From NCBI RefSeq assembly GCF_949628265.1, contig NC_088790.1:2670545-2734544 (forward strand): a stretch of 64,000 bases of DNA, read 5' to 3'. The notes under the pieces were generated by a model. That model was not told where the DNA came from. It searched no databases and saw nothing but the letters and a program-made list of their open reading frames with translations. Shown here one piece after another: positions 1-64,000 of the stretch; the stretch's first letter is position 1; each line of letters begins with the position of its first letter. The translations under genes and the position numbers were made by a program. The stretch comes from Cloeon dipterum. Taxonomy: Eukaryota; Arthropoda; Insecta; Ephemeroptera; Baetidae.

Positions 1-360
1 GAAGGTGTGGCACATGATGAAAAGCGCGGGAAATTCTAAAATTACACGTAGGAATTTTGAATGGGGGCCTGGCACATTGAAAAAAAGGAGTATCAAGTAC
101 CGTGAGAAATCTTAATATAACTGGCGGGAATTTTGAATTGAGACTTTGTTTTCTGGAAAGAAGGCGCGGCACTTATTGAACAGCGCAGGAAAATCGTAAA
201 ATTTAAAGATTTTACTGAAAACTTGAAGGAAATTTTTGAAATGAGGGCGCGCCTCCCTGGAAAACTTAAAATGAGGTGTGGCATCCACGCAAAATCGAAA
301 TGTAACTGGCGGGAATTTTGAAATGGGCGCGTGGCTCAGAAAATTGCTAAAGAATTCGCG
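1..360 (+). repeat. Tandem ~100-bp satellite, copy 1 of 7
   Basis: Diverged units of about 100 bp recur here, each carrying a GGGAATTTTGAAATGGG-like core followed by a GGCGTGGC-like box and a GCGGGAAAATCG-like box. The same unit recurs in either orientation at 5740-5856, 25240-25480, 33340-33570, 38780-39120, 58900-59280 and 61185-61500. Here it lies in the intron before the exon at 488. No coding signal is seen in it. Confidence 0.75.
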
Positions 361-487
361 GGAAAATTGTATTAACTTAAATTTTTGGACTAAAATCCTG
401 ATTTTTCGGTTGAACAAAAATATTCGATTTAAATATGACCTTTTTAATTCGTCTGTAATAATCAAAAACTCCATTCTAACATGACAG

Positions 488-891
488 CAAACTGCCTGGC
501 TCACAAGTTGTTGACGTCATTGGCCCCGAACGCCTCATCCATCCGTGCGTCGAGCGTGGAAGAGCTAGAAGACTACGGCAGCCTGGTGGAGCAGCTGAGA
601 ACCGAGTTGTCGGACGCGAAAGGCGTCTTTCTCGAAGGTCTGCACAAGCTGCCTGGACATCTAGCTTTGGCCCTGCACGTGGTTTGCGACCGCGAAAGCC
701 CCCTCGTGGCCGGATCGGTGGTCGTCATGACCTTGGAGGTCGCCAGTCTGGACAGAAAGGGGGCTGAGAACGTACTGACTGATTTGTGGAAGGGCCACAT
801 GTGCGAGGACAAGTTTCCCGCCCTGCTGGTCAGGGTGGCAGCCGTCGTGCTGGCAGTCGAGCCGCACGACACTCTGCCCGAATCCTGTTAA
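488..891 (+). CDS. Terminal exon of an unrecognised gene (partial)
   Basis: This is a GC-rich open frame of about 134 codons that ends in TAA at 889-891 and stands out from AT-rich flanks. A branch-point-like TTCTAAC and an acceptor AG at 486-487 lie directly upstream, in phase with the frame, so I read it as a last coding exon whose earlier exons lie off the left edge. An in-frame ATG at 481 lies inside the intron under this model. The encoded peptide is mostly helical and acidic with leucine-rich stretches (for example GLHKLPGHLALALHVV) and no membrane segment. I do not recognise the family. A possible poly(A) region, AATATAAA, follows near 951. The gene converges on the minus-strand gene ending at 1039. 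Confidence 0.6.
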
Positions 892-1038
892 ATATGATCT
901 TGAAATGTGCCAAATTGAAACAAAAGCTGTGTTAATTTTCCAAATTTATATAATATAAATGCAGATGGTTTCATTGATCTAAGTATTTTAATTACAAATT
1001 CTCGCCTTGATTGCGATTCTGTCGAGCCGGATAATGAC

Positions 1039-2998
1039 TCAAGAAGCGATTTCCGATAACGAGAGGATTTCAAATGAGGTGTTGCAGCTCTCAGGTTGGT
1101 CAGAGGTAGAAATCGGGGCAGCGCAACGCTTGCACGAATCCTGTCTCTCGTCCGTTGAGTTTTGGGCGCAGGGAAGGATCTCATTGTTGTCTTCGCCTTC
1201 CACGACGTCAGTGTAGGTCGAAACCTGATCTCTGACTTTTGGGGTTGAGGTCACCTAATCGAAAAAATCCTTTGTGATTATAAAAAATCAAAACAGATTG
1301 TTTTTCCAATTTTTTTAAAAAGCCAAATTTTAAAAAATTGCAGGTCTCACGGAAGCTCACTATATCAAAAGGGGAAATTTTGCAAAGATGGAGGAGAGTC
1401 AAAATATTTGTCTAAAATCATCCAAATTTAATTTAAGAAACAACTTCTAAAGTTTAAAAAAAAACCTCAAGAGAATCAAAATTTAAAAAAAATGCGAGAC
1501 AGCCAAAATGTACGTTTTTCAATGGAGAAAATTGAACTTTTTAAAGTCCGTGGTCATGGTTTTCCCCTTTATGTTTAGAAATTGCACCCCAATTTAAAAA
1601 ATGGTGTTTTTCCTTCTATAAATGGAGAGAATTTGCAAATGCGCTGAATTTACGCCGTTCTTTATTAGATTTTTGGTGCCAACGAGATTTCACTTGTTTA
1701 TTTATGGGATTGAAAATCCCCCCCCACCCATAGGTGGGGGGGGATTTTAGTCTGAAATTAAAATTGTATCAATGGTTGGCTTTTATTGGTGTCGATAGAT
1801 TCCTAGGGTTTTGATTTTTTGAACCCCGGAACTCAAATCCTGTGAAAATTAATTGTTAAAAAAACACATTTTTTAATCTGGACTTGAAATAATTTCTCAA
1901 TCCTTCAAAATAGGGGATTATTTCCCATTGGTTTTACGGTCAGGAAGTGATTTACGACGAAATTAAAATCAGAATTGACGAAAACCTACTAAACGGCTTT
2001 TAAGAATACTCATTGACAGTTCCAATGAAGGGTTAATTTAATTCAGAAATTCCACCCCCCCCCCCCAGTTATGACCTCGAAAAGTCAAAATTAATTATTT
2101 TTAGTTTAATTTGGGTCAAAGCCAGCTGATATCTACACAAAATTCCAAAAATCTCGATTTTCAGGGCGTTTTCTCAAATTTGACTTTAATTTTTTCGAAA
2201 AAGAGCTCAAGGAAAATGTCACCATTTTTATATGTTGTTGCCTCAAGTTTGGATTTTCAAAATTTTATCACTAGGGTACGCCTGATCTTTTTTAAAAAAG
2301 TCGATCCGATTTTTGTGATTTTGACCTCCGATGTTGGCCTTACCAAAGGCAACTTGCTACGCATCAAATGTGGAACATTTTTCTTGAAAATTTTTAATAT
2401 ACTTCAATCCAGGCAAAGGTTTTTTTTATTTTATGAGTAAAATCGCTTTTACAAAAAAAATTGAGCCCCTCTAAAATTTAACATTTTATAAATTAAAAAA
2501 AAATTAAAGTTCTAAAACTTAGAAAAATTGAGCTTGCAAGCTCTGAAACCAGTTTTTGCTAAAAATTCCGATAGTTACATATAAATTTATCTTTTGCCAG
2601 ACGATCCAAAATAAAAACGAAATAGTATCAAATGAAACACTCACTGTCCTTTTGAAGAAGGTGCATTTGTAGGTTATGTAGTAGTTGACTGGACCGTGGC
2701 GGACCACAATCGACTCAGCTGCGGCTCGTTTGTCACTGCAAATTGGATTCTTTTGGCGCCCTTTGCACGGAGATGCTGATTCATCATCCAGGCAGAAACG
2801 AGACTGCAGCTCATTTTGGACCCACGAGTAGATTATCAGGGTCCAGGTCGTCAAGGCCACCACGACCAGCGCCAACAGCACGGACTCTACCTCACCTTCA
2901 TAATTGAATTTAAAAAAATCTTAATCGTGATTTTATAAATATTTTTAGCACTTTTTCAGTAAGTAAAATTTACCCAAGAATTCTAAAACGTTGTTCAT
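1039..2998 (-). CDS. Small single-pass membrane protein, family unknown
   Basis: I join three minus-strand exons: 2998-2974 (MNNVLEFL then a split codon), 2886-2645 and 1254-1039. The donors are GTAAAT and GTGAGT, the acceptors are TAG and TTAG, and the phases match (1 and 0). The product is about 160 residues. A hydrophobic segment near residues 10-30 (VLLALVVVALTTWTLIIYSW) would be a signal anchor or membrane helix. It is followed by a cysteine-containing domain (RFCLDDES, SPCKG, NPICS, YKCTF). The last exon encodes an acidic, Ser/Thr-rich tail with a DSCKRCAAP motif and ends in TGA. I do not recognise the family. A membrane-anchored protein with a disulfide-bonded ectodomain is an inference. 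Intron 2 is 1.4 kb and contains a perfect 16-bp hairpin. Confidence 0.5.
1713..1748. repeat. Perfect 16-bp inverted repeat with C8/G8 tracts
   Basis: The arms AAAATCCCCCCCCACC and GGTGGGGGGGGATTTT are perfectly complementary and are separated by the four bases CATA. The hairpin lies in intron 2 of the minus-strand gene 1039-2998. Confidence 0.9.
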
Positions 2999-3009
2999 GT
3001 TGCGTTGCT

Positions 3010-4840
3010 CTCTGACTCAATAATGCAAAAGGAATTCCAATTACGCACAAACAATGCTCAGATACCAAAAATTTATTTGGGTAGCCTGCAGAATAAAACG
3101 TGTCTAATCTTGAAAGACGAGAATTCTCTCCGCTTTAATTTTGAATGTGCAGGTGATGTAAAAGCATTATTTCCGCTCTTTGCTTGATAAGATTAGTAGG
3201 TCGGTCTTGTGCATAATTCGTCACAGAAGAATGCACGGCAGGAAAAAATGTGCCAAATACGATTTTATTATTTACTTTCTCTTCATCTCGTTTTGTAGAT
3301 ATTGTAAAATACCGTTATTTTTCCGGGATTTTCTGGTTTTCTGTAGAAACGAAAAGTATTAAATGATTCGGCTAAAAATCCGGCGAGTTAACGTACGCTT
3401 TTTGACTTGCGTGTGACAAATTGAAGGGCTTTACCGTGCCGTGAAAAACGAACTGTTAATACGCATCAGAAGGCAGTGTTTCCCTTTCCTTTCAAAAGAA
3501 GACAATGACATTTCGTTGCCCTGACACTTTACTAACTAAGAGATGATGATAAAAAAGTGAAATTAAAATTATTTGAATTAAAAAAAAGGCAAAAATGAAG
3601 CTTGTTTTTTTAAACTACAACTTTGAAAAATTAAAACTAAAAGCTCCAGGCCGTCACGTTTTGGTTGGAAATTTTGGAAAAATTCGTTGAAATTTTGCAG
3701 AAGTATGAAATTAGCACATCATTTGATTCGCTAAAAATTGAAAGTTTTTATTGTAATTAGGGAAGATTTTTTAAGTCACGGAAAAATTCCTGGAGATATT
3801 GCAATTGGTCCCAGGGGAGAGAGATGGGAAAACCACCAAATGCACAGATTTGGTAGCGATTAGCGCATTAACTTAAGGGCTGCCGCGTCGATTTTCTCAA
3901 AAAATATTTTTTTTCCACAAAATAGTTAAAGAAAAAATCGAAATCGTTCTAGTTTATATATACTTTTTTCGAAAAGTTCAGAAAATGTTATTTTAAAACT
4001 GCAATGTGAAATTTTTTAAATTTACATTTGTTGGAAAAAATATTACGAGCAGTCCAGCCAGTTCGTTTAAAGTTTCAAACATAAAAATTTGACCTTTTGG
4101 TAAATTGAAAAGTTTTAAACGACATTTTAATAATTTATTTATCTATTTTTTTCCAAACCATAACTTTGTAGACATTATAGAACACGTCTGGTTATTAGCG
4201 ATTTTCTAAAAATAAATCTTTTGAAAGTTGACAAAATAGGTCAAAATATGCGAAGTTAAAAAATGTTTCTTTACCCTCTAAGTTTAATTTTTAGCTTGAA
4301 ATTCTTAAAAGTAGGCCAAACTATTTCACGAAGGTTAAAAAATTGCACTATTTGCTGATTTAGGACGGTTTAAGATGTTTTCAAATGTAGAAATTGCATA
4401 ATTCTTTCTCATTTTATGGTCCTGAGAAGGTCGAAAACGCGCAGAAAAATACTCAACTGACTAAAACTCAATCAATCACATTTTTTACGGGTTTTTTTTC
4501 TTTGCTGTCGAGAGATATCTATTAAGAAATTTAATTTTAGGGTTCGATTAATTTATTTGAAAGCAAACTTAATGTTTATTTTTTTTCTTTTTTTACAAAA
4601 ATAGTACCTCAGATTGAGATAAGATTATCAGTTTTGAAGTTACTCCAGTTTTAAGAATCAAAAAACCGAAAGCTTAAAGAGAAATGCACAGAGTAGCAGC
4701 AAAATATTGCAGGCGGGTGAGCTTTGGTTGCACCCATTAGAACAATAAATTGACTCTCCTTCTTGGCGGCGGCGCCCGCGAGGTTGGATTTTCGCGTGGT
4801 CAGCCAAGCGCACAAAATCTCTTCCTGCGCTTTTTCAGTC
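3010..4840. other. Intergenic, AT-rich
   Basis: I see no convincing gene. Short open frames near 3005-3362 lack splice partners and codon bias. The right end from about 4760 becomes GC-richer and leads into the likely upstream region of the Ly6-like gene. Confidence 0.5.
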
Positions 4841-5130
4841 TGGTCCGAAGTGAGTATTGTCAGTCGTCAGCCAGCCTTGTAGAGATTTAGTTAAGCTGCG
4901 CGTTTTCTCTGACATTTAATGGGGCTGAAAGCCTGCAAGTGCACCCCTCGGGTCCACCGCGCGTCGCCCGCCGAGGGAGAAAGTTTTTGAGCGCCGACCA
5001 GTGTGCGATTGTTATTGGCTCCGCAAATTGGCTTTATATTGGACTCTGATTTATTAATATTTGCTCGCTCGCCCACTGGACAAAATGCAGCGAAAGTTGA
5101 ACAGCTGTCACCAAGAGGGTTTGGTTGGCC

Positions 5131-5158
5131 TATAAAAATTTGAAACAGGAGCCGAAAC
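5131..5158 (+). promoter_or_regulatory. TATA-like box and 5' exon end of the Ly6-like gene
   Basis: TATAAAAA lies at 5131-5138, and a strong donor (GTGAGT) follows at 5159. The two readings conflict. If the donor is used, transcription starts upstream, for example below a TATATT near 5034, and an untranslated exon ends at 5158. If the 5131 box is used, the transcript starts near 5160 without that splice. Confidence 0.35.
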
Positions 5159-5411
5159 GTGAGTAAATTCATATCTTTTATTGGTTTATTGCGTATTATG
5201 ACGAAATATCACGTAAATTAAATTTGTCACTAAAAACAATTTTTTAAGCAAACAAATAAAAATGTGGCAAATTTTTTTCTCTCGAATCATTTTTTCTCCT
5301 CGGTTTGCGAATAATTTAGACACATTAATTCAAATAATCACAATTAATTAACTCGTTATTGTTGTCAAAAGAGAACAGTCATGTCACATAATATTTGTGA
5401 CTTAATTGCAG

Positions 5412-6604
5412 ATGAAAATAGGCTTCGATTCAGCTGCGATTTTTCTCATCATTGTGCTGCAGCATTTGGCGCTGAATTGCGTCGCCGCATTGAAATGCTT
5501 CAACTGCGAAGGCGACTTCTGCAAAGAAGCAGACATTGGAGACGCGAAAACTTGCAGACCAGGCTTTGACGTGTGCATGGTAATTTCCTTTTAAAACCTA
5601 ATACCATTTATTGCTGTTTAAATTAAGTCACGAGCGATTTATGTGTTAAAGAATAGGTTTATTATATTTTTTGCTTAAAATTCTTTACCGAAAAACACGT
5701 CGTTAACAGGGTGTAATTCGTGTGAATTTTGAAAAATGGACGTAACACGTTTCAAATTTCGCGGAAAATTATTAAATGTTGACGAATTTTTACAGAGAAC
5801 TAGCGGTAATTTTAAAATGGGGGCGTGGTTACCGGGAACATCACAAAACGCGGGGAAAGACCGTCTTTGACGAAGTTTCTGAGCACACCAATCGATTCTT
5901 GAGGGTCGAATTAGGAATAGTGGATATTTTTTACGACCAGAAAGTCCAGCGCGAACTTTTTTTTCCCGCCAAAACAATATGCAGAGAGACACCGCGCGTG
6001 TACGAATGACTTATTCTTTGACAGATCCAGCCAGCTCATACGCATGCGCACATCTCGCATTCATATTATTTTGGTGGGAAAAAAGTTCGCACGTCGCGCT
6101 GGACTTTTTGGTCGGAAAAAAAGCCATTTTACCTAATTCGACCCTCAAGAATCGATTGGTGTTCCCAGAAATTTCGTCAAAAGACGGTCTTTTAACATTT
6201 TTTACTCAAATATCATGTGAAATGTGATTTTCCTCAATTTAGAAAATTCTTTCTGGAAGAAAACGCGTGGAAAGAGTTTGCGGGACGTTGGATGCTTGCG
6301 GCTATGGTGCTTCGGAAAACTGGGCTCGCAGACTGGTGAGGCAGCTGAAAAACGCGATGGCTTCCACACAGAAAAGGTCAACATGGGGTAACTGAAATTA
6401 AGCTCAAACAAACTGGCTTGTAAAGTTAATATGTTTGTTTCATTCGCAGACCAGGAAGAGTACGAGAAACGTGATGAAACCTTTTGCTGTGATACTGATT
6501 TTTGCAACAGTTCGCAAAAAGTTAGACTTTTTCATCCGGCACTATTCGTTTCGCAAGTGCTTCTTATCATCTATTGGAAGTTTTTGGCAGATTGCTTTGT
6601 GTAA
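5412..6604 (+). CDS. Ly6/uPAR-like small cysteine-rich surface protein
   Basis: The coding exons are 5412-5579, 6243-6387 and 6450-6604, with phases 0 and 1, giving about 154 residues. The ATG directly follows an acceptor (TTGCAG). A signal peptide of about 26 residues (AAIFLIIVLQHLAL core) precedes LKCFNCEGDFC. Ten cysteines fit the three-finger Ly6 pattern, ending in the diagnostic FCCDTDFCN. The C-terminus is hydrophobic (LFVSQVLLIIYW), as expected for GPI-anchor addition, although it ends in a few polar residues. Family members sit on the outer membrane face and act in septate junctions, channel modulation or boudin/quiver-like roles; which applies here is unknown. The exon 3 donor used is GTAACT at 6388, because the nearer GTGAGG breaks the frame. 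A foldback element sits in the first coding intron. Confidence 0.8.
5740..5856 (+). repeat. Tandem ~100-bp satellite, copy 2
   Basis: This partial unit has TAATTTTAAAATGGGGGCGT and an AAACGCGGGG box, and abuts the foldback element that begins at about 5857. It lies in the Ly6-like gene intron. Confidence 0.55.
5857..6192. mobile_element. Foldback (MITE-like) element in a Ly6-like gene intron
   Basis: Arms of about 125-130 bp (5857-5981 and 6062-6192) are near-complementary. The outer tips AAGACCGTCTTTGACGAA and its complement pair, as do CCTAATTCGACCCTCAAGAA and its counterpart near 5900. The central spacer is about 80 bp. No coding capacity is seen. It is a non-autonomous DNA element of unknown superfamily. 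Confidence 0.8.
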
Positions 6605-6608
6605 ATAA
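6603..6608 (+). terminator. Poly(A) signal overlapping the stop codon
   Basis: AATAAA begins at the second base of the TAA stop of the Ly6-like gene. A second AATAAA lies at 6842-6847. Either could serve. Confidence 0.5.
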
Positions 6609-6609
6609 A

Positions 6610-9120
6610 GAGAATAATTATGTTGAAAGAGAGCCCTCCAAGATTTTTTATCTTCCCTCATTTCTCAGCTCTGAATTTCAATTACTTTTGAAAGGTCACT
6701 GCTGCAGAGGTTGTGCAAAACCGACTGTCAATTAATTGTATTATTTTTCTTTATCATTTATAATGTCCGGTGTCGAGACACATATCCTCTTTTCGATTAT
6801 TACATCCAAAAGCCAACAATCGTTCCATTATATCTTCCATAAATAAAGCGATTATTAACGACGAATTTTAAAAAAATGGTTATTTCACATTATATTGAAA
6901 TTCAACAGTGTACTTTCTGCAAGTGCTCATGTGCAGATCTTTCAAATTATTATATTCCAAACTAATTATTGCTCACAAAGTTTTATCCATATTTTGTAAA
7001 TCCATGAAATTAGCTCATTAATACGCTCACCATTTAATAAATCGCGATGGAATTATCGAAATGGAGCGAAAAAACCATTGACAAACCGTTAAATTTTTCA
7101 AAAAAAAAAAATGCAAAATTTGAAATTTAACCGTTTTGCTTGTTCTGATTTTTCAATATTAATCATCATAGAAGCTAGTTAACTGTTGCTAAATGATCGA
7201 AATACCTGCTAAAGCCAAGAATGCAAAAATATTCTTAATTTTGTGTTTGGAACTTTCATAAACTCTCTCAATCAATAATTTTATTTGACCTATTATCACT
7301 GAGACTTTTGTATAAATTTTAACTGTCCTGCTTAAACTTAACATGTTTCAAACATTCCACTAGAGAGTTGGTAATTAAAAAAATGGTTTTCGACCAAATT
7401 AAATACATTTTTGATATTCAGACTGTTTGGGCTTTCCAGATTAAAAAGCAACATTTTGAATCAGATTTTAATGTGGGCCGAGTACCAAATTTATCCCATT
7501 AATTTGGCCCTAAATAAATGGATTTTTACACAAAAATCAAGCATTTTTGACAATTTTTTGTCTAATCGGATATTATTCTTTAAACGCAAAAATTTTAGAT
7601 GTATATTGGAAATTTTTTACTAAAATTAGATCATTAGTAATTGCCATTAAATGCTTTTATATAGGCTACGCAGATTAAATAAACACCAAAAGATTGCAAG
7701 TGATTTCTTATTTACTTTGAAATATATCGGGTGTATGTTAGAGGATAACTCACAAAACTCACAGAGAATATTCGAGAGAAAAAAAACTATATTTTTTCCC
7801 ACAGATCGGAATTTTCAGAGGAACGCATTTCTAGGTCCCCCCTGACGTGAATGGTAAAAGGTTACTCCAGGCTGGAAAGAATAATCCTCATGGGATTGTC
7901 AATGCCAGGTATTTTTTTCTTCTCTCGTATAGTCGTTTTGGTACTTCCATCACGTTTTACTTTCAAACACCCAAAGCGCTTTTAGAAATGTGAGAAAGGT
8001 CTCAGCACTGGAACAAATTTATGTCGCTTCCAGGTGGTCTATCTTGTAAATCATTTTTGTTTGTTTCCCTGTTAAGTCGGAATCGTTTTTTTACTCGACG
8101 TTTCAAAAAAAGTTGTCACCCAGAAACTCATCTTTTCAACTCGACAGTAAAACGACCGCCGTAGCTACCAACCCATTCCATCTGTCATATTTTTGAAGAG
8201 GGACCTCTCTGTATTCATCTCAAAGAATGCGACCGCCCGCAAGGGATTAGGTGGCTTAGGATTCTTTAAATCATTTTACCCCCAGAAACCTTTGGTGTTC
8301 CCAAAGCCATGTGTGACACTTCTAAAAGTTAGCAACAATCGGAATGGGAAGGGCATTGAACATACATATATTTTGGAGCGTGAATTCCTGAGTACACAGA
8401 GTCGAATTTCATGTTTATTTATTTATTTTATTTGTCTACATACAACGATACAATAATTGAAGCTACTCAGTTATCAGTTCCTATTATCGCGTATTTAAAA
8501 ATAAAGTCACACAAAATGAAATGAAAAAAGAAGATAAAATGACATATTATATTGTTTATATTTAAACTACTACTCACTTTAAATTTTCCTGAATTGATTC
8601 TGGATAATCGTGAATCGTGAGGAATGTATTGTTTGTTAAGACATTTTATATGCGACGGTTATTTTTGGTTTACGTTTTGGTTATAGGCCTTGTCCAGCGC
8701 GACTATCTTTTGATTGCCGCAGTTTCAGCGACATGTTCGCTTTGTACATGTGCCTTTTTTGTATGTATATTTGATATCAGTGAAATAAATTAATTTTACG
8801 AACATTTTGGAATATGAATATCATAAAGCGATAAATTGAAGGAGAGTCGGCCTGGACAAGATTTGATTTTTTTAATTTATTTTCTAATTTTTAGTTCCCG
8901 AAATCTATTATAATATTGAAAAATCGAGCATGATCGTTTTAGTATAGCGAGCTAAATCACACTTTTCCAAGAAGTGCTGATTTTAAATTTATTTTTCAAA
9001 ATTGATTCATTCTTATCCTGCGTACATTATTTGAATAAGAAGATTAAAATAAAAAACTCTCTATACTTAATTCTTGTACAGCCAAAATCAAGTTCGTTGC
9101 TATGCGGACGACGGGTCGAA
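6610..9120. other. Intergenic, AT-rich with a dispersed repeat
   Basis: No gene is seen. The block 7890-8640 is a copy of a dispersed repeat listed separately. An open frame at 8193-8456 lies inside that repeat and shows no family signature. Confidence 0.5.
7890..8640 (+). repeat. Dispersed repeat, copy A
   Basis: The part 7890-8130 matches 17637-17880 closely; shared words include GGTCTCAGCACTGGAAC and ATCTTGTAAATCATTTTTGT. The part 8570-8640 matches 12330-12395 and 17980-18030 (CGNGAGGAATGT core). It appears to be an old, non-coding interspersed element of roughly 0.6 kb. Confidence 0.7.
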
Positions 9121-9152
9121 GAGGGGGTGGTTTCCAACATGTCCGCCACTGG

Positions 9153-9302
9153 TATATAAACTGGGGGTGACAATGAGCATCTTCTCATAAAACTGTCAGA
9201 ACGTGTACCGCTGTCGCATCGCGCTTTGCTCCCTCTCCCTTTGCTCCGCTTCGCACACGCCGCTCTGTCAGTTTTTTCTAGTTGATCCATTGCATTTCTT
9301 TG
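9153..9302 (+). promoter_or_regulatory. TATA box and 5' untranslated exon of the RNF146-like gene
   Basis: TATATAAA lies at 9153-9160 and is followed about 38 bp later by an initiator-like GTCAGA. A GC-rich leader then ends at a consensus donor (GTAAGT) at 9303. The next exon starts at 9461 with the coding ATG five bases in. Confidence 0.65.
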
Positions 9303-9465
9303 GTAAGTGAATATTTTTTGTTTCCTCGCGTGTTATTCTTTTTAATAAGCATTTCACCATTTTCAAACATTTAAACACCCCATTTTTAAAAATTAAGAAT
9401 AAAAACCGCGCGAAAAATCACGGAACAAATTTATAACTATATATATTCTTTTATCTTTAGGTGAA

Positions 9466-10236
9466 ATGGCCGGATTGCAAGAACCCTGGGCCCTATGGAC
9501 GAGCAGAGACCCTGATGGCGCTACCAGCTTCAACATGGCAAGGTGTCTGACGGACATTGACGAGGACATCGTCAATCTGGAGGACCAGGAAGGGGACGTG
9601 AATGGTGAGATTATGTCAATAAAATAAATTTTAGATATAATTGGCCTGCATGAAAATAAAAACGAGTAGTGATGCAAAATAAATTATAGTTTTTTATTCT
9701 TGCTTAGCTGTGTCGAATTCATTCTTCATAACATTTTTTATTTTGTTACCTAGCTTTGCTAATAGCTCTCTCGTTTTAATTCCTCAGAGGGCACCGAATG
9801 CCCCATCTGTCTTCTGGCCCTGGAGTTGCCTCTGCGCTTGCCCTGCTGCGGCCATTTATTCTGCTTTGAGTGCAGCTGGAGCAGATTGAATCGCTGCGCT
9901 ATGTGCCGAACTCCAGTGCCACGCGAATTCTTGGACAAGCCCGAAGAGTTCCTCAGCAGTCCCCTTCCACAGCCAGCCACACAGTTCAGCTGGATTTTTA
10001 AGACCAGCGCCGGCTGGTGGCGTTTCTCGCCGCGCCAGGAGCAGGCGATAAGGCGGGCGTTGCGTTCAGGCACACCTGAGCTCAAACTCATCGTCGCGGG
10101 CAAGGAGGCTACCTTGGATTTCAAATCGCTTTTAATTAAGCAAAATCTCAAGGTAGGCGCCATTACAATTGCCCGCAATGGTAGCTTCGACGCTCTTGGG
10201 GTCGCTGGGCTCAAACACTGGCCGGCCTCTCCGTGA
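9466..10236 (+). CDS. Iduna: RNF146/Iduna-like E3 ubiquitin ligase (RING-WWE)
   Basis: The coding exons are 9466-9604 and 9788-10236 (phase 1), giving 195 residues. A C3HC4 RING finger spans about residues 51-92: CPIC, CCGHLFCFEC, CAMC. After a conserved EFLDKPEE linker comes a WWE domain at about 110-175 (WIFKTSAGWWRF, a helix ERxx-like stretch, LIVAGKEATLDF) and a GVAGL motif, in the same order as RNF146. Members bind poly-ADP-ribose through WWE and ubiquitinate PARsylated proteins such as Axin and tankyrase targets, feeding Wnt signalling and DNA repair. The protein stops shortly after WWE and lacks the long C-terminal tail of vertebrate RNF146. The 5' leader exon ends at 9302. No clear AATAAA is visible soon after the stop. 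Confidence 0.85.
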
Positions 10237-11842
10237 CCGGTGGCTGCCAAGAAAACGAAGGTGATCTCGCCGCGTGGTGGATAACACACGTCCCTCGCGC
10301 GCCCATTCCTCGTCAATATCGTGTACATTTTTGTACATACTAAGTTCCTACTAATTAGTTTATCAATTAGTAAGTAAAGTCAAAAATGATAATTTTAGAT
10401 TTTTTTTTTTAATTTTAATTTGTAAAAGTGATTTTCGGCATTTTTAACTTTTTTTAGCATAAATTTTGTACATAATTTAATTTAGATGTACATATCCTGA
10501 TTCCTATAAATAGGAAAGTGTTATAAATATTTTTTGTCTGGCGGATTTCTTCAAACACTCAAACCTTTCTTGTCACAAATCAATCTCTGCCAAGATCCCA
10601 AAATGTTTGCTACTGTGTGCCGTTGTGGCAGGTGCAACTATAGGCACACGGATCGCGCTTGTTCGCTTGTGTGCTTCATTGGCACTGTAGAGAGCGTGCG
10701 GTCTCTGGGCATCATAGCGCCCAAATTTGGCTAGGTAATTTCCTAATAATTCGTCCGCCTCAAATGACCCTTATGACACAGCACAGAATATTATTATTCC
10801 TGCCTGACATTTCAATGATTACCTCCACAAGTTATCATTAAATATGTGATGGCACATTGTTCTGATGAGAAATGTCGGAAGAAAATTTAAAGTGCTTTTG
10901 CGGGTCACACATTTACGGCTGGATGGGAATACCTCTTTTTTTCTGACCGCCTTGGATTTGCTCATAAAATGTGTACCTAAAAATCTTGGCTAACATGAGA
11001 CAAACGCCGCAGGTTTCGTGCAATAGTAGTCTGTATACCAAGTCGGAATATTTTAAATTTAACCCATTTACGGAATGTGTTAGAAAATGTGAAAGATATG
11101 TTTCTATACTTTTGTGGTATTATCTTTAATTGTGTCCCTTTATTGAGAACACGCTCGTGAATTCAGCTGTGAATTCTTATACTTGTGAAGTATTTGAAAT
11201 GACTGACCTATTTGAAAAATAATAAAATTTGTTGATATGTGCGTACCTGAAATAAATTGTAAATTTTGTTTGTTTTGATATACTGAAAACAATAAAGCAA
11301 AATTGTTCAAAAATATAAAGACTTGATAATTTAATTTAATCAATACTCTTTCTTTTTTAAATTTTCGCATTTTTGAATTACTGTTGAGCGGGAAACACTA
11401 CTGGTGGTCGGGAGCATCACGTCAGCAGCGGCATAGCAGCACGCAGAGGAGCTCTTGGAACCTGCAATGTTAGCGAGCCATCTGAGCGAGCTGTTAGCGG
11501 CGGATGAGCGACCAACTGCCGAGAACAGCGTGCATCGCCTTGAACGTGGAGCCGAGGACTGCTGCGTGTGGCCGTAATGAGCCCCCCATTAAAGAAATAC
11601 CAATCTCTCCTTGATTTTAATGATCGTGAATTCGTCATGAGATTTTTGTTGATGAAATATTTATTAGACACCACAGGTGTACAACAACAGACATAAATAT
11701 ATACAACAATTAAACCACAGGTTAATCGTTAGTTTTTGCAAGTTTGTGAATTTTAGACGGTTGACTATTATTTTTTCTAAGTTTCAGATCATTGTGGGAC
11801 ACTCAAATGAGCACGAATCATGCATTTTAAGCAAAAAATTGT

Positions 11843-11984
11843 AGCAAAAAGTGATCCCTGTGCTTGCAGAAAAAAGTGACCCCTGTGCCGTCAGCGAAAA
11901 ATTGACCCCTGTGCTTGCAGCAAAAGAATGACCCCTGTGCTTGCAGCACAAAAATGACCCCTGTGCTTGCAGCAAAAAGTGGCC
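11843..11984. repeat. 26-bp minisatellite, about 5 units
   Basis: The core GACCCCTGTGCTTGCAGC recurs near 11852, 11878, 11904, 11930 and 11956, an exact 26-bp spacing with a few substitutions between units. The open minus-strand frame across it is a by-product of the repeat. Confidence 0.85.
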
Positions 11985-12324
11985 TCCCTGCTTGGTTGGC
12001 GCTAGGTTTGCGTAGTGCGGTTTGGTGCGGGTTCAAATTTTGAAAAAAGACATGGGTGCGGTTTGGGTGCGTTACGAAATAAGCGGGTTCGATGCGGGTT
12101 TGGGTTGAAAATTTGTACCCGCGCAAAGCACTAGGTACAATATTATAATATGAAACTTTCACCTTCACCTAAAACCAATTTTAAGCGTTAACGAATTCCC
12201 GAATTAACCCTTTAAGAATCTATATAAAAATGAAAAGGTGTTATTTTTTGTTTTAACGATGATCGGTGTACGAAAACTCATTAAGATTTTCAGTCTTATG
12301 GCAACCGGTAAACTGTGTTTTCGT

Positions 12325-12500
12325 CACTAGTCAGCACTTTAAATTTTCTTGAACTGATTCTAGATAATTGTGAGGAATGTATTTTATGTTACACATATAT
12401 AAATTCGACTGTTATTTTTAATAACTTAATCAACGTTCCAAATCTTTCTCGCAATTTCAAAATCAGCAATTCCTGAACTGATGATGAGAAATAAGGAAAG
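12325..12500 (+). repeat. Dispersed repeat, copy B
   Basis: This matches 17975-18200 and part of 8570-8640, including CACTTTAAATTTTC, GAGGAATGT and a CGCAATTT/CCTGA/GATAATGAG-like tail. The 5' half seen in copies A and C is missing here. Confidence 0.6.
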
Positions 12501-13137
12501 TTTTATGGTTAAGTGATAAGCGAATAGAGCACCATATAAGAGCTTTTGTGCCAATAGAATTACGCTAATGAAATCAAGGTCGAAAAGTCATCACTGGGAC
12601 GCCGATGCGGGCTCAAATTTCAGACTCTTTATCCTCTTTACGCCGTAACAGACGACCAAAGTGCAATCAATATCGCCTCTTCTCTTGCCAATTTAAACAT
12701 TAATTTTAACCGACGCGAATATTCTCAAATAAGGCGACTCTCAGTGTAGAAATTCGATAATTCCCACTTAATTGGCTCTCAGCTTTTATTTATTGAAATT
12801 AATTATCAATAGTTCTGTACTGAATTGTCAAAATTTTCCCTGAAAAATAACTCCCAGAGTTCAGCTTGCTTCTCCTCGTCCTCGGCCACCGCGTAATTAT
12901 AAAGCGGGCGGGTGACACAGCTGCTCTGCTCTTTTTCGCTTTTTGCCAAGCGCCTGCTGAATAACCCAACTGGAGCACTCTTTCAAATAAAAATTAGCAT
13001 TAGCAGCAATGCCACCGTGACTTTGGAGCAACCGTGAATTTAATACAAATTACGAAAGTTTTATAGCATGGATGAAATTAACTTCGTGCTCGTTGTTCAA
13101 AATACTTTATTCCTTCGACAAGTTTCGGCGTGATTGT

Positions 13138-13209
13138 GACCTCTCTGTGGAAAGAGACGGCCGGTGGGTCATCAGGGACATTTTCAATCTAGTGTCAGAA
13201 GCGTTATGA
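13138..13209 (+). pseudogene. Relic of a serine protease exon
   Basis: The block reads LSVERDGRWVIRDIF in frame and closely matches the stretch just after the active-site serine in the protease gene (LSVEKDGRWYIRGIV, about 17000-17045). It runs to TGA at 13207-13209. The GDSGG motif and flanking exons are absent, so it looks like a broken copy of one exon lying 1.2 kb upstream of the functional gene. Confidence 0.7.
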
Positions 13210-14409
13210 TTATGTTATAAAATAGGATAAAAACTTTTAAAACGGAGAAAAATTGTAATAAACAGTGCCCTGCTGGGAGACGGAGCAATTAAAAAAATTC
13301 AAGATCTTCATTCAAGCAATATGCAACCGGCATGAGACGTGTGTTCGGCAGAAAGAATGAACAACAAGAGCTGCTTGTTGAAGAATAAATTTTAAATGCT
13401 AAAAATTCTCAAAATTATGTTTTCTCGGTTTTTATCATTGAACCACCACAAACAAATTTGTTAGTCCATGATGTAAAGAAATAAATGTACGTTTTGGATA
13501 TTACAACGAATCTGGTCGAAGGTAGCATATTATTTATTTATTAATTGACATGCATTCGTGATCAGAGAGGGCGGGGCTTCATAAAAGCACCATTTTTCCT
13601 AATAAAAAGAAGCATGATCAGGTCATTTTGCCTGCACTGAATTTACATTTCATCCTTTTTGTTGGTATATCTGTGAAAAAGATTATTTTAAAAATAGAAG
13701 TTTTAAAATTAGAAGATATAGTTATTGGGACCCGGGTTTCAGCATTCGTGCTAGTGCAGTGCGCGCCCTTGCCGGTCCTCGGACAGAGATAAAAAGAGCA
13801 AAAAAAAAACGCAAAAATCTCTCTAAAAGCCAGTGTTCAGCTTCAATAGAGCTCCTACTGGCAATGAGGATCACGTTCATTCGAGATGAAAACAGAGTCA
13901 CGATCAAGGGTCAGACGCGAGTCTGGCTGGCTTGATATTGAACTATTGGCCCTTGCGGGCTTTGCGCCCGGCCTCCACGAAACAGCGACAGGCGACAGTT
14001 AATCAAAACTGGACCATTGTGAAACATTTATTTGACAAGGGGTAGGTTTTGCTAAATTAGGACTTCTTCATTTTATACCTTAATTCTTATAACCAAAAGG
14101 CATAAACATGAATACTAGCTGTTCCGTTGGGAGACAAATAATTAAAAATAAACATAAATTTAAATTAAATATAAAAATTAATTAAAGTGTGCAGAGAAGG
14201 AAAAATGTTTTGCACAAAAATTGTTTCCTCGTATGTTTCACAATATTTGGCGATAACGCAATGACGCACATTATAGAGATCCACCTCTGACTCGTGGCAA
14301 ATGACCGAAAGTATCGTTAGAAGTGTTTGATGATTTATTCTGACTGGGAATGCTGTGCACCACGGTCGCAGCAGCAGCCCGGTCCATCGCGTGCAGACAA
14401 GAAACCACG

Positions 14410-17215
14410 ATGAGGCTTCGACTGCTCGCCCTCCTCTGCCTTGCGGTTTGCGCCGCACAGGCTTCTGACAATGAGAGAGACGACTACTTTCCAGCTCCGT
14501 GTAAGTTTTCTCAATTTTTTTTTTATTTTGCCCTCTATAAGTTCTAGATAATCGAACATTTTCAAACGATTTTGCCCAACATAATTTGATAGAACAAAGG
14601 AAAATTCAACAAATGTGCAGTATAGCATAGCTATCTTTAACTCACATTTCTCCCTCACAGATTTTGACAAAGAAGAAAACTTGAGTAGCGAGAACTGTGG
14701 AAACCAAACTACTCGGAATCATTGGGACGTTTTTGTTAGAAACATGATTACTGAACAAGATTGCGTTTCATTTATAGCTTTTTCTAAAAGGACCATTCTT
14801 GGAGAAGGTGCGTAACATGAATATCACGCTTGAGAATACTAACGACAAAGAGATAATTTTACTTTCTAGGAAGGACATGCGAATTCGGTCTGAGAACTAC
14901 AACTGATCTACGAGTCTTTCCCAAAATTTGTGAAGGGCGCACGACAGAAGAGGAATGCATCAGAGTTTCCGTCAAAGTAAATATTTTATCTTTTTCAGCG
15001 AAACTTTGTTATTCAATGTATTTTTCAATGATTTAAGGTAGTGAATGTAATTGACCTAACTGCGACCCCATTACCATTCACGGTTATAATAACTGAGGAC
15101 ATGCCGAGTGAGGTCATAACTCCGCTTTGTTTGTTCAACCGTGACAACCTAATGGACTTTCAACTTCAAAGAGAATCGCCCTACTTTGTATGGACATCGT
15201 GGACCGTTCGTATTTTCAAACTACTTTTTGCACTGTCTTAAACTGATTACTAATCTTATTTTTTAGGATTTTCCAACTGACCCAAGTAAGTTTATTAGAT
15301 ATACTATTAGAAACCTATTCGCTACTCTATAGTTCAAATTTAAATGAACGTCCATAAAATTAAATAGATCTCGTATATTTTTCAAAAGGATCGAATAATA
15401 AACCTGCATATAATTAAAAACATTTACTTAATTTCTGAGCCGAATAAAATTTATTTGGACTCTTTCAACTACATTTATTAATCAAAAGCCACTATTAATG
15501 AAGGTATTTTACAATTGCGTAATTTTATTTAAAGTAAAATTCGGGAATTTCCTAAAAAAATGACCAGTTGTTTGAGCTGATTTTTACGGATTTAATTATT
15601 TAGAAACTATATATTATTTTAATCGTTGACATAATTTAGTACGTTTTACTTGAAATGCATTTTTCATGCAATTAATTGACACGATTTTGCTTCGAATTTG
15701 TTGAATTTTGCAGCAAATGTGACGAGCCAAAGTAATTGCAAAAGGGTTCTAAGCAGATATGAATTGGAAGCACTGGAAACTTCTAAAATTCCCATCAAGA
15801 ATATCTTGTGTGTCGAGCAATCCGAACCTGGTAAGTTTTATACATCTAATTAAATTTTAATAATGATCATTTAATGCCACACAGGCCGTCTTCTGATCAA
15901 TTACCACAATGGCCGGTATTTCTTGAGAGGTGTAGATTTATTTTGGAGGCAACGTTCTTTCATTGATGTATTGCCGTATATTGACGTGATCGCGAGGTTC
16001 TCAAAAGAAATTTATGTATTACGCCCGATCCCGCAGACAAAAGAGCCCAGCGGTAATTTCACACAACTATAAAAGCTCTCAGTGATTTTATTTATCTTTA
16101 ATAAAGAATTCATTGCGCAAGAAGGCAACCTCAGTTTCCCAGACTGTGGAAGGAAACGAGAAATACAACCGAGTACACAAAATTCAAACGGAGTTACAGC
16201 TCATACAGGCGACCATCCTTGGAATGTTTACATTGAGAATGTTAAAACTGGACAAACCTGTGGCGGAACACTAATATCGCCGACAGTAGTTTTGACTGGT
16301 AGTGAAGCAAAGCAAAATGAATTACTCATTTCATGACTTTTAAAAAAAAATCCATTTTAGCTGCACATTGTCTTTATGAATCGAAAGCAGCAGACTTCAA
16401 AGTTACATTTGGGATGTATGATAAAAGACAAAGAAGAGCTCCTGGTGTTCAGAGAAGAGAGGTTTCACCTTCCCTGTAAATTATGCACATGCGTAAATAT
16501 TTTGAAAACATTTTAGATAAACAGTCTGATCGTGCACCCGAAATATGACTCTGAGGAAGTTCACAGTGACGTCGGACTTATCATTTTGAGGGATAATATA
16601 CAAATAAACGACCACGTTCGACCAATTTGCCTGTGGAACGACGACTCTAGTTTGGTTCGCGTGGCTGGAACTGAAGCTATGGTATATCGGACGTACGAGA
16701 ATTCCAAAATATTTTTTAAATTTTGTTTATTTTCTACTGAAGGCGGTTGGATTTGGACTTGCTGACAACCACGCGCGCACAGATGAACTTCAAGAGGCTC
16801 GACTTCCGATTATAGCTCACAAAGAGTGCTACTTGTCAGAAAGGAGATTTTTTGGGAAATTTTTGCAGCCAGGGGATAATTTTTGCGCCGGCTATAAGAA
16901 CGGTTAGCACACCCCTCATTTAGCAATTATTACCGATTTTCTCAATTTGTATCCATTGATTCAGGAACAATCAACTGCAACGGGGACAGCGGAGGCAGCC
17001 TTTCCGTGGAAAAAGACGGTCGGTGGTATATCAGGGGCATTGTCAGCTTTGGAAAATCGGAAAAAGTGAAGTTTGAGGGCAATGAAACACCGTTGTGTCC
17101 CCCAAATCAATATTCTTTGTTTGCTGACGTTGCAAGTTACATGGACTGGATCGTGGAAAATACGCCGGAAATTTCATTCCGAAACAGTTTCCTTCCAAGT
17201 GTAAGGCTTCTTTGA
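14410..17215 (+). CDS. Secreted serine protease (gd/ModSP type) with a degenerate N-terminal protease domain
   Basis: Twelve exons join in phase: 14410-14500, 14661-14807, 14870-14976, 15038-15205, 15267-15285, 15714-15830, 15885-16052, 16107-16298, 16361-16461, 16517-16681, 16743-16902 and 16965-17215, giving 561 residues. A signal peptide (MRLRLLALLCLAVCAAQA) opens it. Residues about 30-270 look like a chymotrypsin-type fold without the triad. Residues about 285-545 form an active-type domain with His339 (AAHC), Asp388 (SDVGLIIL) and Ser487 (CNGDSGGSL). Position 189 (chymotrypsin numbering) is not Asp, so trypsin specificity is unlikely. The TxNCNGDSGG pattern resembles gastrulation-defective and modular serine proteases that start proteolytic cascades (dorsoventral axis, Toll, melanization). 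Exon 5 is only 19 nt. The donors at 15206 (GTTCGT) and 16462 (GTTTCA) are weak. Confidence 0.8.
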
Positions 17216-18510
17216 GTGCGTGTTTCTAGTGCAGCTTAATTCCCCTCCTGACCAGGCCCATTCCGGCTCTGCCCTCCCGGGTAGAGTTTTAGAGAGATGT
17301 TTGCCAGGAATGGTGCCTTTTACCACTATTAATAGATATATTAATTAGAAAAATGTAGCTAGACAGCATGACCTCTTATCAAAATATATTTTTCCTATGG
17401 CTTTATTAACTAAATTGCTTGGCTTTTAATGTATTCAACCCACAAACACGATATTATTTTAGTTAGTATTCTACTTCGTGCTTATCACACATCTGAGAGA
17501 AGAGAAAGGTCAAATCTGTGACCTTTATATTGGTCTTTATATTGTTGGTGAGAATCCACTTCTGTTTTTCAAGTACACTGAGTAGGTATAACGAAGCTAA
17601 TATTTTAAGACTGAAAAATAGAACTGGAAAAATTCTAAATGTCAGGTATTTTTTTCTTCTCTTGTATAGTCGTTTTGGTACCTCAATCACGTTTTACTTT
17701 GAAGTACCCGAAAAGCTTTTAGAAAAATGAAAAAGGTCTCAGCACTGGAACGTATTTATGTCATTTCCAGGTATATCTTGTAAATCATTTTTGTTTGTTT
17801 CCTTCTAAAATCGGAAACGTGCTTTTTCCACTCAACGTTTCACCAAAAGTTTTAACATAGAAATTCGTCTCACATTTTCAATCATCTCGTACAATGCGAC
17901 TGCTCGGAAGGGATAAAGGCTTAGGACTCATGAAACCACTTTTAGTCCCCAGTCAAATTTTATATTTACCATATATACTGATTGTCAGTTTCAATTTTCC
18001 TTAATTGATTCAAAATATTCGCGAGGAATGTTTTTTGTATGCTAGACCTCAATTTGCGAAGTTTGGGGTCAGAAATATATTCATTTTTTTATCAGCTTTA
18101 CTAAATTTGTCAGAATTTTCTTCTATGACATGTTGTCTTGCTTTGGTTCTCGCAATTTGAAAATCTGGAATACCTGATTCGATAATGAGTCAAAATCATG
18201 AATCAAGTCTATTTGAAGGTCCAAACGTTCATAGAAAAAAAATCGGTTTTACTAATTCCTAACAGTAATTCTTCCGATTTCACGAAAAAAAAACGCTTTT
18301 TAATCTGGAAAGTTATCTCTTCAAATGCAAAAATAGTCAATCAAATTCTAGAAGAGGTCATCAAGTTTCATCCGCTGTTTATTATTTATAGACGGAAGGA
18401 AAGTTTTCGGAGTCTAACACGCCCTCTTCCGCTCTACAAATTAGTCGGTCTTTAGCCACGTGAGGAGGAGAGCCCGGCCTTACAATTAATACTCCTTTTG
18501 AAGCGAAATA
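17216..18510. other. Intergenic with a dispersed repeat
   Basis: No gene is visible between the protease and the first odorant receptor. Most of 17637-18200 is a repeat copy. Confidence 0.5.
17637..18200 (+). repeat. Dispersed repeat, copy C
   Basis: This is the longest copy. Its left half matches 7890-8130 and its right half matches 12325-12500, which shows the two halves belong to one element. Confidence 0.7.
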
Positions 18511-21279
18511 ATGTGGCGCTATCTGTGCAAGTCACGGAACGAGTTATCCAACCACTTCAATGCAAGTCACCTGATACGTTTCTATTTTAAAATTTCATTA
18601 GAATTTGATTTAGGGTTTGGCAGCAGCAGGATTTATTTTACCAAATGGAAAGAGGCCGACGAAATTCCAAATATTTTGGTTCCTCACCGTGTGGACGTGC
18701 TACTTTATTTTCATATTTTTAAGCATGGTGGAGTTTTTCGTACAGCCGTATCACCTGAGAAGCACCTTGTTCACCATTTTCGTGGCCAACAACGGTTTCC
18801 AGACCCTCTTCCGTCCCATTCAGTTAATTATTTCCAAAAGGCGCTTCGAACAACTGCTGGTTGCTTTTGAAGGTTTGTACTTTTGTGTGAAAAATGAGAG
18901 AAGTGCGTTAGTTTGAAATCCAGTCAAGCCAGACCAAGCGTGTGAGCAGATCAGTTTGGAGGAGCGGAAAACGCGCAAACACTCGACAAAGAGAATCCTC
19001 AAATTCAGCGCCATTCTTTACACTTACAATTCTCTGTTGCTTCTTAGAACTGTTATTCCAGCTATTATTAGGTAAGTTCACAAAATTTAATTTTTTATTC
19101 AAGATTTATTTCATAGTGTTTTGAAATTAAAAAGTCATCGTGTTATTTTAATAAGTAGTAAATTGGTTTTTAACAAACATTACAAATATATAAACAAATA
19201 CAACATATATAGCAAACAAATATAGCTTTCATGAAATGAAGCTTGGTTACAAACATAACAAATATGAGTCCATTTTTCATACAGCTTTTCCGGGAAATTG
19301 GGGATAAGAAACAATTTGGTGATCATATTTCAATAAATTTTACATTTTTGGAATCTGCTCAGAGCGAGACGAATCGAATAATATATGCCATTTAAATAAT
19401 TTTCGTGATTTTAAACAAATTTTTCCAACGGAAAAGTGTTCCGGGAAAATCGCGTGCAGAAATGTAACGGCTTGTTCTAGAGTTTTGATTGTTATTACCA
19501 AAAAAGTGTTCATAATATCTATCTTAATTTTGGCAATTTCAAATTTAATACATTCGTTTAAATTTTTAGAAATTGCTTTTCCGGAATATTAAGGTTAAAT
19601 AATATGTATTGCCATGATTAACTGAAAATTTGAGAGTTAGGCAACTTGTTGAGCTCGAATGTCAAGCCGGCTGCATGCTCTCTATTTTTAAGGATGGCGA
19701 AAGTTTCAATTTGCGAGCACAAGCCGGATTCGTGCGACGAGGAAAGCACCCCTTTGTACATCATCGATTTCTGGTGGTTCACCGACAGATTTGCCACGCC
19801 CACTTATTACTACCTTTTCACTTACAATGGTATGTAATTAATCTACTCCGCTCCCCCCTCCATTGGGATAAATATTTAAATTTGAGTCCGTTTTTGCAGT
19901 TATTTGCGTGTCGATTTACATATTGATTTTCTGCACGTCTGACGCATTTACCTGCAGTGCAATGGTCGCATTAGTCGAAAGAGGTGACTTTTTGATCAGA
20001 ATGGCGCCAAAAGCACTCTTGCCAGGTCAAAAGGGCCAACTGACACCCATGTTTGAAGCGTGGATCAAGTATCACCAGCATTACGAGGAGTGATAAATTA
20101 ATTTAAATTTTTTTACAGTAAAATAATTAAATTATACATAGATTGGTGAAAATGGTGAATAAGGCTATAGGCCCACTTGTGTTACTAACGCACGTTTTCG
20201 CCGCTGGAAACATCATGGTTTACGTTTTCCTCATTCTAAAAGTGTGTATTTTTAACTTTTAAAATTGAAAAAAAGCGTGTACAGCTTTAATTCCCCCAGG
20301 ACAAAGAGCTAGAAATCCGAGAGCTGGCTTTTTCCTTTCTCTCCGCGACTGCAATTCAGTTTTTCATGTACGCATATTGGGGCCAGCAGGTCATTAATAA
20401 GGTTATTGACCCTCCTATAGCTGAAGAAAAATTCCTTTAATTCCAATATCATCAGGGAGATGAACTCAGCCGAGCTACCCTGACTGCTAACCAGGTGGCG
20501 GAAGGTGCTTATCAGGACGGCCCGGCAAGGTTGGCCCTGATGGTCGTGATGGCCAGGTGCTGTGGAAAATCCAGGTCGGCAATCAGCGGAATGGGATTTT
20601 TCCGAGTCTCCCTCAAATTCTACGCGAGGGTGAGCACCGAGCCGAGATTTCAAAGAGAGATAAAAAAAGTCACCAAATGCATTTTTTGTGCGAGGGTTAT
20701 CACACAAATGCATTAAAAGTTATTTCGAACTGATTTTAATTCGCGAATTAGCTGTTAGAAAAACCCCCGGTGCTGATTGCCGTGATTTTATTCGAAATGA
20801 AATGCGGTTATTAGGAATAAAAATCGATTATTCGTAAATTTTTTGCAGTTTTTAATCAAAAAGCCTCAGAATAAAAGGAAAATTTTTTCGGATTTCCACG
20901 GAATTTGGCACTTGTCGAGATTTTTAAATTCCGCCTCCTTTTTTAAGTCCTTGCAAGTTACGAACCTCAAAAGATAACTTTTAAAAGCAAATTCAAGGTG
21001 GGTGTGTATTCCGAAAGCGAGTATTTACGAGCAAAAAATTGCAAAACGCGCCCCCAGATTTTCATCAAATTTACTTTTTAACATAATTATAAAAAACTCT
21101 AACCTCGTCGTGTTATTAAAGTGACAATAAAACCACTGTTATTTAATCAAAAAATAGAGACAACTTATCTCTCTTTAAAATCTGACTACTTCAGTGTGAA
21201 AATTGAACATCTAAACTCCGACTGTTTGCAGATTGTCAGCCTATCGCTCAGTTACTTGCTAATCGTCCTGCAGTTTTAA
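18511..21279 (+). CDS. Odorant receptor 1 of 4 (7tm_6)
   Basis: Nine exons: 18511-18561, 18614-18872, 18924-19071, 19693-19829, 19900-20089, 20142-20241, 20300-20401, 20456-20629 and 21232-21279; phases 0,1,2,1,2,0,0,0; 402 residues. Start MWRYLCKSRNELSNHFN has the same 17-codon length as in receptors 2 and 3. Several hydrophobic segments are spread along the chain. The C-terminal FYARIVSLSLSYLLIVLQF resembles the last helix of insect odorant receptors, which form ligand-gated cation channels with Orco in olfactory neuron dendrites. Family-wide motifs here are AGFILPNG, FFVQPYHLR, SDAFTCS, YWGQQVINK, LSRATLTA and GPARLAL. Intron 1 has a GC donor (GCAAGT at 18562). Intron 3 carries the 285-bp satellite. 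The ligand is unknown. Confidence 0.85.
19260..19600 (+). repeat. ~285-bp satellite, locus 1
   Basis: About one monomer of the family defined by CTCAGCGAGACGAATCGAAT and AAAATCACGTGCAGAAATGT-like words lies in intron 3 of receptor 1. Confidence 0.65.
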
Positions 21280-21889
21280 TCATCCAAGAAGTTCAAAATT
21301 TTCAATTTTCAACAACAACGATGGACTGGGAGGGTGCATGTTTTTATAGCTGAGACATACGTGTATAGTGAAAAAATGAGAAAAATTAAATTATACTCTC
21401 TGATCGTCAAGAAAGATTTTCCTAAATTTTTTAAATGCTAATCAAGCAGGGAGTAATGTCTGCTTACTGTAAAATCATGAATTTAATTCATAATTTAGAT
21501 CATTATTGTTAGCACACCATTGGGAAGATCGCAACGAGAAGGGATCGAAATAGTTTTATTACACGCAAAATCTGAAATGTGTTGTATGTTATATACTTAT
21601 GGTCCTTTGTCGCTAATAAAAAAAATAAATTCAATGTTGTCCTGTTGTAAAGACCCACTTTCAGAAGGTGTGTTTTTCTTTCGTGTTGTATGTTGTGATG
21701 AAAAGAGGGCATTATGCTTCAAAGGAAATCGATACTTTGATATTACTTCTTTGTGGGGGGCGAGAGAGCATAACTAATTCAGCCAGAAGAGTCTTCAAAG
21801 GAATTATGTTCTCACGAGAAACAACACACATTTTTATTTTTGTGACCCCCCATATAGTCATAATCCAAACTTCAGATCCGTACGTCAGG
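21280..21889. other. Intergenic between receptors 1 and 2
   Basis: Short open frames occur near 21520-21780 but show no homology to neighbours or splice context. I see no gene. The region should hold the 3' end of receptor 1 and the promoter of receptor 2. Confidence 0.5.
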
Positions 21890-24289
21890 ATGTGCTTTCC
21901 AGGCTACGAGTTAACGAGGGAATTCGCCATTCACTTCAAAGTCAGGCCGTGTAACAATTATTTTTAACAAAATTTTTATTTATTTTATTTAGGGATTGGC
22001 ATTGGCCGGATTTATCCTGCCGAACGGGCGAAACGCGACGAAATTTCAAATATTTTGGTTCGTCTTGCTGTGGGTTTCTTTCTGTGCGTACATTCTCCTG
22101 ACCATGGTGGAGTTCTTCGTGCAGCCCTACGACCTGAGGAGGACTTTGATGACCATTTTCATGGCCAACAATGGAATTCAGATCCTATTCCGTCCGATTC
22201 ACATGCTTTTTTACAAGAGACGCGTGGAAAGCCTGCTCCGCAATTTACAAGGCAATTAAAAATTTTAACTTTTTACAAATTTAATTGTTTACCGGCAGGT
22301 CCACCTCGACAGGACTCGTTGATTTTTGATCTAGAGGAGCAGAAAATGCGGGCTTCCTCGAGAAAGAGAATCTTTAAATTCAGCGCCGCCCTATACTTTT
22401 ACAATTCGTTGCTTTTTCTTAAAATTCTCGTTTCAGCTGCCATAAGGTACTCTTTAAACCTTTTTAACTAGTCAATTTTCATTATTTTCTCCATTTTTAT
22501 TCGTTTGATTGCAAAAAATTGATTCATTTAGGCTTTATCTTTTTTTAAGAATTATCAAAGTGTATTGCTGCGACGGCCAACCTCAGCCCGATTCCGATTT
22601 TTGCGACGAAGAAAGCAAACCCTGGTTCTTTCTCGACTTCTGGTGGTTCACTGACAGATTTCAACTGCCCACCTTCTATTACTTGTTCACTTTCAACGGT
22701 ATGCACTCTAACGTATCAAACAGGCTATTTTTAACACTTCCAAATTAGTCGCAAATATGTGCATTTACGTCCTGAATTACTGCTCTTCTGACGCCTTCAC
22801 CTGCAGCTTGATCATCGCGTTGGTCGAAAGAGGGGAATTTTTAGTGAAGATGGCCCCAAAATCCCTGTTGCCAGATGAGAACGGCCAGAGCTCGTCGATG
22901 TTCAAGGCGTGGGTCAAGTACCATCAGTATTATTTAAGGTATTCGAATAAGCAACTTGAATGGGAATTAAAAGATTAATGTTCTTTCAACATAGTTTAAT
23001 CAAAGAGGTCAACAAGAATATCGGGCCATTGATTGTGGCGACACACGTTTTTGCAGCTTTGAACATCATGGTTTACTTTTTCCTCATTTTGAAGGTCAAT
23101 TATATTAATCTTATTTTTTTAAAAGGTTGTCATGCTTGAATTAACTTTTGAAATCTGTTAAGCAAGACGAATCGAACGATATGTCATTTATCATAATTTT
23201 GAAGCAGTAGTTCCTGATTTTCCGGAATGTTCCGAGCAGAAAAGTGCTCCTCTGAGAAAATTTACGCCTTGTAGTGCGAATTAAACTTTTCCTAAGATAA
23301 TTTTCTCTAAAAAATCTCGATTTTGGCTGTTTAAAATTATAATAAAACGAATGAGATAAATCAGCTTTTCCGGAAAATAGGGGAGAAAGAAAACTTAAGA
23401 CAGTCGGATTTCAATAAATCTTACATCTTTGAAATCTACTCAGCGATACGAATCGAATGATGTGTCATATGTTATTACTTTGCAAATGTTCCTGATTTTT
23501 CCGAAATTTTCCAAACAGAAAGTGCTCTGGGAAAATCACGTAACGACTCGTCGTATAGAGTAAAAATTTTCACCAAGATAGTTTTGAAAAGTCAAGCTTT
23601 GTGTTAGCAATTTTTCTGAAAAATACGAGTCAATTTTTCATTAAGCTTTTCCGGAAAATTGGGGAGAGGAATTAACTTTTGCTGTCATATTTCAATAAAT
23701 TTCACATTTTTGGAATTTTCTCAAAGAGACGAATCTAATGGTGTGCCATTTTCACAGATTTGGAAAAGTTCATTAAATTTTTTCAAAGTAGTTTTTATAA
23801 AATCCATCTTCATACGATATAATACGAGTAATTTTATAACTTTTTCCGGGAAATTTAGGAACAGGAGCAGGAAATCAGGGTGCTGGCGTGGTCTTTCCTC
23901 TTCGCCACTGCAATCCAGTTTTTCATGTACGCATACTGGGGTCAGCAGGTCATCAACAAGGTTTGTTTTCTCACCATTATATTTTCTCAATAACCAAATT
24001 TTAACCAACACAGGGCTACGAGATAAGCCGAGTTACCCTGACTGCGAGTCAGGTGGCACAAGGTGCTTATGCGAATGTTCCTGCCAGGTCTGCCCTGATG
24101 ATCGTGATGACCAGGTGTTGCGGAAAAATCGATTCGAAGATTAGCGGAATGGGGTTTTTCAGCATTTCCCTACGGTTTTACGCCAGGGTATGTTCACGGA
24201 ACGGAATCAAGATTTCGTCTTTAAAAAATAATATTTTCCAGATCTTCGGTCTTTCCCTGAGCTACCTACTAATTGTTTTGCAGCTCTGA
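21890..24289 (+). CDS. Odorant receptor 2 of 4 (7tm_6)
   Basis: Nine exons: 21890-21940, 21993-22251, 22299-22446, 22550-22698, 22749-22938, 22995-23094, 23859-23960, 24014-24187 and 24242-24289; 406 residues. Exon lengths and phases match receptor 1 almost exactly, and the proteins share AGFILPNG, TKFQIFWF, RPIH/RPIQ, LDFWWFTDRF, SDAFTCS, MYAYWGQQVINK and the end LSLSYLLIVLQ. Receptors 1 and 2 look like the closest pair of the cluster. Intron 2 (22252-22298) starts with GC (GCAATT) rather than GT, and is only 47 bp. Intron 6 (764 bp) is filled by the 285-bp satellite. An AATAAA lies at 24558-24563. Role: olfactory ligand-gated channel subunit by family; ligand unknown. Confidence 0.85.
23110..23850 (+). 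repeat. ~285-bp satellite, locus 2 (about 3 monomers)
   Basis: The core GACGAATCGAANGATNTGTCA recurs near 23165, 23447 and 23720, giving a spacing of about 275-285 bp. The array fills intron 6 of receptor 2, which is about 57 bp long in receptors 1 and 4. Confidence 0.75.
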
Positions 24290-24814
24290 TTATAACTGTG
24301 AGGCGTTGAATTAAAGTTAGAAATTTTTAATATCGTTTTAATAAAGAGCAGAAAACTTAAATTTGCATTTACATTCATTTTGAAAAAATAGTCTTAGATA
24401 TCAGGGTTCATTAAACTGTTTTTTTTCCAAAAATATTGTTCGCAGATTTTATTTTATGAATGACTGAAACCGCACTGATCTATTCAAGAAAATTACAAAA
24501 TAGTTCAGTGACATTTGTCTTTTTTCTCTTTTTGTATATATGTAATGACATTGGAGGAATAAATAAATAAATATATAAATAATAATATATTAAAACCTTT
24601 TAAAGAACTTCCTAAAAATATAAATTAAAAGAACACCAATCTCGTAATTTACAGTTATCTTGAACATGAGGAAAATTCCTAACAGAATCAAATATTTAGA
24701 GAAAAGTTTGAATAACAATGCCCCCGTTTTCCTTTCCTTTATACTGCGTGACAAAAGTTGTAGTTTCCGGCATTTCTCCTCCTTATTTAGTTGCGGCAAG
24801 CCCGTCTCGATAGG
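24290..24814. other. Intergenic between receptors 2 and 3
   Basis: AT-rich, with the likely receptor 2 poly(A) signal at 24558. Nothing else is recognised. Confidence 0.5.
24558..24563 (+). terminator. Likely poly(A) signal of receptor 2
   Basis: AATAAA begins a run of AAATAAATAAAT about 270 bp after the stop of receptor 2. Confidence 0.4.
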
Positions 24815-27719
24815 ATGACAGCTTTTAGAAGGACTGAAGTAAGCGAGTTTCAATATCATTTTAAGGTGACGAGAGAATGGATTTGAATTATGTAAGTTAT
24901 TTTCGTTTAATTAATTCTTATTTCAGCCACTTTCTTGGTGCGGATTTATTTTGCCCAATGGAAAGTCACCGAGCAAGCTAGAAATCTTCCGCCTCTTGTC
25001 ATACCACATTGCAAGTGTCGCGAGCCATGCCTTGACTCTAGTTCATTTTTTGGTGAAGCCTTATCAGTTGAGGAGAACTATTGTTACCATGATAGTTTTG
25101 AGCAACGGATTCCAAACGACATTTCGACCAACCGACATTATATACAGGAAAAGAAAGGTTGAAAAAATGATTTCAGACTTCGAAGGTATGTATTTATTAT
25201 ACATTCGTATTTTAATTAACATTTTTTTTTTAATTTAACGGGGAACCACGCACCCAATTCAAAACTCCCGCGATTTTCTGTAAAGTAAATAATTTCCGAT
25301 TTTCCCGCACTTTTGTGACAAATGCCACGTATATACGTCTTCTTTTTCAATATTTTGGTAAACATAATATAATGTAAATATTCCAGAGTGTAACTATCGA
25401 TAAAACATCAAATTTCACAATTTTCCCGCTCTTTGTGACTTTTGCCACGCCTTCTGTTTTAATTTCCAGGAAGGCAATTTCAAATTATGCCCAACTTCCA
25501 GTGGTCAGTGTTTGCAGAAAATCCGGAAAAAAATGCAATACTTCAAAATCTAACGGTTAATTCATGGAAATCGATTAAATATTAAAAAACTTGATAAATT
25601 TTTGAGCGTTTACAAGCTGAATTTAATTAAATTATAGAACCTCCAGATTGCGATTGCCTTGAATTTATTGAAAAAGAAACTCAAATGAGGCGAAAATCGA
25701 AGAAAGGGATAGTCAGGTTGAGCGCAATTCTGTACTCTTACAACGCCCTGCTAGTATTCTCTACATTATTCACCGTAGTGATCAGGTATAAGCTAAAAGA
25801 AGGTAAAAAAAAAACAGCAAAATTATAGATTTGATTTCAGATTTACGAAAGTAGCTTACTGCGATGATAAAAGACATTTAAACCTGGAATTCTGCGAGAG
25901 TGAGAGCAACCCTTACTACCTCTACGATTTCTACTGGTTTACCGACCCTTATTCCACCCCCACCTTCTACTACTTGTACTGCTACAACTGTAAGAGAAAC
26001 GCGACATTTTTAGGTGGTTATTTGTACTAAAAGTTGTGGAACTTGAGGCCTGGTGGTTGTCATGTACATCCTAGTTTTCTGCACCTCAGACGCGTTCACC
26101 TGCAGCTCATTGGTCGCTTTGGCCGCAAGAGGCGAATTCCTCATTGAAACTGCCCCTGCAGCCCTGATGCCAGGAGAAAGGGGCCAGCTGACGCCCATGT
26201 TCAAAGCGTGGGTCAAATACCATCAGCGATATGAAAAGTTTTTAATTAATATTGATTTGAAATTAAATTTTGATTTGATATTTTTCAGATTATTGCAAAC
26301 TGTCAACGATGTCAATGGACCGATTATTTTCGTGACGCACTTCATGGCGGCAGCAAATATAATGGGATATCTTTACCTCGTCATTAAAGTTATTTGAACT
26401 GATGTGTAGTCACTTTGACGACGCCTGATGAATTCGATTTGCAAGATCTGCCCACCGTTGGAATGGCCAGGCCGATAGCTTTCATCTTGACCCCTTTTGA
26501 GAGCCCCCAGGGCGCACAGAAAACGCCCTGATCTCATCCCTGAGTACCCTGATGTCGTCCAAAAGGGTCGAGTTGTACATAATCTGAAAGCTCTCGACTT
26601 GGCCATTCCAATGGTGCGCAGATCTTGCAAATCGAACTAATGCAAAGCCCATCAGACGTCGTTAAAAGTGCTACTGATCGCTCGAGAGCTACCCTGACGC
26701 CAGGGTTCGATTCTGATGGTCTATTCTGGCGTCAGGGGTGACCCTATGCATGTTCAAAGGGTGAAAACAAACCGATCATGCAATTTTAACTTCCTAAAAA
26801 TTTACCCTGGGCTCAAAATACCTGTTTTTCAACCTTTTGACCGTATATTTTTTACGAACCGATTAACCATTTTGAAAAATTCTTGGCCAACATTTTATAT
26901 CATGCTCGGCAAAAATTTAATGTGCCCTTTTTTAGTCATCAAAATTTAATAATTAAAAATTACTCAATCTTTAAAATTAAAAAATTATTTTTGTAAAAAA
27001 ATGTAACACTTCTGGCCGTCTATTTAGGCAACTTTTGGCACAGAGTTTAATGTTCTAGCTTAATCAGATCTCGAGATATTATCAATTTAGTATGGGATTT
27101 GAACTGATTTCACCATATTTGTTTTTGAAAATTTTAAATTAAAATAAAGTAATAAAAAGTTTGAAATATTGCGAAACACTCGTTAATTTAAGTTCTAAAG
27201 AGAAATTTCGTCAGTTTCCTCCTTTTAAAAATACGTAAAAATTTCACAGGACGAACAAGAAGGCCTTTTAGGAACTGTGGTGTCCTTCCTGGTAGCGACT
27301 GCAATTCAGTTTTTCTTTTACGCCTATTGGGGCCAGCAAATAATCAACAAAGTGAGAATCACAATATCACATATTAATTTAAAGTTCATCTTGTATTGTT
27401 TATACAAAATTTAGAACGACGAGTTAAGTAGAGTGGTTTTGAGCGCCGACCAAATCGCCTCAGGGGCGTACTCCGAGGGCCCAGCCAGGACCGCCCTGAT
27501 GATTATCAACGCAAAGTGCTGTGGAGCCAGGTCGGGAAAGGTTACTGGTCTCAGCTACTTCACCATAGGATTAAGATTTTACGCAACGGTATTTTCACTT
27601 TTACGATTTAGGTTTGATTTTTCTGGTATTTTTTTTCATTGCAGATTATTAGCGCGTCTGCGACTTACTTGTTGGTCATTTTGCAAATTTCGATACGTGA
27701 AGGGAAGCAGATGGATTGA
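24815..27719 (+). CDS. Odorant receptor 3 of 4 (7tm_6)
   Basis: Nine exons: 24815-24865, 24927-25185, 25638-25785, 25841-25989, 26048-26237, 26289-26388, 27250-27351, 27415-27588 and 27645-27719; 415 residues. Exon 1 reads MTAFRRTEVSEFQYHFK (17 codons, donor GTGACG), which matches the first exon of receptors 1 and 2 in length and in its HF(K/N) end. Shared motifs include GFILPNGK, KPYQLRRT, SDAFTCSSLVAL, YHQRYEK, FYAYWGQQIINK and LSRVVLSADQIASGAY. The C-terminus is extended by about nine polar residues (SIREGKQMD). The acceptor at 26047 has a poor pyrimidine tract. Intron 2 carries the 100-bp satellite and intron 6 (861 bp) carries a foldback-bearing repeat. A poly(A) signal lies at 27751-27756. 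Confidence 0.8.
25240..25480 (-). repeat. Tandem ~100-bp satellite, copy 3
   Basis: Words such as GGAACCACGC, CCCGCGATTTTC and TGCCACGCCTTCT match the reverse complement of the satellite. It lies in intron 2 of receptor 3. Confidence 0.7.
26396..27110. mobile_element. Foldback-bearing dispersed element in an odorant receptor intron
   Basis: The block 26430-26640 is an imperfect palindrome: GATTTGCAAGATCTGC and CGTTGGAATGGCCA on the left are complementary to the sequence at 26590-26635. The flank at 26690-26740 has a CCCTGACGCCAGGGTT palindrome. The part 27003-27085 matches the reverse complement of 57693-57775, and the foldback part matches 54745-55050 and 58064-58230. The whole is a non-autonomous repeat inserted in intron 6. 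Confidence 0.7.
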
Positions 27720-27750
27720 GATTATTTATTGACTGCATTATAACTGACAA

Positions 27751-27756
27751 AATAAA
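27751..27756 (+). terminator. Likely poly(A) signal of receptor 3
   Basis: AATAAA lies 32 bp after the TGA of receptor 3. Another AATAAA follows near 27773. Confidence 0.55.
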
Positions 27757-27839
27757 ATTAATACTGTGTGAAAATAAACCTGAATTTGACAAAAGTAAAA
27801 TGTTTTGTATAATTTTTTATGAATAGTGATAGTACTTCA

Positions 27840-28200
27840 ATGTATCTTACATTTTTGAAATCTGCTCAGCGAGACGAATCGAATGACGCTCTACAGTGCT
27901 ACTTTTGGAAAATTTGGTGAATTTTCCCAACGTGAGAGTGTTTTGGGAAAATCACGTGTAGAAATATAACGGCTTGTAGTAGAGTTTTAACTTTTTCCAA
28001 AAATGTTGTCCTTAAATCGAGCAGAATTTTTGCTTTTTCAGATTTAATAGGTACGAAGCTATTTTTAAAAACGGGTTTTCCGGGAAATTGGAAAAGGAAA
28101 ACACTTTAGGAGTCGGATTTCAATAAATTTCACATTTTTTAAATCAGCTCAGCGAGACCAATCAAATGATATGACATTTTTATAAATAGAGAGCAATAAT
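27840..28200 (+). repeat. ~285-bp satellite, locus 3
   Basis: CTCAGCGAGACGAATCGAAT near 27867 and a diverged copy near 28148 are about 282 bp apart. The array is intergenic between receptors 3 and 4. The rest of 28200-28689 shows nothing recognisable. Confidence 0.75.
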
Positions 28201-28689
28201 TTACCCATTTGAAAGTGATTATGTAATAAGCATGATTATAGAGGATAATTAATAAAACACAAAAAGGACAAGGTTGGCGAAAGAGAAGCAATCAACCTTG
28301 ATGAATATCTAATAAAATAACTTCAGCGTATATACACAACAGAAGATATGAACTGAATGTTTCTAAGCAAGGAAAAAAAGTTTGATGGTCGTAATGGCTA
28401 AAACTAACTCAGATCAAGCCCCCATTTGAAAATTTCCCTCTCTCCTATGTCCGCTTTTCATAAAAAGGATCCAGGGGGACGTGTAATTCTTAAAATTGCA
28501 AATTTCCAGATATCCATACTCACCAAAATCAATTGTATAGTCATTCTTGCTCGATTATTCTTCAGGAAAAGTCACACAATACCTTGAGAACTTTTGATTG
28601 CCGGTATCTCAAGAAGAGAAAAGTTTGCAGTGACGCATGTGATCGATAGTTTGCTGCAAAGACAAACACCAAGACTGAACCATTATTAC

Positions 28690-30671
28690 ATGCAGTTTGG
28701 CAAGCCCGGCCATCGGACTAACATGTGGAATACAAAGAGCGCCGAGTTGTCTTTCAACTTGAGGGTATTATGATAATATATAATCGTCGAAAATAATTTT
28801 AAATTAAATTCGTTTTTGAACAGGGTCTTTCCGCTGCCGGTTTTATTTTGCCGAAACAAGGAAGATTAAGTTCGAAAAGAATTGTTTGGCTGCTCGCTGT
28901 GCAGATTCCGTACATCCTAATCCACATTTTAGCCGCGATAGACTTTTTTGTCCAACCGTTCCATCTGAGGAAGCTGCTGGTAACCCTATTTCTCACGAAC
29001 AATGGGTTCCAAACTGTAGTCCGACCACTCCACATCTTCATTTACAGACACCGCATTCGAGCTTTTTTGCAAACGATTAACAGTGAGTTTATTATTTGTT
29101 GAAAATACAAAAATATTCAACGTGAATTTTACAGAAGTTCCAGACAGCCTTAGTGAACAATTCAATTCGGCAGAAAGGAAGATGCGTGAGCACTCGAAGA
29201 GACGCATATTTCGCTTTAATTTTATTTTATATTCGTACAACGTGACTGCCTATGCGGTCATATTCATTCTCGCTGTTGTAAGGTATATTTCTCTCAAATT
29301 CACACCGGAGAAATTCTAATTTTAATTTGGCAGGTGCGTGAAAATAGCCTACTGCGACGACAAGACGCGGCTTACGGAGCACGAATTCTGTGCGCACCTC
29401 AGCACACCGCTATACATCTACGATTTTTGGTGGTTTTCAGATCCGATGGTCTTGCCAACGTTCTATTATTTGTATGCGTTTAACAGTAAGTAGCACAAAC
29501 TCACCAACTGATCCGAAAAATATAAGAAATTCTTTTAAGACAGAAATTTCCTTACCGCCAAGAGGAATTTCCTATTTTGAGTGATCAGATCAGCAAAGTT
29601 GTTTGCTGTCGAAAAGCGATCTATTTTCACGCGGCGGAGGACGCGGCCTATCTGATTGGCCAAACAGTTACAAATACCGCCGCCAGACAATCAGAGCGTT
29701 CGCGGTCCTCCGCCGCGTGAAAATAGATCCCTTTTTGACAGCACTCAACAAACTTTTGCTTCTAAACTATATCATCTATTTTTTTTAAATTTGAAGCATA
29801 ATAATTACTGTTCTTTAAAATGATCTAGTTTCAATGATCGGAGTCTACTACTCAATTTTCTGCGCGTCTGACTCGTTCAACTGCAGCGTTTTCGTCGCAC
29901 TGGCCGAACGGTGCAAATTTTTGGCACAAACCGCACCGAAAGCTCTGCTACCAGATCGAAGAGGCCAAATCACACCGTTTTTCGCAGCTTGGATCAAATA
30001 CCATCAACAATATCAAGAGTGATTTGAAAAAACTAAACTAACGAAAATTAGAAAATTAATTTACAATTTCTTTTTCTCAGGTTGGTTTTGAGCGGAAACA
30101 AAATTTTTGGGCCAGTCGTTTTTGTTACTCACGTGTTTGCAGCTCTCAACGCGATGGTTTACACCTTCCTTGCGATAAACGTAATTCTTATTTCCAGGAA
30201 AAATTATATAACATTGAATTTTATAACATTTTTTAAGGATTCGGAGGACACAATCAGAAGTTTGAGCATGGCAAATTTACTCGGGCTGGCAATTCAATTC
30301 TACATGTACGCGTACGCCGGGCAGCAAATAATAAACAAGGTTTAAATGAGATTGAAATTAGAAGAAAAAACTAAACATTTTGCACAGAGTGAAGAGTTGA
30401 GCAGAGCAACCCTGACCGCGAGTCAAGTGGCCTCAGGCGCGTACAGCGACGGCCCTGCCAGAAGCGCCCTTTGCGTCGTCATGGCCAGGTGCTGCGGCTC
30501 AAAAAACGACGAAATCAGCGGACTCGGATATTTCAACATCTCCATGCGTTTTTACGCCAGGGTATACGAGATAAATTTTCTGTTTGTTCGTCTATAACTA
30601 TTTTTGGATTCCAGATCATGAGTGTGTCCGCAACGTATATCCTTTTCACGCAACAACTGAACAGCAAGTGA
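28690..30671 (+). CDS. Odorant receptor 4 of 4 (7tm_6)
   Basis: Nine exons: 28690-28764, 28824-29082, 29135-29282, 29334-29485, 29829-30018, 30081-30180, 30238-30339, 30388-30561 and 30615-30671; 418 residues if the first ATG is used. A second in-frame ATG at 28723 would give 407 residues and an exon 1 closer in length to its neighbours. The gene has the same phase series as receptors 1-3. Motifs include AGFILPKQ, FFVQPFHLRK, YDFWWFSDP, SDSFNCSVFVAL, MYAYAGQQIINK, LSRATLTASQVASGAY and FYARIMSVSATYILF. It is the most diverged of the four: N replaces T in SD(S)FNCS, and AG replaces WG before QQ. A poly(A) signal lies at 30682-30687. A foldback element sits in intron 4. Confidence 0.83.
29594..29757. 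mobile_element. Short foldback element in receptor 4 intron 4
   Basis: AGCGATCTATTTTCACGCGG and its near-complement at 29710-29735 form long arms, extended by TTTGCTGTC/GACAGCACTCAACAAA. The spacer is about 60 bp. No coding capacity. Confidence 0.8.
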
Positions 30672-30681
30672 AATATTTCAG

Positions 30682-30687
30682 AATAAA
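30682..30687 (+). terminator. Likely poly(A) signal of receptor 4
   Basis: AATAAA lies 11 bp after the TGA of receptor 4. Confidence 0.55.
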
Positions 30688-31013
30688 AATATAACCAATG
30701 AGGTTGTTATCTGTATCTGTAAAAAAATACAATTTCGAACTAACTTAGAGTAGTTTTAAGTTAAAGAAATAAAAATTTGATTTTCCTGCAAGATTTTAGT
30801 CATTTTATGCATTGATATAGAGGTCAGAAAAGAAAAAATACGAAATATTAGAGACTTCGACACGAAATATGCATCAGTTTTGAAAGCCCTAAATGATTTC
30901 AAAATTTCATCTGACTATGAATCCTTGCAGCTCTGATTTTCGAATCTGGGTCGCTCTACCCATCATGCAGCATTTTACGTCCTTCGAATAAAAGGCCACG
31001 CGGCCTTTAAATC

Positions 31014-31020
31014 TATAAAA
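31014..31020 (+). promoter_or_regulatory. TATA box of the odorant-binding-like gene
   Basis: TATAAAA lies 160 bp upstream of the ATG at 31181 and just after a palindromic AAAGGCCACGCGGCCTTTAA at 30991-31010. The 5' UTR would start near 31045. The rest of 30690-31180 shows no gene. Confidence 0.55.
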
Positions 31021-31180
31021 CCTTTCAGAGCGAGTATGGCGTGTGACAATCAGCACATCCACCATCGCGTTTGCGCAACCCCGAAGGAAACAGGATGTAC
31101 GACTTTCCATCATTTCGCGTGACAGCCGGACATTCTACGAATTGAACCGACGCTGCGAAACTGACGCACTCAAACCGACG

Positions 31181-32813
31181 ATGTCGAGCAAGGCAGTCGT
31201 CATTCTGTCCGTTTGTGTTGTTGTCTGGGTGCAACAGGTTTGGAACAAAATAATGCGAATAAGTATTGATTCATTTTGATCGGTGTGAATTAGATCGTGG
31301 CGCAGGCGAAAGGCAAAAAAATCGACTGTGCGAAAGAGGACTATACTGTAAGTGATTCTTTGCCCCAAACGTGTTCACTCAGGTCAAAATCTAGCACTTT
31401 TCTAGTTACGGACTAGACAAAATCCATTTTAAACTCCAGTTATAGTAAAGACTCCCCTTGACGAGACAAATATAATGATGGTTTTCTCAAATTCCCAGAA
31501 ATTTTATCATGTGTATATTCAGGCTCTAATTATTTAAGGGATAATAAATAATTATATTTGAAGATTCTGGATAAATGTTGCGAAATACCGATTGGAAATT
31601 TGGCTGAAAATGAAATTATGGCCGACTGCAATCCGCAGAAAGACAAAAAACTGTACTCCTGGATAAATGATTTCCAAATGAACAAGCTTCAGCTCACCAA
31701 GAAGAACAACAGCATCGATTTAAACGACGCAACAACAAGTATTAGTTTTTAATATTACATTGAAACACGCTTAAAATGAACATTTTTCCAAAAGAAAACA
31801 CATTCTGCCAAGTTGCGGTAATTTTTTAGGAATTTTATCAAATATAGACACTGAAGTTTTATTTTAGAATTTTACAAACTGTCTTTTCGAGAAAGCCAGC
31901 CTGATGGTAAATTTGATTTCAAGATCGAAATAAATCGTCGATTTATGTTATTAATATATCATTAGTTCCCGAACGGAACCGTAAATGCTGAGGCAGCCAA
32001 AGATTTTCTCACGGCTGGCAGGGAGGACCCATGGAAGACTCTTATTGCCGATCACATCACCCAAATGGGCAACCTGGAGGATTGTATGTCTGCCAGTTAC
32101 ATTTTTGACAAGGATAATTCAAAACGTGCCGAAAATCGTTGAAAACATCAAAACCGGTCATTTGGCAGTTTTTGGTCTGAATAAGAGCGAAGGCAACTAA
32201 TCAGAGATCGAGACAGCAGCGCCACAGTGACAGCCAGTGGAAGCGAACCACTGCCTTCTTTGATATTATGGTCACCGCGGCGTTCTTGTGCTAAGTTCAG
32301 ACCAAAAAACCGCCAAAAATATCGTTTTTTTTTATTTCCTGCCGAATTATCATACGATCAAACCTAATTCAACCGTCAGGAAGCAAAAAATTAATTTTAA
32401 AATTGATTTCTATATCAACAGATATTCCGAAGAAGTTTGAGGCGAAACTGCCTTGTCCGGAAAACCCGAAGAAACCGAAAGGAAAAACCGTCAATGTCAC
32501 AATGGGGCCTCTGGTTTTGGTCCAATTTTTGCAGATCGGCGTCGTTGAGATGTGTCCACAGCCCAAGAACTTTACCAAGAGTATACATGATAATTTAAAT
32601 AGTTTTCTCACTAAAATAAAACTGATTCCAGAGGACAAATGCAACGCTACCCTGTCGACTTGGAAAACGTGCTCTAATTTCCTTTTGGACAGCCTATACT
32701 CAGCCTCGAGTTCTCCAATCAAAATTAAAACGCAGAGCTTTTCCTCTGAAAAGAAATCAGGTACTAAGAAAAACATTTTCTCCTATTTGCATGACGCAAA
32801 AAATAATATGTAA
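31181..32813 (+). CDS. Secreted odorant-binding-like protein (plus-C-like), one junction unresolved
   Basis: Exons: 31181-31237, 31294-31347, 31564-31738, 31868-31906, 31966-32083 and 32422-32813. A signal peptide (AVVILSVCVVVWVQQIVAQA) precedes IDCAKEDY and DKCCEIP. The pattern NCLFEKASLMFPNGTVNAEA is typical of insect odorant-binding proteins, which carry hydrophobic ligands in sensillar lymph. Further cysteines (LPCPENP, EMCPQP, DKCNATL, WKTCSN) exceed the classic six, as in plus-C types. The donor at 32084 (GTATGT, after NLED) is preferred over GTGCCG further on; both keep phase. The exon 3 donor at 31739 leaves phase 1, while exon 4 must be read from phase 0, so one base does not fit. 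A missed micro-exon, sequence error or real lesion could explain it. The gene follows the receptor cluster. Confidence 0.55.
32161..32318. mobile_element. Foldback element in the odorant-binding-like gene
   Basis: The ends TTTGGCAGTTTTTGGTCTGA and TTCAGACCAAAAAACCGCCA are near-complementary. The internal words ATCGAGACAGCAGCGCC are shared with 61952-62197, so the two are relatives. Confidence 0.7.
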
Positions 32814-32829
32814 TGCGGTGTTTGTTTGT

Positions 32830-32835
32830 AATAAA
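32830..32835 (+). terminator. Poly(A) signal of the odorant-binding-like gene
   Basis: AATAAA lies 17 bp after the stop. The convergent MRPS21 gene ends 58 bp further on. Confidence 0.6.
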
Positions 32836-32892
32836 ATGCCAGATTTGACTTGACTAAGTTTTATAATTCATCTTATCAAATACACTGAGAAA

Positions 32893-33236
32893 CTAGCAGT
32901 AGCCTGGGAAAGGCTCGACTCTGTTTTTTCGCAGCAAAAACTCGATTTTTCTGTCCATATCTTCGTTATAGATCGCTTTGCACTTTGTGTAGTTTATTCT
33001 CCGTCTTGTTTGGAAAGGCTTTTCGTAATATCTCGTCAAACGGTATTGCTCGAGAAAGCCCTCGCGGCCCATTATTCTGCACAGACCGAATATTAGCAGT
33101 TTATATTATTTTTCTAATTTTAAACAAAAAATGAGAAGCCCGAATTTCGTACTCACCGGTTAATGAGCCTAACTGCCTGTTCGACGTTTCCATTCTGGAC
33201 GAGCACAGTTCGTGCGATGAAGGACGCGTGTCTCAT
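32893..33236 (-). CDS. mRpS21: Mitochondrial ribosomal protein bS21m (MRPS21)
   Basis: Two coding exons, 33236-33157 and 33076-32893 (phase 2), give 87 residues, the usual length. The start MRHASFIARTVLVQNGNVEQ matches the family's RTVxVQNGNVExA signature. The second exon has GREGFLEQYRLTRYYEKPF, RRRINYTKCKAIYNEDM and KIEFLLRKNR. The protein is a component of the small subunit of the mitochondrial ribosome. An acceptor seven bases before the ATG (CAG at 33246-33244) means the 5' UTR is split. The best upstream exon ends at 37135 with donor GTGAGT, giving a 3.9-kb first intron that contains the nested transposons. It converges closely on the odorant-binding-like gene. Confidence 0.9.
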
Positions 33237-33339
33237 GATCCAACTGAAAAATATAGTTGCGTTTTGAATAAAAATTAATTTTTCAAATCAAATATGATTG
33301 AATTTGAACAATTTAATCAGGTTTTCGACTGAAAATCTC

Positions 33340-33570
33340 GGCAAACCCGTTTAATTTAGTACTTTTCCCGCGCTTTACTCCACTTGCTACGCCTTCTTTA
33401 ACGATATTCCAAGAACCGCGCCCACATTTCAAAATTCCCGCGAGTTGTGAAAGTAAAAACGTTAAATTTCAAGATGTTCCCGCGCTTTAAGACACGTACC
33501 ACGCCTTCTTTCAAACAAATTTCCTGAGTCACGCCCCCATTTCAAAATTCCCGCGTGTTACGCCTCTGCC
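33340..33570 (-). repeat. Tandem ~100-bp satellite, copy 4
   Basis: CCCGCGCTTTA, CCACGCCTTCTTT and CGCCCCCATTTCAAAATTCC occur twice at about 110-120-bp spacing. It lies in the presumed first intron of MRPS21. Confidence 0.75.
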
Positions 33571-33719
33571 AGTGGTCCCTGATCACAGTGAAACCGGTGT
33601 AGACGTGTTTTTCTACATTATAAATTGCAAAATTAAAAAATAGTCATTTTCAAACAGTTGTCTGGTGAAAATCGATTATTATTATTATCTTACGCCTAAT
33701 TTAAGTGCGAATGGATGCC

Positions 33720-36700
33720 TGTACTTTCAGGGTTCCGAATTTTCCCCACCCGTATAAAACCCACCCGGGTTTTATCGGGTTTAACCAGGCTAAAAAACCC
33801 AATAAAACCCACTATTTTGCCCAAGCCTCCAATATTTTTAGTATCAAAAATAAAAAAATGCTGGGAAATAAAATTGTTTTTTGGCTGTTATCTTAACGCT
33901 GAAAAGGTACACTCAAAGAAAAAATTCTCATTTTGAGACGAAAAAATCGGCTCTCAAGTGAGAGTAAAAAAATTCGTCTCACTTTGAGAGCGAAAAGCGG
34001 CCTGCCGCTTTTGCGTCTCAATTTGAGACGAAAAAATCGGCTCTCAAAAGAGAGCGAAATTTTTCGTCTCACTTTGAGAGCGAAAAGCGGCCGGCCGCTT
34101 TTGCGTCTCACTTTGAGACGAAAAAATCGGCTCTCAAGTGAGAGCGAAATTTTTCGTCTCACTTTGAGAGCAAAAAGCGGCCGGCCGCGTTTCGCTCTCA
34201 AAGTGAGACGAAAAAATCGGCTTTCAACTGAGAGCGAAATTTTTCGTCTCACTTTGAGAGCGAAATGCGGCCGGCCGCTTTTGCTTCTCAATGTAGAGCC
34301 TAATCTGTTTTGTACTTACGATCGGCTATGGCAGGCCCCGCAGAACTTTATTTTCAATCCATTTGATGATCCGTTTGGCCGAAAAACTTGAAACGTCGAT
34401 CACGAACAGCATTATTACCGCACTTTTTGCCACTTAGGGACAATGCACTTGACATAAAACGACCTCAAAACCCGACTAAAAACGCCAGCGGCCAGCGTGA
34501 GCCCTTGCCGCGAAAATAGACGGACCAGCTGAAACTGAAACTTTAAAATGTAAACAATGACACTGATAGGCCAATTTTAATTTTTTGGACCAATCACAAA
34601 TTAGTTATGGTTATAATCTCACATCCTTGACTTTGACTGGCGCGAAGTCAGTCTGAAAAAATATAGGAACAAACTAATTTTTTTCAAATCAAGAGAGATG
34701 CCAACAATAATAAAAGTGGAAATAAATTATAAAATAAATACAAAATTAATTGAAATAATAAGTGGTATAATAATTAAAATTATGAAAGAGTAAAATATAA
34801 ATTAATATGGATAAAAGAAATTTAAATTAAAAAAATAAATAATTTAAACATGAAAATAAATACAGTCTTTAGGAATTATTGTTAAAAAACTTCTTAAATT
34901 CAAATCTGGAATATATAACATGCTTCATAAAACGAATAGCAGGTAGACTGGACACGGCTTAAAGAAGTATACATGGTTAGACTCTCAGTTACACTTTTAG
35001 GAATAAACCTTTTTTTAAACCAATTGCTTGCATAATTTTGAATGTTAATTTTTTGAATGTTAATGTCCAAATTCCCGGGAAATCCTGGCTTGCTGGTCAA
35101 TCTATGCATAAATGTCTCAAAATTTTTATTTGTAGCAAAATGTTTTCCTTTCCTGGTGCATGTTATCACATTTTACCATCGGGGCAGCTTCAGGCAAATT
35201 TGCGGACATTTGGAAGAGATGCGCCGTTATTATGTTTTTTCTTAATTGAGATGGTTTAAATATATTCAATTCAGATTAATTAGAATTGGTGGGTTAAAAT
35301 TAAAATTCTTGATAAAATTTCCAAGTTAAAAGCAGGTCCATACTGTCATGAAAGAAGACGAATACGATGCTGCTAATCACTAATTTACATCACTGATGAC
35401 AGTCCTCATCCAAAAAATATGCCAGATTGATTCAAATTATGTTGCTCAATGTTAATATGCCGCTCAGGAAACATTAAAACATGTAAATTTGTACGTGAAA
35501 TTGAAATCTATGATGTCCCTGTGGCCGACTCTAGATTTCTAAAGATTTAATCAAAATTAACATTCAAAATTATGCAAGCAATTGGTTTAAAAAAAGGTTT
35601 ATTCCTAAAAGTGTAACTGAGAGTCTAACCATGTATACTTCTTTAAGCCGTGTCCAGTCTACCTGCTATTCGTTTTATGAAGCATGTTATATATTCCAGA
35701 TTTGAATTTAAGAAGTTTTTTAACAATAATTCCTAAAGACTGTATTTATTTTCATGTTTAAATTATTTATTTTTTTAATTTAAATTTCTTTTATCCATAT
35801 TAATTTATATTTTACTCTTTCATAATTTTAATTATTATACCACTTATTATTTCAATTAATTTTGTATTTATTTCATAATTTATTTCCACTTTTATTATTG
35901 TTGGCATCTCTCTTGATTTGAAAAAAATTAGTTTGTTCCTATATTTTTTCAGACTGACTTCGCGCCAGTCAAAGTCAAGGATGTGAGATTATAACCATAA
36001 CTAATTTGTGATTGGTCCAAAAAATTAAAATTGGCCTATCAGTGTCATTGTTTACATTTTAAAGTTTCAGTTTCAGCTGGTCCGTCTATTTTCGCGGCAA
36101 GGGCTCACGCTGGCCGCTGGCGTTTTTAGTCGGGTTTTGAGGTCGTTTTATGTCAAGTGCATTGTCCCTAAGTGGCAAAAAGTGCGGTAATAATGCTGTT
36201 CGTGATCGACGTTTCAAGTTTTTCGGCCAAACGGATCATCAAATGGATTGAAAATAAAGTTCTGCGGGGCCTGCCATAGCCGATCGTAAGCACAAAACAG
36301 ATTAGGCTCTACATTGAGAAGCAAAAGCGGCCGGCCGCATTTCGCTCTCAAAGTGAGACGAAAAATTTCGCTCTCACTTGAGAGCCGATTTTTTCGTCTC
36401 AAAGTGAGACGCAAAAGCGGCCGGCCGCTTTTCGCTCTCAAAGTGAGACGAAAAATTTCACTCTCTTTTGAGAGCCGATTTTTTCGTCTCAAATTGAGAC
36501 GCAAAAGCGGCAGGCCGCTTTTCGCTCTCAAAGTGAGACGAATTTTTTTACTCTCACTTGAGAGCCGATTTTTTCGTCTCAAAATGAGAATTTTTTCTTT
36601 GAGTGTAATACTGCATTTTTGCACATTGAAAAATTCGCCAGTCCCGGGCCATGAGGATTAAATTTCTTCGTTTCTTGAAAAAATGCAGTGAATAGCAAAT

Positions 36701-36809
36701 TTGAAAAAACCCAAAAAACCCCAAAAAAACCCATATTACCCCCCAATAAAACCCAGGTGGGTCGGGCAAAATGTAAGAAACCCGGGTTTTTTGGAACCCT
36801 GTGTACTTT
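33720..36809. mobile_element. hAT-like MITE with 8-bp target duplications, interrupted by a second element
   Basis: The terminal inverted repeats CAGGGTTCC (33728-33736) and GGAACCCTG (36793-36801) are perfect. TGTACTTT flanks both sides (33720-33727 and 36802-36809), an exact 8-bp duplication as made by hAT transposases. Internal CCACCCGGGTTTTAT and CCCAATAAAACCCA words lie on both shoulders. Without the inner insertion the element is about 376 bp and non-coding, so non-autonomous. A 2.7-kb palindromic element sits between 33910 and 36605. Confidence 0.88.
33910..36605. mobile_element. 2.7-kb palindromic DNA element with TA duplications and TGAGA/TCTCA arrays
   Basis: The ends CACTCAAAGAAAAAATTCTC and its complement are flanked by TA on both sides (33908-33909 and 36606-36607). 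Arms of about 1.14 kb (left) and 1.05 kb (right) are nearly identical in reverse complement; the spacer is about 35053-35554. Each arm starts with about 90-bp tandem units made of nested palindromes (GAGACGAAAAAATCGGCTCT, GCGGCCGGCCGC): four units on the left (33935, 34025, 34115, 34205) and three on the right, which explains the length difference. Both arms carry the same C-terminal protein fragment, NWFKKRFIPKSVTESLTMY, ending CYIFQI-stop (minus strand at 35169-34900 and plus strand at about 35555-35708). I do not recognise this protein. TA duplication hints at Tc1/mariner-like or another TA-targeting superfamily. Confidence 0.85.
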
Positions 36810-37135
36810 TTAAACTTGTTAAAATTTCATTCATAGAATGTCATTCAACAAATTTACTCCTAATATATTCCTATATAAAAACATTTTATGTGTAAAAAAA
36901 TGAATAAAAATGCATAATTACAGTTTCCCGTTCTCATATAAAATGTGCGAAATATATGTGCAAGTGCAAGGCTAATTTTATCAAATTCAGCCAGTCTTCT
37001 GTGTTGTGTAATGATATGTATTTCGTTATTTTCTTTCCCTAATTCCGTGTAAATAATACATAAATAAATCTAAATATATTGGCCAGCACCACAATTCTTA
37101 CACAAAATAAAAATTTACAGGGGATTTAACTCACT

Positions 37136-37384
37136 TTTCCGATCTTTAGGATGAAAATGTGAACTTTCCAGGATGGTCTCACGCGTTGATTTTCTGTTTC
37201 TGGTAACTCGAACTCGTGTTGTTTTGGTGCCACACCCCCTTCAGATGACTGCAACGCCCCCTTCTCGCACCAATCAGCGCGCTCGCTGAGCCAATTTAAA
37301 TGGCCGCACCTGCTGCAAAGCAAAATTGTGAGTTCTCGTCCTGTTTTGTACACAATTCACGCGGACCTTTGGACTAATTCGTAT
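37136..37384. promoter_or_regulatory. Probable two-way promoter for MRPS21 (-) and the tamo-like gene (+)
   Basis: A GC-richer island with CCAATCAGCGCGC lies between two exon ends. The minus-strand exon ends at 37135 (donor GTGAGT), and the plus-strand leader ends at 37453 (donor GTATTA). Its exact start sites cannot be read from sequence. The interval 36810-37130 shows nothing else. Confidence 0.45.
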
Positions 37385-37599
37385 TTTCTTTGACCAGACA
37401 ACGTGAATTGACTCAAAGAAACGGTTTGGCTTGGCCTGATTTCGTCTATGAAGGTATTATTTCTCCTAAACCGATTCGCCTATGTATTTACCTAGTTGTA
37501 TTTATTTTTATCCCTCGCGAAGCATGTACTATGTAATGAGATCCCTTTTATCATAATTCATTTAAGATTAAATTGACGATTTATTTCAGCCGTGAGGAC

Positions 37600-40500
37600 A
37601 TGAATGGGGGCAGAGACGATGCTTTTCGCACCATGTACCAGTTGTCCCCGGCGCAGTTTTCCGAGAAAATCGCCCGAGCCCGGGGGACAGCGGACGAGGG
37701 GCAAATCTACTCGATGCAAATGCTCATGGAGAACACGAATTTTGAGTACATCACGGCTGAAGACGGTCCCTTGAAAATCGAGCTGCGAGACAAGCTGCAA
37801 GGTTTGCTTGAAAGCGAATTATTTATTTGACACGGTGCCAGATTATGATTTTATCCTTCCATTCCAGATTTGGTGGAGTCGTGGGTGTGCTCGACGCCGG
37901 TGTCGAGAAAATTCTACTGGTACACGATTCACATGCTGGTCACCAGGTCACTGAAGGCACCGCAAAATATTGAGAATCCAGCTAGAAAAGTGGCCGATGC
38001 GTTTTTGGCTCTGGCAAAATACGCCGGAAATATTTTCTCCAACCCTTGGAGGCCCGAATTCCGGCAGATAACTGTATGGGATTATTATAGACTCTTTTAG
38101 AAGAAACAAATTAATTAAATCTGTGGTAATTAGCTCTTTGGAGGGTTCTGGTACCACGAAGTGGGAGCTGTGCTGGATAACCCAAATTGGATCCTCAGCA
38201 AACTCGGATATGCACCTACCAGAGAAAACGAGCACATTTGGGAACTGTCTTCAGACATTTCTGTTGAGACCCTGGGCGAAATCCACTGGGCCTCCCTGGA
38301 TTGCTTCGTGGCTGCAGTCGAGTGCCAGGTATTGCAATTTTCTGAGTTGTTCGTCTTGGTATCAACGGGATTTTGGCTCTGGAATCTGGACTTTATTATG
38401 ATGGCACTCTTCATGATTAAGAAGCGAAAAGTTAAAGTAAAAACTTAGTTTCACAAAAATATTCACGCTTTATTAGTTTATTTTTTTCTAAAAGTGCAGG
38501 AAGTCTTTTTTCATCTGTCGCAGTTTTTGTAAATGCAGCCAACAGTTAAAATTAATTCATTTTTTTTTAAATTTTTTTATCGAGTTTTTCGACAAAATAA
38601 TTTGTTTTACATCGATTTTGAGAAGACTTATTGGTTTCAACAAATTAAAATCAAATATTAACAGGGTGCCAAGAAATGGGCCGATAGTTTATTTTCCTTT
38701 CAAAATGATTGATAACCAAATACCACGAAACGTTGGATTATGACTGAATATTTTAAAGATTTCAAATTATTTGCATTCATTAGAGGGCGTATTCCGCGGG
38801 AACTTTGAAAAAGGGTGTGGTTCCAAGAAGGAGTGGCTCGTTTCGCCAAGCGTGGGAATAATTATTGTAAAAAATTTACTTTTTGCTAAGAAATCGCGGG
38901 GAATTTAAAAAGGAGGCGTGGCACGCTTCGCAGATCGTATTGTTCAAAGAAATCGCGGGAACTTTGAAATGTGGGCGTGCTTCCCAAGAAAAAAATAAAG
39001 AGGGCGTGGTACGTGTAAAAAATTGCGGGAAAACCGTTAACTTTGATAATTTTAATAAGAAAGTTTGCGATGGGGGCATGATTTTCAGGAAAAAATGGCG
39101 GGAATTGAACAATTTCCCCAAGATATTCGTCGCTAAAGTTGACACAGTCAGAATTCTTATTTGAAATTCCCGTCTAGAACTAAAAAATGGTGATCTATTT
39201 CTGTCCCAGATGATATCTCGCATCTTAAACTCTGTGCTAAGCCAAGAGCCGAGCGTGAGCCTGGACGAGGTGCTGCAGTACCGAGAAGCACACGTCGGCT
39301 CGTGGGAGTACGCCGTGCAGGGCCTTCTGTACCAGGCGCGCGCCCAGCGTTACGCCTCGCACTCGCAGCCCTACCCGTACCCCCTCCCTCATCCCCCTCC
39401 CCCTCCTCCTCATCAGCAGCAGCATCAACCTTGGTACCACCACCACCACCAACAGCAGCACCAGCACCACGCCGCTCAGGTGCCGCAAGTGCCGCCCCCT
39501 CCGCAGGTCTACTGTCCGCCGGCGGCACCGCACGAGGAAGCGCTCTACTACAACCACCTGCAGCACCAACAGCCGGCGCCGCAGTACTACCCGGCCACCT
39601 ACCAGCAACAAAGCCCAACCTACCTTTCCTACCAGTATCCGCAGCCGGCGCCGCAGCCACCCCCTCCCCCTCCGCCCCAGCAGCAGCAGCAGCAGCAGCA
39701 CTACGCCCAACCCTACTACGAGCAGTTTGACCCCTATCACCCGCAGCCTCCGGTCAATCAGCTGGAACAAATGCAAATCAAGGTATTCCCTCAATACTAG
39801 TGGGTTTTTTGTTTATTCTCTCACTTTGTCATAAAATACATTCATACACAAAAGTCATTTACAAAAAGGAATTCTCGAGAGAAAGGGCGAAACTTGAGGA
39901 AAACAAATTACTAACACCCTGTCCTGGAGGGCAAAAGCAGAAGTGAGCCCAGAAAAAAATCCAATTGAAATTCAGACCATTATTTTTCATATTTAAAATA
40001 TTTCGGAGCAGGGGCTTTCAAGGGCGCATGAGATGTCCAAAAATAATTAATTCGGAAAAATTCAATCGGAAATTGTCCGAAAAAAATTTAGCAGATGAAC
40101 TACCATAGCCTTACTGTCAGCTGTTCCGTAACACGCCAAATTTCAAATAATAAATCCATCTCCGTGTTAGACATTTTCCTTCCAGACAACTTCCATTTCG
40201 GACAAACATTCTGTTTGATATTACGAACAAACTTTGCATTTGGTAATTTGGATTAACTGGTGAAAATTTCAAATTAATACTTTTTTGTTAGATGATATCC
40301 TGACTGAAAATGAGAAAACTCTTGCTATATAAATGTAACAAATATCATTGGGTTTCAATAGCTGAAAAAGTTATTTTCTCGTTTAAACCAATCTTCGTAA
40401 GGCATTCAATGGGTGGTGACAGAGGGATGATTACTCAGTTGGAATTTCTGCTAATTTAATTTGTTTAAACGCTCGATTAGTTGAAAATTTTGACCATTTT

Positions 40501-41548
40501 TGATGGGGCGGAAAAGTGGTTGCTGGGGGTGAACACTTATATTTTTATCAGGCTATTTAGGGGATATCATGACGAGTGGAAAGGTGTGAAGTTATGTAAA
40601 TATAACGCGTAGAAGCGGAGATTAAGTGAAAAATGTGTTTTTCTTAAATGTAAATCGTCCAAATAAGACACGTTTTTCAACCATCTCAAATCTAAAGTTC
40701 TAAGGGTCACAAATACGAAACACTGCAACTATTTTACTCTGTTTTACGTCCCAAGACGAACTGAATTGTTTTTAGATTGGTTGACTCAAACCCGTTGCGT
40801 AGTGAGAGGAAAACAAATAAAGTGTTAATAAAAATTACGTTTTTTAGGAGTTTTAGAGGATAGTATGCTTTGGCTGTCCAGGGGAGGTTAAGACGAATCT
40901 AACGGTGTGTGGTTTTTGAAAATCTAACCATTAGAGGCTGAGTTTTAGGCATGAAACCATTTACCTAAATAACCTATTTGCAAAATTAATTCCAAATTAA
41001 TGACTGATTTGCAGGAAGAACCAAAGAGAGAGGCGAAGCAGCACCGGCCGGAGAGCTCATCATCTCGGAAGCACTCGCGCGCCAACTCGATGGACGCGGC
41101 CGCCGACCGGCACGCTGCTCTGAAGAAAAAGGAGGAGAAAAAGGACCACACGTGGGACTACGTGTACTCGGACCTGAGCTCCAAGGGCTACACCAAGGAC
41201 CTGGGCTCGCGGCCCAACATCCTGTCCGCCGCCGAGTCGAAGCGGGAGCAGCAGCAGCAGCAGCCGCCCCCTCCCCCTCCGGCGCCCAAGGAAGAAAAGG
41301 AGGGGAAGCAGGAGGGTGGTGGCGACGCGCTGGAGTGGAAGTGCAACGCGTGCACCTTCCTGAACCGCGCCGAGAGCAATATCTGCAGCATTTGCTTCAA
41401 GTCGAAAGACCCGGTGCCCGAGGTCAAGGTGCCCAACTTCGGCCCCGAGTGTCCAAAGTGCACCTTCAAAAACTATGTCGGACGCGACTACTGTGATGCG
41501 TGCGGCGCCCTCCTCCGCTCGCCTAGTCTCGTCGAAGACCTTGTTTGA
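37600..41548 (+). CDS. tamo: Tamozhennic/SPATA2-like adaptor with RanBP2-type zinc fingers
   Basis: Coding exons 37600-37801, 37868-38073, 38134-38328, 39210-39782 and 41015-41548 (phases 1,0,0,0) give 569 residues. A leader exon ends at 37453 and the ATG follows an acceptor. Residues 1-225 resemble the SPATA2/tamo PUB region (helical, SPVSRKFYWYTIH-like and FGGFWYHEVGAVL). Exon 5 adds a proline/glutamine/histidine-rich low-complexity stretch with runs of seven P and seven Q. The last exon has a Lys/Glu-rich part and two zinc modules, WKCNACTFLN...CSICFKSK and CPKCTFKN...CDACG. SPATA2 links CYLD to the LUBAC ligase; Drosophila tamo affects nuclear import of Dorsal. An immune-signalling adaptor role is inferred. 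Confidence 0.75.
38780..39120 (+). repeat. Tandem ~100-bp satellite, copy 5
   Basis: Repeated GCGTGGCACG, AATCGCGGG and TTTGAAATGTGGGCGTG words are spaced about 55-110 bp apart in the intron between exons 4 and 5 of the tamo-like gene. The next intron (39783-41014) shows only AT-rich sequence. Confidence 0.7.
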
Positions 41549-41744
41549 ACCCTTTTCTTTGTTTGTGTCCGCCAGGTGCACCAGTTTCGTTTGTTAATCA
41601 GAGTTATTTAATCGTTGATCTTATTGTTTTTCTCCTTTAACCTGTGACATACCAGGACTGTGAATTTTAGACCAATGAACGTTTTCTGGGCTTCCAGCCA
41701 TTAAATTAGCACAAAACATGCAATTTAAAACATTTTTCAGAGAT

Positions 41745-42600
41745 TAAACAGTTTGAAAGCATATTAAACTAAAATTTCTCGGAAAAGCTGTTTTTCCTGG
41801 AAAATAACCAAATTAGGGCCGTATATTTTGAAAAATATCCAACGAAAAGATAAAATCTTGACTGCAAGTCGTTAAATTTCTGTACGTGGTTTTCCCAGAG
41901 CACTTTTCTATTGAAAATATTTGGAAAACATGTAATTTTCCACAAGTGGAGCACATCATTCGATTCATCTCACTAAGCAGTATCAAAAAATGTAAAATTT
42001 ATTGGAATCTGATTAAGTTTTTCCTTTCCCCAATTTCCCGTAAAAGCCATTTTATCAATTGACTCGCTCTTATCAAATTTGATATAGCCAAACTAAAGCT
42101 TCATTTTATGAAAACCACCTGGGAAAAAATTACAGCTTACAGAAAGCCATCAAAGTCCTGCACGCGATTTTCCCAATAAACGTTTCCGCTGGAAATTGTG
42201 GAAAATCCTGAATTTTACTATAAATATGCAAGTTCCGCATTATTCGATGCGTCTCACAGAGCAGATTCCAAAAATTTAAAATTTTTAGAAACCCGACCAC
42301 TTCAATTTTATTTTCTCCCCAATTTCCCGGATAAGCCGTTTCAAAAATTGATTCTTATTTTGCGGCAGAAAGAAATTTTGAAATGGTGAAAATTTATGAA
42401 AGACTGTTTTTGAAAAATCAAATTGTTCCTTCTAGCCGTTACATTTCTGCATGTGAATTTCGCGGAAAATTTCGGAAAAATCCCGATCTGTTTCTAAATT
42501 ATTGAAATGACACATCATTCGATTCGTCTCAATGAGTTGATTTCAAAAATGTAAATTTTATTGAAATTCGCCCACTTTAAAAAATCATGGTAGAAGTGGA
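41745..42600 (-). repeat. ~285-bp satellite, locus 4 (about 3 monomers, reversed)
   Basis: CATTCGATTCGTCTCA-like cores lie near 41957, 42240 and 42518, about 280-285 bp apart, in reverse orientation to the copies among the odorant receptors. The array follows the tamo-like gene and precedes the convergent mARC gene. The remaining 42600-43200 shows no gene; TTTATT at 42928-42933 could be the mARC poly(A) signal. Confidence 0.75.
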
Positions 42601-43207
42601 ATCGAAAATATTTTGTCTAAAATTCACAGCCCTAGATATTAAGAATTCTGAGGAAATGCATTTGCTTTTTGAATTAGATAAATAATCTCCTATGAAAGTG
42701 CCTTTACGAAATTACATCCCAAAAATTAAAATAATAATTATGCTTCCAAAATAAGTCATGAAATTCGCCCCGTGTGCAATATAATAATTATGTTTCCTCG
42801 TTTGCTTCCTTTGTGCCATAGGCTGAAAGCGAATGTAACACGTTGACTGATGTGAGATCACTAAAAATCTTAATGTGTACAATGGGCTGTTAACACTAAA
42901 AGATTTCATAAATAAAATCTCGTTAACTTTATTTATTCCAACAATTTCGTCTTCATTTTAACACACACAGCTTAGCTTACCCCCATACGTTTGAAAATAG
43001 TTGTTATTAAATATTGCTTTAGTTTCTTTCATTGCTTTTCAAGGAAGCTCTCGCAGTATTAAAAATATATATTTTTTTAATTTTTCTGAGCCTTAATATA
43101 CCATTACGGTGATTGGAAAATAATTATTATACAACAAACAATATTTTAAATCGATTTTGATAAAAAATTTCCTTGTGATTGAGTTCTTTGGAATGGATTA
43201 TAGAAAT

Positions 43208-44743
43208 TCAGGCTTGAACAAAGACCGGATCACCGATGCGAACAGGGCCCTCTTGGTAAACAGCAATGTGCTGGCCCATAATCGGAGAGTCGCCGTGGAA
43301 TGGACGCACGGCCGGATCTGTGACCTGACGGTACCTTTAACAAACAAACCAAACTATAAGTTGAAAAACAAACTCAAGATGAATTAGCGTCTATTACGTT
43401 TTTAGAGTTTTCAGCGGCTCCATATTCTCATCCCGCTGGCCGGTGCTCGGATTGATTGTCGTGAACACACACCTAGATAAAGATGAAAAATATATAATTT
43501 TACGATTTGTTTTATTATTTACCTATCGCATGGCTTGGTGACTCTGAAAATGGTCTCGCCGATCCTGACCCATTGCCAGTCGTCCTCCTCGTATGGCTTG
43601 GCGCCGCTTCCGCTCACCACGAAATTAGGTCTGAACCAAAGGGGTGAGCATTTTGTCGTTCCCTCAGGTAGACGCTCGTTCAGGTCGGTGATGGAATTTT
43701 CATTGATGATCATGTACGCGTTGAAATCGCTAAAGCCACCCTAATTTTTTACAATTAAAAAAAAACAATCAAGGTGATTTCCAAACTCGGAATTTTAAAT
43801 GAAAAAATAATTTTCTTAGCTAATAATTGTCATTTTTACCCCATCTTTAGGCTTGGCCAGACTGTAGGACAAGTGTTTTTCTTTGATAGTCCGCGTTGAC
43901 TTTTCTTTTGGGTAATAAACGAGTCTGCAGCCAGAGTCCGATCCGATCATGAACTGTGAAAGCCACTTTGCAACGTTGTCGCCGCAGTCAATTGACTCCA
44001 CTGGCTGACCCCACACGCTGTAAAACAAAATATTTACAAAAATTAGTAAAAAATATAATCTGGAAATTTTTTTAGAGCTTTCAAATTCTTTTAATTAAAT
44101 GTTCATCCGCTTTTTATTTTTTTTTTTTGTATCTTTCCGTCAAATTTTGAGAGGGTGAATTTTAATTTTTATAAATTTGGTTGCCTTTTTGGATTTATTT
44201 TTCATTTTGACGCAAAAAAATGGTTTTTAATTTTTTACCAGCCGACGAGTTAATTTAAAAATCATTACAAAATATTTAGCGATTACTTTGCGACGATTTT
44301 TTCCTTGCCAGCTAAATCATCGATGGAGAAACTGATGTCAGGCATGTTCGGCGCGCTCAGGGTCAACACGGCGCCGTCGATTTTCGGCTGGATCAGTGTC
44401 ATCGTCGAGTACGTCCTTGCCGTCTTGAACTCGTGATCTTCACGAGTTACCATGAAAACTCTAAATTAAATTAGTTTATTATTATTTTTAATGAGTCGCA
44501 GTCGCACCTGTCTCTGAGAATGCCATTTTTGACTCCGAGAGTGGCGCAGAGAGCGTCGTCGAGTTCTACCACTCCGCAGGACTTGATCGGGAAGCACCAC
44601 AACTTGGAGAGTTGCCCAACCTGCCGCCATTTAGAGGGTGGTCGATTCTTTCGACTCCGATGGTACCAAGTGGCGGCCAATGTTAAGGCCACCGCGCCTC
44701 CGATTGCTAGCGCGGTGCTCGCCTCTCTCGACAACGTAGACAT
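43208..44743 (-). CDS. mARC: Mitochondrial amidoxime-reducing component (MOSC protein)
   Basis: Six exons: 44743-44508, 44460-44287, 44017-43840, 43740-43523, 43472-43398 and 43334-43208 (phases 2,2,0,2,2), 335 residues, the usual length. The N-terminus has a short leader and a membrane segment (ALAIGGAVALTLAATWYH), as expected for a protein anchored in the outer mitochondrial membrane. The MOSC N-domain (LWCFPIKSCGVVELDDA) is followed by the molybdenum-cofactor domain with RPNFVVSGSGAKPYEEDDW, the conserved cysteine in TKPCDRCVFT, and the C-terminal GPVRIGDPVFV. mARC works with cytochrome b5 and its reductase to reduce N-hydroxylated compounds. A leader exon probably ends at 45014. Confidence 0.9.
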
Positions 44744-45013
44744 GTCACTAAAATAATTCAATATTTTAATTTTCAATGGGAAAAAAATAATTAAATAGTT
44801 CAAATTAAATAAATAAAAAGAGTAATTTATAGGATAAAATTTCTAGTTTAGTGTATTAGATTTATGTATAGTCACCTGTTGTTGCAAGAAACGTAAATAA
44901 CAGAAAAAGGGAAAAAGCTGTTCAAATTAAACCTCAAATAATGTTATCTAATTTCTAGCGAATCGGCTGATTGAATTGAATAACAGAGATTAACAGGCTG
45001 ACATTGCTCTCAC

Positions 45014-45094
45014 CTTTGCCGTCTCGTGCAAGATCAGCTCACCACACGCCCCAGGCCCAATCAAGCTCGTCTGCCCAGACCCCAGACTTTTATC
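45014..45094 (-). promoter_or_regulatory. Probable mARC leader exon and TATA-like box
   Basis: On the minus strand GATAAAAG lies at 45094-45087, and a GC-rich leader runs to a donor GTGAGA at 45013. This fits a short untranslated first exon. Confidence 0.4.
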
Positions 45095-45099
45095 TCCCA

Positions 45100-47269
45100 A
45101 CAACAAGTTAAGGACCAACTCAGGGGTGCCACATTCAGAAAATAAGAGAAAATATATAGCGTTTTTTATTGAGATAAGAGAATTATTTTATCTGTCAAGA
45201 AATATTACCAAAAATTCCAGATTGTAATTTTGTTTTACTTGTAATTCAATTTCATCTTCAATTTTTACTCAAAATTAAAAAAGGGGGAATTTTTGAAAGG
45301 GTAATTTAATTTTAAGAATTGGTTTTTATTAATTTTAAATAAAAATTGTTGGACCAAAAAATTAGGAAATGGTTAAAATTGTCTGAATTCGCAAAAAATA
45401 AACACGTCTCAATTTGCAGAGAAAGTCGGTAAATAAGGAAAGCAGAGAATTATTTCCATTTAACATATTTTGGAGTTTTATTTGTATTACATTACACAAT
45501 ACAATTAAATCCATTTAAGCTGTATTTAATGGTACATGGTGGACAATCAATACAAACTGAATACAGTTTGAAGCGAAATAAACTTTATATATATTTTCGA
45601 ATAATATTTTAATCATTTCTGGGTTTAGTTGCGATAAGATCTCAGGTTGAACCAAGGTTTTCTTTTTTTAAACTCTTTACCCTCCACACTCGGAATTGTT
45701 GGCATTTCGGACATGCAGCTATTTAAGTATTTATATCTCGTGTGGTTTGCTTGACTCGCAGTCGTTGAACAATTACACTTATTACTCTCCGAATATCTAT
45801 AATATAGTAGAGGTAACGTGCAGAAATATAATTATACCGAAAGCACTAAAAAGCTGCTTGAAATTTAATTCAAATATTGGGCCCTCTTCTTTAAAATGTT
45901 TGAATGAAACAATAAAAAATATATAGACGAGGGAGGATAGTAATCATATATAGGCTAGGTGAATATATATATAATAATAAATTTGTTTGTCACAACAACG
46001 CTAAAGGCCGGAGATACCATTTCTGCATATTCTAACAATAAAAATCGCCTCGCATCCACATCAAAAGCTATAAAAGCATTTAAGTTGTTAACATTTTGTG
46101 TGTGTCACATAACCGCATTTTTTGTTAGTTATTCTACGTCTAAATTTCGAATCAAGATACGCTTACACTTTACCATAGTATTTATTTTAAGTTAGTTGAA
46201 TCTCAAATTTTTCCGAGTATAAAATGATTTCCTTGTCCGCTCTTACTAATACCGTTGAATATTTCTTTAATTGAATGTAAGGCTCTTTCACCTCCTTTTC
46301 TCTTTTAAATTCTTCCACGAATGCCAGAGCGTGAGTGTGTTGTGGAGAGCGGTGTAAAATGTAAAACCTTCGCGGTTCGCGGCACATATACATATATAGA
46401 GTATTTCGAAACACAATTATTCAACTTACACACTAAACAAAACGAAAAAAGCAAAAGCATCTGCAGAAAATCCAAAAAACAAGCGTGAGATTCGGCAAAA
46501 TATAATGATTGCAAATGCTTTTGCCAACAAATTTGTCAATTATTGTACTCTGTAAACAAGAACAGTTCTATAAAATGAGGAATACTGCATTTCAGTTAAT
46601 GTACACGCGCATCAATAAAAATATGGCATGATGAGATTGCAGTCGTAACAAATTTTTAGGAATGTTTTGAGTAGTCAATAAATCTAAAGGAATGTTGTCA
46701 ATCTCGCCCAAAAAGAGGACACCCAAAGAAATAATTCTCACCAGCGAGATCGAAAAGAATGAACATTTTCCTCTCAACTGAAATTTCTCAGTTTTTTCGA
46801 TCTGCTGGTGGAATTACTCGCTTCTCGTGTTGTGGCGTGCTTTCATGGCACTACAAAAGGCAGTAAAGCTACACAGAGAGTGTTAGGTTTTACACTTCAC
46901 ACCACCAGGGTGAAATATCCCTCGAGCAAACGGACAAGTTAGACAGTCGTGCGCGGTGTGGAAAAGTGATAACTTGTCCGTACGTGTGTGATCAAAGCTG
47001 TTAAGAGTGATTGATTACATCAAAAGTAGGCCTACATATTAAGTATATAAATCTGAAAGAAACGTCATGGGTGGACTTCATTTTGATCAGTTAGATTTTT
47101 GGTCTCCACTCCCCCCGGAAAGTAAAAACTGCTCTTTCTCTCTTCATTTCTTCGGTGATTATAATTAGAGACTTGCGTTGGCGGCCAAAAGTGAGTTTGC
47201 ACAAGCATAATCTAGTTGAGTGGAGCTCTCATTTCGTAAATTTGTCAAAGTGTGAGCAGGATAGATGGT
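45100..47269. other. AT-rich; possible long 3' UTR of the testican-like gene
   Basis: No coding region is supported. Small open frames near 45696-46195 lack bias and splice context. Part may be 3' UTR of the minus-strand proteoglycan gene. The words CGGACAAGTT (46930) and AACTTGTCCG (46971) form a spaced inverted repeat in a GC-richer patch at 46890-47000. Confidence 0.4.
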
Positions 47270-50200
47270 TTAGAAGTCGAGAGGTTTTTCAGCGCTACCC
47301 TCCTCTTCCACGTCATCGCCGTAATCCTCCTGGTCTGAGTCGTCAGAACCGTTGCTATTGTTTTTGGCCATAATCGAAGCTGAAAAGTGGGCGCAAAATA
47401 TTTACAATAATTATTTCAAAAAGGCTTCAATTTGGATTCTGAGGAAAACCTATAAATTTGATTAGTTTATACTTTAGTATTACTCAGAAGTAAAGAGGAA
47501 AAACTTCTAACGGTGAGAAGAAAACTTTGAGTCTCACCGTGAGTAACAGACGCAGCCGACCGCTTTTGGTTCTCACATTGTCAGTTGAGACTGAAGCGAG
47601 CGACCATTTTGGTTATAACCGTAAGTACGAGAGGCGGCCCAACGCCTAAGGTTCCCACTGTGAGATCCAAAAGCGTCTGGCTGCCTCAGTTTCGTTCTCA
47701 TTTTGAGAGCCACATTTTGCTTCTCATCGTGAGAATATTTTCTTTGAGTGTTCTTCAGTAAAATTTTGAGGTATTAAAAATGAGACTAACTGATCTCAAC
47801 TTGAAACTAAGTGATCTTGACATGAGACCGAATAATCTCAACCTGAAATCGAATAATCTCAACTTGAGATTGAATGATCTCACCTTGGGACTAAGTGGTT
47901 CCTCTTTTTATTCCTCTTTTTTAATAATATGAATTGCAACGATTAAAAAAGGAAATTCCAGTTTTACTTGGATTGTCTAAAATAGCATAGTGATCGATTT
48001 GTCTCATTAGATATTGTCTCTGAAAAGTATTTCATCGCTTTAAATCGATTTTGAAATACATGCCCACTTCAAGGTAAATCGCGAGGTAAAATATTCCAAA
48101 ACTAATCCAACAATTTTACTATGAATAATAATGCAGAATTTGGTTTTAATAAAGCTTTGCCGATTTTGCTGCGGCTTGAGCCATGAATGAGCAATTCGTG
48201 AGTGCTCCATAAAGGAATTTTTGTACCTCAAGAAGTTTTACAACTCTTCTGAATTTTTAGATTTTTTTTAAAAAAATATGATTTTTATGTTTGAAATTTT
48301 TTGTGTAAGGCATATTATTGGAATGTAACTATATCTGATGTAAAACCTCGCCAAAAGTCAATTAAAATTATTATTACTCACCACAGTCAGGCTTGCCACG
48401 AGTTCTGGTATTGGCAAATTCGACGCCGTGCTTGTCGACGCACCAGCAAGTGCCAATCGACGAGTGGCACTGAGTTGGACGGTAAAAGCCGAGGACATCA
48501 CATTCAGGAACATAAGAGCCTGCACCAAAAATAATAAGTTTTAAATTGAATACTAGGAAAATTACTAACTGACCCAAAATGTCCTGCGAGATCCTCTGCT
48601 TGTAGGCGATGCACGGGCGCTCGGAACGCTCGAAACACCGGCACCACTCTTTTGGTGACACGTATCCATTCCTATTGTAAGAAAGATTTAAATTTGCGTG
48701 GCTGTGGAGAGGAGACGACTTACTTGTCTGCATTGCACTGGTCAAGGAATGGCTTGATGCAGTGCTCGCTCTTGTCGTGTTCCAGGTCATACAGTTCACT
48801 GACTGAGAGTTGCTCGTCTGTGTTCGAGTCCAGGTGGGCGAACATCCATCGCACCTCCGGTTTGCACGTGTTGGGGAACCGGGCGGTCGACTTGACCAAC
48901 TTGCGCCTCTTGCCGGTGTGTCTGTCCTTCTTGGCATCGGCCATCAGCACGCTGAACCAGTCGAGCAGACGGTTGCCCATCGTCTCCAAGGCAGACGGAC
49001 TGCACTCGGGAATTACTACATTGATCGAGTTAATGGAGGAAACATTCTTTAAAAAAAATTAATCCGTCTACCTTTGTTCCAGTTGGGAGTTCCCTTGGCG
49101 CCAAACTTGTTCTTCGAGTCCAAGACTTCGTTGTAGCTGTGGTGCTTGTCCTGGGCGAAAGGAGAACTGGTCGACTGGCCGCTGAACTTGCTGTACTTAA
49201 TGTACTTGTAGTGCTTGTTGTCGTACTTGAAGTCCTGCGGAATGTAGTTGTACTTGTCCGGCAATCCCGAGGGCGACTTGTTGCTCTTCTTCATGGTGGC
49301 CTTGAGCTTGGCGTTGTATGCGGCCAGCCGCTCCTCCTTTTGCTTGTGGTGAGCCTCTTCCTGCGGCTTGCACGGACAGAAGCCCTTGCAGGCCACTCGA
49401 ATGCTCGTTTTGTGCACGCAGTTGTGGTAGTCCAGCCTGCACACCGAGCTGTAGGTGCGGTTGTCTGCACCGCAGTGGAACGAAGGCTTCACCACTGGAC
49501 AAGGCTTGCATCTCCTGCAAAAATGATTCATTAAGATCCTCAATTTCAGGCCTCTCAATTTCAGGATCTCAACTTTTAACTTTGGGCCAAATGTTCTCAC
49601 TTTGAGACCGAATGATCTCAATTTGAGACTGAATGTTCTCAATGTTAGGAAAAATGATATCAACTCCAGACTCTATGATCTAATCTTGAGACCGAACGAT
49701 CTCATCTTGAGACTGAATCAACTCAATTTGAGACCAAATAATCTCAATTTGAGACCAAATGATCTCAATTTGAGACCAAATGATCTCAATTTGAGCACAA
49801 ATTATCTCAATTTCACGCCAAATGATCCCAACTTCAGACCAAATGACCTCACTTTGTGATCGATTGATCTCAACTTGATGCCAAATGATCTCGAATTCAA
49901 ACCGAATAATCTCCTCATGTTGTGATTTTCATTTGAATTTAAAAAATGATATTTTCATCCGATCGTGATAAAATTTTCTATGGATGATCTCCTTAACGGG
50001 AAGAATCAATCATATTCATTTTGTTTTAAATATTCAAACAAATATTTGAAAATTACACCACAGACAAGTTAATAGTTCATGGCTCAAAACTCCTAAATAA
50101 ATATTATTATTTAACAAATATATACATTTAAATAAAAATCACATTTAAAAGGTTATGTTAAAGTGATAAACAAAATAAAATAGCTAGAAATTCTTACGTT

Positions 50201-51199
50201 TCTGGTTCGAGTTCGTCTTCATTATCATCAGAGTCGTCATCTTCACTGTCGTAAAAGACATCATCATCGCCTTCACTGGTGGATTCAGAAGTTGGGTTCA
50301 CTTTGAAGTCAGTGTCCTTGTATAAACTCTTTGGGATCACAATATCTCTGGAATCGTGTAAAACACTTCGTTATAATTACTTGAAATTAAAAACAAAACA
50401 AGAAAAAAAATAGTGAGAAGAATGAATTGTATCTCACCCGTTCCTTTGAAGCTCTTTTTTATTGACGCACGCTGCAGTGAAGGCGTCCTCGAGAAGGCAC
50501 AGCTCCTTCTTTTTGCAGTTCAATGGGCCGCACAAGTCACCTGTGACAACATTAGTACAAGGTCACTGAATTTAAAAAAATTCAAATCACCCACTTTTAG
50601 GGTCATGGATCCAACGCTTCTTGTCTCCCTTCTTGGCGTTCTTCGATTCCTCCTGAAACAATAATTTAGCCTCGATCAGCCTGAGTCTAGTGCCCCTCTT
50701 CTCAGTTTAATCAAGCAAAATCAATAAAACGCGTGCATGTACGTATTACATAAATTTTTATTTGCACCAAGCAGGTGAATTTTTGCTCTCCTCCGATAAT
50801 CACGAGCCCCTAACGTAAAAAAATCGTTTTTTCGCGACCGATGCTGCGTTATCCCAATAAATTGGTCGAAGATCGAAAAGAATTTTGAATATATAAATAT
50901 TGAAAGTAAAAAAAAAATCAGCCCTGCACAGATGTCACTTTGCTCTCTTTTGCGCAAGTACATAACCGTGTGCGAATATCAGCTAAAATAGCCGACAGAC
51001 ATTGCTCAAGGAGATGTTTAGGTTGATTTCAAGAAAAATATGGGTCACAGGGCTTCGGCAGGGCGCACCCGCTGGTGCAACAGAGACATCTTACCTCTTC
51101 AGCAAACTCGAAGTCGCCCTCGAATTTCCTTTTCCTCTTGGCCTCGGCCGAAACGACAAGCAGAGCGGCCAAGATTGTCACCCAGTAGAGCAGCCTCAT
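47270..51199 (-). CDS. Cow: Testican/SPOCK-type secreted proteoglycan (Carrier of Wingless-like)
   Basis: Nine exons: 51199-51095, 50652-50595, 50540-50438, 50347-50198, 49514-49072, 49015-48724, 48671-48574, 48519-48382 and 47379-47270; all phases agree; 498 residues. A signal peptide (MRLLYWVTILAALLVVSAEA) is followed by a basic KRKRK stretch, a short Cys module (DLCGPLNC...ACVNKK), a very acidic segment with GDDDV and DDDSDDNEDE, a Kazal/follistatin domain (CKPCPVVKP...CGADNRTYSSVC), a SPARC-type calcium-binding domain (WMFAHLDSNTDEQLSVSEL; NADKNGYVSPKEW), a thyroglobulin type-1 domain (ECDVLGFYRPTQC, CWCVD) and an acidic Ser-Gly-bearing tail (NSNGSDDSDQED). Drosophila Cow is a heparan sulfate proteoglycan that moves Wingless. 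The donor for exon 2 is GTGGGT. Confidence 0.88.
47480..47752. mobile_element. Small relative of the 2.7-kb palindromic element
   Basis: The right end GAATATTTTCTTTGAGTGT and the internal TCTCA/TGAGA palindromes, GCGGCC-like and CCGCTTTTGG words match the termini and arrays at 33910-36605. The left end is much diverged (CTCAGAAGTAAAGAGG). No coding capacity. It lies in the last intron of the Cow-like gene. Confidence 0.6.
47770..47900. repeat. ~21-bp minisatellite (TCTCA/TGAGA), array 1
   Basis: Units such as AATAATCTCAACTTGAGA repeat about six times directly next to the element ending near 47752. Confidence 0.75.
49540..49925. repeat. 21-bp minisatellite (TCTCA/TGAGA), array 2
   Basis: GATCTCAATTTGAGACCAAA repeats at 21-bp spacing for about 18 units, cleanest at 49720-49800. 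Each unit is itself a small palindrome (TCTCAATTTGAGA). It lies in the intron before the Kazal exon of the Cow-like gene and uses the same repeat as 47770-47900. Confidence 0.88.
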
Positions 51200-51299
51200 C
51201 TTGAATCTTGCAGCGGGACTCGACCCTCGGCAGGTGGAGACCCTTTGAACGCGCAGAGCACCTTGCAGCAGCAGTCCAAGCAATAGTGCACACTGCGCC

Positions 51300-52076
51300 C
51301 GTAAAATACACTGTTCAGTGGAGCGGCAGCAGCAGCAGCAGCGCAGCGGAAAGCCGTATCCCGTTCAATGCTACCCCGCACACCAGGGGGAAATGGAATC
51401 GTCCGCTCAGTCCGCTCAACTTGCACTGCGATCCACCACTGGCACCACTGATGGCGCCACTTTGCGCTCAGTGTTTTGATTTTGCTAGGCTGAAAATCGA
51501 TCACATGACTTAAGACGGTTCAACCGGGTGGAAACAGGACCGGCGGAGACGCCATATTTTATTTATTTGGGATTTAGAACACAGACAATCAGACACACTT
51601 TCTTATGGCATCGAGTGGGCGTGATTTAATTTAAAATGGCGTATTTACTGGTCTTGTGTTTTACTGTTTCATTAAGTGGTTCATACCGGTTTTTAAGATA
51701 ATAGAAGTATCTGATGTTTTTAATTAAAAATGCCTGCTAAAACTTTGAAAGATTTGTTCTGTTTATTAGTAAAATTGTTTTAAATCAGAAAAATCAGTCT
51801 AGAATTCCGATCGTGCGATTACAAAATTACCGGTTGATTTGAATTTAAAACTACCGGAACCGTCACATGACTGGCCGGTGGCCGGCCAACCCACCTCCTT
51901 CCCTTCCCATTTCCCATTCTCGGGCTCTTTAAAACAACCTGCTTGTCACTGCACTTTGCTTTTCTCCTCTTACCTTGTTGGTAAAGGTGAGGTCGTCCTT
52001 TCCGCGGACCGGCTGCTGGTTGGCAACACATCTTACATTGTTTCAGTCGTGAACTCAGTCTCGAGGAACCGAAAAA
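51300..52076. other. Region between the Cow-like gene and catalase
   Basis: Divergent promoter area. A GCAGCAGCAGCAGC run lies near 51327-51340. GC-rich sequence at 51900-52070 probably holds the catalase leader. No separate gene is supported. Confidence 0.4.
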
Positions 52077-55000
52077 ATGGCAGGACGCGATCCGGCAACG
52101 AACCAACTGCACAGTTACAAGGAGAAACAAGGCGTAAGAATTTTTTTTTCGATTTATTTGCCATGCATTTCAGTCAAAATTTCTGACAAAATGTTTGGTT
52201 AAACTTCAATCTTTATTCGATAAGAACCTTTAAAAATGAATAAGTAAAATAAATAAATGGCAAATTTTAAAAATTAATAATTTTAAAGCTCATATTCAGC
52301 AAAATGTTGAATTTATTTCGCCATCCTGGGTTTTATTTCGCGAAGATATGAATTTTTAACTGTTTTCCTAGCGGGAATTCCTTTTTCCTGCGGTAGAAGG
52401 CTAATAAGGGGTTTTTTAAGGAAAAATTAATTTTAAAAAGCAAAACCCAGGGGTTTTTCGCGTAGACGATGAACTTCGGAATTTCGTGTTTCATAACTTT
52501 TTGAGTGCAATTTAATTATACAGCTTGATTGCACTTTGAACCATAATTTCTTATCTATAGAAAGAAGACAAAGGTTCTTATCAAGCGCCAAATCTTGATG
52601 AGTTTGGTTTAAATCTTAATTGTTTGTAAAATGACATTTACAGCGTGCTTAAAAATGGTAATTTTCTCACTGCAGCTGCGAGAAGACTCACACAGCGGTT
52701 TAAAACGCAATAAAACCACTGCAATGACTCATTAAAATTGCAACGACAAAGTTAGCTTCGGAATTCTCGAGATATACGGGATCAAAAGTGCATTTATTTA
52801 TAATTGTACCAAAATTTCTTCTGATTAAACTGCAGTCGAGATAACATTTATTCCTAATCAGTTCAAGTGGATGTTTTCTGAATATTATCTCTTATTTCAT
52901 AATTTAGAATGAAAATTCTCTCACCAGCCAAAAATCCCTTATTCGAGAATTTAATTTTGATAGTTTTTCTTTGTTTTAAATTAAATTTAATCTGCATGCC
53001 CTTAGTGAAGTAAAAAAGATGTTAACGGCTGCACCGCTCTTTCTGAAAGTTAAGCTAACTGTATTTTTGAAGATTGAAAGAAAGAAAGAAAGAAAGGACC
53101 TGATTGGTCTGCAGGTTCGGGTGCCTGAAGGAGAGGGTCAACGCTCCATTTACACACGCGATTGAATCGCATTTATTTTGTTTCGCATGTACCCGCGCAC
53201 CAGACACGTAGGCATGCTTTCGGCTTTCGGTTTTAGTGGGAGCACAATAAAAGGAGCCAGATTGGATGCGAATGGCTTATTTATTTAGTTTTAATAAAAA
53301 TAGCGCTGTTTACTCTTTCTGATGGTGGTGTTTAAACGATAAACGTCGCGGGCACTATCAGGACTGATTATCCGCGTTTGTCCTCTAATTCACCTACAAG
53401 AGCACGAGACGCAAGAAGAGCAGCATTCCCACCGCAGAGCTTGAGAAAAATGCTGGAAAACCTGTTTGCTTAGCGGTTGAAAAAGTACTTAGGATAAATT
53501 AAATTTTATTATTGGTATTTGGGGTTGAAATTTTATTCAAAAAGAGATCAGGAAATTATTTTTAGACGTCATTTCATCCCTTTTTAAAGTCGAATAATAC
53601 AGGGCAACAATTGAAAATACTTTTAAAAACAATTTGTTCTTGTCAAAAATGAAGCTTGCCACAGTAAAAATTCAGATTTTTCAAATTTTCTACAGATTTT
53701 CATCGCTTGAACACATTTTCTTGGCAGGTTTCGATTCCTCTCGTCGAGATGTGTCCAACAGCGTATGAAAACTTGTAGGGAATTTCTTTTTTTTTTTTTT
53801 AAATAAAATCAGATTTCAAGTAAGGAGACAGTCGTCACCATTTGCAGACTTTTCTCAAAAATTTACATTGCTACTTATCTCAATTTTGGCTTCAAATGAA
53901 TTAATGTTCTTTAATTCACATTTTATAAAGCAATGTTTTTTTGTGTGACTTTCAGTCTACTTCGAAGCTGACAACGGGCCATGGAGCTCCGATCGGCGAC
54001 AAGCTCAACACCCTGACGGTGGGACCGCGGGGGCCCGTGCTTCTGCAAGATGTCAGCTTCATCGACGAGCTCGCCCACTTCGACCGGGAACGCATTCCCG
54101 AGCGCGTTGTCCACGCCAAGGGCGCCGGTACGTTTTCTCATGCTTGTTTATTTATTTCTTTTTACTCTTAAAGGTCAACGACCGATACCGGTTGCTCAAG
54201 TTACATAATGTCATTTACGTAAAGTGTTTATTTTTAACCAGTCGTAAACATGAAGGGGATTTCAATGTTAAATTAATAATTTATTCGTGTTGCTGAATCT
54301 TTTTTTTCACGGCTTGCTTGCAATCGTGTCTTGGAAGTCAAAATGAAGCAGTGCGCCGCTTTGCTCACGTATCCTCATGATCCCCTCCCTACAGCTTGTT
54401 ACGAGGCGGAATTGAATCACGTCTCGTTTTTTTCAGTTTGCTCTTTCATTTAGTTGATTCGCTGAGCAAACTAAAGTGATATAAATAGACAAACCGATAA
54501 AAACTAGGATTTGTTTAAGCATAGATTTTTTAAATTGACAGCCAGATTGTTGTTCAAACAAAGAACATTAAATGATGAGCTATATAAAATTTTGATTAGG
54601 GAAAATTATGCATGCAACATCTGACACAGCCATTTTTAAAATTTAAATTGAATTTTTTTAATAGAAACACATTAGTTGCCTTAAAAATAAATTCACCTAA
54701 AAATAAATAATTTCTCACCTGTTCATATCGTCTTTTACCCTTGAAACATGCTCAGGGTAGCCCTCGAGCGATCGGTAGACACTTTAACGTCGTCTAACGA
54801 GCTCTGTATTGGTTCGATTCGCAAGATTTGCACACCGTTGGAGCGGACAAGTCGAGAGCTTTCAGAATGTATTCAACTCGAACCCTTTGGAAGACATCAG
54901 GGCAATTTCAGGATACTCAGGAACTAGATCAGGGCGTTTTCTGAAGGCTTTCAAAGAGGGTCGAGTCGCACAAAATCTGAAAGCTCTCAACTCTGCCGTT

Positions 55001-57472
55001 CTCTTGGTAGCCATGAGGACGCTCAGGAACGACGTTTCTTGAGCACCCTAAGGGCTTCAAGAATTTTCTCAATTTTTTAAAAGCATAATTATAATTTATC
55101 CCGTATTTGAGAGATTCCTAATCTATTCCTGATCAAATTCCAGGTGCTTTCGGCTACTTTGAAGTCACGCACGACATCACCAAGTACTGCAAAGCAGACA
55201 TCTTCTCAGCCATCGGCAAGCGCACTCCTCTAGCCGTTCGCTTCAGCACCGTGGGCGGCGAGAGCGGCTCGGCCGACACGGCGCGCGACCCTCGTGGCTA
55301 CGCCGTCAAGTTCTACACCGAGGAGGGCGTGTGGGACCTGGTGGGCAACAACACGCCCATCTTCTTCATCAGGGACCCCATGTTCTTCGCCAGCTTCATC
55401 CACACGCAGAAGCGAAATCCGAGCACGCACCTCAAGGACCCAGACATGTTCTGGGACTTTATTTCGCTGCGCCCTGAGACCACCCACCAGGTCATGTTCC
55501 TCTTCTCCGACCGAGGCACTCCTGATGGCTACCGATTCATGAACGGCTACGGCTCGCACACGTTCAAACTGGTCAACGCCAAGAACGAGGCTGTCTACTG
55601 CAAGTTCCACTACAAGGTATTATATATTGTTTGAGCGATTTTAAAAATGCTGGTTTCCTCTGTTTGCTTGTTCGAGGCTTGAAAATTAAAAAAGCACCCA
55701 GGCTATTTCCACAAGGGTTTAAAAGACCGCCATTTTTACCCCCGAAAAATTTATCTGACGCGGAATTTTACGGCGAGTCTAACCAACTTTGATTTTTATC
55801 GTACGACCCATAGGAGCCGAGTTATTAATTTTTAATGTCGGAAAAAACGCGATTCGTGACATTTGCTACCTTTGGTTTTCGGGGCCCAGGCTGGGCTCTA
55901 TGGGCCGGACGGTGCCGATTTTGGTACCAATTGATGCCTCTTGGTAGAACATGTCCGTCTGTGTTCGGTTTTGCAAAATCGGACCTTTTATCGAATACTT
56001 TTTCGAACGATTTTTTTCTGCCGTATTTTCAAAAAAAAATAAAATAAAAATAAAAATTAAAAATTCGCGAATTGAATTGAATGGGTTCCCATCGACTCCA
56101 TCGCACAGGCAGGCCTAACGCTGATCTGGAAACCTTTTGCAGGGTACCCAGACCTGAGATCCTCGCCCAGGCCAGTTTTTATGATTTTTATAAGTACTTA
56201 ATTTCGAGCGCATTTTGCGACGACTTTTCACTCTTGCCTGGCACCAACCTCCTCAGGTCACACGACCTGAGGCCTAATTTTGCTTTTTTGCCAGTGATTC
56301 GATTTATCAATTGTGTTGAGTTATTATTATTATACACCGACCTGAAAATTAATGTTTTGAATTTTTTTGTGTGTTCGCTAGACTGCTCAGGGCATCAAGA
56401 ACCTGTCTTCCCAAAGGGCCGCGGAGCTGTCCGCTCAAGACCCTGACTACTCAATCCGCGACCTGTACAACGCCATCGCCAAGGGTGACTACCCCAAGTA
56501 CAACATGTCCATTCAGGTCATGACCTTCGAGCAGGCCGAGAAGTGGAAGTGGAATCCGTTCGACCTGACCAAGGTGTGGCCGCACACCGAGTTCCCGCTG
56601 ATCCCCGTGGGCCAGCTGGTGCTGGACCGCAACCCGAGCAACTATTTCGCCGAAGTGGAGCAGATCGCGTTCAGCCCTTCGCATTTGGTGCCCGGCATCG
56701 AGCCCAGCCCTGACAAAATGCTGCAGGGTCGCCTCTTCGCGTACGCCGACACGCACAGGCACCGTCTCGGCGCCAACTACCTGCAAATCCCGGTCAACTG
56801 CCCCTACCGCTCCAGGGTGGCCAACTACCAGCGCGACGGACCCCAGTGCTACACGGACAACCAGGCTGGAGCGCCAAATTATTTCCCCAACAGTTTCAGC
56901 GGCCCTCAGGAGTGTCCCCGTGGAAAGGACACTTCCTTCAAGACTGTTGGCGATGTCGGCAGGTAATTTCATTTTCATTTTTTTATATGTTGAATTTTTA
57001 CCTTAAAAACATACTATGAACCACTCCTGAGATCGAAAAAAAAACCGATCAATTTGCCTCATTGGATATGATGTGTTCACCAACCAATTTCAATCTAAAT
57101 TTAGCAAACTCTATATGTAACATTTTGCTCACATTTTCTTGAATTTTATGTTTTTTCTTTTGTTAAAAAGGTACAACAGCGGGGATGAAGACAACTTCTC
57201 GCAGGCAACCGAATTCTGGAACAAGGTGCTCAATGCCGACGAACGCACCCGTCTGGTCAACAACATTGTCGACCACCTGAAGGACGCCGCTGACTTTATT
57301 CAAGTATGTCCCCCCTCTTATTATAAATTTCAAGATTTCTTTTAATATAAAAACTCGTTTCTAGGATCGTGCCATCAAGAACTTCGCGCAGGTTGACGCG
57401 ACCTTCGGCAAGCGCCTGAGAGAGGGAGTGGACAAGCACAAGAGCTCTTCCCGCCGCTCTGCCAACTTGTAG
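52077..57472 (+). CDS. Cat: Catalase
   Basis: Six exons: 52077-52133, 53956-54127, 55144-55616, 56382-56962, 57171-57303 and 57365-57472 (phases 0,1,0,2,0), 507 residues, the usual size. The heme-site His lies in [16 protein letters not shown], the distal Asn region in [11 protein letters not shown], and the proximal Tyr in [28 protein letters not shown] and [14 protein letters not shown] are the standard N-terminal signatures. The protein breaks down hydrogen peroxide in peroxisomes. The C-terminal SANL resembles the noncanonical peroxisomal signal of animal catalases (KANL). Introns 1-3 are long (0.8-1.8 kb); intron 2 contains a dispersed foldback repeat. Poly(A) signal at 57622-57627. Confidence 0.97.
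53076..53096. repeat. GAAA microsatellite
   Basis: Five uninterrupted GAAA units lie in catalase intron 1. Confidence 0.9.
54745..55050. mobile_element. Foldback-bearing dispersed element, copy in catalase intron 2
   Basis: It matches 26396-26740: GATTCGCAAGATTTGC, ACACCGTTGGA, GAGAGCTTTCAG on the left with complementary words on the right, and GTAGCCCTCGAGCGATCGGTAG shared in part with 58078-58100. Confidence 0.65.
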
Positions 57473-57621
57473 AGTGCAGCGCACAAAAAATGATGCGCAT
57501 TCCTGCATTTCATTGATGATATGGTGCTTCTAAAGTTATGTCATTGATTTTAAGGTGCTGGTCTTATGCTTTGTTATATCTGAGTCAATTAATGCAAGAT
57601 ATTTTGTTATATTTGTATGAA

Positions 57622-57627
57622 AATAAA
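57622..57627 (+). terminator. Poly(A) signal of catalase
   Basis: AATAAA lies 150 bp after the catalase stop. Confidence 0.6.
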
Positions 57628-57659
57628 TATTGGAATTTATAATTACGTCAATTATTATT

Positions 57660-58240
57660 TTAGGGCTTGCGAAATTATAGTTTATGTATTACAAAATTGA
57701 GGTATCTCGAGTTCTGATTAAGCTAGAACATCAAACTTTGTGCCAAAAGATGCCTAATTAGATGGCCGGAAACTTTTAACAGTACCAAAAATATTTGTGG
57801 AATTTTTCAAAATTGTATTAATTTAGAATATATATCAAAATGTTTATCTAATTTAAATCTTAGAATGAGATGAAATGTGCCATAAGTGTCTTTAACATGC
57901 CTGGGAATTTCCAGGATGATGCAACCTTTGGTTTTTTTAAAGGTGAAAGGCTGATAAACGGCAATTTTTAAGTTCAGATCAATTTAGAAAAAAATCAAAA
58001 TCTTACCATCTGCTAAATTTCAACCTAGGAAAACGATGAGAATCATTAGGGAAAAAATCAAACCCTGGCGTCAGGGTAGCCCCTGAGCGATCAGTTGCCA
58101 CTTTAATGACGCCTCATGAGCATTGAATTGATACGATTTACAGGTAACTTTCTCCTTTATAAGCGATCAGGGTGCTCAGGGTTTACCCTGATATGCCAAT
58201 ATCTCGTCCCTGAAGGCGGACAAAGGGTCTTGATGAAAAA
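57660..58240. mobile_element. Foldback-bearing dispersed element, copy between catalase and cyclophilin
   Basis: The part 57693-57775 is the reverse complement of 27003-27085 (shared CTAGCTTAATCAGA and TTTTGGCACA words). The part 58064-58230 carries CCCTGGCGTCAGGGTAGCCC and ACTTTAATGACGCCT, shared with the other two copies. Orientation is opposite to the copy at 26396-27110. Confidence 0.65.
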
Positions 58241-58327
58241 AACTTGACGATTGCGTTTCCTGAGAAGGTCAAGGCGAAGAAACAAGAGAAATTCGCTTTC
58301 CGAATCCATATGTGTGTAGCATACGTC

Positions 58328-58333
58328 TTTATT
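58328..58333 (-). terminator. Poly(A) signal of the cyclophilin gene
   Basis: AATAAA on the minus strand lies 281 bp after the stop of the cyclophilin gene. Confidence 0.45.
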
Positions 58334-58613
58334 TATTATTGTTGTTGAGAAACATTCAAGATGAATACAGGTTGCGTATTACTTTTCCATTCACATTGTG
58401 AAGAATTGTTTTGTCCGACTGATCAGTTTAAAAAAAAAAAATTAACAAAGAAGAAAACAATGAAAAGGAATGCTTCTGGTCGCCCGTTCAGAAAATTGGT
58501 TGAAGTAAAAAAGTAATCTGATAATACGAAATGCTCTAGAAAAGGGGACCTTGCAGCTAATTAGGTGGAAAGAGGGCGGTGCTCAATTGATTTCGAGAGT
58601 GACAGCGATCAAT

Positions 58614-60286
58614 TTAGCTGAGCTGGCCGCAGTCTTCAACCACGATCTTCTTGCTGGTCTTGCCGTGCTGCGACCCGTATGACTCGACCTTCTTCACCAC
58701 ATCCATGCCCTCGACCACGGCACCGAACACAACGTGACGGTTGTCCAACCACGACGTCTTCACGGTGGTCAGGAAGAACTGGGAGCCGTTGGTGTTGGCG
58801 CCCGCGTTAGCCATGGAAAGAATTCCTGGAAAAATAATTTTTTATTTAGCGATTTAATTAAACTGAAGAATTTGGCTTGAAAACTCAATAAAACGTCTAA
58901 TTTTAAAATATTCCCGCGCTTTGAAACACGCCTTAAGAGTTTTTTGGGGAACCACGCCCCCATTTCAAACTTCCCGCTTGTTTTTTCCCGTGATTTACTG
59001 GACGTTGAGAAATTTCTTTTCATATTTTGAGGAACCACGCCCCAATTTCAAATTTCTGGAATTAATCTTTGATTTAAGTGCCATTTTACCCTGGTTTTTG
59101 ACATTGTGCCACACCTTCCAATATAATTTTCGAAGGAACCACACCCCCATTTCAAACTTACCGCCAAGATTTAATTTCATTTAACGATTTCCCCACAGTT
59201 AGCAACAAGAGTCACGCTCCCTTTTCAAAATTTCCTGGAACCACACCCCCATTTCAAAATTCCCGCGTGTTTCGCCCTCTTCCAAAGATTACAGTTCATT
59301 GAACTCGGAGTTCAAAAAAAGCTAATTTGGCTTTATATCCATCGGTTCACACTTGAAAAACCAACAACACCTACTCCATTAAAAAGAAATCAAGCTTACA
59401 AGTTAGAACGCAAACAAGCCTTATTTTTCTCGGTAATTTACGATTAAACGGCGACTAGTTAAGCAACAATTTTGTCGCATGACGTGATCATTGCGCATTT
59501 ATGTATATGATGTAGGCGGTTTAATGGCTGCTGACGAACGTCTTACCAGGGCCAGTGTGCTTCAGAGTGAAGTTCTCATCTTCGAACTTGTTGCCGTAGA
59601 TGGACTTGCCGCCAGTGCCGTTGTGGTTTGTGAAGTCGCCTCCCTGGCACATGAAGTTGGGGATGACGCGGTGGAACGTGCTGCCCTTGTATCCGTAGCC
59701 CTTCTCGCCGGTGCACAGAGCGCGGAAGTTCTCGGCCGTCTTTGGAACCACATCGGAGCGGAGCTAAAAATGAGACGAAAAAGTTATTAAAAGCTCGTTT
59801 AATTGCCCTTGCCCAACCCCGTTTCCGTTCCGTTCGTTTCTTATCGGCAGGCAGGTGCGAAAATGATGGCGACCGCGTGTTGTTGGCCAACTGCCTGGGG
59901 CAATGGAATTTTCCACGGGACACTCGAGCCTTGGCACGGGTTTCACGTGGCTTATCGATCGGACATTGCAATTAATATTTAAGATGGCTCATTCATGAGG
60001 TAAAGGAAAGTTAATTGGTGTCATGGGACCGAAAATTGGTGCCTGCATTGTGGGCGGCATGCCGGCACGCATGTTTTCGCTTTTTGAAAGGACGGAAAAG
60101 TCGGTCTGCACTCACCTCCATGATGATTCTGCCGACGGGAGTACCTTCGGCAGAGATATCAAAGAATACCCTGGGAAGTCCAGACATTTTTGTGGCAAAT
60201 TGTCGAAGAACTGTGCTACTGAAGAGAAGCGGCGCTCTGACACTCACGCGGAAAGCCGGGAGAGAGTGAATTAGTGCGCTGGCCAT
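58614..60286 (-). CDS. Cyp1: Cyclophilin (peptidyl-prolyl isomerase) with mitochondrial-type leader
   Basis: Three exons: 60286-60116, 59763-59547 and 58825-58614 (phases 0,1), 199 residues. The cyclophilin domain starts at Met34 ([12 protein letters not shown]) and includes [16 protein letters not shown], the FKBP-unrelated catalytic Arg in [14 protein letters not shown], the cyclosporin-binding Trp in [12 protein letters not shown], and the end VEDCGQLS. Residues 1-33 are rich in Arg, Ser and hydrophobic residues without acids ([20 protein letters not shown]), as in a mitochondrial presequence. Initiation at Met34 would give the 166-residue cytosolic form, so two products from one gene are possible, as described for Cyp1-type genes. 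Intron 2 carries the 100-bp satellite. Confidence 0.93.
58900..59280 (-). repeat. Tandem ~100-bp satellite, copy 6
   Basis: GGAACCACGCCCCCATTTCA-like cores recur near 58949, 59031, 59135 and 59231. It lies in intron 2 of the cyclophilin gene. Confidence 0.8.
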
Positions 60287-61184
60287 AGCGGGAATTTCTG
60301 AAATAGTTACACAAATTAAACTTTCAATCTTATTTCATATCTTAAAACGGTTTTAAGAATACAATTTGATTACTTTATTAAATTAATTCATCTTTTTTTG
60401 TTTAAAATACGACATTAAATCACGTAAAACGATAAAAATTATAAGATCTATTTTACACAGCGTAAGAAATTAAACAGCTAGCCTCTCCTTTGTAGCCCCC
60501 GTAGCTTGCTCATGACCCAGGATGGGATGGATTATGTCAAGGAGGCTCGAGGCAGGATATTTTTAAAAAATTTATCATTAATTAATTTTCTACTCTCCTC
60601 CACTCCACGAGACAAAATCACATGGAACCGTAACTTGCTAGCCATTGGACCGGCAGCCTTTCCGAATGTTCTGCGAATCGTAGGGTCAGTTGTCTCAAAT
60701 TAATATCGATTTGTGTTTCAATATTAAGTTAATTTTAGTCCTAGTCTAAAAGTTGTTACCTTTAAGTCACGTTTTTCTTGAGCAAATCGCAATTTTCCGT
60801 CGCACCGCTTCGAATGACTTGTGGAGTCCAAATTTTCGTTGCTAGGCTCGCAGAGACAGCGGCAGATGGCACACGAGTGCATTTTAACCACCGTAACCAA
60901 AAGACCTTCACATACGTGTTGACCTTTAATTTTTATGAAGAACTATTTTTGGACTTTGGACGTGATATTTTTAACACCGCCGAGTATGTACGCACACAAT
61001 ATTATTATGTAACATAAATTATTTTGACAATGTATTGTGTACATAGAAAACGTTCTATAATTTGTATTAAATTTATTTTGCCGAAAATGTCATCAGTTAA
61101 ATATAGCAGCTTTGCTAATACGATATAATTTGTATGACGAAAAACATAATAATTATCCACTGGATTTACTATGAACAGTCACCA
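60287..61184. other. Between the cyclophilin and PPOX genes
   Basis: This is a divergent upstream region. GC-richer sequence at 60780-60910 may be promoter or leader of PPOX. Open frames at 60506-60703 and 60778-61017 show no family signature. Confidence 0.4.
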
Positions 61185-61500
61185 CTGGAAGAGGGCGTAA
61201 CTAGCGGGAATTTTGAAATGGGGGCGTGTAAAATGAAAAGAAGGCGTGTCACGCGTCGCAAAACGCGGGAAAATCGTTAAACTTGACGGTTTTGCTAAGA
61301 AATTGATGGAATCATGAAATGGGGGCGTGGTTTTCTGGTTAAAAAAGGCGTGACACTTGTCATGCAGCCCGGGAAAATCATTACCGTTGGTGCTTAAACT
61401 GTAAAATTCGTGGAAATATAAAATGGGGGCGTGGTTCTCCCAGAAAATATAAAAAGGAGGCGTTTCAAAGTTCAAAGTGCGGGAAAATCGTTAAACATCA
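61185..61500 (+). repeat. Tandem ~100-bp satellite, copy 7
   Basis: GAAATGGGGGCGTG or AAAATGGGGGCGTGG recurs near 61215, 61317 and 61421, so the period is about 103 bp. A GCGGGAAAATCGTTAAAC box recurs between them. It lies about 120 bp upstream of the PPOX start. Confidence 0.85.
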
Positions 61501-61620
61501 CATTCCAGCTGAAATACTGATACATCAAAAAAATTATTAAAAATATATCTTGAATTTTTTCTGTGCAGAAATCTTTTTCTGCAAGAATTCTACGCCAATT
61601 TAAAAATTGCAGAAATAAAA

Positions 61621-63534
61621 ATGCCGACTGTAGTTCTTGGAGGAGGCATAGCTGGCTTGTCTGCTGCCTATTACCTCCGGGAAACAGCTCCTGTAGTCAT
61701 CGAAGCGACCTCCAGGCTCGGTGGATGGATTCACACGAACAAAAGACCAAGCGGCACCCTCTTTGAACTTGGGCCTCGCACTATTCGACCTGCTGGTGCC
61801 CCAGGAGCAAACACTTTGAACCTCATTGAAGACCTCAATCTCGAGCAAAAAGTAAGGACAAAATAACATTTCCTAAGGGCCGAATATTAGGAATGGCAGC
61901 CGAAAATTTGACACTAAAGTTACCGAAAACGTAAAAAAGTAGTTGCTTTATTGGGTGGATTTTGGTGTGAAGAACGCCAGCGACCAATCAGAAAAGGAAA
62001 CGATTCTCTGATTCGCCAGATCGAGACAGCAGCGCCCCAGCGACGAGGCACGTCTATTAAAAGCTATTGCCTTGTCGCCTGATTCGCTAATGCTGAATGT
62101 CGCTGTGGCGCTGCAGTCTCGATTCGGCCAATCAGAGAGAACCACCCCCTTCTCTGATTGGTTGCCTGCGTTCTTATTCAAATTATAACCCGCCAAAGTA
62201 ACGGTTTTCACGGTTCCACCGATTTACGACACTTTGCGTTAAATTGGCGACCAAGTTTTTCGGCTCTTTAACCTAATTTGCCCCTCAGGAATCTACTGGC
62301 ACTATCAAAATCGAGGTTCAAGTGCTAAATACTAAAAGTTATCGTTTCTCAGGTCAGACCGATCACTCGAGACCATCCTGCGGCCAAAAATCGGATGATC
62401 TTCGCCAAAGGCAAGCTGCACCTCCTACCAAACAGCCTGTCAGGTTTGTTCCAGACTAAGGCTCCGTTTTCCAAGCCCCTTGCCGCCTGCGCCTGGACGG
62501 ATTTCTGGGCAAAGCGGAAAATTTCTACCGACGAAAGCTCCTTTGACTTCATCAAACGACGATTCGGTGAGGATGTGGCCGAATACGCCATATCGCCCAT
62601 GCTGTGCGGAATTTGTGCTGGCAGTGCCAAGGAGATCAGTGCTAAAATGCTGTTCAGGAGCCTGTTTGAGGCCGAGCAGAAGCACGGCTCCGTGTTCAAG
62701 GGGTTACTGAAAGAGGCGCTGAGTGCAGAGAAAAAGGCTGCAAATGCAGATCAACCTGGCAAATTGGTGACTCGGGCCAAGACTGAGAGGTGGAGCATTT
62801 ATTCCCTGGAGAACGGTCTCGAGAATCTTCCCCTGACGATGGCCCAGAAGCTTCGAGAGTCAAAGGTTGAATTTAAACTGAACGACCCTTGTGTGCAAAT
62901 TAAATTCAACTCCGACTCTGTACGCCTTTTGCTCCGCTCTGGCACATCCATCGAGGGAGAAACATTAATTTCCGCCTTACCGGCGTCCAGTCTGGCACCC
63001 CTGCTGAAGGAGCAGCATCCCCAGCTGTCCAGGGCGCTGTCCGAACAGACCTGCGCCACGGTGGCGGTGGTCAACATCCAGTTTAAAGGAAATCTGATAA
63101 AAGAGCCGGGTTTCGGCTTTCTCGTGCCGCCCGTCGAGCAGAAACCTCTCCTTGGCGTCATTTACGATTCCGTCTGCTTCCCGTGTCCCAGCGGCGACAC
63201 CGTTTTCACCGCCATGATGGGTGGACACTGGTTTCATCCGCAGTTCACCGGAAAAAGCCCGCAGGAGCTCGCGAGTGTCGCAATTCGTGGTATCCAGGAC
63301 ATTTTGGGCATCACCCAAGAGCCAGTTGACGTGAATTCGGTTATTCTTAAAGACTGCATTCCCCAGTACACTGTTGGACATTACGAGAGACTGGACGAGA
63401 TTGATAATTATGTGGAGAGTAATCGGTTGCCTTTGCATCTGGTTGGCTCGTCGTACAGAGGAATTGGTATCAACGATGTCATCATGTCTGCAAAGCTGGC
63501 TGTTGATAAAATTAAAAGACAAAGCAGTGGTTAA
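61621..63534 (+). CDS. Ppox: Protoporphyrinogen oxidase (heme synthesis)
   Basis: Two exons, 61621-61851 and 62353-63534 (phase 0), give 470 residues, close to the animal enzyme. The N-terminus VVLGGGIAGLSAAYYLRE is the FAD-binding dinucleotide motif, followed by IEATSRLGGWIHT and FELGPRTIRP. Further PPOX signatures are FDFIKRRFGEDVAEYAISPM with CGICAG, WSIYSLENGLENLP, and the C-terminal SSYRGIGINDVI that closes the FAD site. The enzyme oxidises protoporphyrinogen IX to protoporphyrin IX on the outer face of the inner mitochondrial membrane. The short N-terminus without a classic presequence is normal for the family. The intron carries a foldback element. Confidence 0.95.
61952..62197. mobile_element. 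Foldback element in the PPOX intron
   Basis: Arms pair across GATTCGCCAGATCGAGACAG and CGCTGCAGTCTCGATTCGGC, with outer GAACGCCAGCGACCAATCAG against CTGATTGGTTGCCTGCGTTC. Internal words are shared with the element at 32161-32318. Confidence 0.75.
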
Positions 63535-64000
63535 AAGGGTTTACGGTTTCCCAAAAATTGCATAAATTTTTTTTCTCTAATTTAAGAACAAATCTTTACA
63601 AGATGACTAAAAGTTTAGCAAAAATTTAACAGATTTGCAGTGATTTAAAGAAATGAAAGACCAGTAGCCTGTTGTCTCGCATTGTTAAGGCATACTCTCA
63701 GGCTTTTCTGGGATCTAAATCGTGGCTGCCCTATGTCTGAGATGGCAAAAAGGTGACCCAAAATGCACAGGTAGCTTAATTTGCCGGTAGGAAGCGCCAC
63801 TTGCTGGTTTTCGCACCTTTTCCCCAACTGTCTGGCGTTTCAGTCAAAGACATGGGTGCGGCGAGGCGAAAAGATGGGTTCAAGATCCTCTTCAGGGCCA
63901 CTTGGGACCCTTGGCGGTGTTTTTAGGACCCAGTGAGCATAAACTCCGGGAAGTGAATAATTTAAAAGACTCGTTTGGGCCATTAAAATGAGACCCTCTT
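63535..64000. other. Intergenic right edge
   Basis: Presumed 3' UTR of PPOX and flank. No clear AATAAA and no gene are seen. Confidence 0.4.

Follow-up and report, generated by a model that had tools for sequence, protein, structure and literature searches.

What is the long palindrome at 33910-36605 of the window, by which we mean the whole stretch of 64,000 nucleotides analysed here, and how did it come to lie there? The first-pass annotation had proposed a member of a new mobile family, with arms of about 1.1 kb, subterminal arrays and TA duplications. Inverted-repeat alignments and exact shared ends bear out the palindrome: positions 34016-35052 match 35553-36589 in inverted orientation at 97.6% identity over 1,037 nt, and 33908-34204 match 36311-36607 at 97.3% over 297 nt. 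The element is 2,696 bp long, has exact ends and is adjoined by TA on both sides, as had been read. Its arms measure 1,143 bp (left) and 1,053 bp (right) and are separated by 500 bp (Table 1). The 21-bp end CACTCAAAGAAAAAATTCTCA matches exactly at both termini. With up to three mismatches allowed, this end has four matches in the window against 0.01 expected from shuffling, and the other two lie at 46720 and 47730.

Table 1. Features of the palindrome and its host element, and loci of the sister family. Positions refer to the window unless a C-prefixed locus is given.
Feature	Position	Strand
8-bp duplication TGTACTTT of the hAT-type MITE	33720-33727 and 36802-36809	
Host hAT-type MITE, ends CAGGGTTCC / GGAACCCTG	33728..36801	.
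Left TA of the palindrome's 2-bp target-site duplication	33908..33909	.
Left terminal inverted repeat CACTCAAAGAAAAAATTCTCA	33910..33930	+
Left arm	33910..35052	+
Left subterminal array, four 90-bp units of nested palindromes	33926..34292	+
7-bp tandem duplication GCCAGCG, in the window copy only among seven	34484..34490; right arm 36115-36121	+ (left-arm copy)
Open frame with the fragment NWFKKRFIPKSVTESLTMY, probably not a gene	34900..35169	-
Spacer, mostly arm sequence in L010; unpaired after an off-centre internal deletion	35053..35552	.
Right arm	35553..36605	-
Right subterminal array, three units left after the loss of one	36315..36589	-
Right terminal inverted repeat	36585..36605	-
Right TA of the palindrome's 2-bp duplication	36606..36607	.
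Sister-family loci	C5:1916155, C2:34380194, C1:22901339, C1:6635189, C5:15353581, C5:2067584, C2:1821249, C4:21783208	
Sister-family copy with TG on both sides	C4:21783208-21784455	

The palindrome is nested within a hAT-type MITE, which the first-pass annotation had not seen. A search for empty sites with the two MITE flanks joined gave at least 42 matches, among them the window's own two halves and several partial matches. All 12 of the other MITE copies that we fetched run on uninterrupted with a single TA, so the window palindrome is a genuine insertion, made at a TA and accompanied by duplication of these 2 bp.

We searched the genome (190 Mb, ten contigs) for copies of the palindrome. 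The exact 21-bp end is paired at no fewer than seven places: the window, L009, L010, L011, L012, L013 and L014. These seven two-ended copies are spread over five contigs and have different flanks, which upholds the proposal of a mobile family with defined CACTCAAAG ends. Longer copies with such ends, which the annotation had suggested looking for, also exist; the 3.66-kb L010, for example, has arms of 1,572-1,575 bp and a spacer of 514 bp. Copy lengths run from 2,696 to 4,145 bp, with L011 at 8,991 bp including a retrotransposon-like insert, and the right arm of L009 contains about 1.5 kb of other sequence. Roughly 436 of the 500 bp of the window spacer are arm sequence in L010. Since about 900 bp of the L010 form are missing off-centre from the window copy, most of its apparent spacer is former arm. 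The copies are flanked by TA in the window, L009 (where six bases match, TACATA), L010 and L013, by TT in L012 and by CT in L014; L011 has no matching flanking repeat at its two ends. The arms of L010, L011 and L012 are only 0-2 substitutions apart in up to 745 bp, and this near-identity indicates that the family was recently active.

Neither 21-bp end had an exact match in viral contigs, and an Rfam search for structured RNA gave nothing at gathering thresholds. As to the proposal of a new family, a literature search with the end sequences returned no title concerning a transposon. These results do not make the element a new kind, as its ends and 2-bp duplications resemble those of the known CMC (CACTA-Mirage-Chapaev) group. 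An ungapped scan recognised no far end in ten diverged or flank-sharing relatives (L015-L020, L029-L031 and L035), and in L015 it found an inverted arm whose end is not clear. The older relatives L016, L017 and L019 (C1:37.87, 37.97 and 38.73 Mb) have one end each and a common outer flank, and so look like copies of one duplicated region; a hAT MITE copy lies within about 1 kb of each.

Each arm of the palindrome carries an array of 90-bp tandem units, with 4.1 copies on the left and 3.1 on the right. The units are built from nested palindromes in both arrays, as had been described. Every unit holds three of these, TCTCANNNTGAGA, CTCTCAAGTGAGAG and the GC-rich GCGGCCGGCCGC, with minor changes from unit to unit. 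Of the 26 TCTCA(N2-4)TGAGA motifs in the window, 18 fall inside the two arrays. The annotation was right to count four units against three in the window copy, and the inequality comes from the loss of one unit. Four units are present in 12 of the 14 arms of the seven copies, and three in the right arms of the window copy and L013. In the left arm of L014 one core is altered and the array length is as before. The window right arm is without the third unit, with the junction within the second and third units, while the L013 right arm has kept the third unit and is missing the first or second. Because different units are missing, the two losses are independent. The four-against-three arrays are thus unit losses, two independent ones. 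It is plausible, as had been suggested, that the arrays are putative transposase-binding sites.

Using the array of another window element, at 46720-47750, as the query, we came upon a sister family whose ends are CACTCACAGAAAAATTTTTCA. This family includes at least eight loci with both ends in opposite orientation (Table 1), which are 1.2-2.1 kb long and several of which have identical ends. The sister arrays align at about 70-77% to a 90-bp first-family unit, and their palindromes come in the same order. Flanks of the sister type are TA at C5:1916155, TG at C4:21783208 and TA at C4:25656574 (617 bp). A third family is represented by L022, a full palindrome of about 5.29 kb that is 98.4% identical to its own reverse complement. 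It has ends CACACAGAGAAAAA and TA flanks, and about 430 bp of its arm are about 72% identical to the first family. The end pattern CACWCANAGAAAAA and 2-bp duplications are common to the first family, the sister family and this 5.3-kb palindrome. We counted flanks in 12 two-ended elements, namely seven of the first family, three of the sister type, L022 and window 46720-47750. The 2-bp flanks match in ten of them (TA in seven; TT, CT and TG in one each) and do not match in L011 and window 46720-47750.

The first-pass annotation had also pointed to the same C-terminal protein fragment in both arms. The fragment, NWFKKRFIPKSVTESLTMY, is indeed in both arms, because the arms are copies of each other, but it belongs to no Pfam family above cut-off. 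It was read in 11 of the 14 arms, where the frame is always open and differs from the window form by at most two residues over 41, and one further time internally in L009. The profile comparison with transposase families that had been proposed for this fragment yielded nothing above the Pfam cut-off: no Pfam family matches the window frame at E up to 1, and the L009 frame matches DUF707 at E 0.023 with 14.4 bits against a cut-off of 24.1. The fragment is probably meaningless as protein, and we see no reason to regard it as a transposase remnant.

Frames of at least 70 codons were collected from the seven copies, L022 and five sister-family loci (some in part). Outside the inserts of L011 and L009, the seven copies have no frame longer than 159 codons, and the 159-codon frame itself lies in the arrays. 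The L009 insert has no frame over 138 codons. When 14 frames were compared with Pfam at E up to 1, none reached a cut-off; the best match was PrmC_N at E 0.0069, from an array frame. Frames read by eye were those of L010, L011, L018 and L022, those of L015-L028 (at least 95 codons), and those of L029-L035 and L018 (at least 130 codons). No recognisable transposase is present in any copy read. We conclude that the window element is a young, non-coding foldback transposon, one of several related families. Three frames were considered as family transposases and rejected: the long frame of L011 looks by eye like a gypsy-type retrotransposon, the L015 frame is RVT_1, and the long frame of L018 looks by eye like an ion-channel gene.

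Long palindromes are commonly thought to be unstable. We compared the array-free part of the arms among the seven copies. The two arms of a copy differ at 2 of 751 positions in the window, 0 of 630 in L009, 0 of 744 in L010, 0 of 555 in L011, 1 of 745 in L012, 1 of 753 in L014 and 6 of 741 in L013. Between copies there are 0-14 differences, with a mean of 7.3 over 84 pairs. Both window arms carry three substitutions that are absent from the six other copies, as well as the 7-bp duplication in Table 1 and a 2-bp deletion, within a variable A run, that is found in none of the six others. Both L009 arms have three private substitutions; a gap in these arms also occurs in the right arm of L013, and hence is not private. 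In a tree of the arms, the two window arms group as sisters with support of 99/99, and the two L009 arms with 97/92. These two are the well-supported ones among the nine inner branches; the other seven are not well supported.

The private changes in both window arms indicate that the arms evolve in concert. This suggests that the arms copy sequence from each other. Independent mutation could hardly have produced the same private changes in both arms, and copying between arms, in the window copy or its source, would yield them. Alternatively, each lineage could have passed through a new palindrome made from one arm; the similar central junctions of L010, L012 and L013 speak mildly against this. 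L013 is the exception to the close agreement of arms. Towards either end of the alignment its two arms match, and they differ in columns 309-461, where one arm resembles L014 and the other resembles L010, so that the block looks as it would after one-sided conversion from another copy. L010, L011 and L012 are uninformative on conversion because they are only 0-2 differences apart. Private mutations in both arms of single copies are a direct record of exchange inside long palindromes.

How does such an element move? We infer, with a probability of roughly 0.6, that it is a non-autonomous foldback element moved in trans by cut-and-paste by a CMC transposase, and that its arms are copied between each other. 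The transposase, most likely one of the CMC group, would be encoded elsewhere and act in trans on the foldback element, moving it by cut-and-paste with a 2-bp target duplication, TA being preferred. The nested-palindrome arrays by each end would be sites binding several copies of the transposase or of a helper protein. Gene conversion or hairpin-templated repair between the arms would keep them alike. Off-centre central deletions together with array-unit loss produce the length variants.

Long inverted arms, internal repeats and the lack of a transposase are those of a foldback element. Ends of the form 5'-CAC..GTG-3' and 2-bp duplications are marks of CMC MITEs (PMC6004678, excerpt), and the CMCT clade mostly has CA..TG ends and duplications of 2-5 bp (PMC12730594, excerpt). 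The elements described here have 5'-CAC..GTG-3' (CA..TG) ends, and their duplications fall in this range, with a single TA at the empty site of the window copy in 12 of 12 fetched MITE copies and a 2-bp match in 10 of 12 elements. The ends read CACTC and CACAC, and so have neither the CACTA core of plant elements nor the CCC core of animal TRC elements.

Profile searches of the whole genome found three long CMC-like frames: C4:32405068 (693 aa; Transposase_21, E 0.02, 20.4 bits), C1:42675451 (710 aa; DUF1258, 32.1 bits) and C4:31172008 (741 aa; DUF1258, 28.1 bits), all below the curated cut-offs. Transposase_21 had no match in the genome at E 0.001, and the DUF1258 search gave two frames plus one poor match. 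Neither profile matched anything in the control genomes, and each missed the frames of the other. As fragments, C4:32405068 and C1:42675451 are each hit by both profiles in largely the same segment, and are 47% identical to each other; the C1:42675451 fragment reaches 33.5 bits against the 33.1 of DUF1258, the sole cut-off passed. Since the two profiles coincide there, DUF1258 looks to be a transposase domain of the CMC type. Among the matches listed, no CMC-like frame lies within 200 kb of array ends, nor did an autonomous partner carrying these ends come to light. Because the three frames are below cut-off and unlinked to the listed array ends, the CMC assignment is a best guess. A wider reading, which we hold only tentatively, is that there are at least three related CMC-type foldback families, in which a three-palindrome end module would be bound cooperatively and the arms would be continually rewritten.

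The same results leave a small chance that the transposase comes from a superfamily not yet described. The copies read are without a recognised transposase and the CMC-like frames are unlinked to these ends; on the other hand, the ends and the duplication length already fit a known group. A Tc1/mariner-type transposase always duplicates TA. Movement of the foldback by such an enzyme would fit the TA found in seven of the ten elements with matching flanks, the window copy included, but is unlikely given the TT of L012, the CT of L014 and the TG of C4:21783208-21784455, which are each alike on both sides and known from flanks alone.

A PHIS-group transposase, from an ISL2EU or Harbinger relative with TA duplications, is an improbable source of movement. 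The genome has one ISL2EU-like locus (L037, found by a YqaJ search, with DDE_Tnp_4 and YqaJ frames), and a PHIS lineage in rust fungi makes TA duplications (PMC12730594, excerpt). ISL2EU ends usually begin with GG, however, and the duplication is AT (PMC4482050, excerpt), neither of which we found in our elements. L037 aligns with the element no better than at E 0.07, and with the L022 arm no better than at 0.006 over 25 bp; it has no TCTCA array but a lone TACACTCAGAAACTGG at 962. The two frames of L037 are convergent and lie between 755-bp inverted repeats (1-755 and 8335-9089) that are 100% identical. Finally, a local inverted duplication or assembly artefact, for which the palindromic shape alone might speak, is practically excluded by the recurrence of these ends, with different flanks, at seven sites on five contigs, and is refuted by the clean empty sites.

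The P superfamily makes target duplications of 8 bp. The 2-bp duplications described here differ from the 7-8 bp of Galileo and the P superfamily, and from the 8-10 bp of Mutator foldbacks of the Tetris type. Foldback elements are mostly Mutator, with exceptions such as Galileo of the P superfamily (PMC4079207, excerpt). If our reading is true, the foldback form would also have arisen in another superfamily, since the present group combines CMC-like ends with 2-bp duplications. Among the titles listed by literature searches, none concerned a CACTA foldback.

The closest parallels by description are found in several known systems. According to excerpts of PMC6004678, the wasp/polydnavirus CACTA-type MITEs CMC-NA_1 and CMC-NA_2 likewise have 5'-CAC..GTG-3' ends and a 2-bp duplication, are non-coding, and have no autonomous partner found; they are short (the MITEs of that study span 116-422 bp), whereas ours are kilobase palindromes with arrays, and the likeness is one of description, not of end sequence. 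ESTA, a fungal EnSpm-like element of the CMCT clade, shares the TA duplication but is coding, and is again likened by description, not by sequence (PMC12730594, excerpt). The non-coding foldbacks Tetris and DAIBAM of Drosophila virilis have tandem repeats within long arms, for which their authors proposed repeat homogenisation; they differ in being Mutator elements with 8-10 bp duplications and repeats of about 220 bp (PMC4079207, excerpt). Galileo of Drosophila also has long, internally repetitive inverted repeats whose repeat number differs from arm to arm, and chimeric copies occur, but its duplications are 7 bp (PMC3573991, excerpt) and its transposase is P-type with a THAP domain (PMC3688188). 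En/Spm and other plant CACTA elements resemble ours in that their subterminal inverted repeats combine GC-rich with AT-rich segments and that non-autonomous derivatives are moved in trans. In the plant elements TNPA-like proteins bind the subterminal repeats. They differ from ours in their CACTA core, in being much longer and coding, and in not being palindromic (PMC2613891, excerpt). The animal TRC element SmTRC1 has 2-bp direct repeats (7 of 14 copies) and a Transposase_21 domain, to which the genome studied here has diverged relatives, but its ends begin with CCC (PMC1636069, excerpt).

Window frames carry Kazal, SPARC calcium-binding and thyroglobulin domains, which mark the genome as that of an animal. 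The ends of the second window element, at 46720-47750, are CACCCAAAGAAATAATTCTCA / ..TTTGAGTG and enclose a minus-strand frame at 47270-47401. This frame has no Pfam match; by eye it resembles an acidic final exon belonging to the adjacent testican-like gene, which is of the Kazal-SPARC-thyroglobulin type. This exon either came from a transposon or lies between two unrelated transposon fragments. The testican-like gene region also contains 21-bp tandem arrays (CCAAATGATCTCAATTTGAGA) of TCTCA/TGAGA at 49587-49897 and 47781-47897. No transposon ends were seen at these arrays, which are possibly a satellite derived from the TCTCA/TGAGA arrays.
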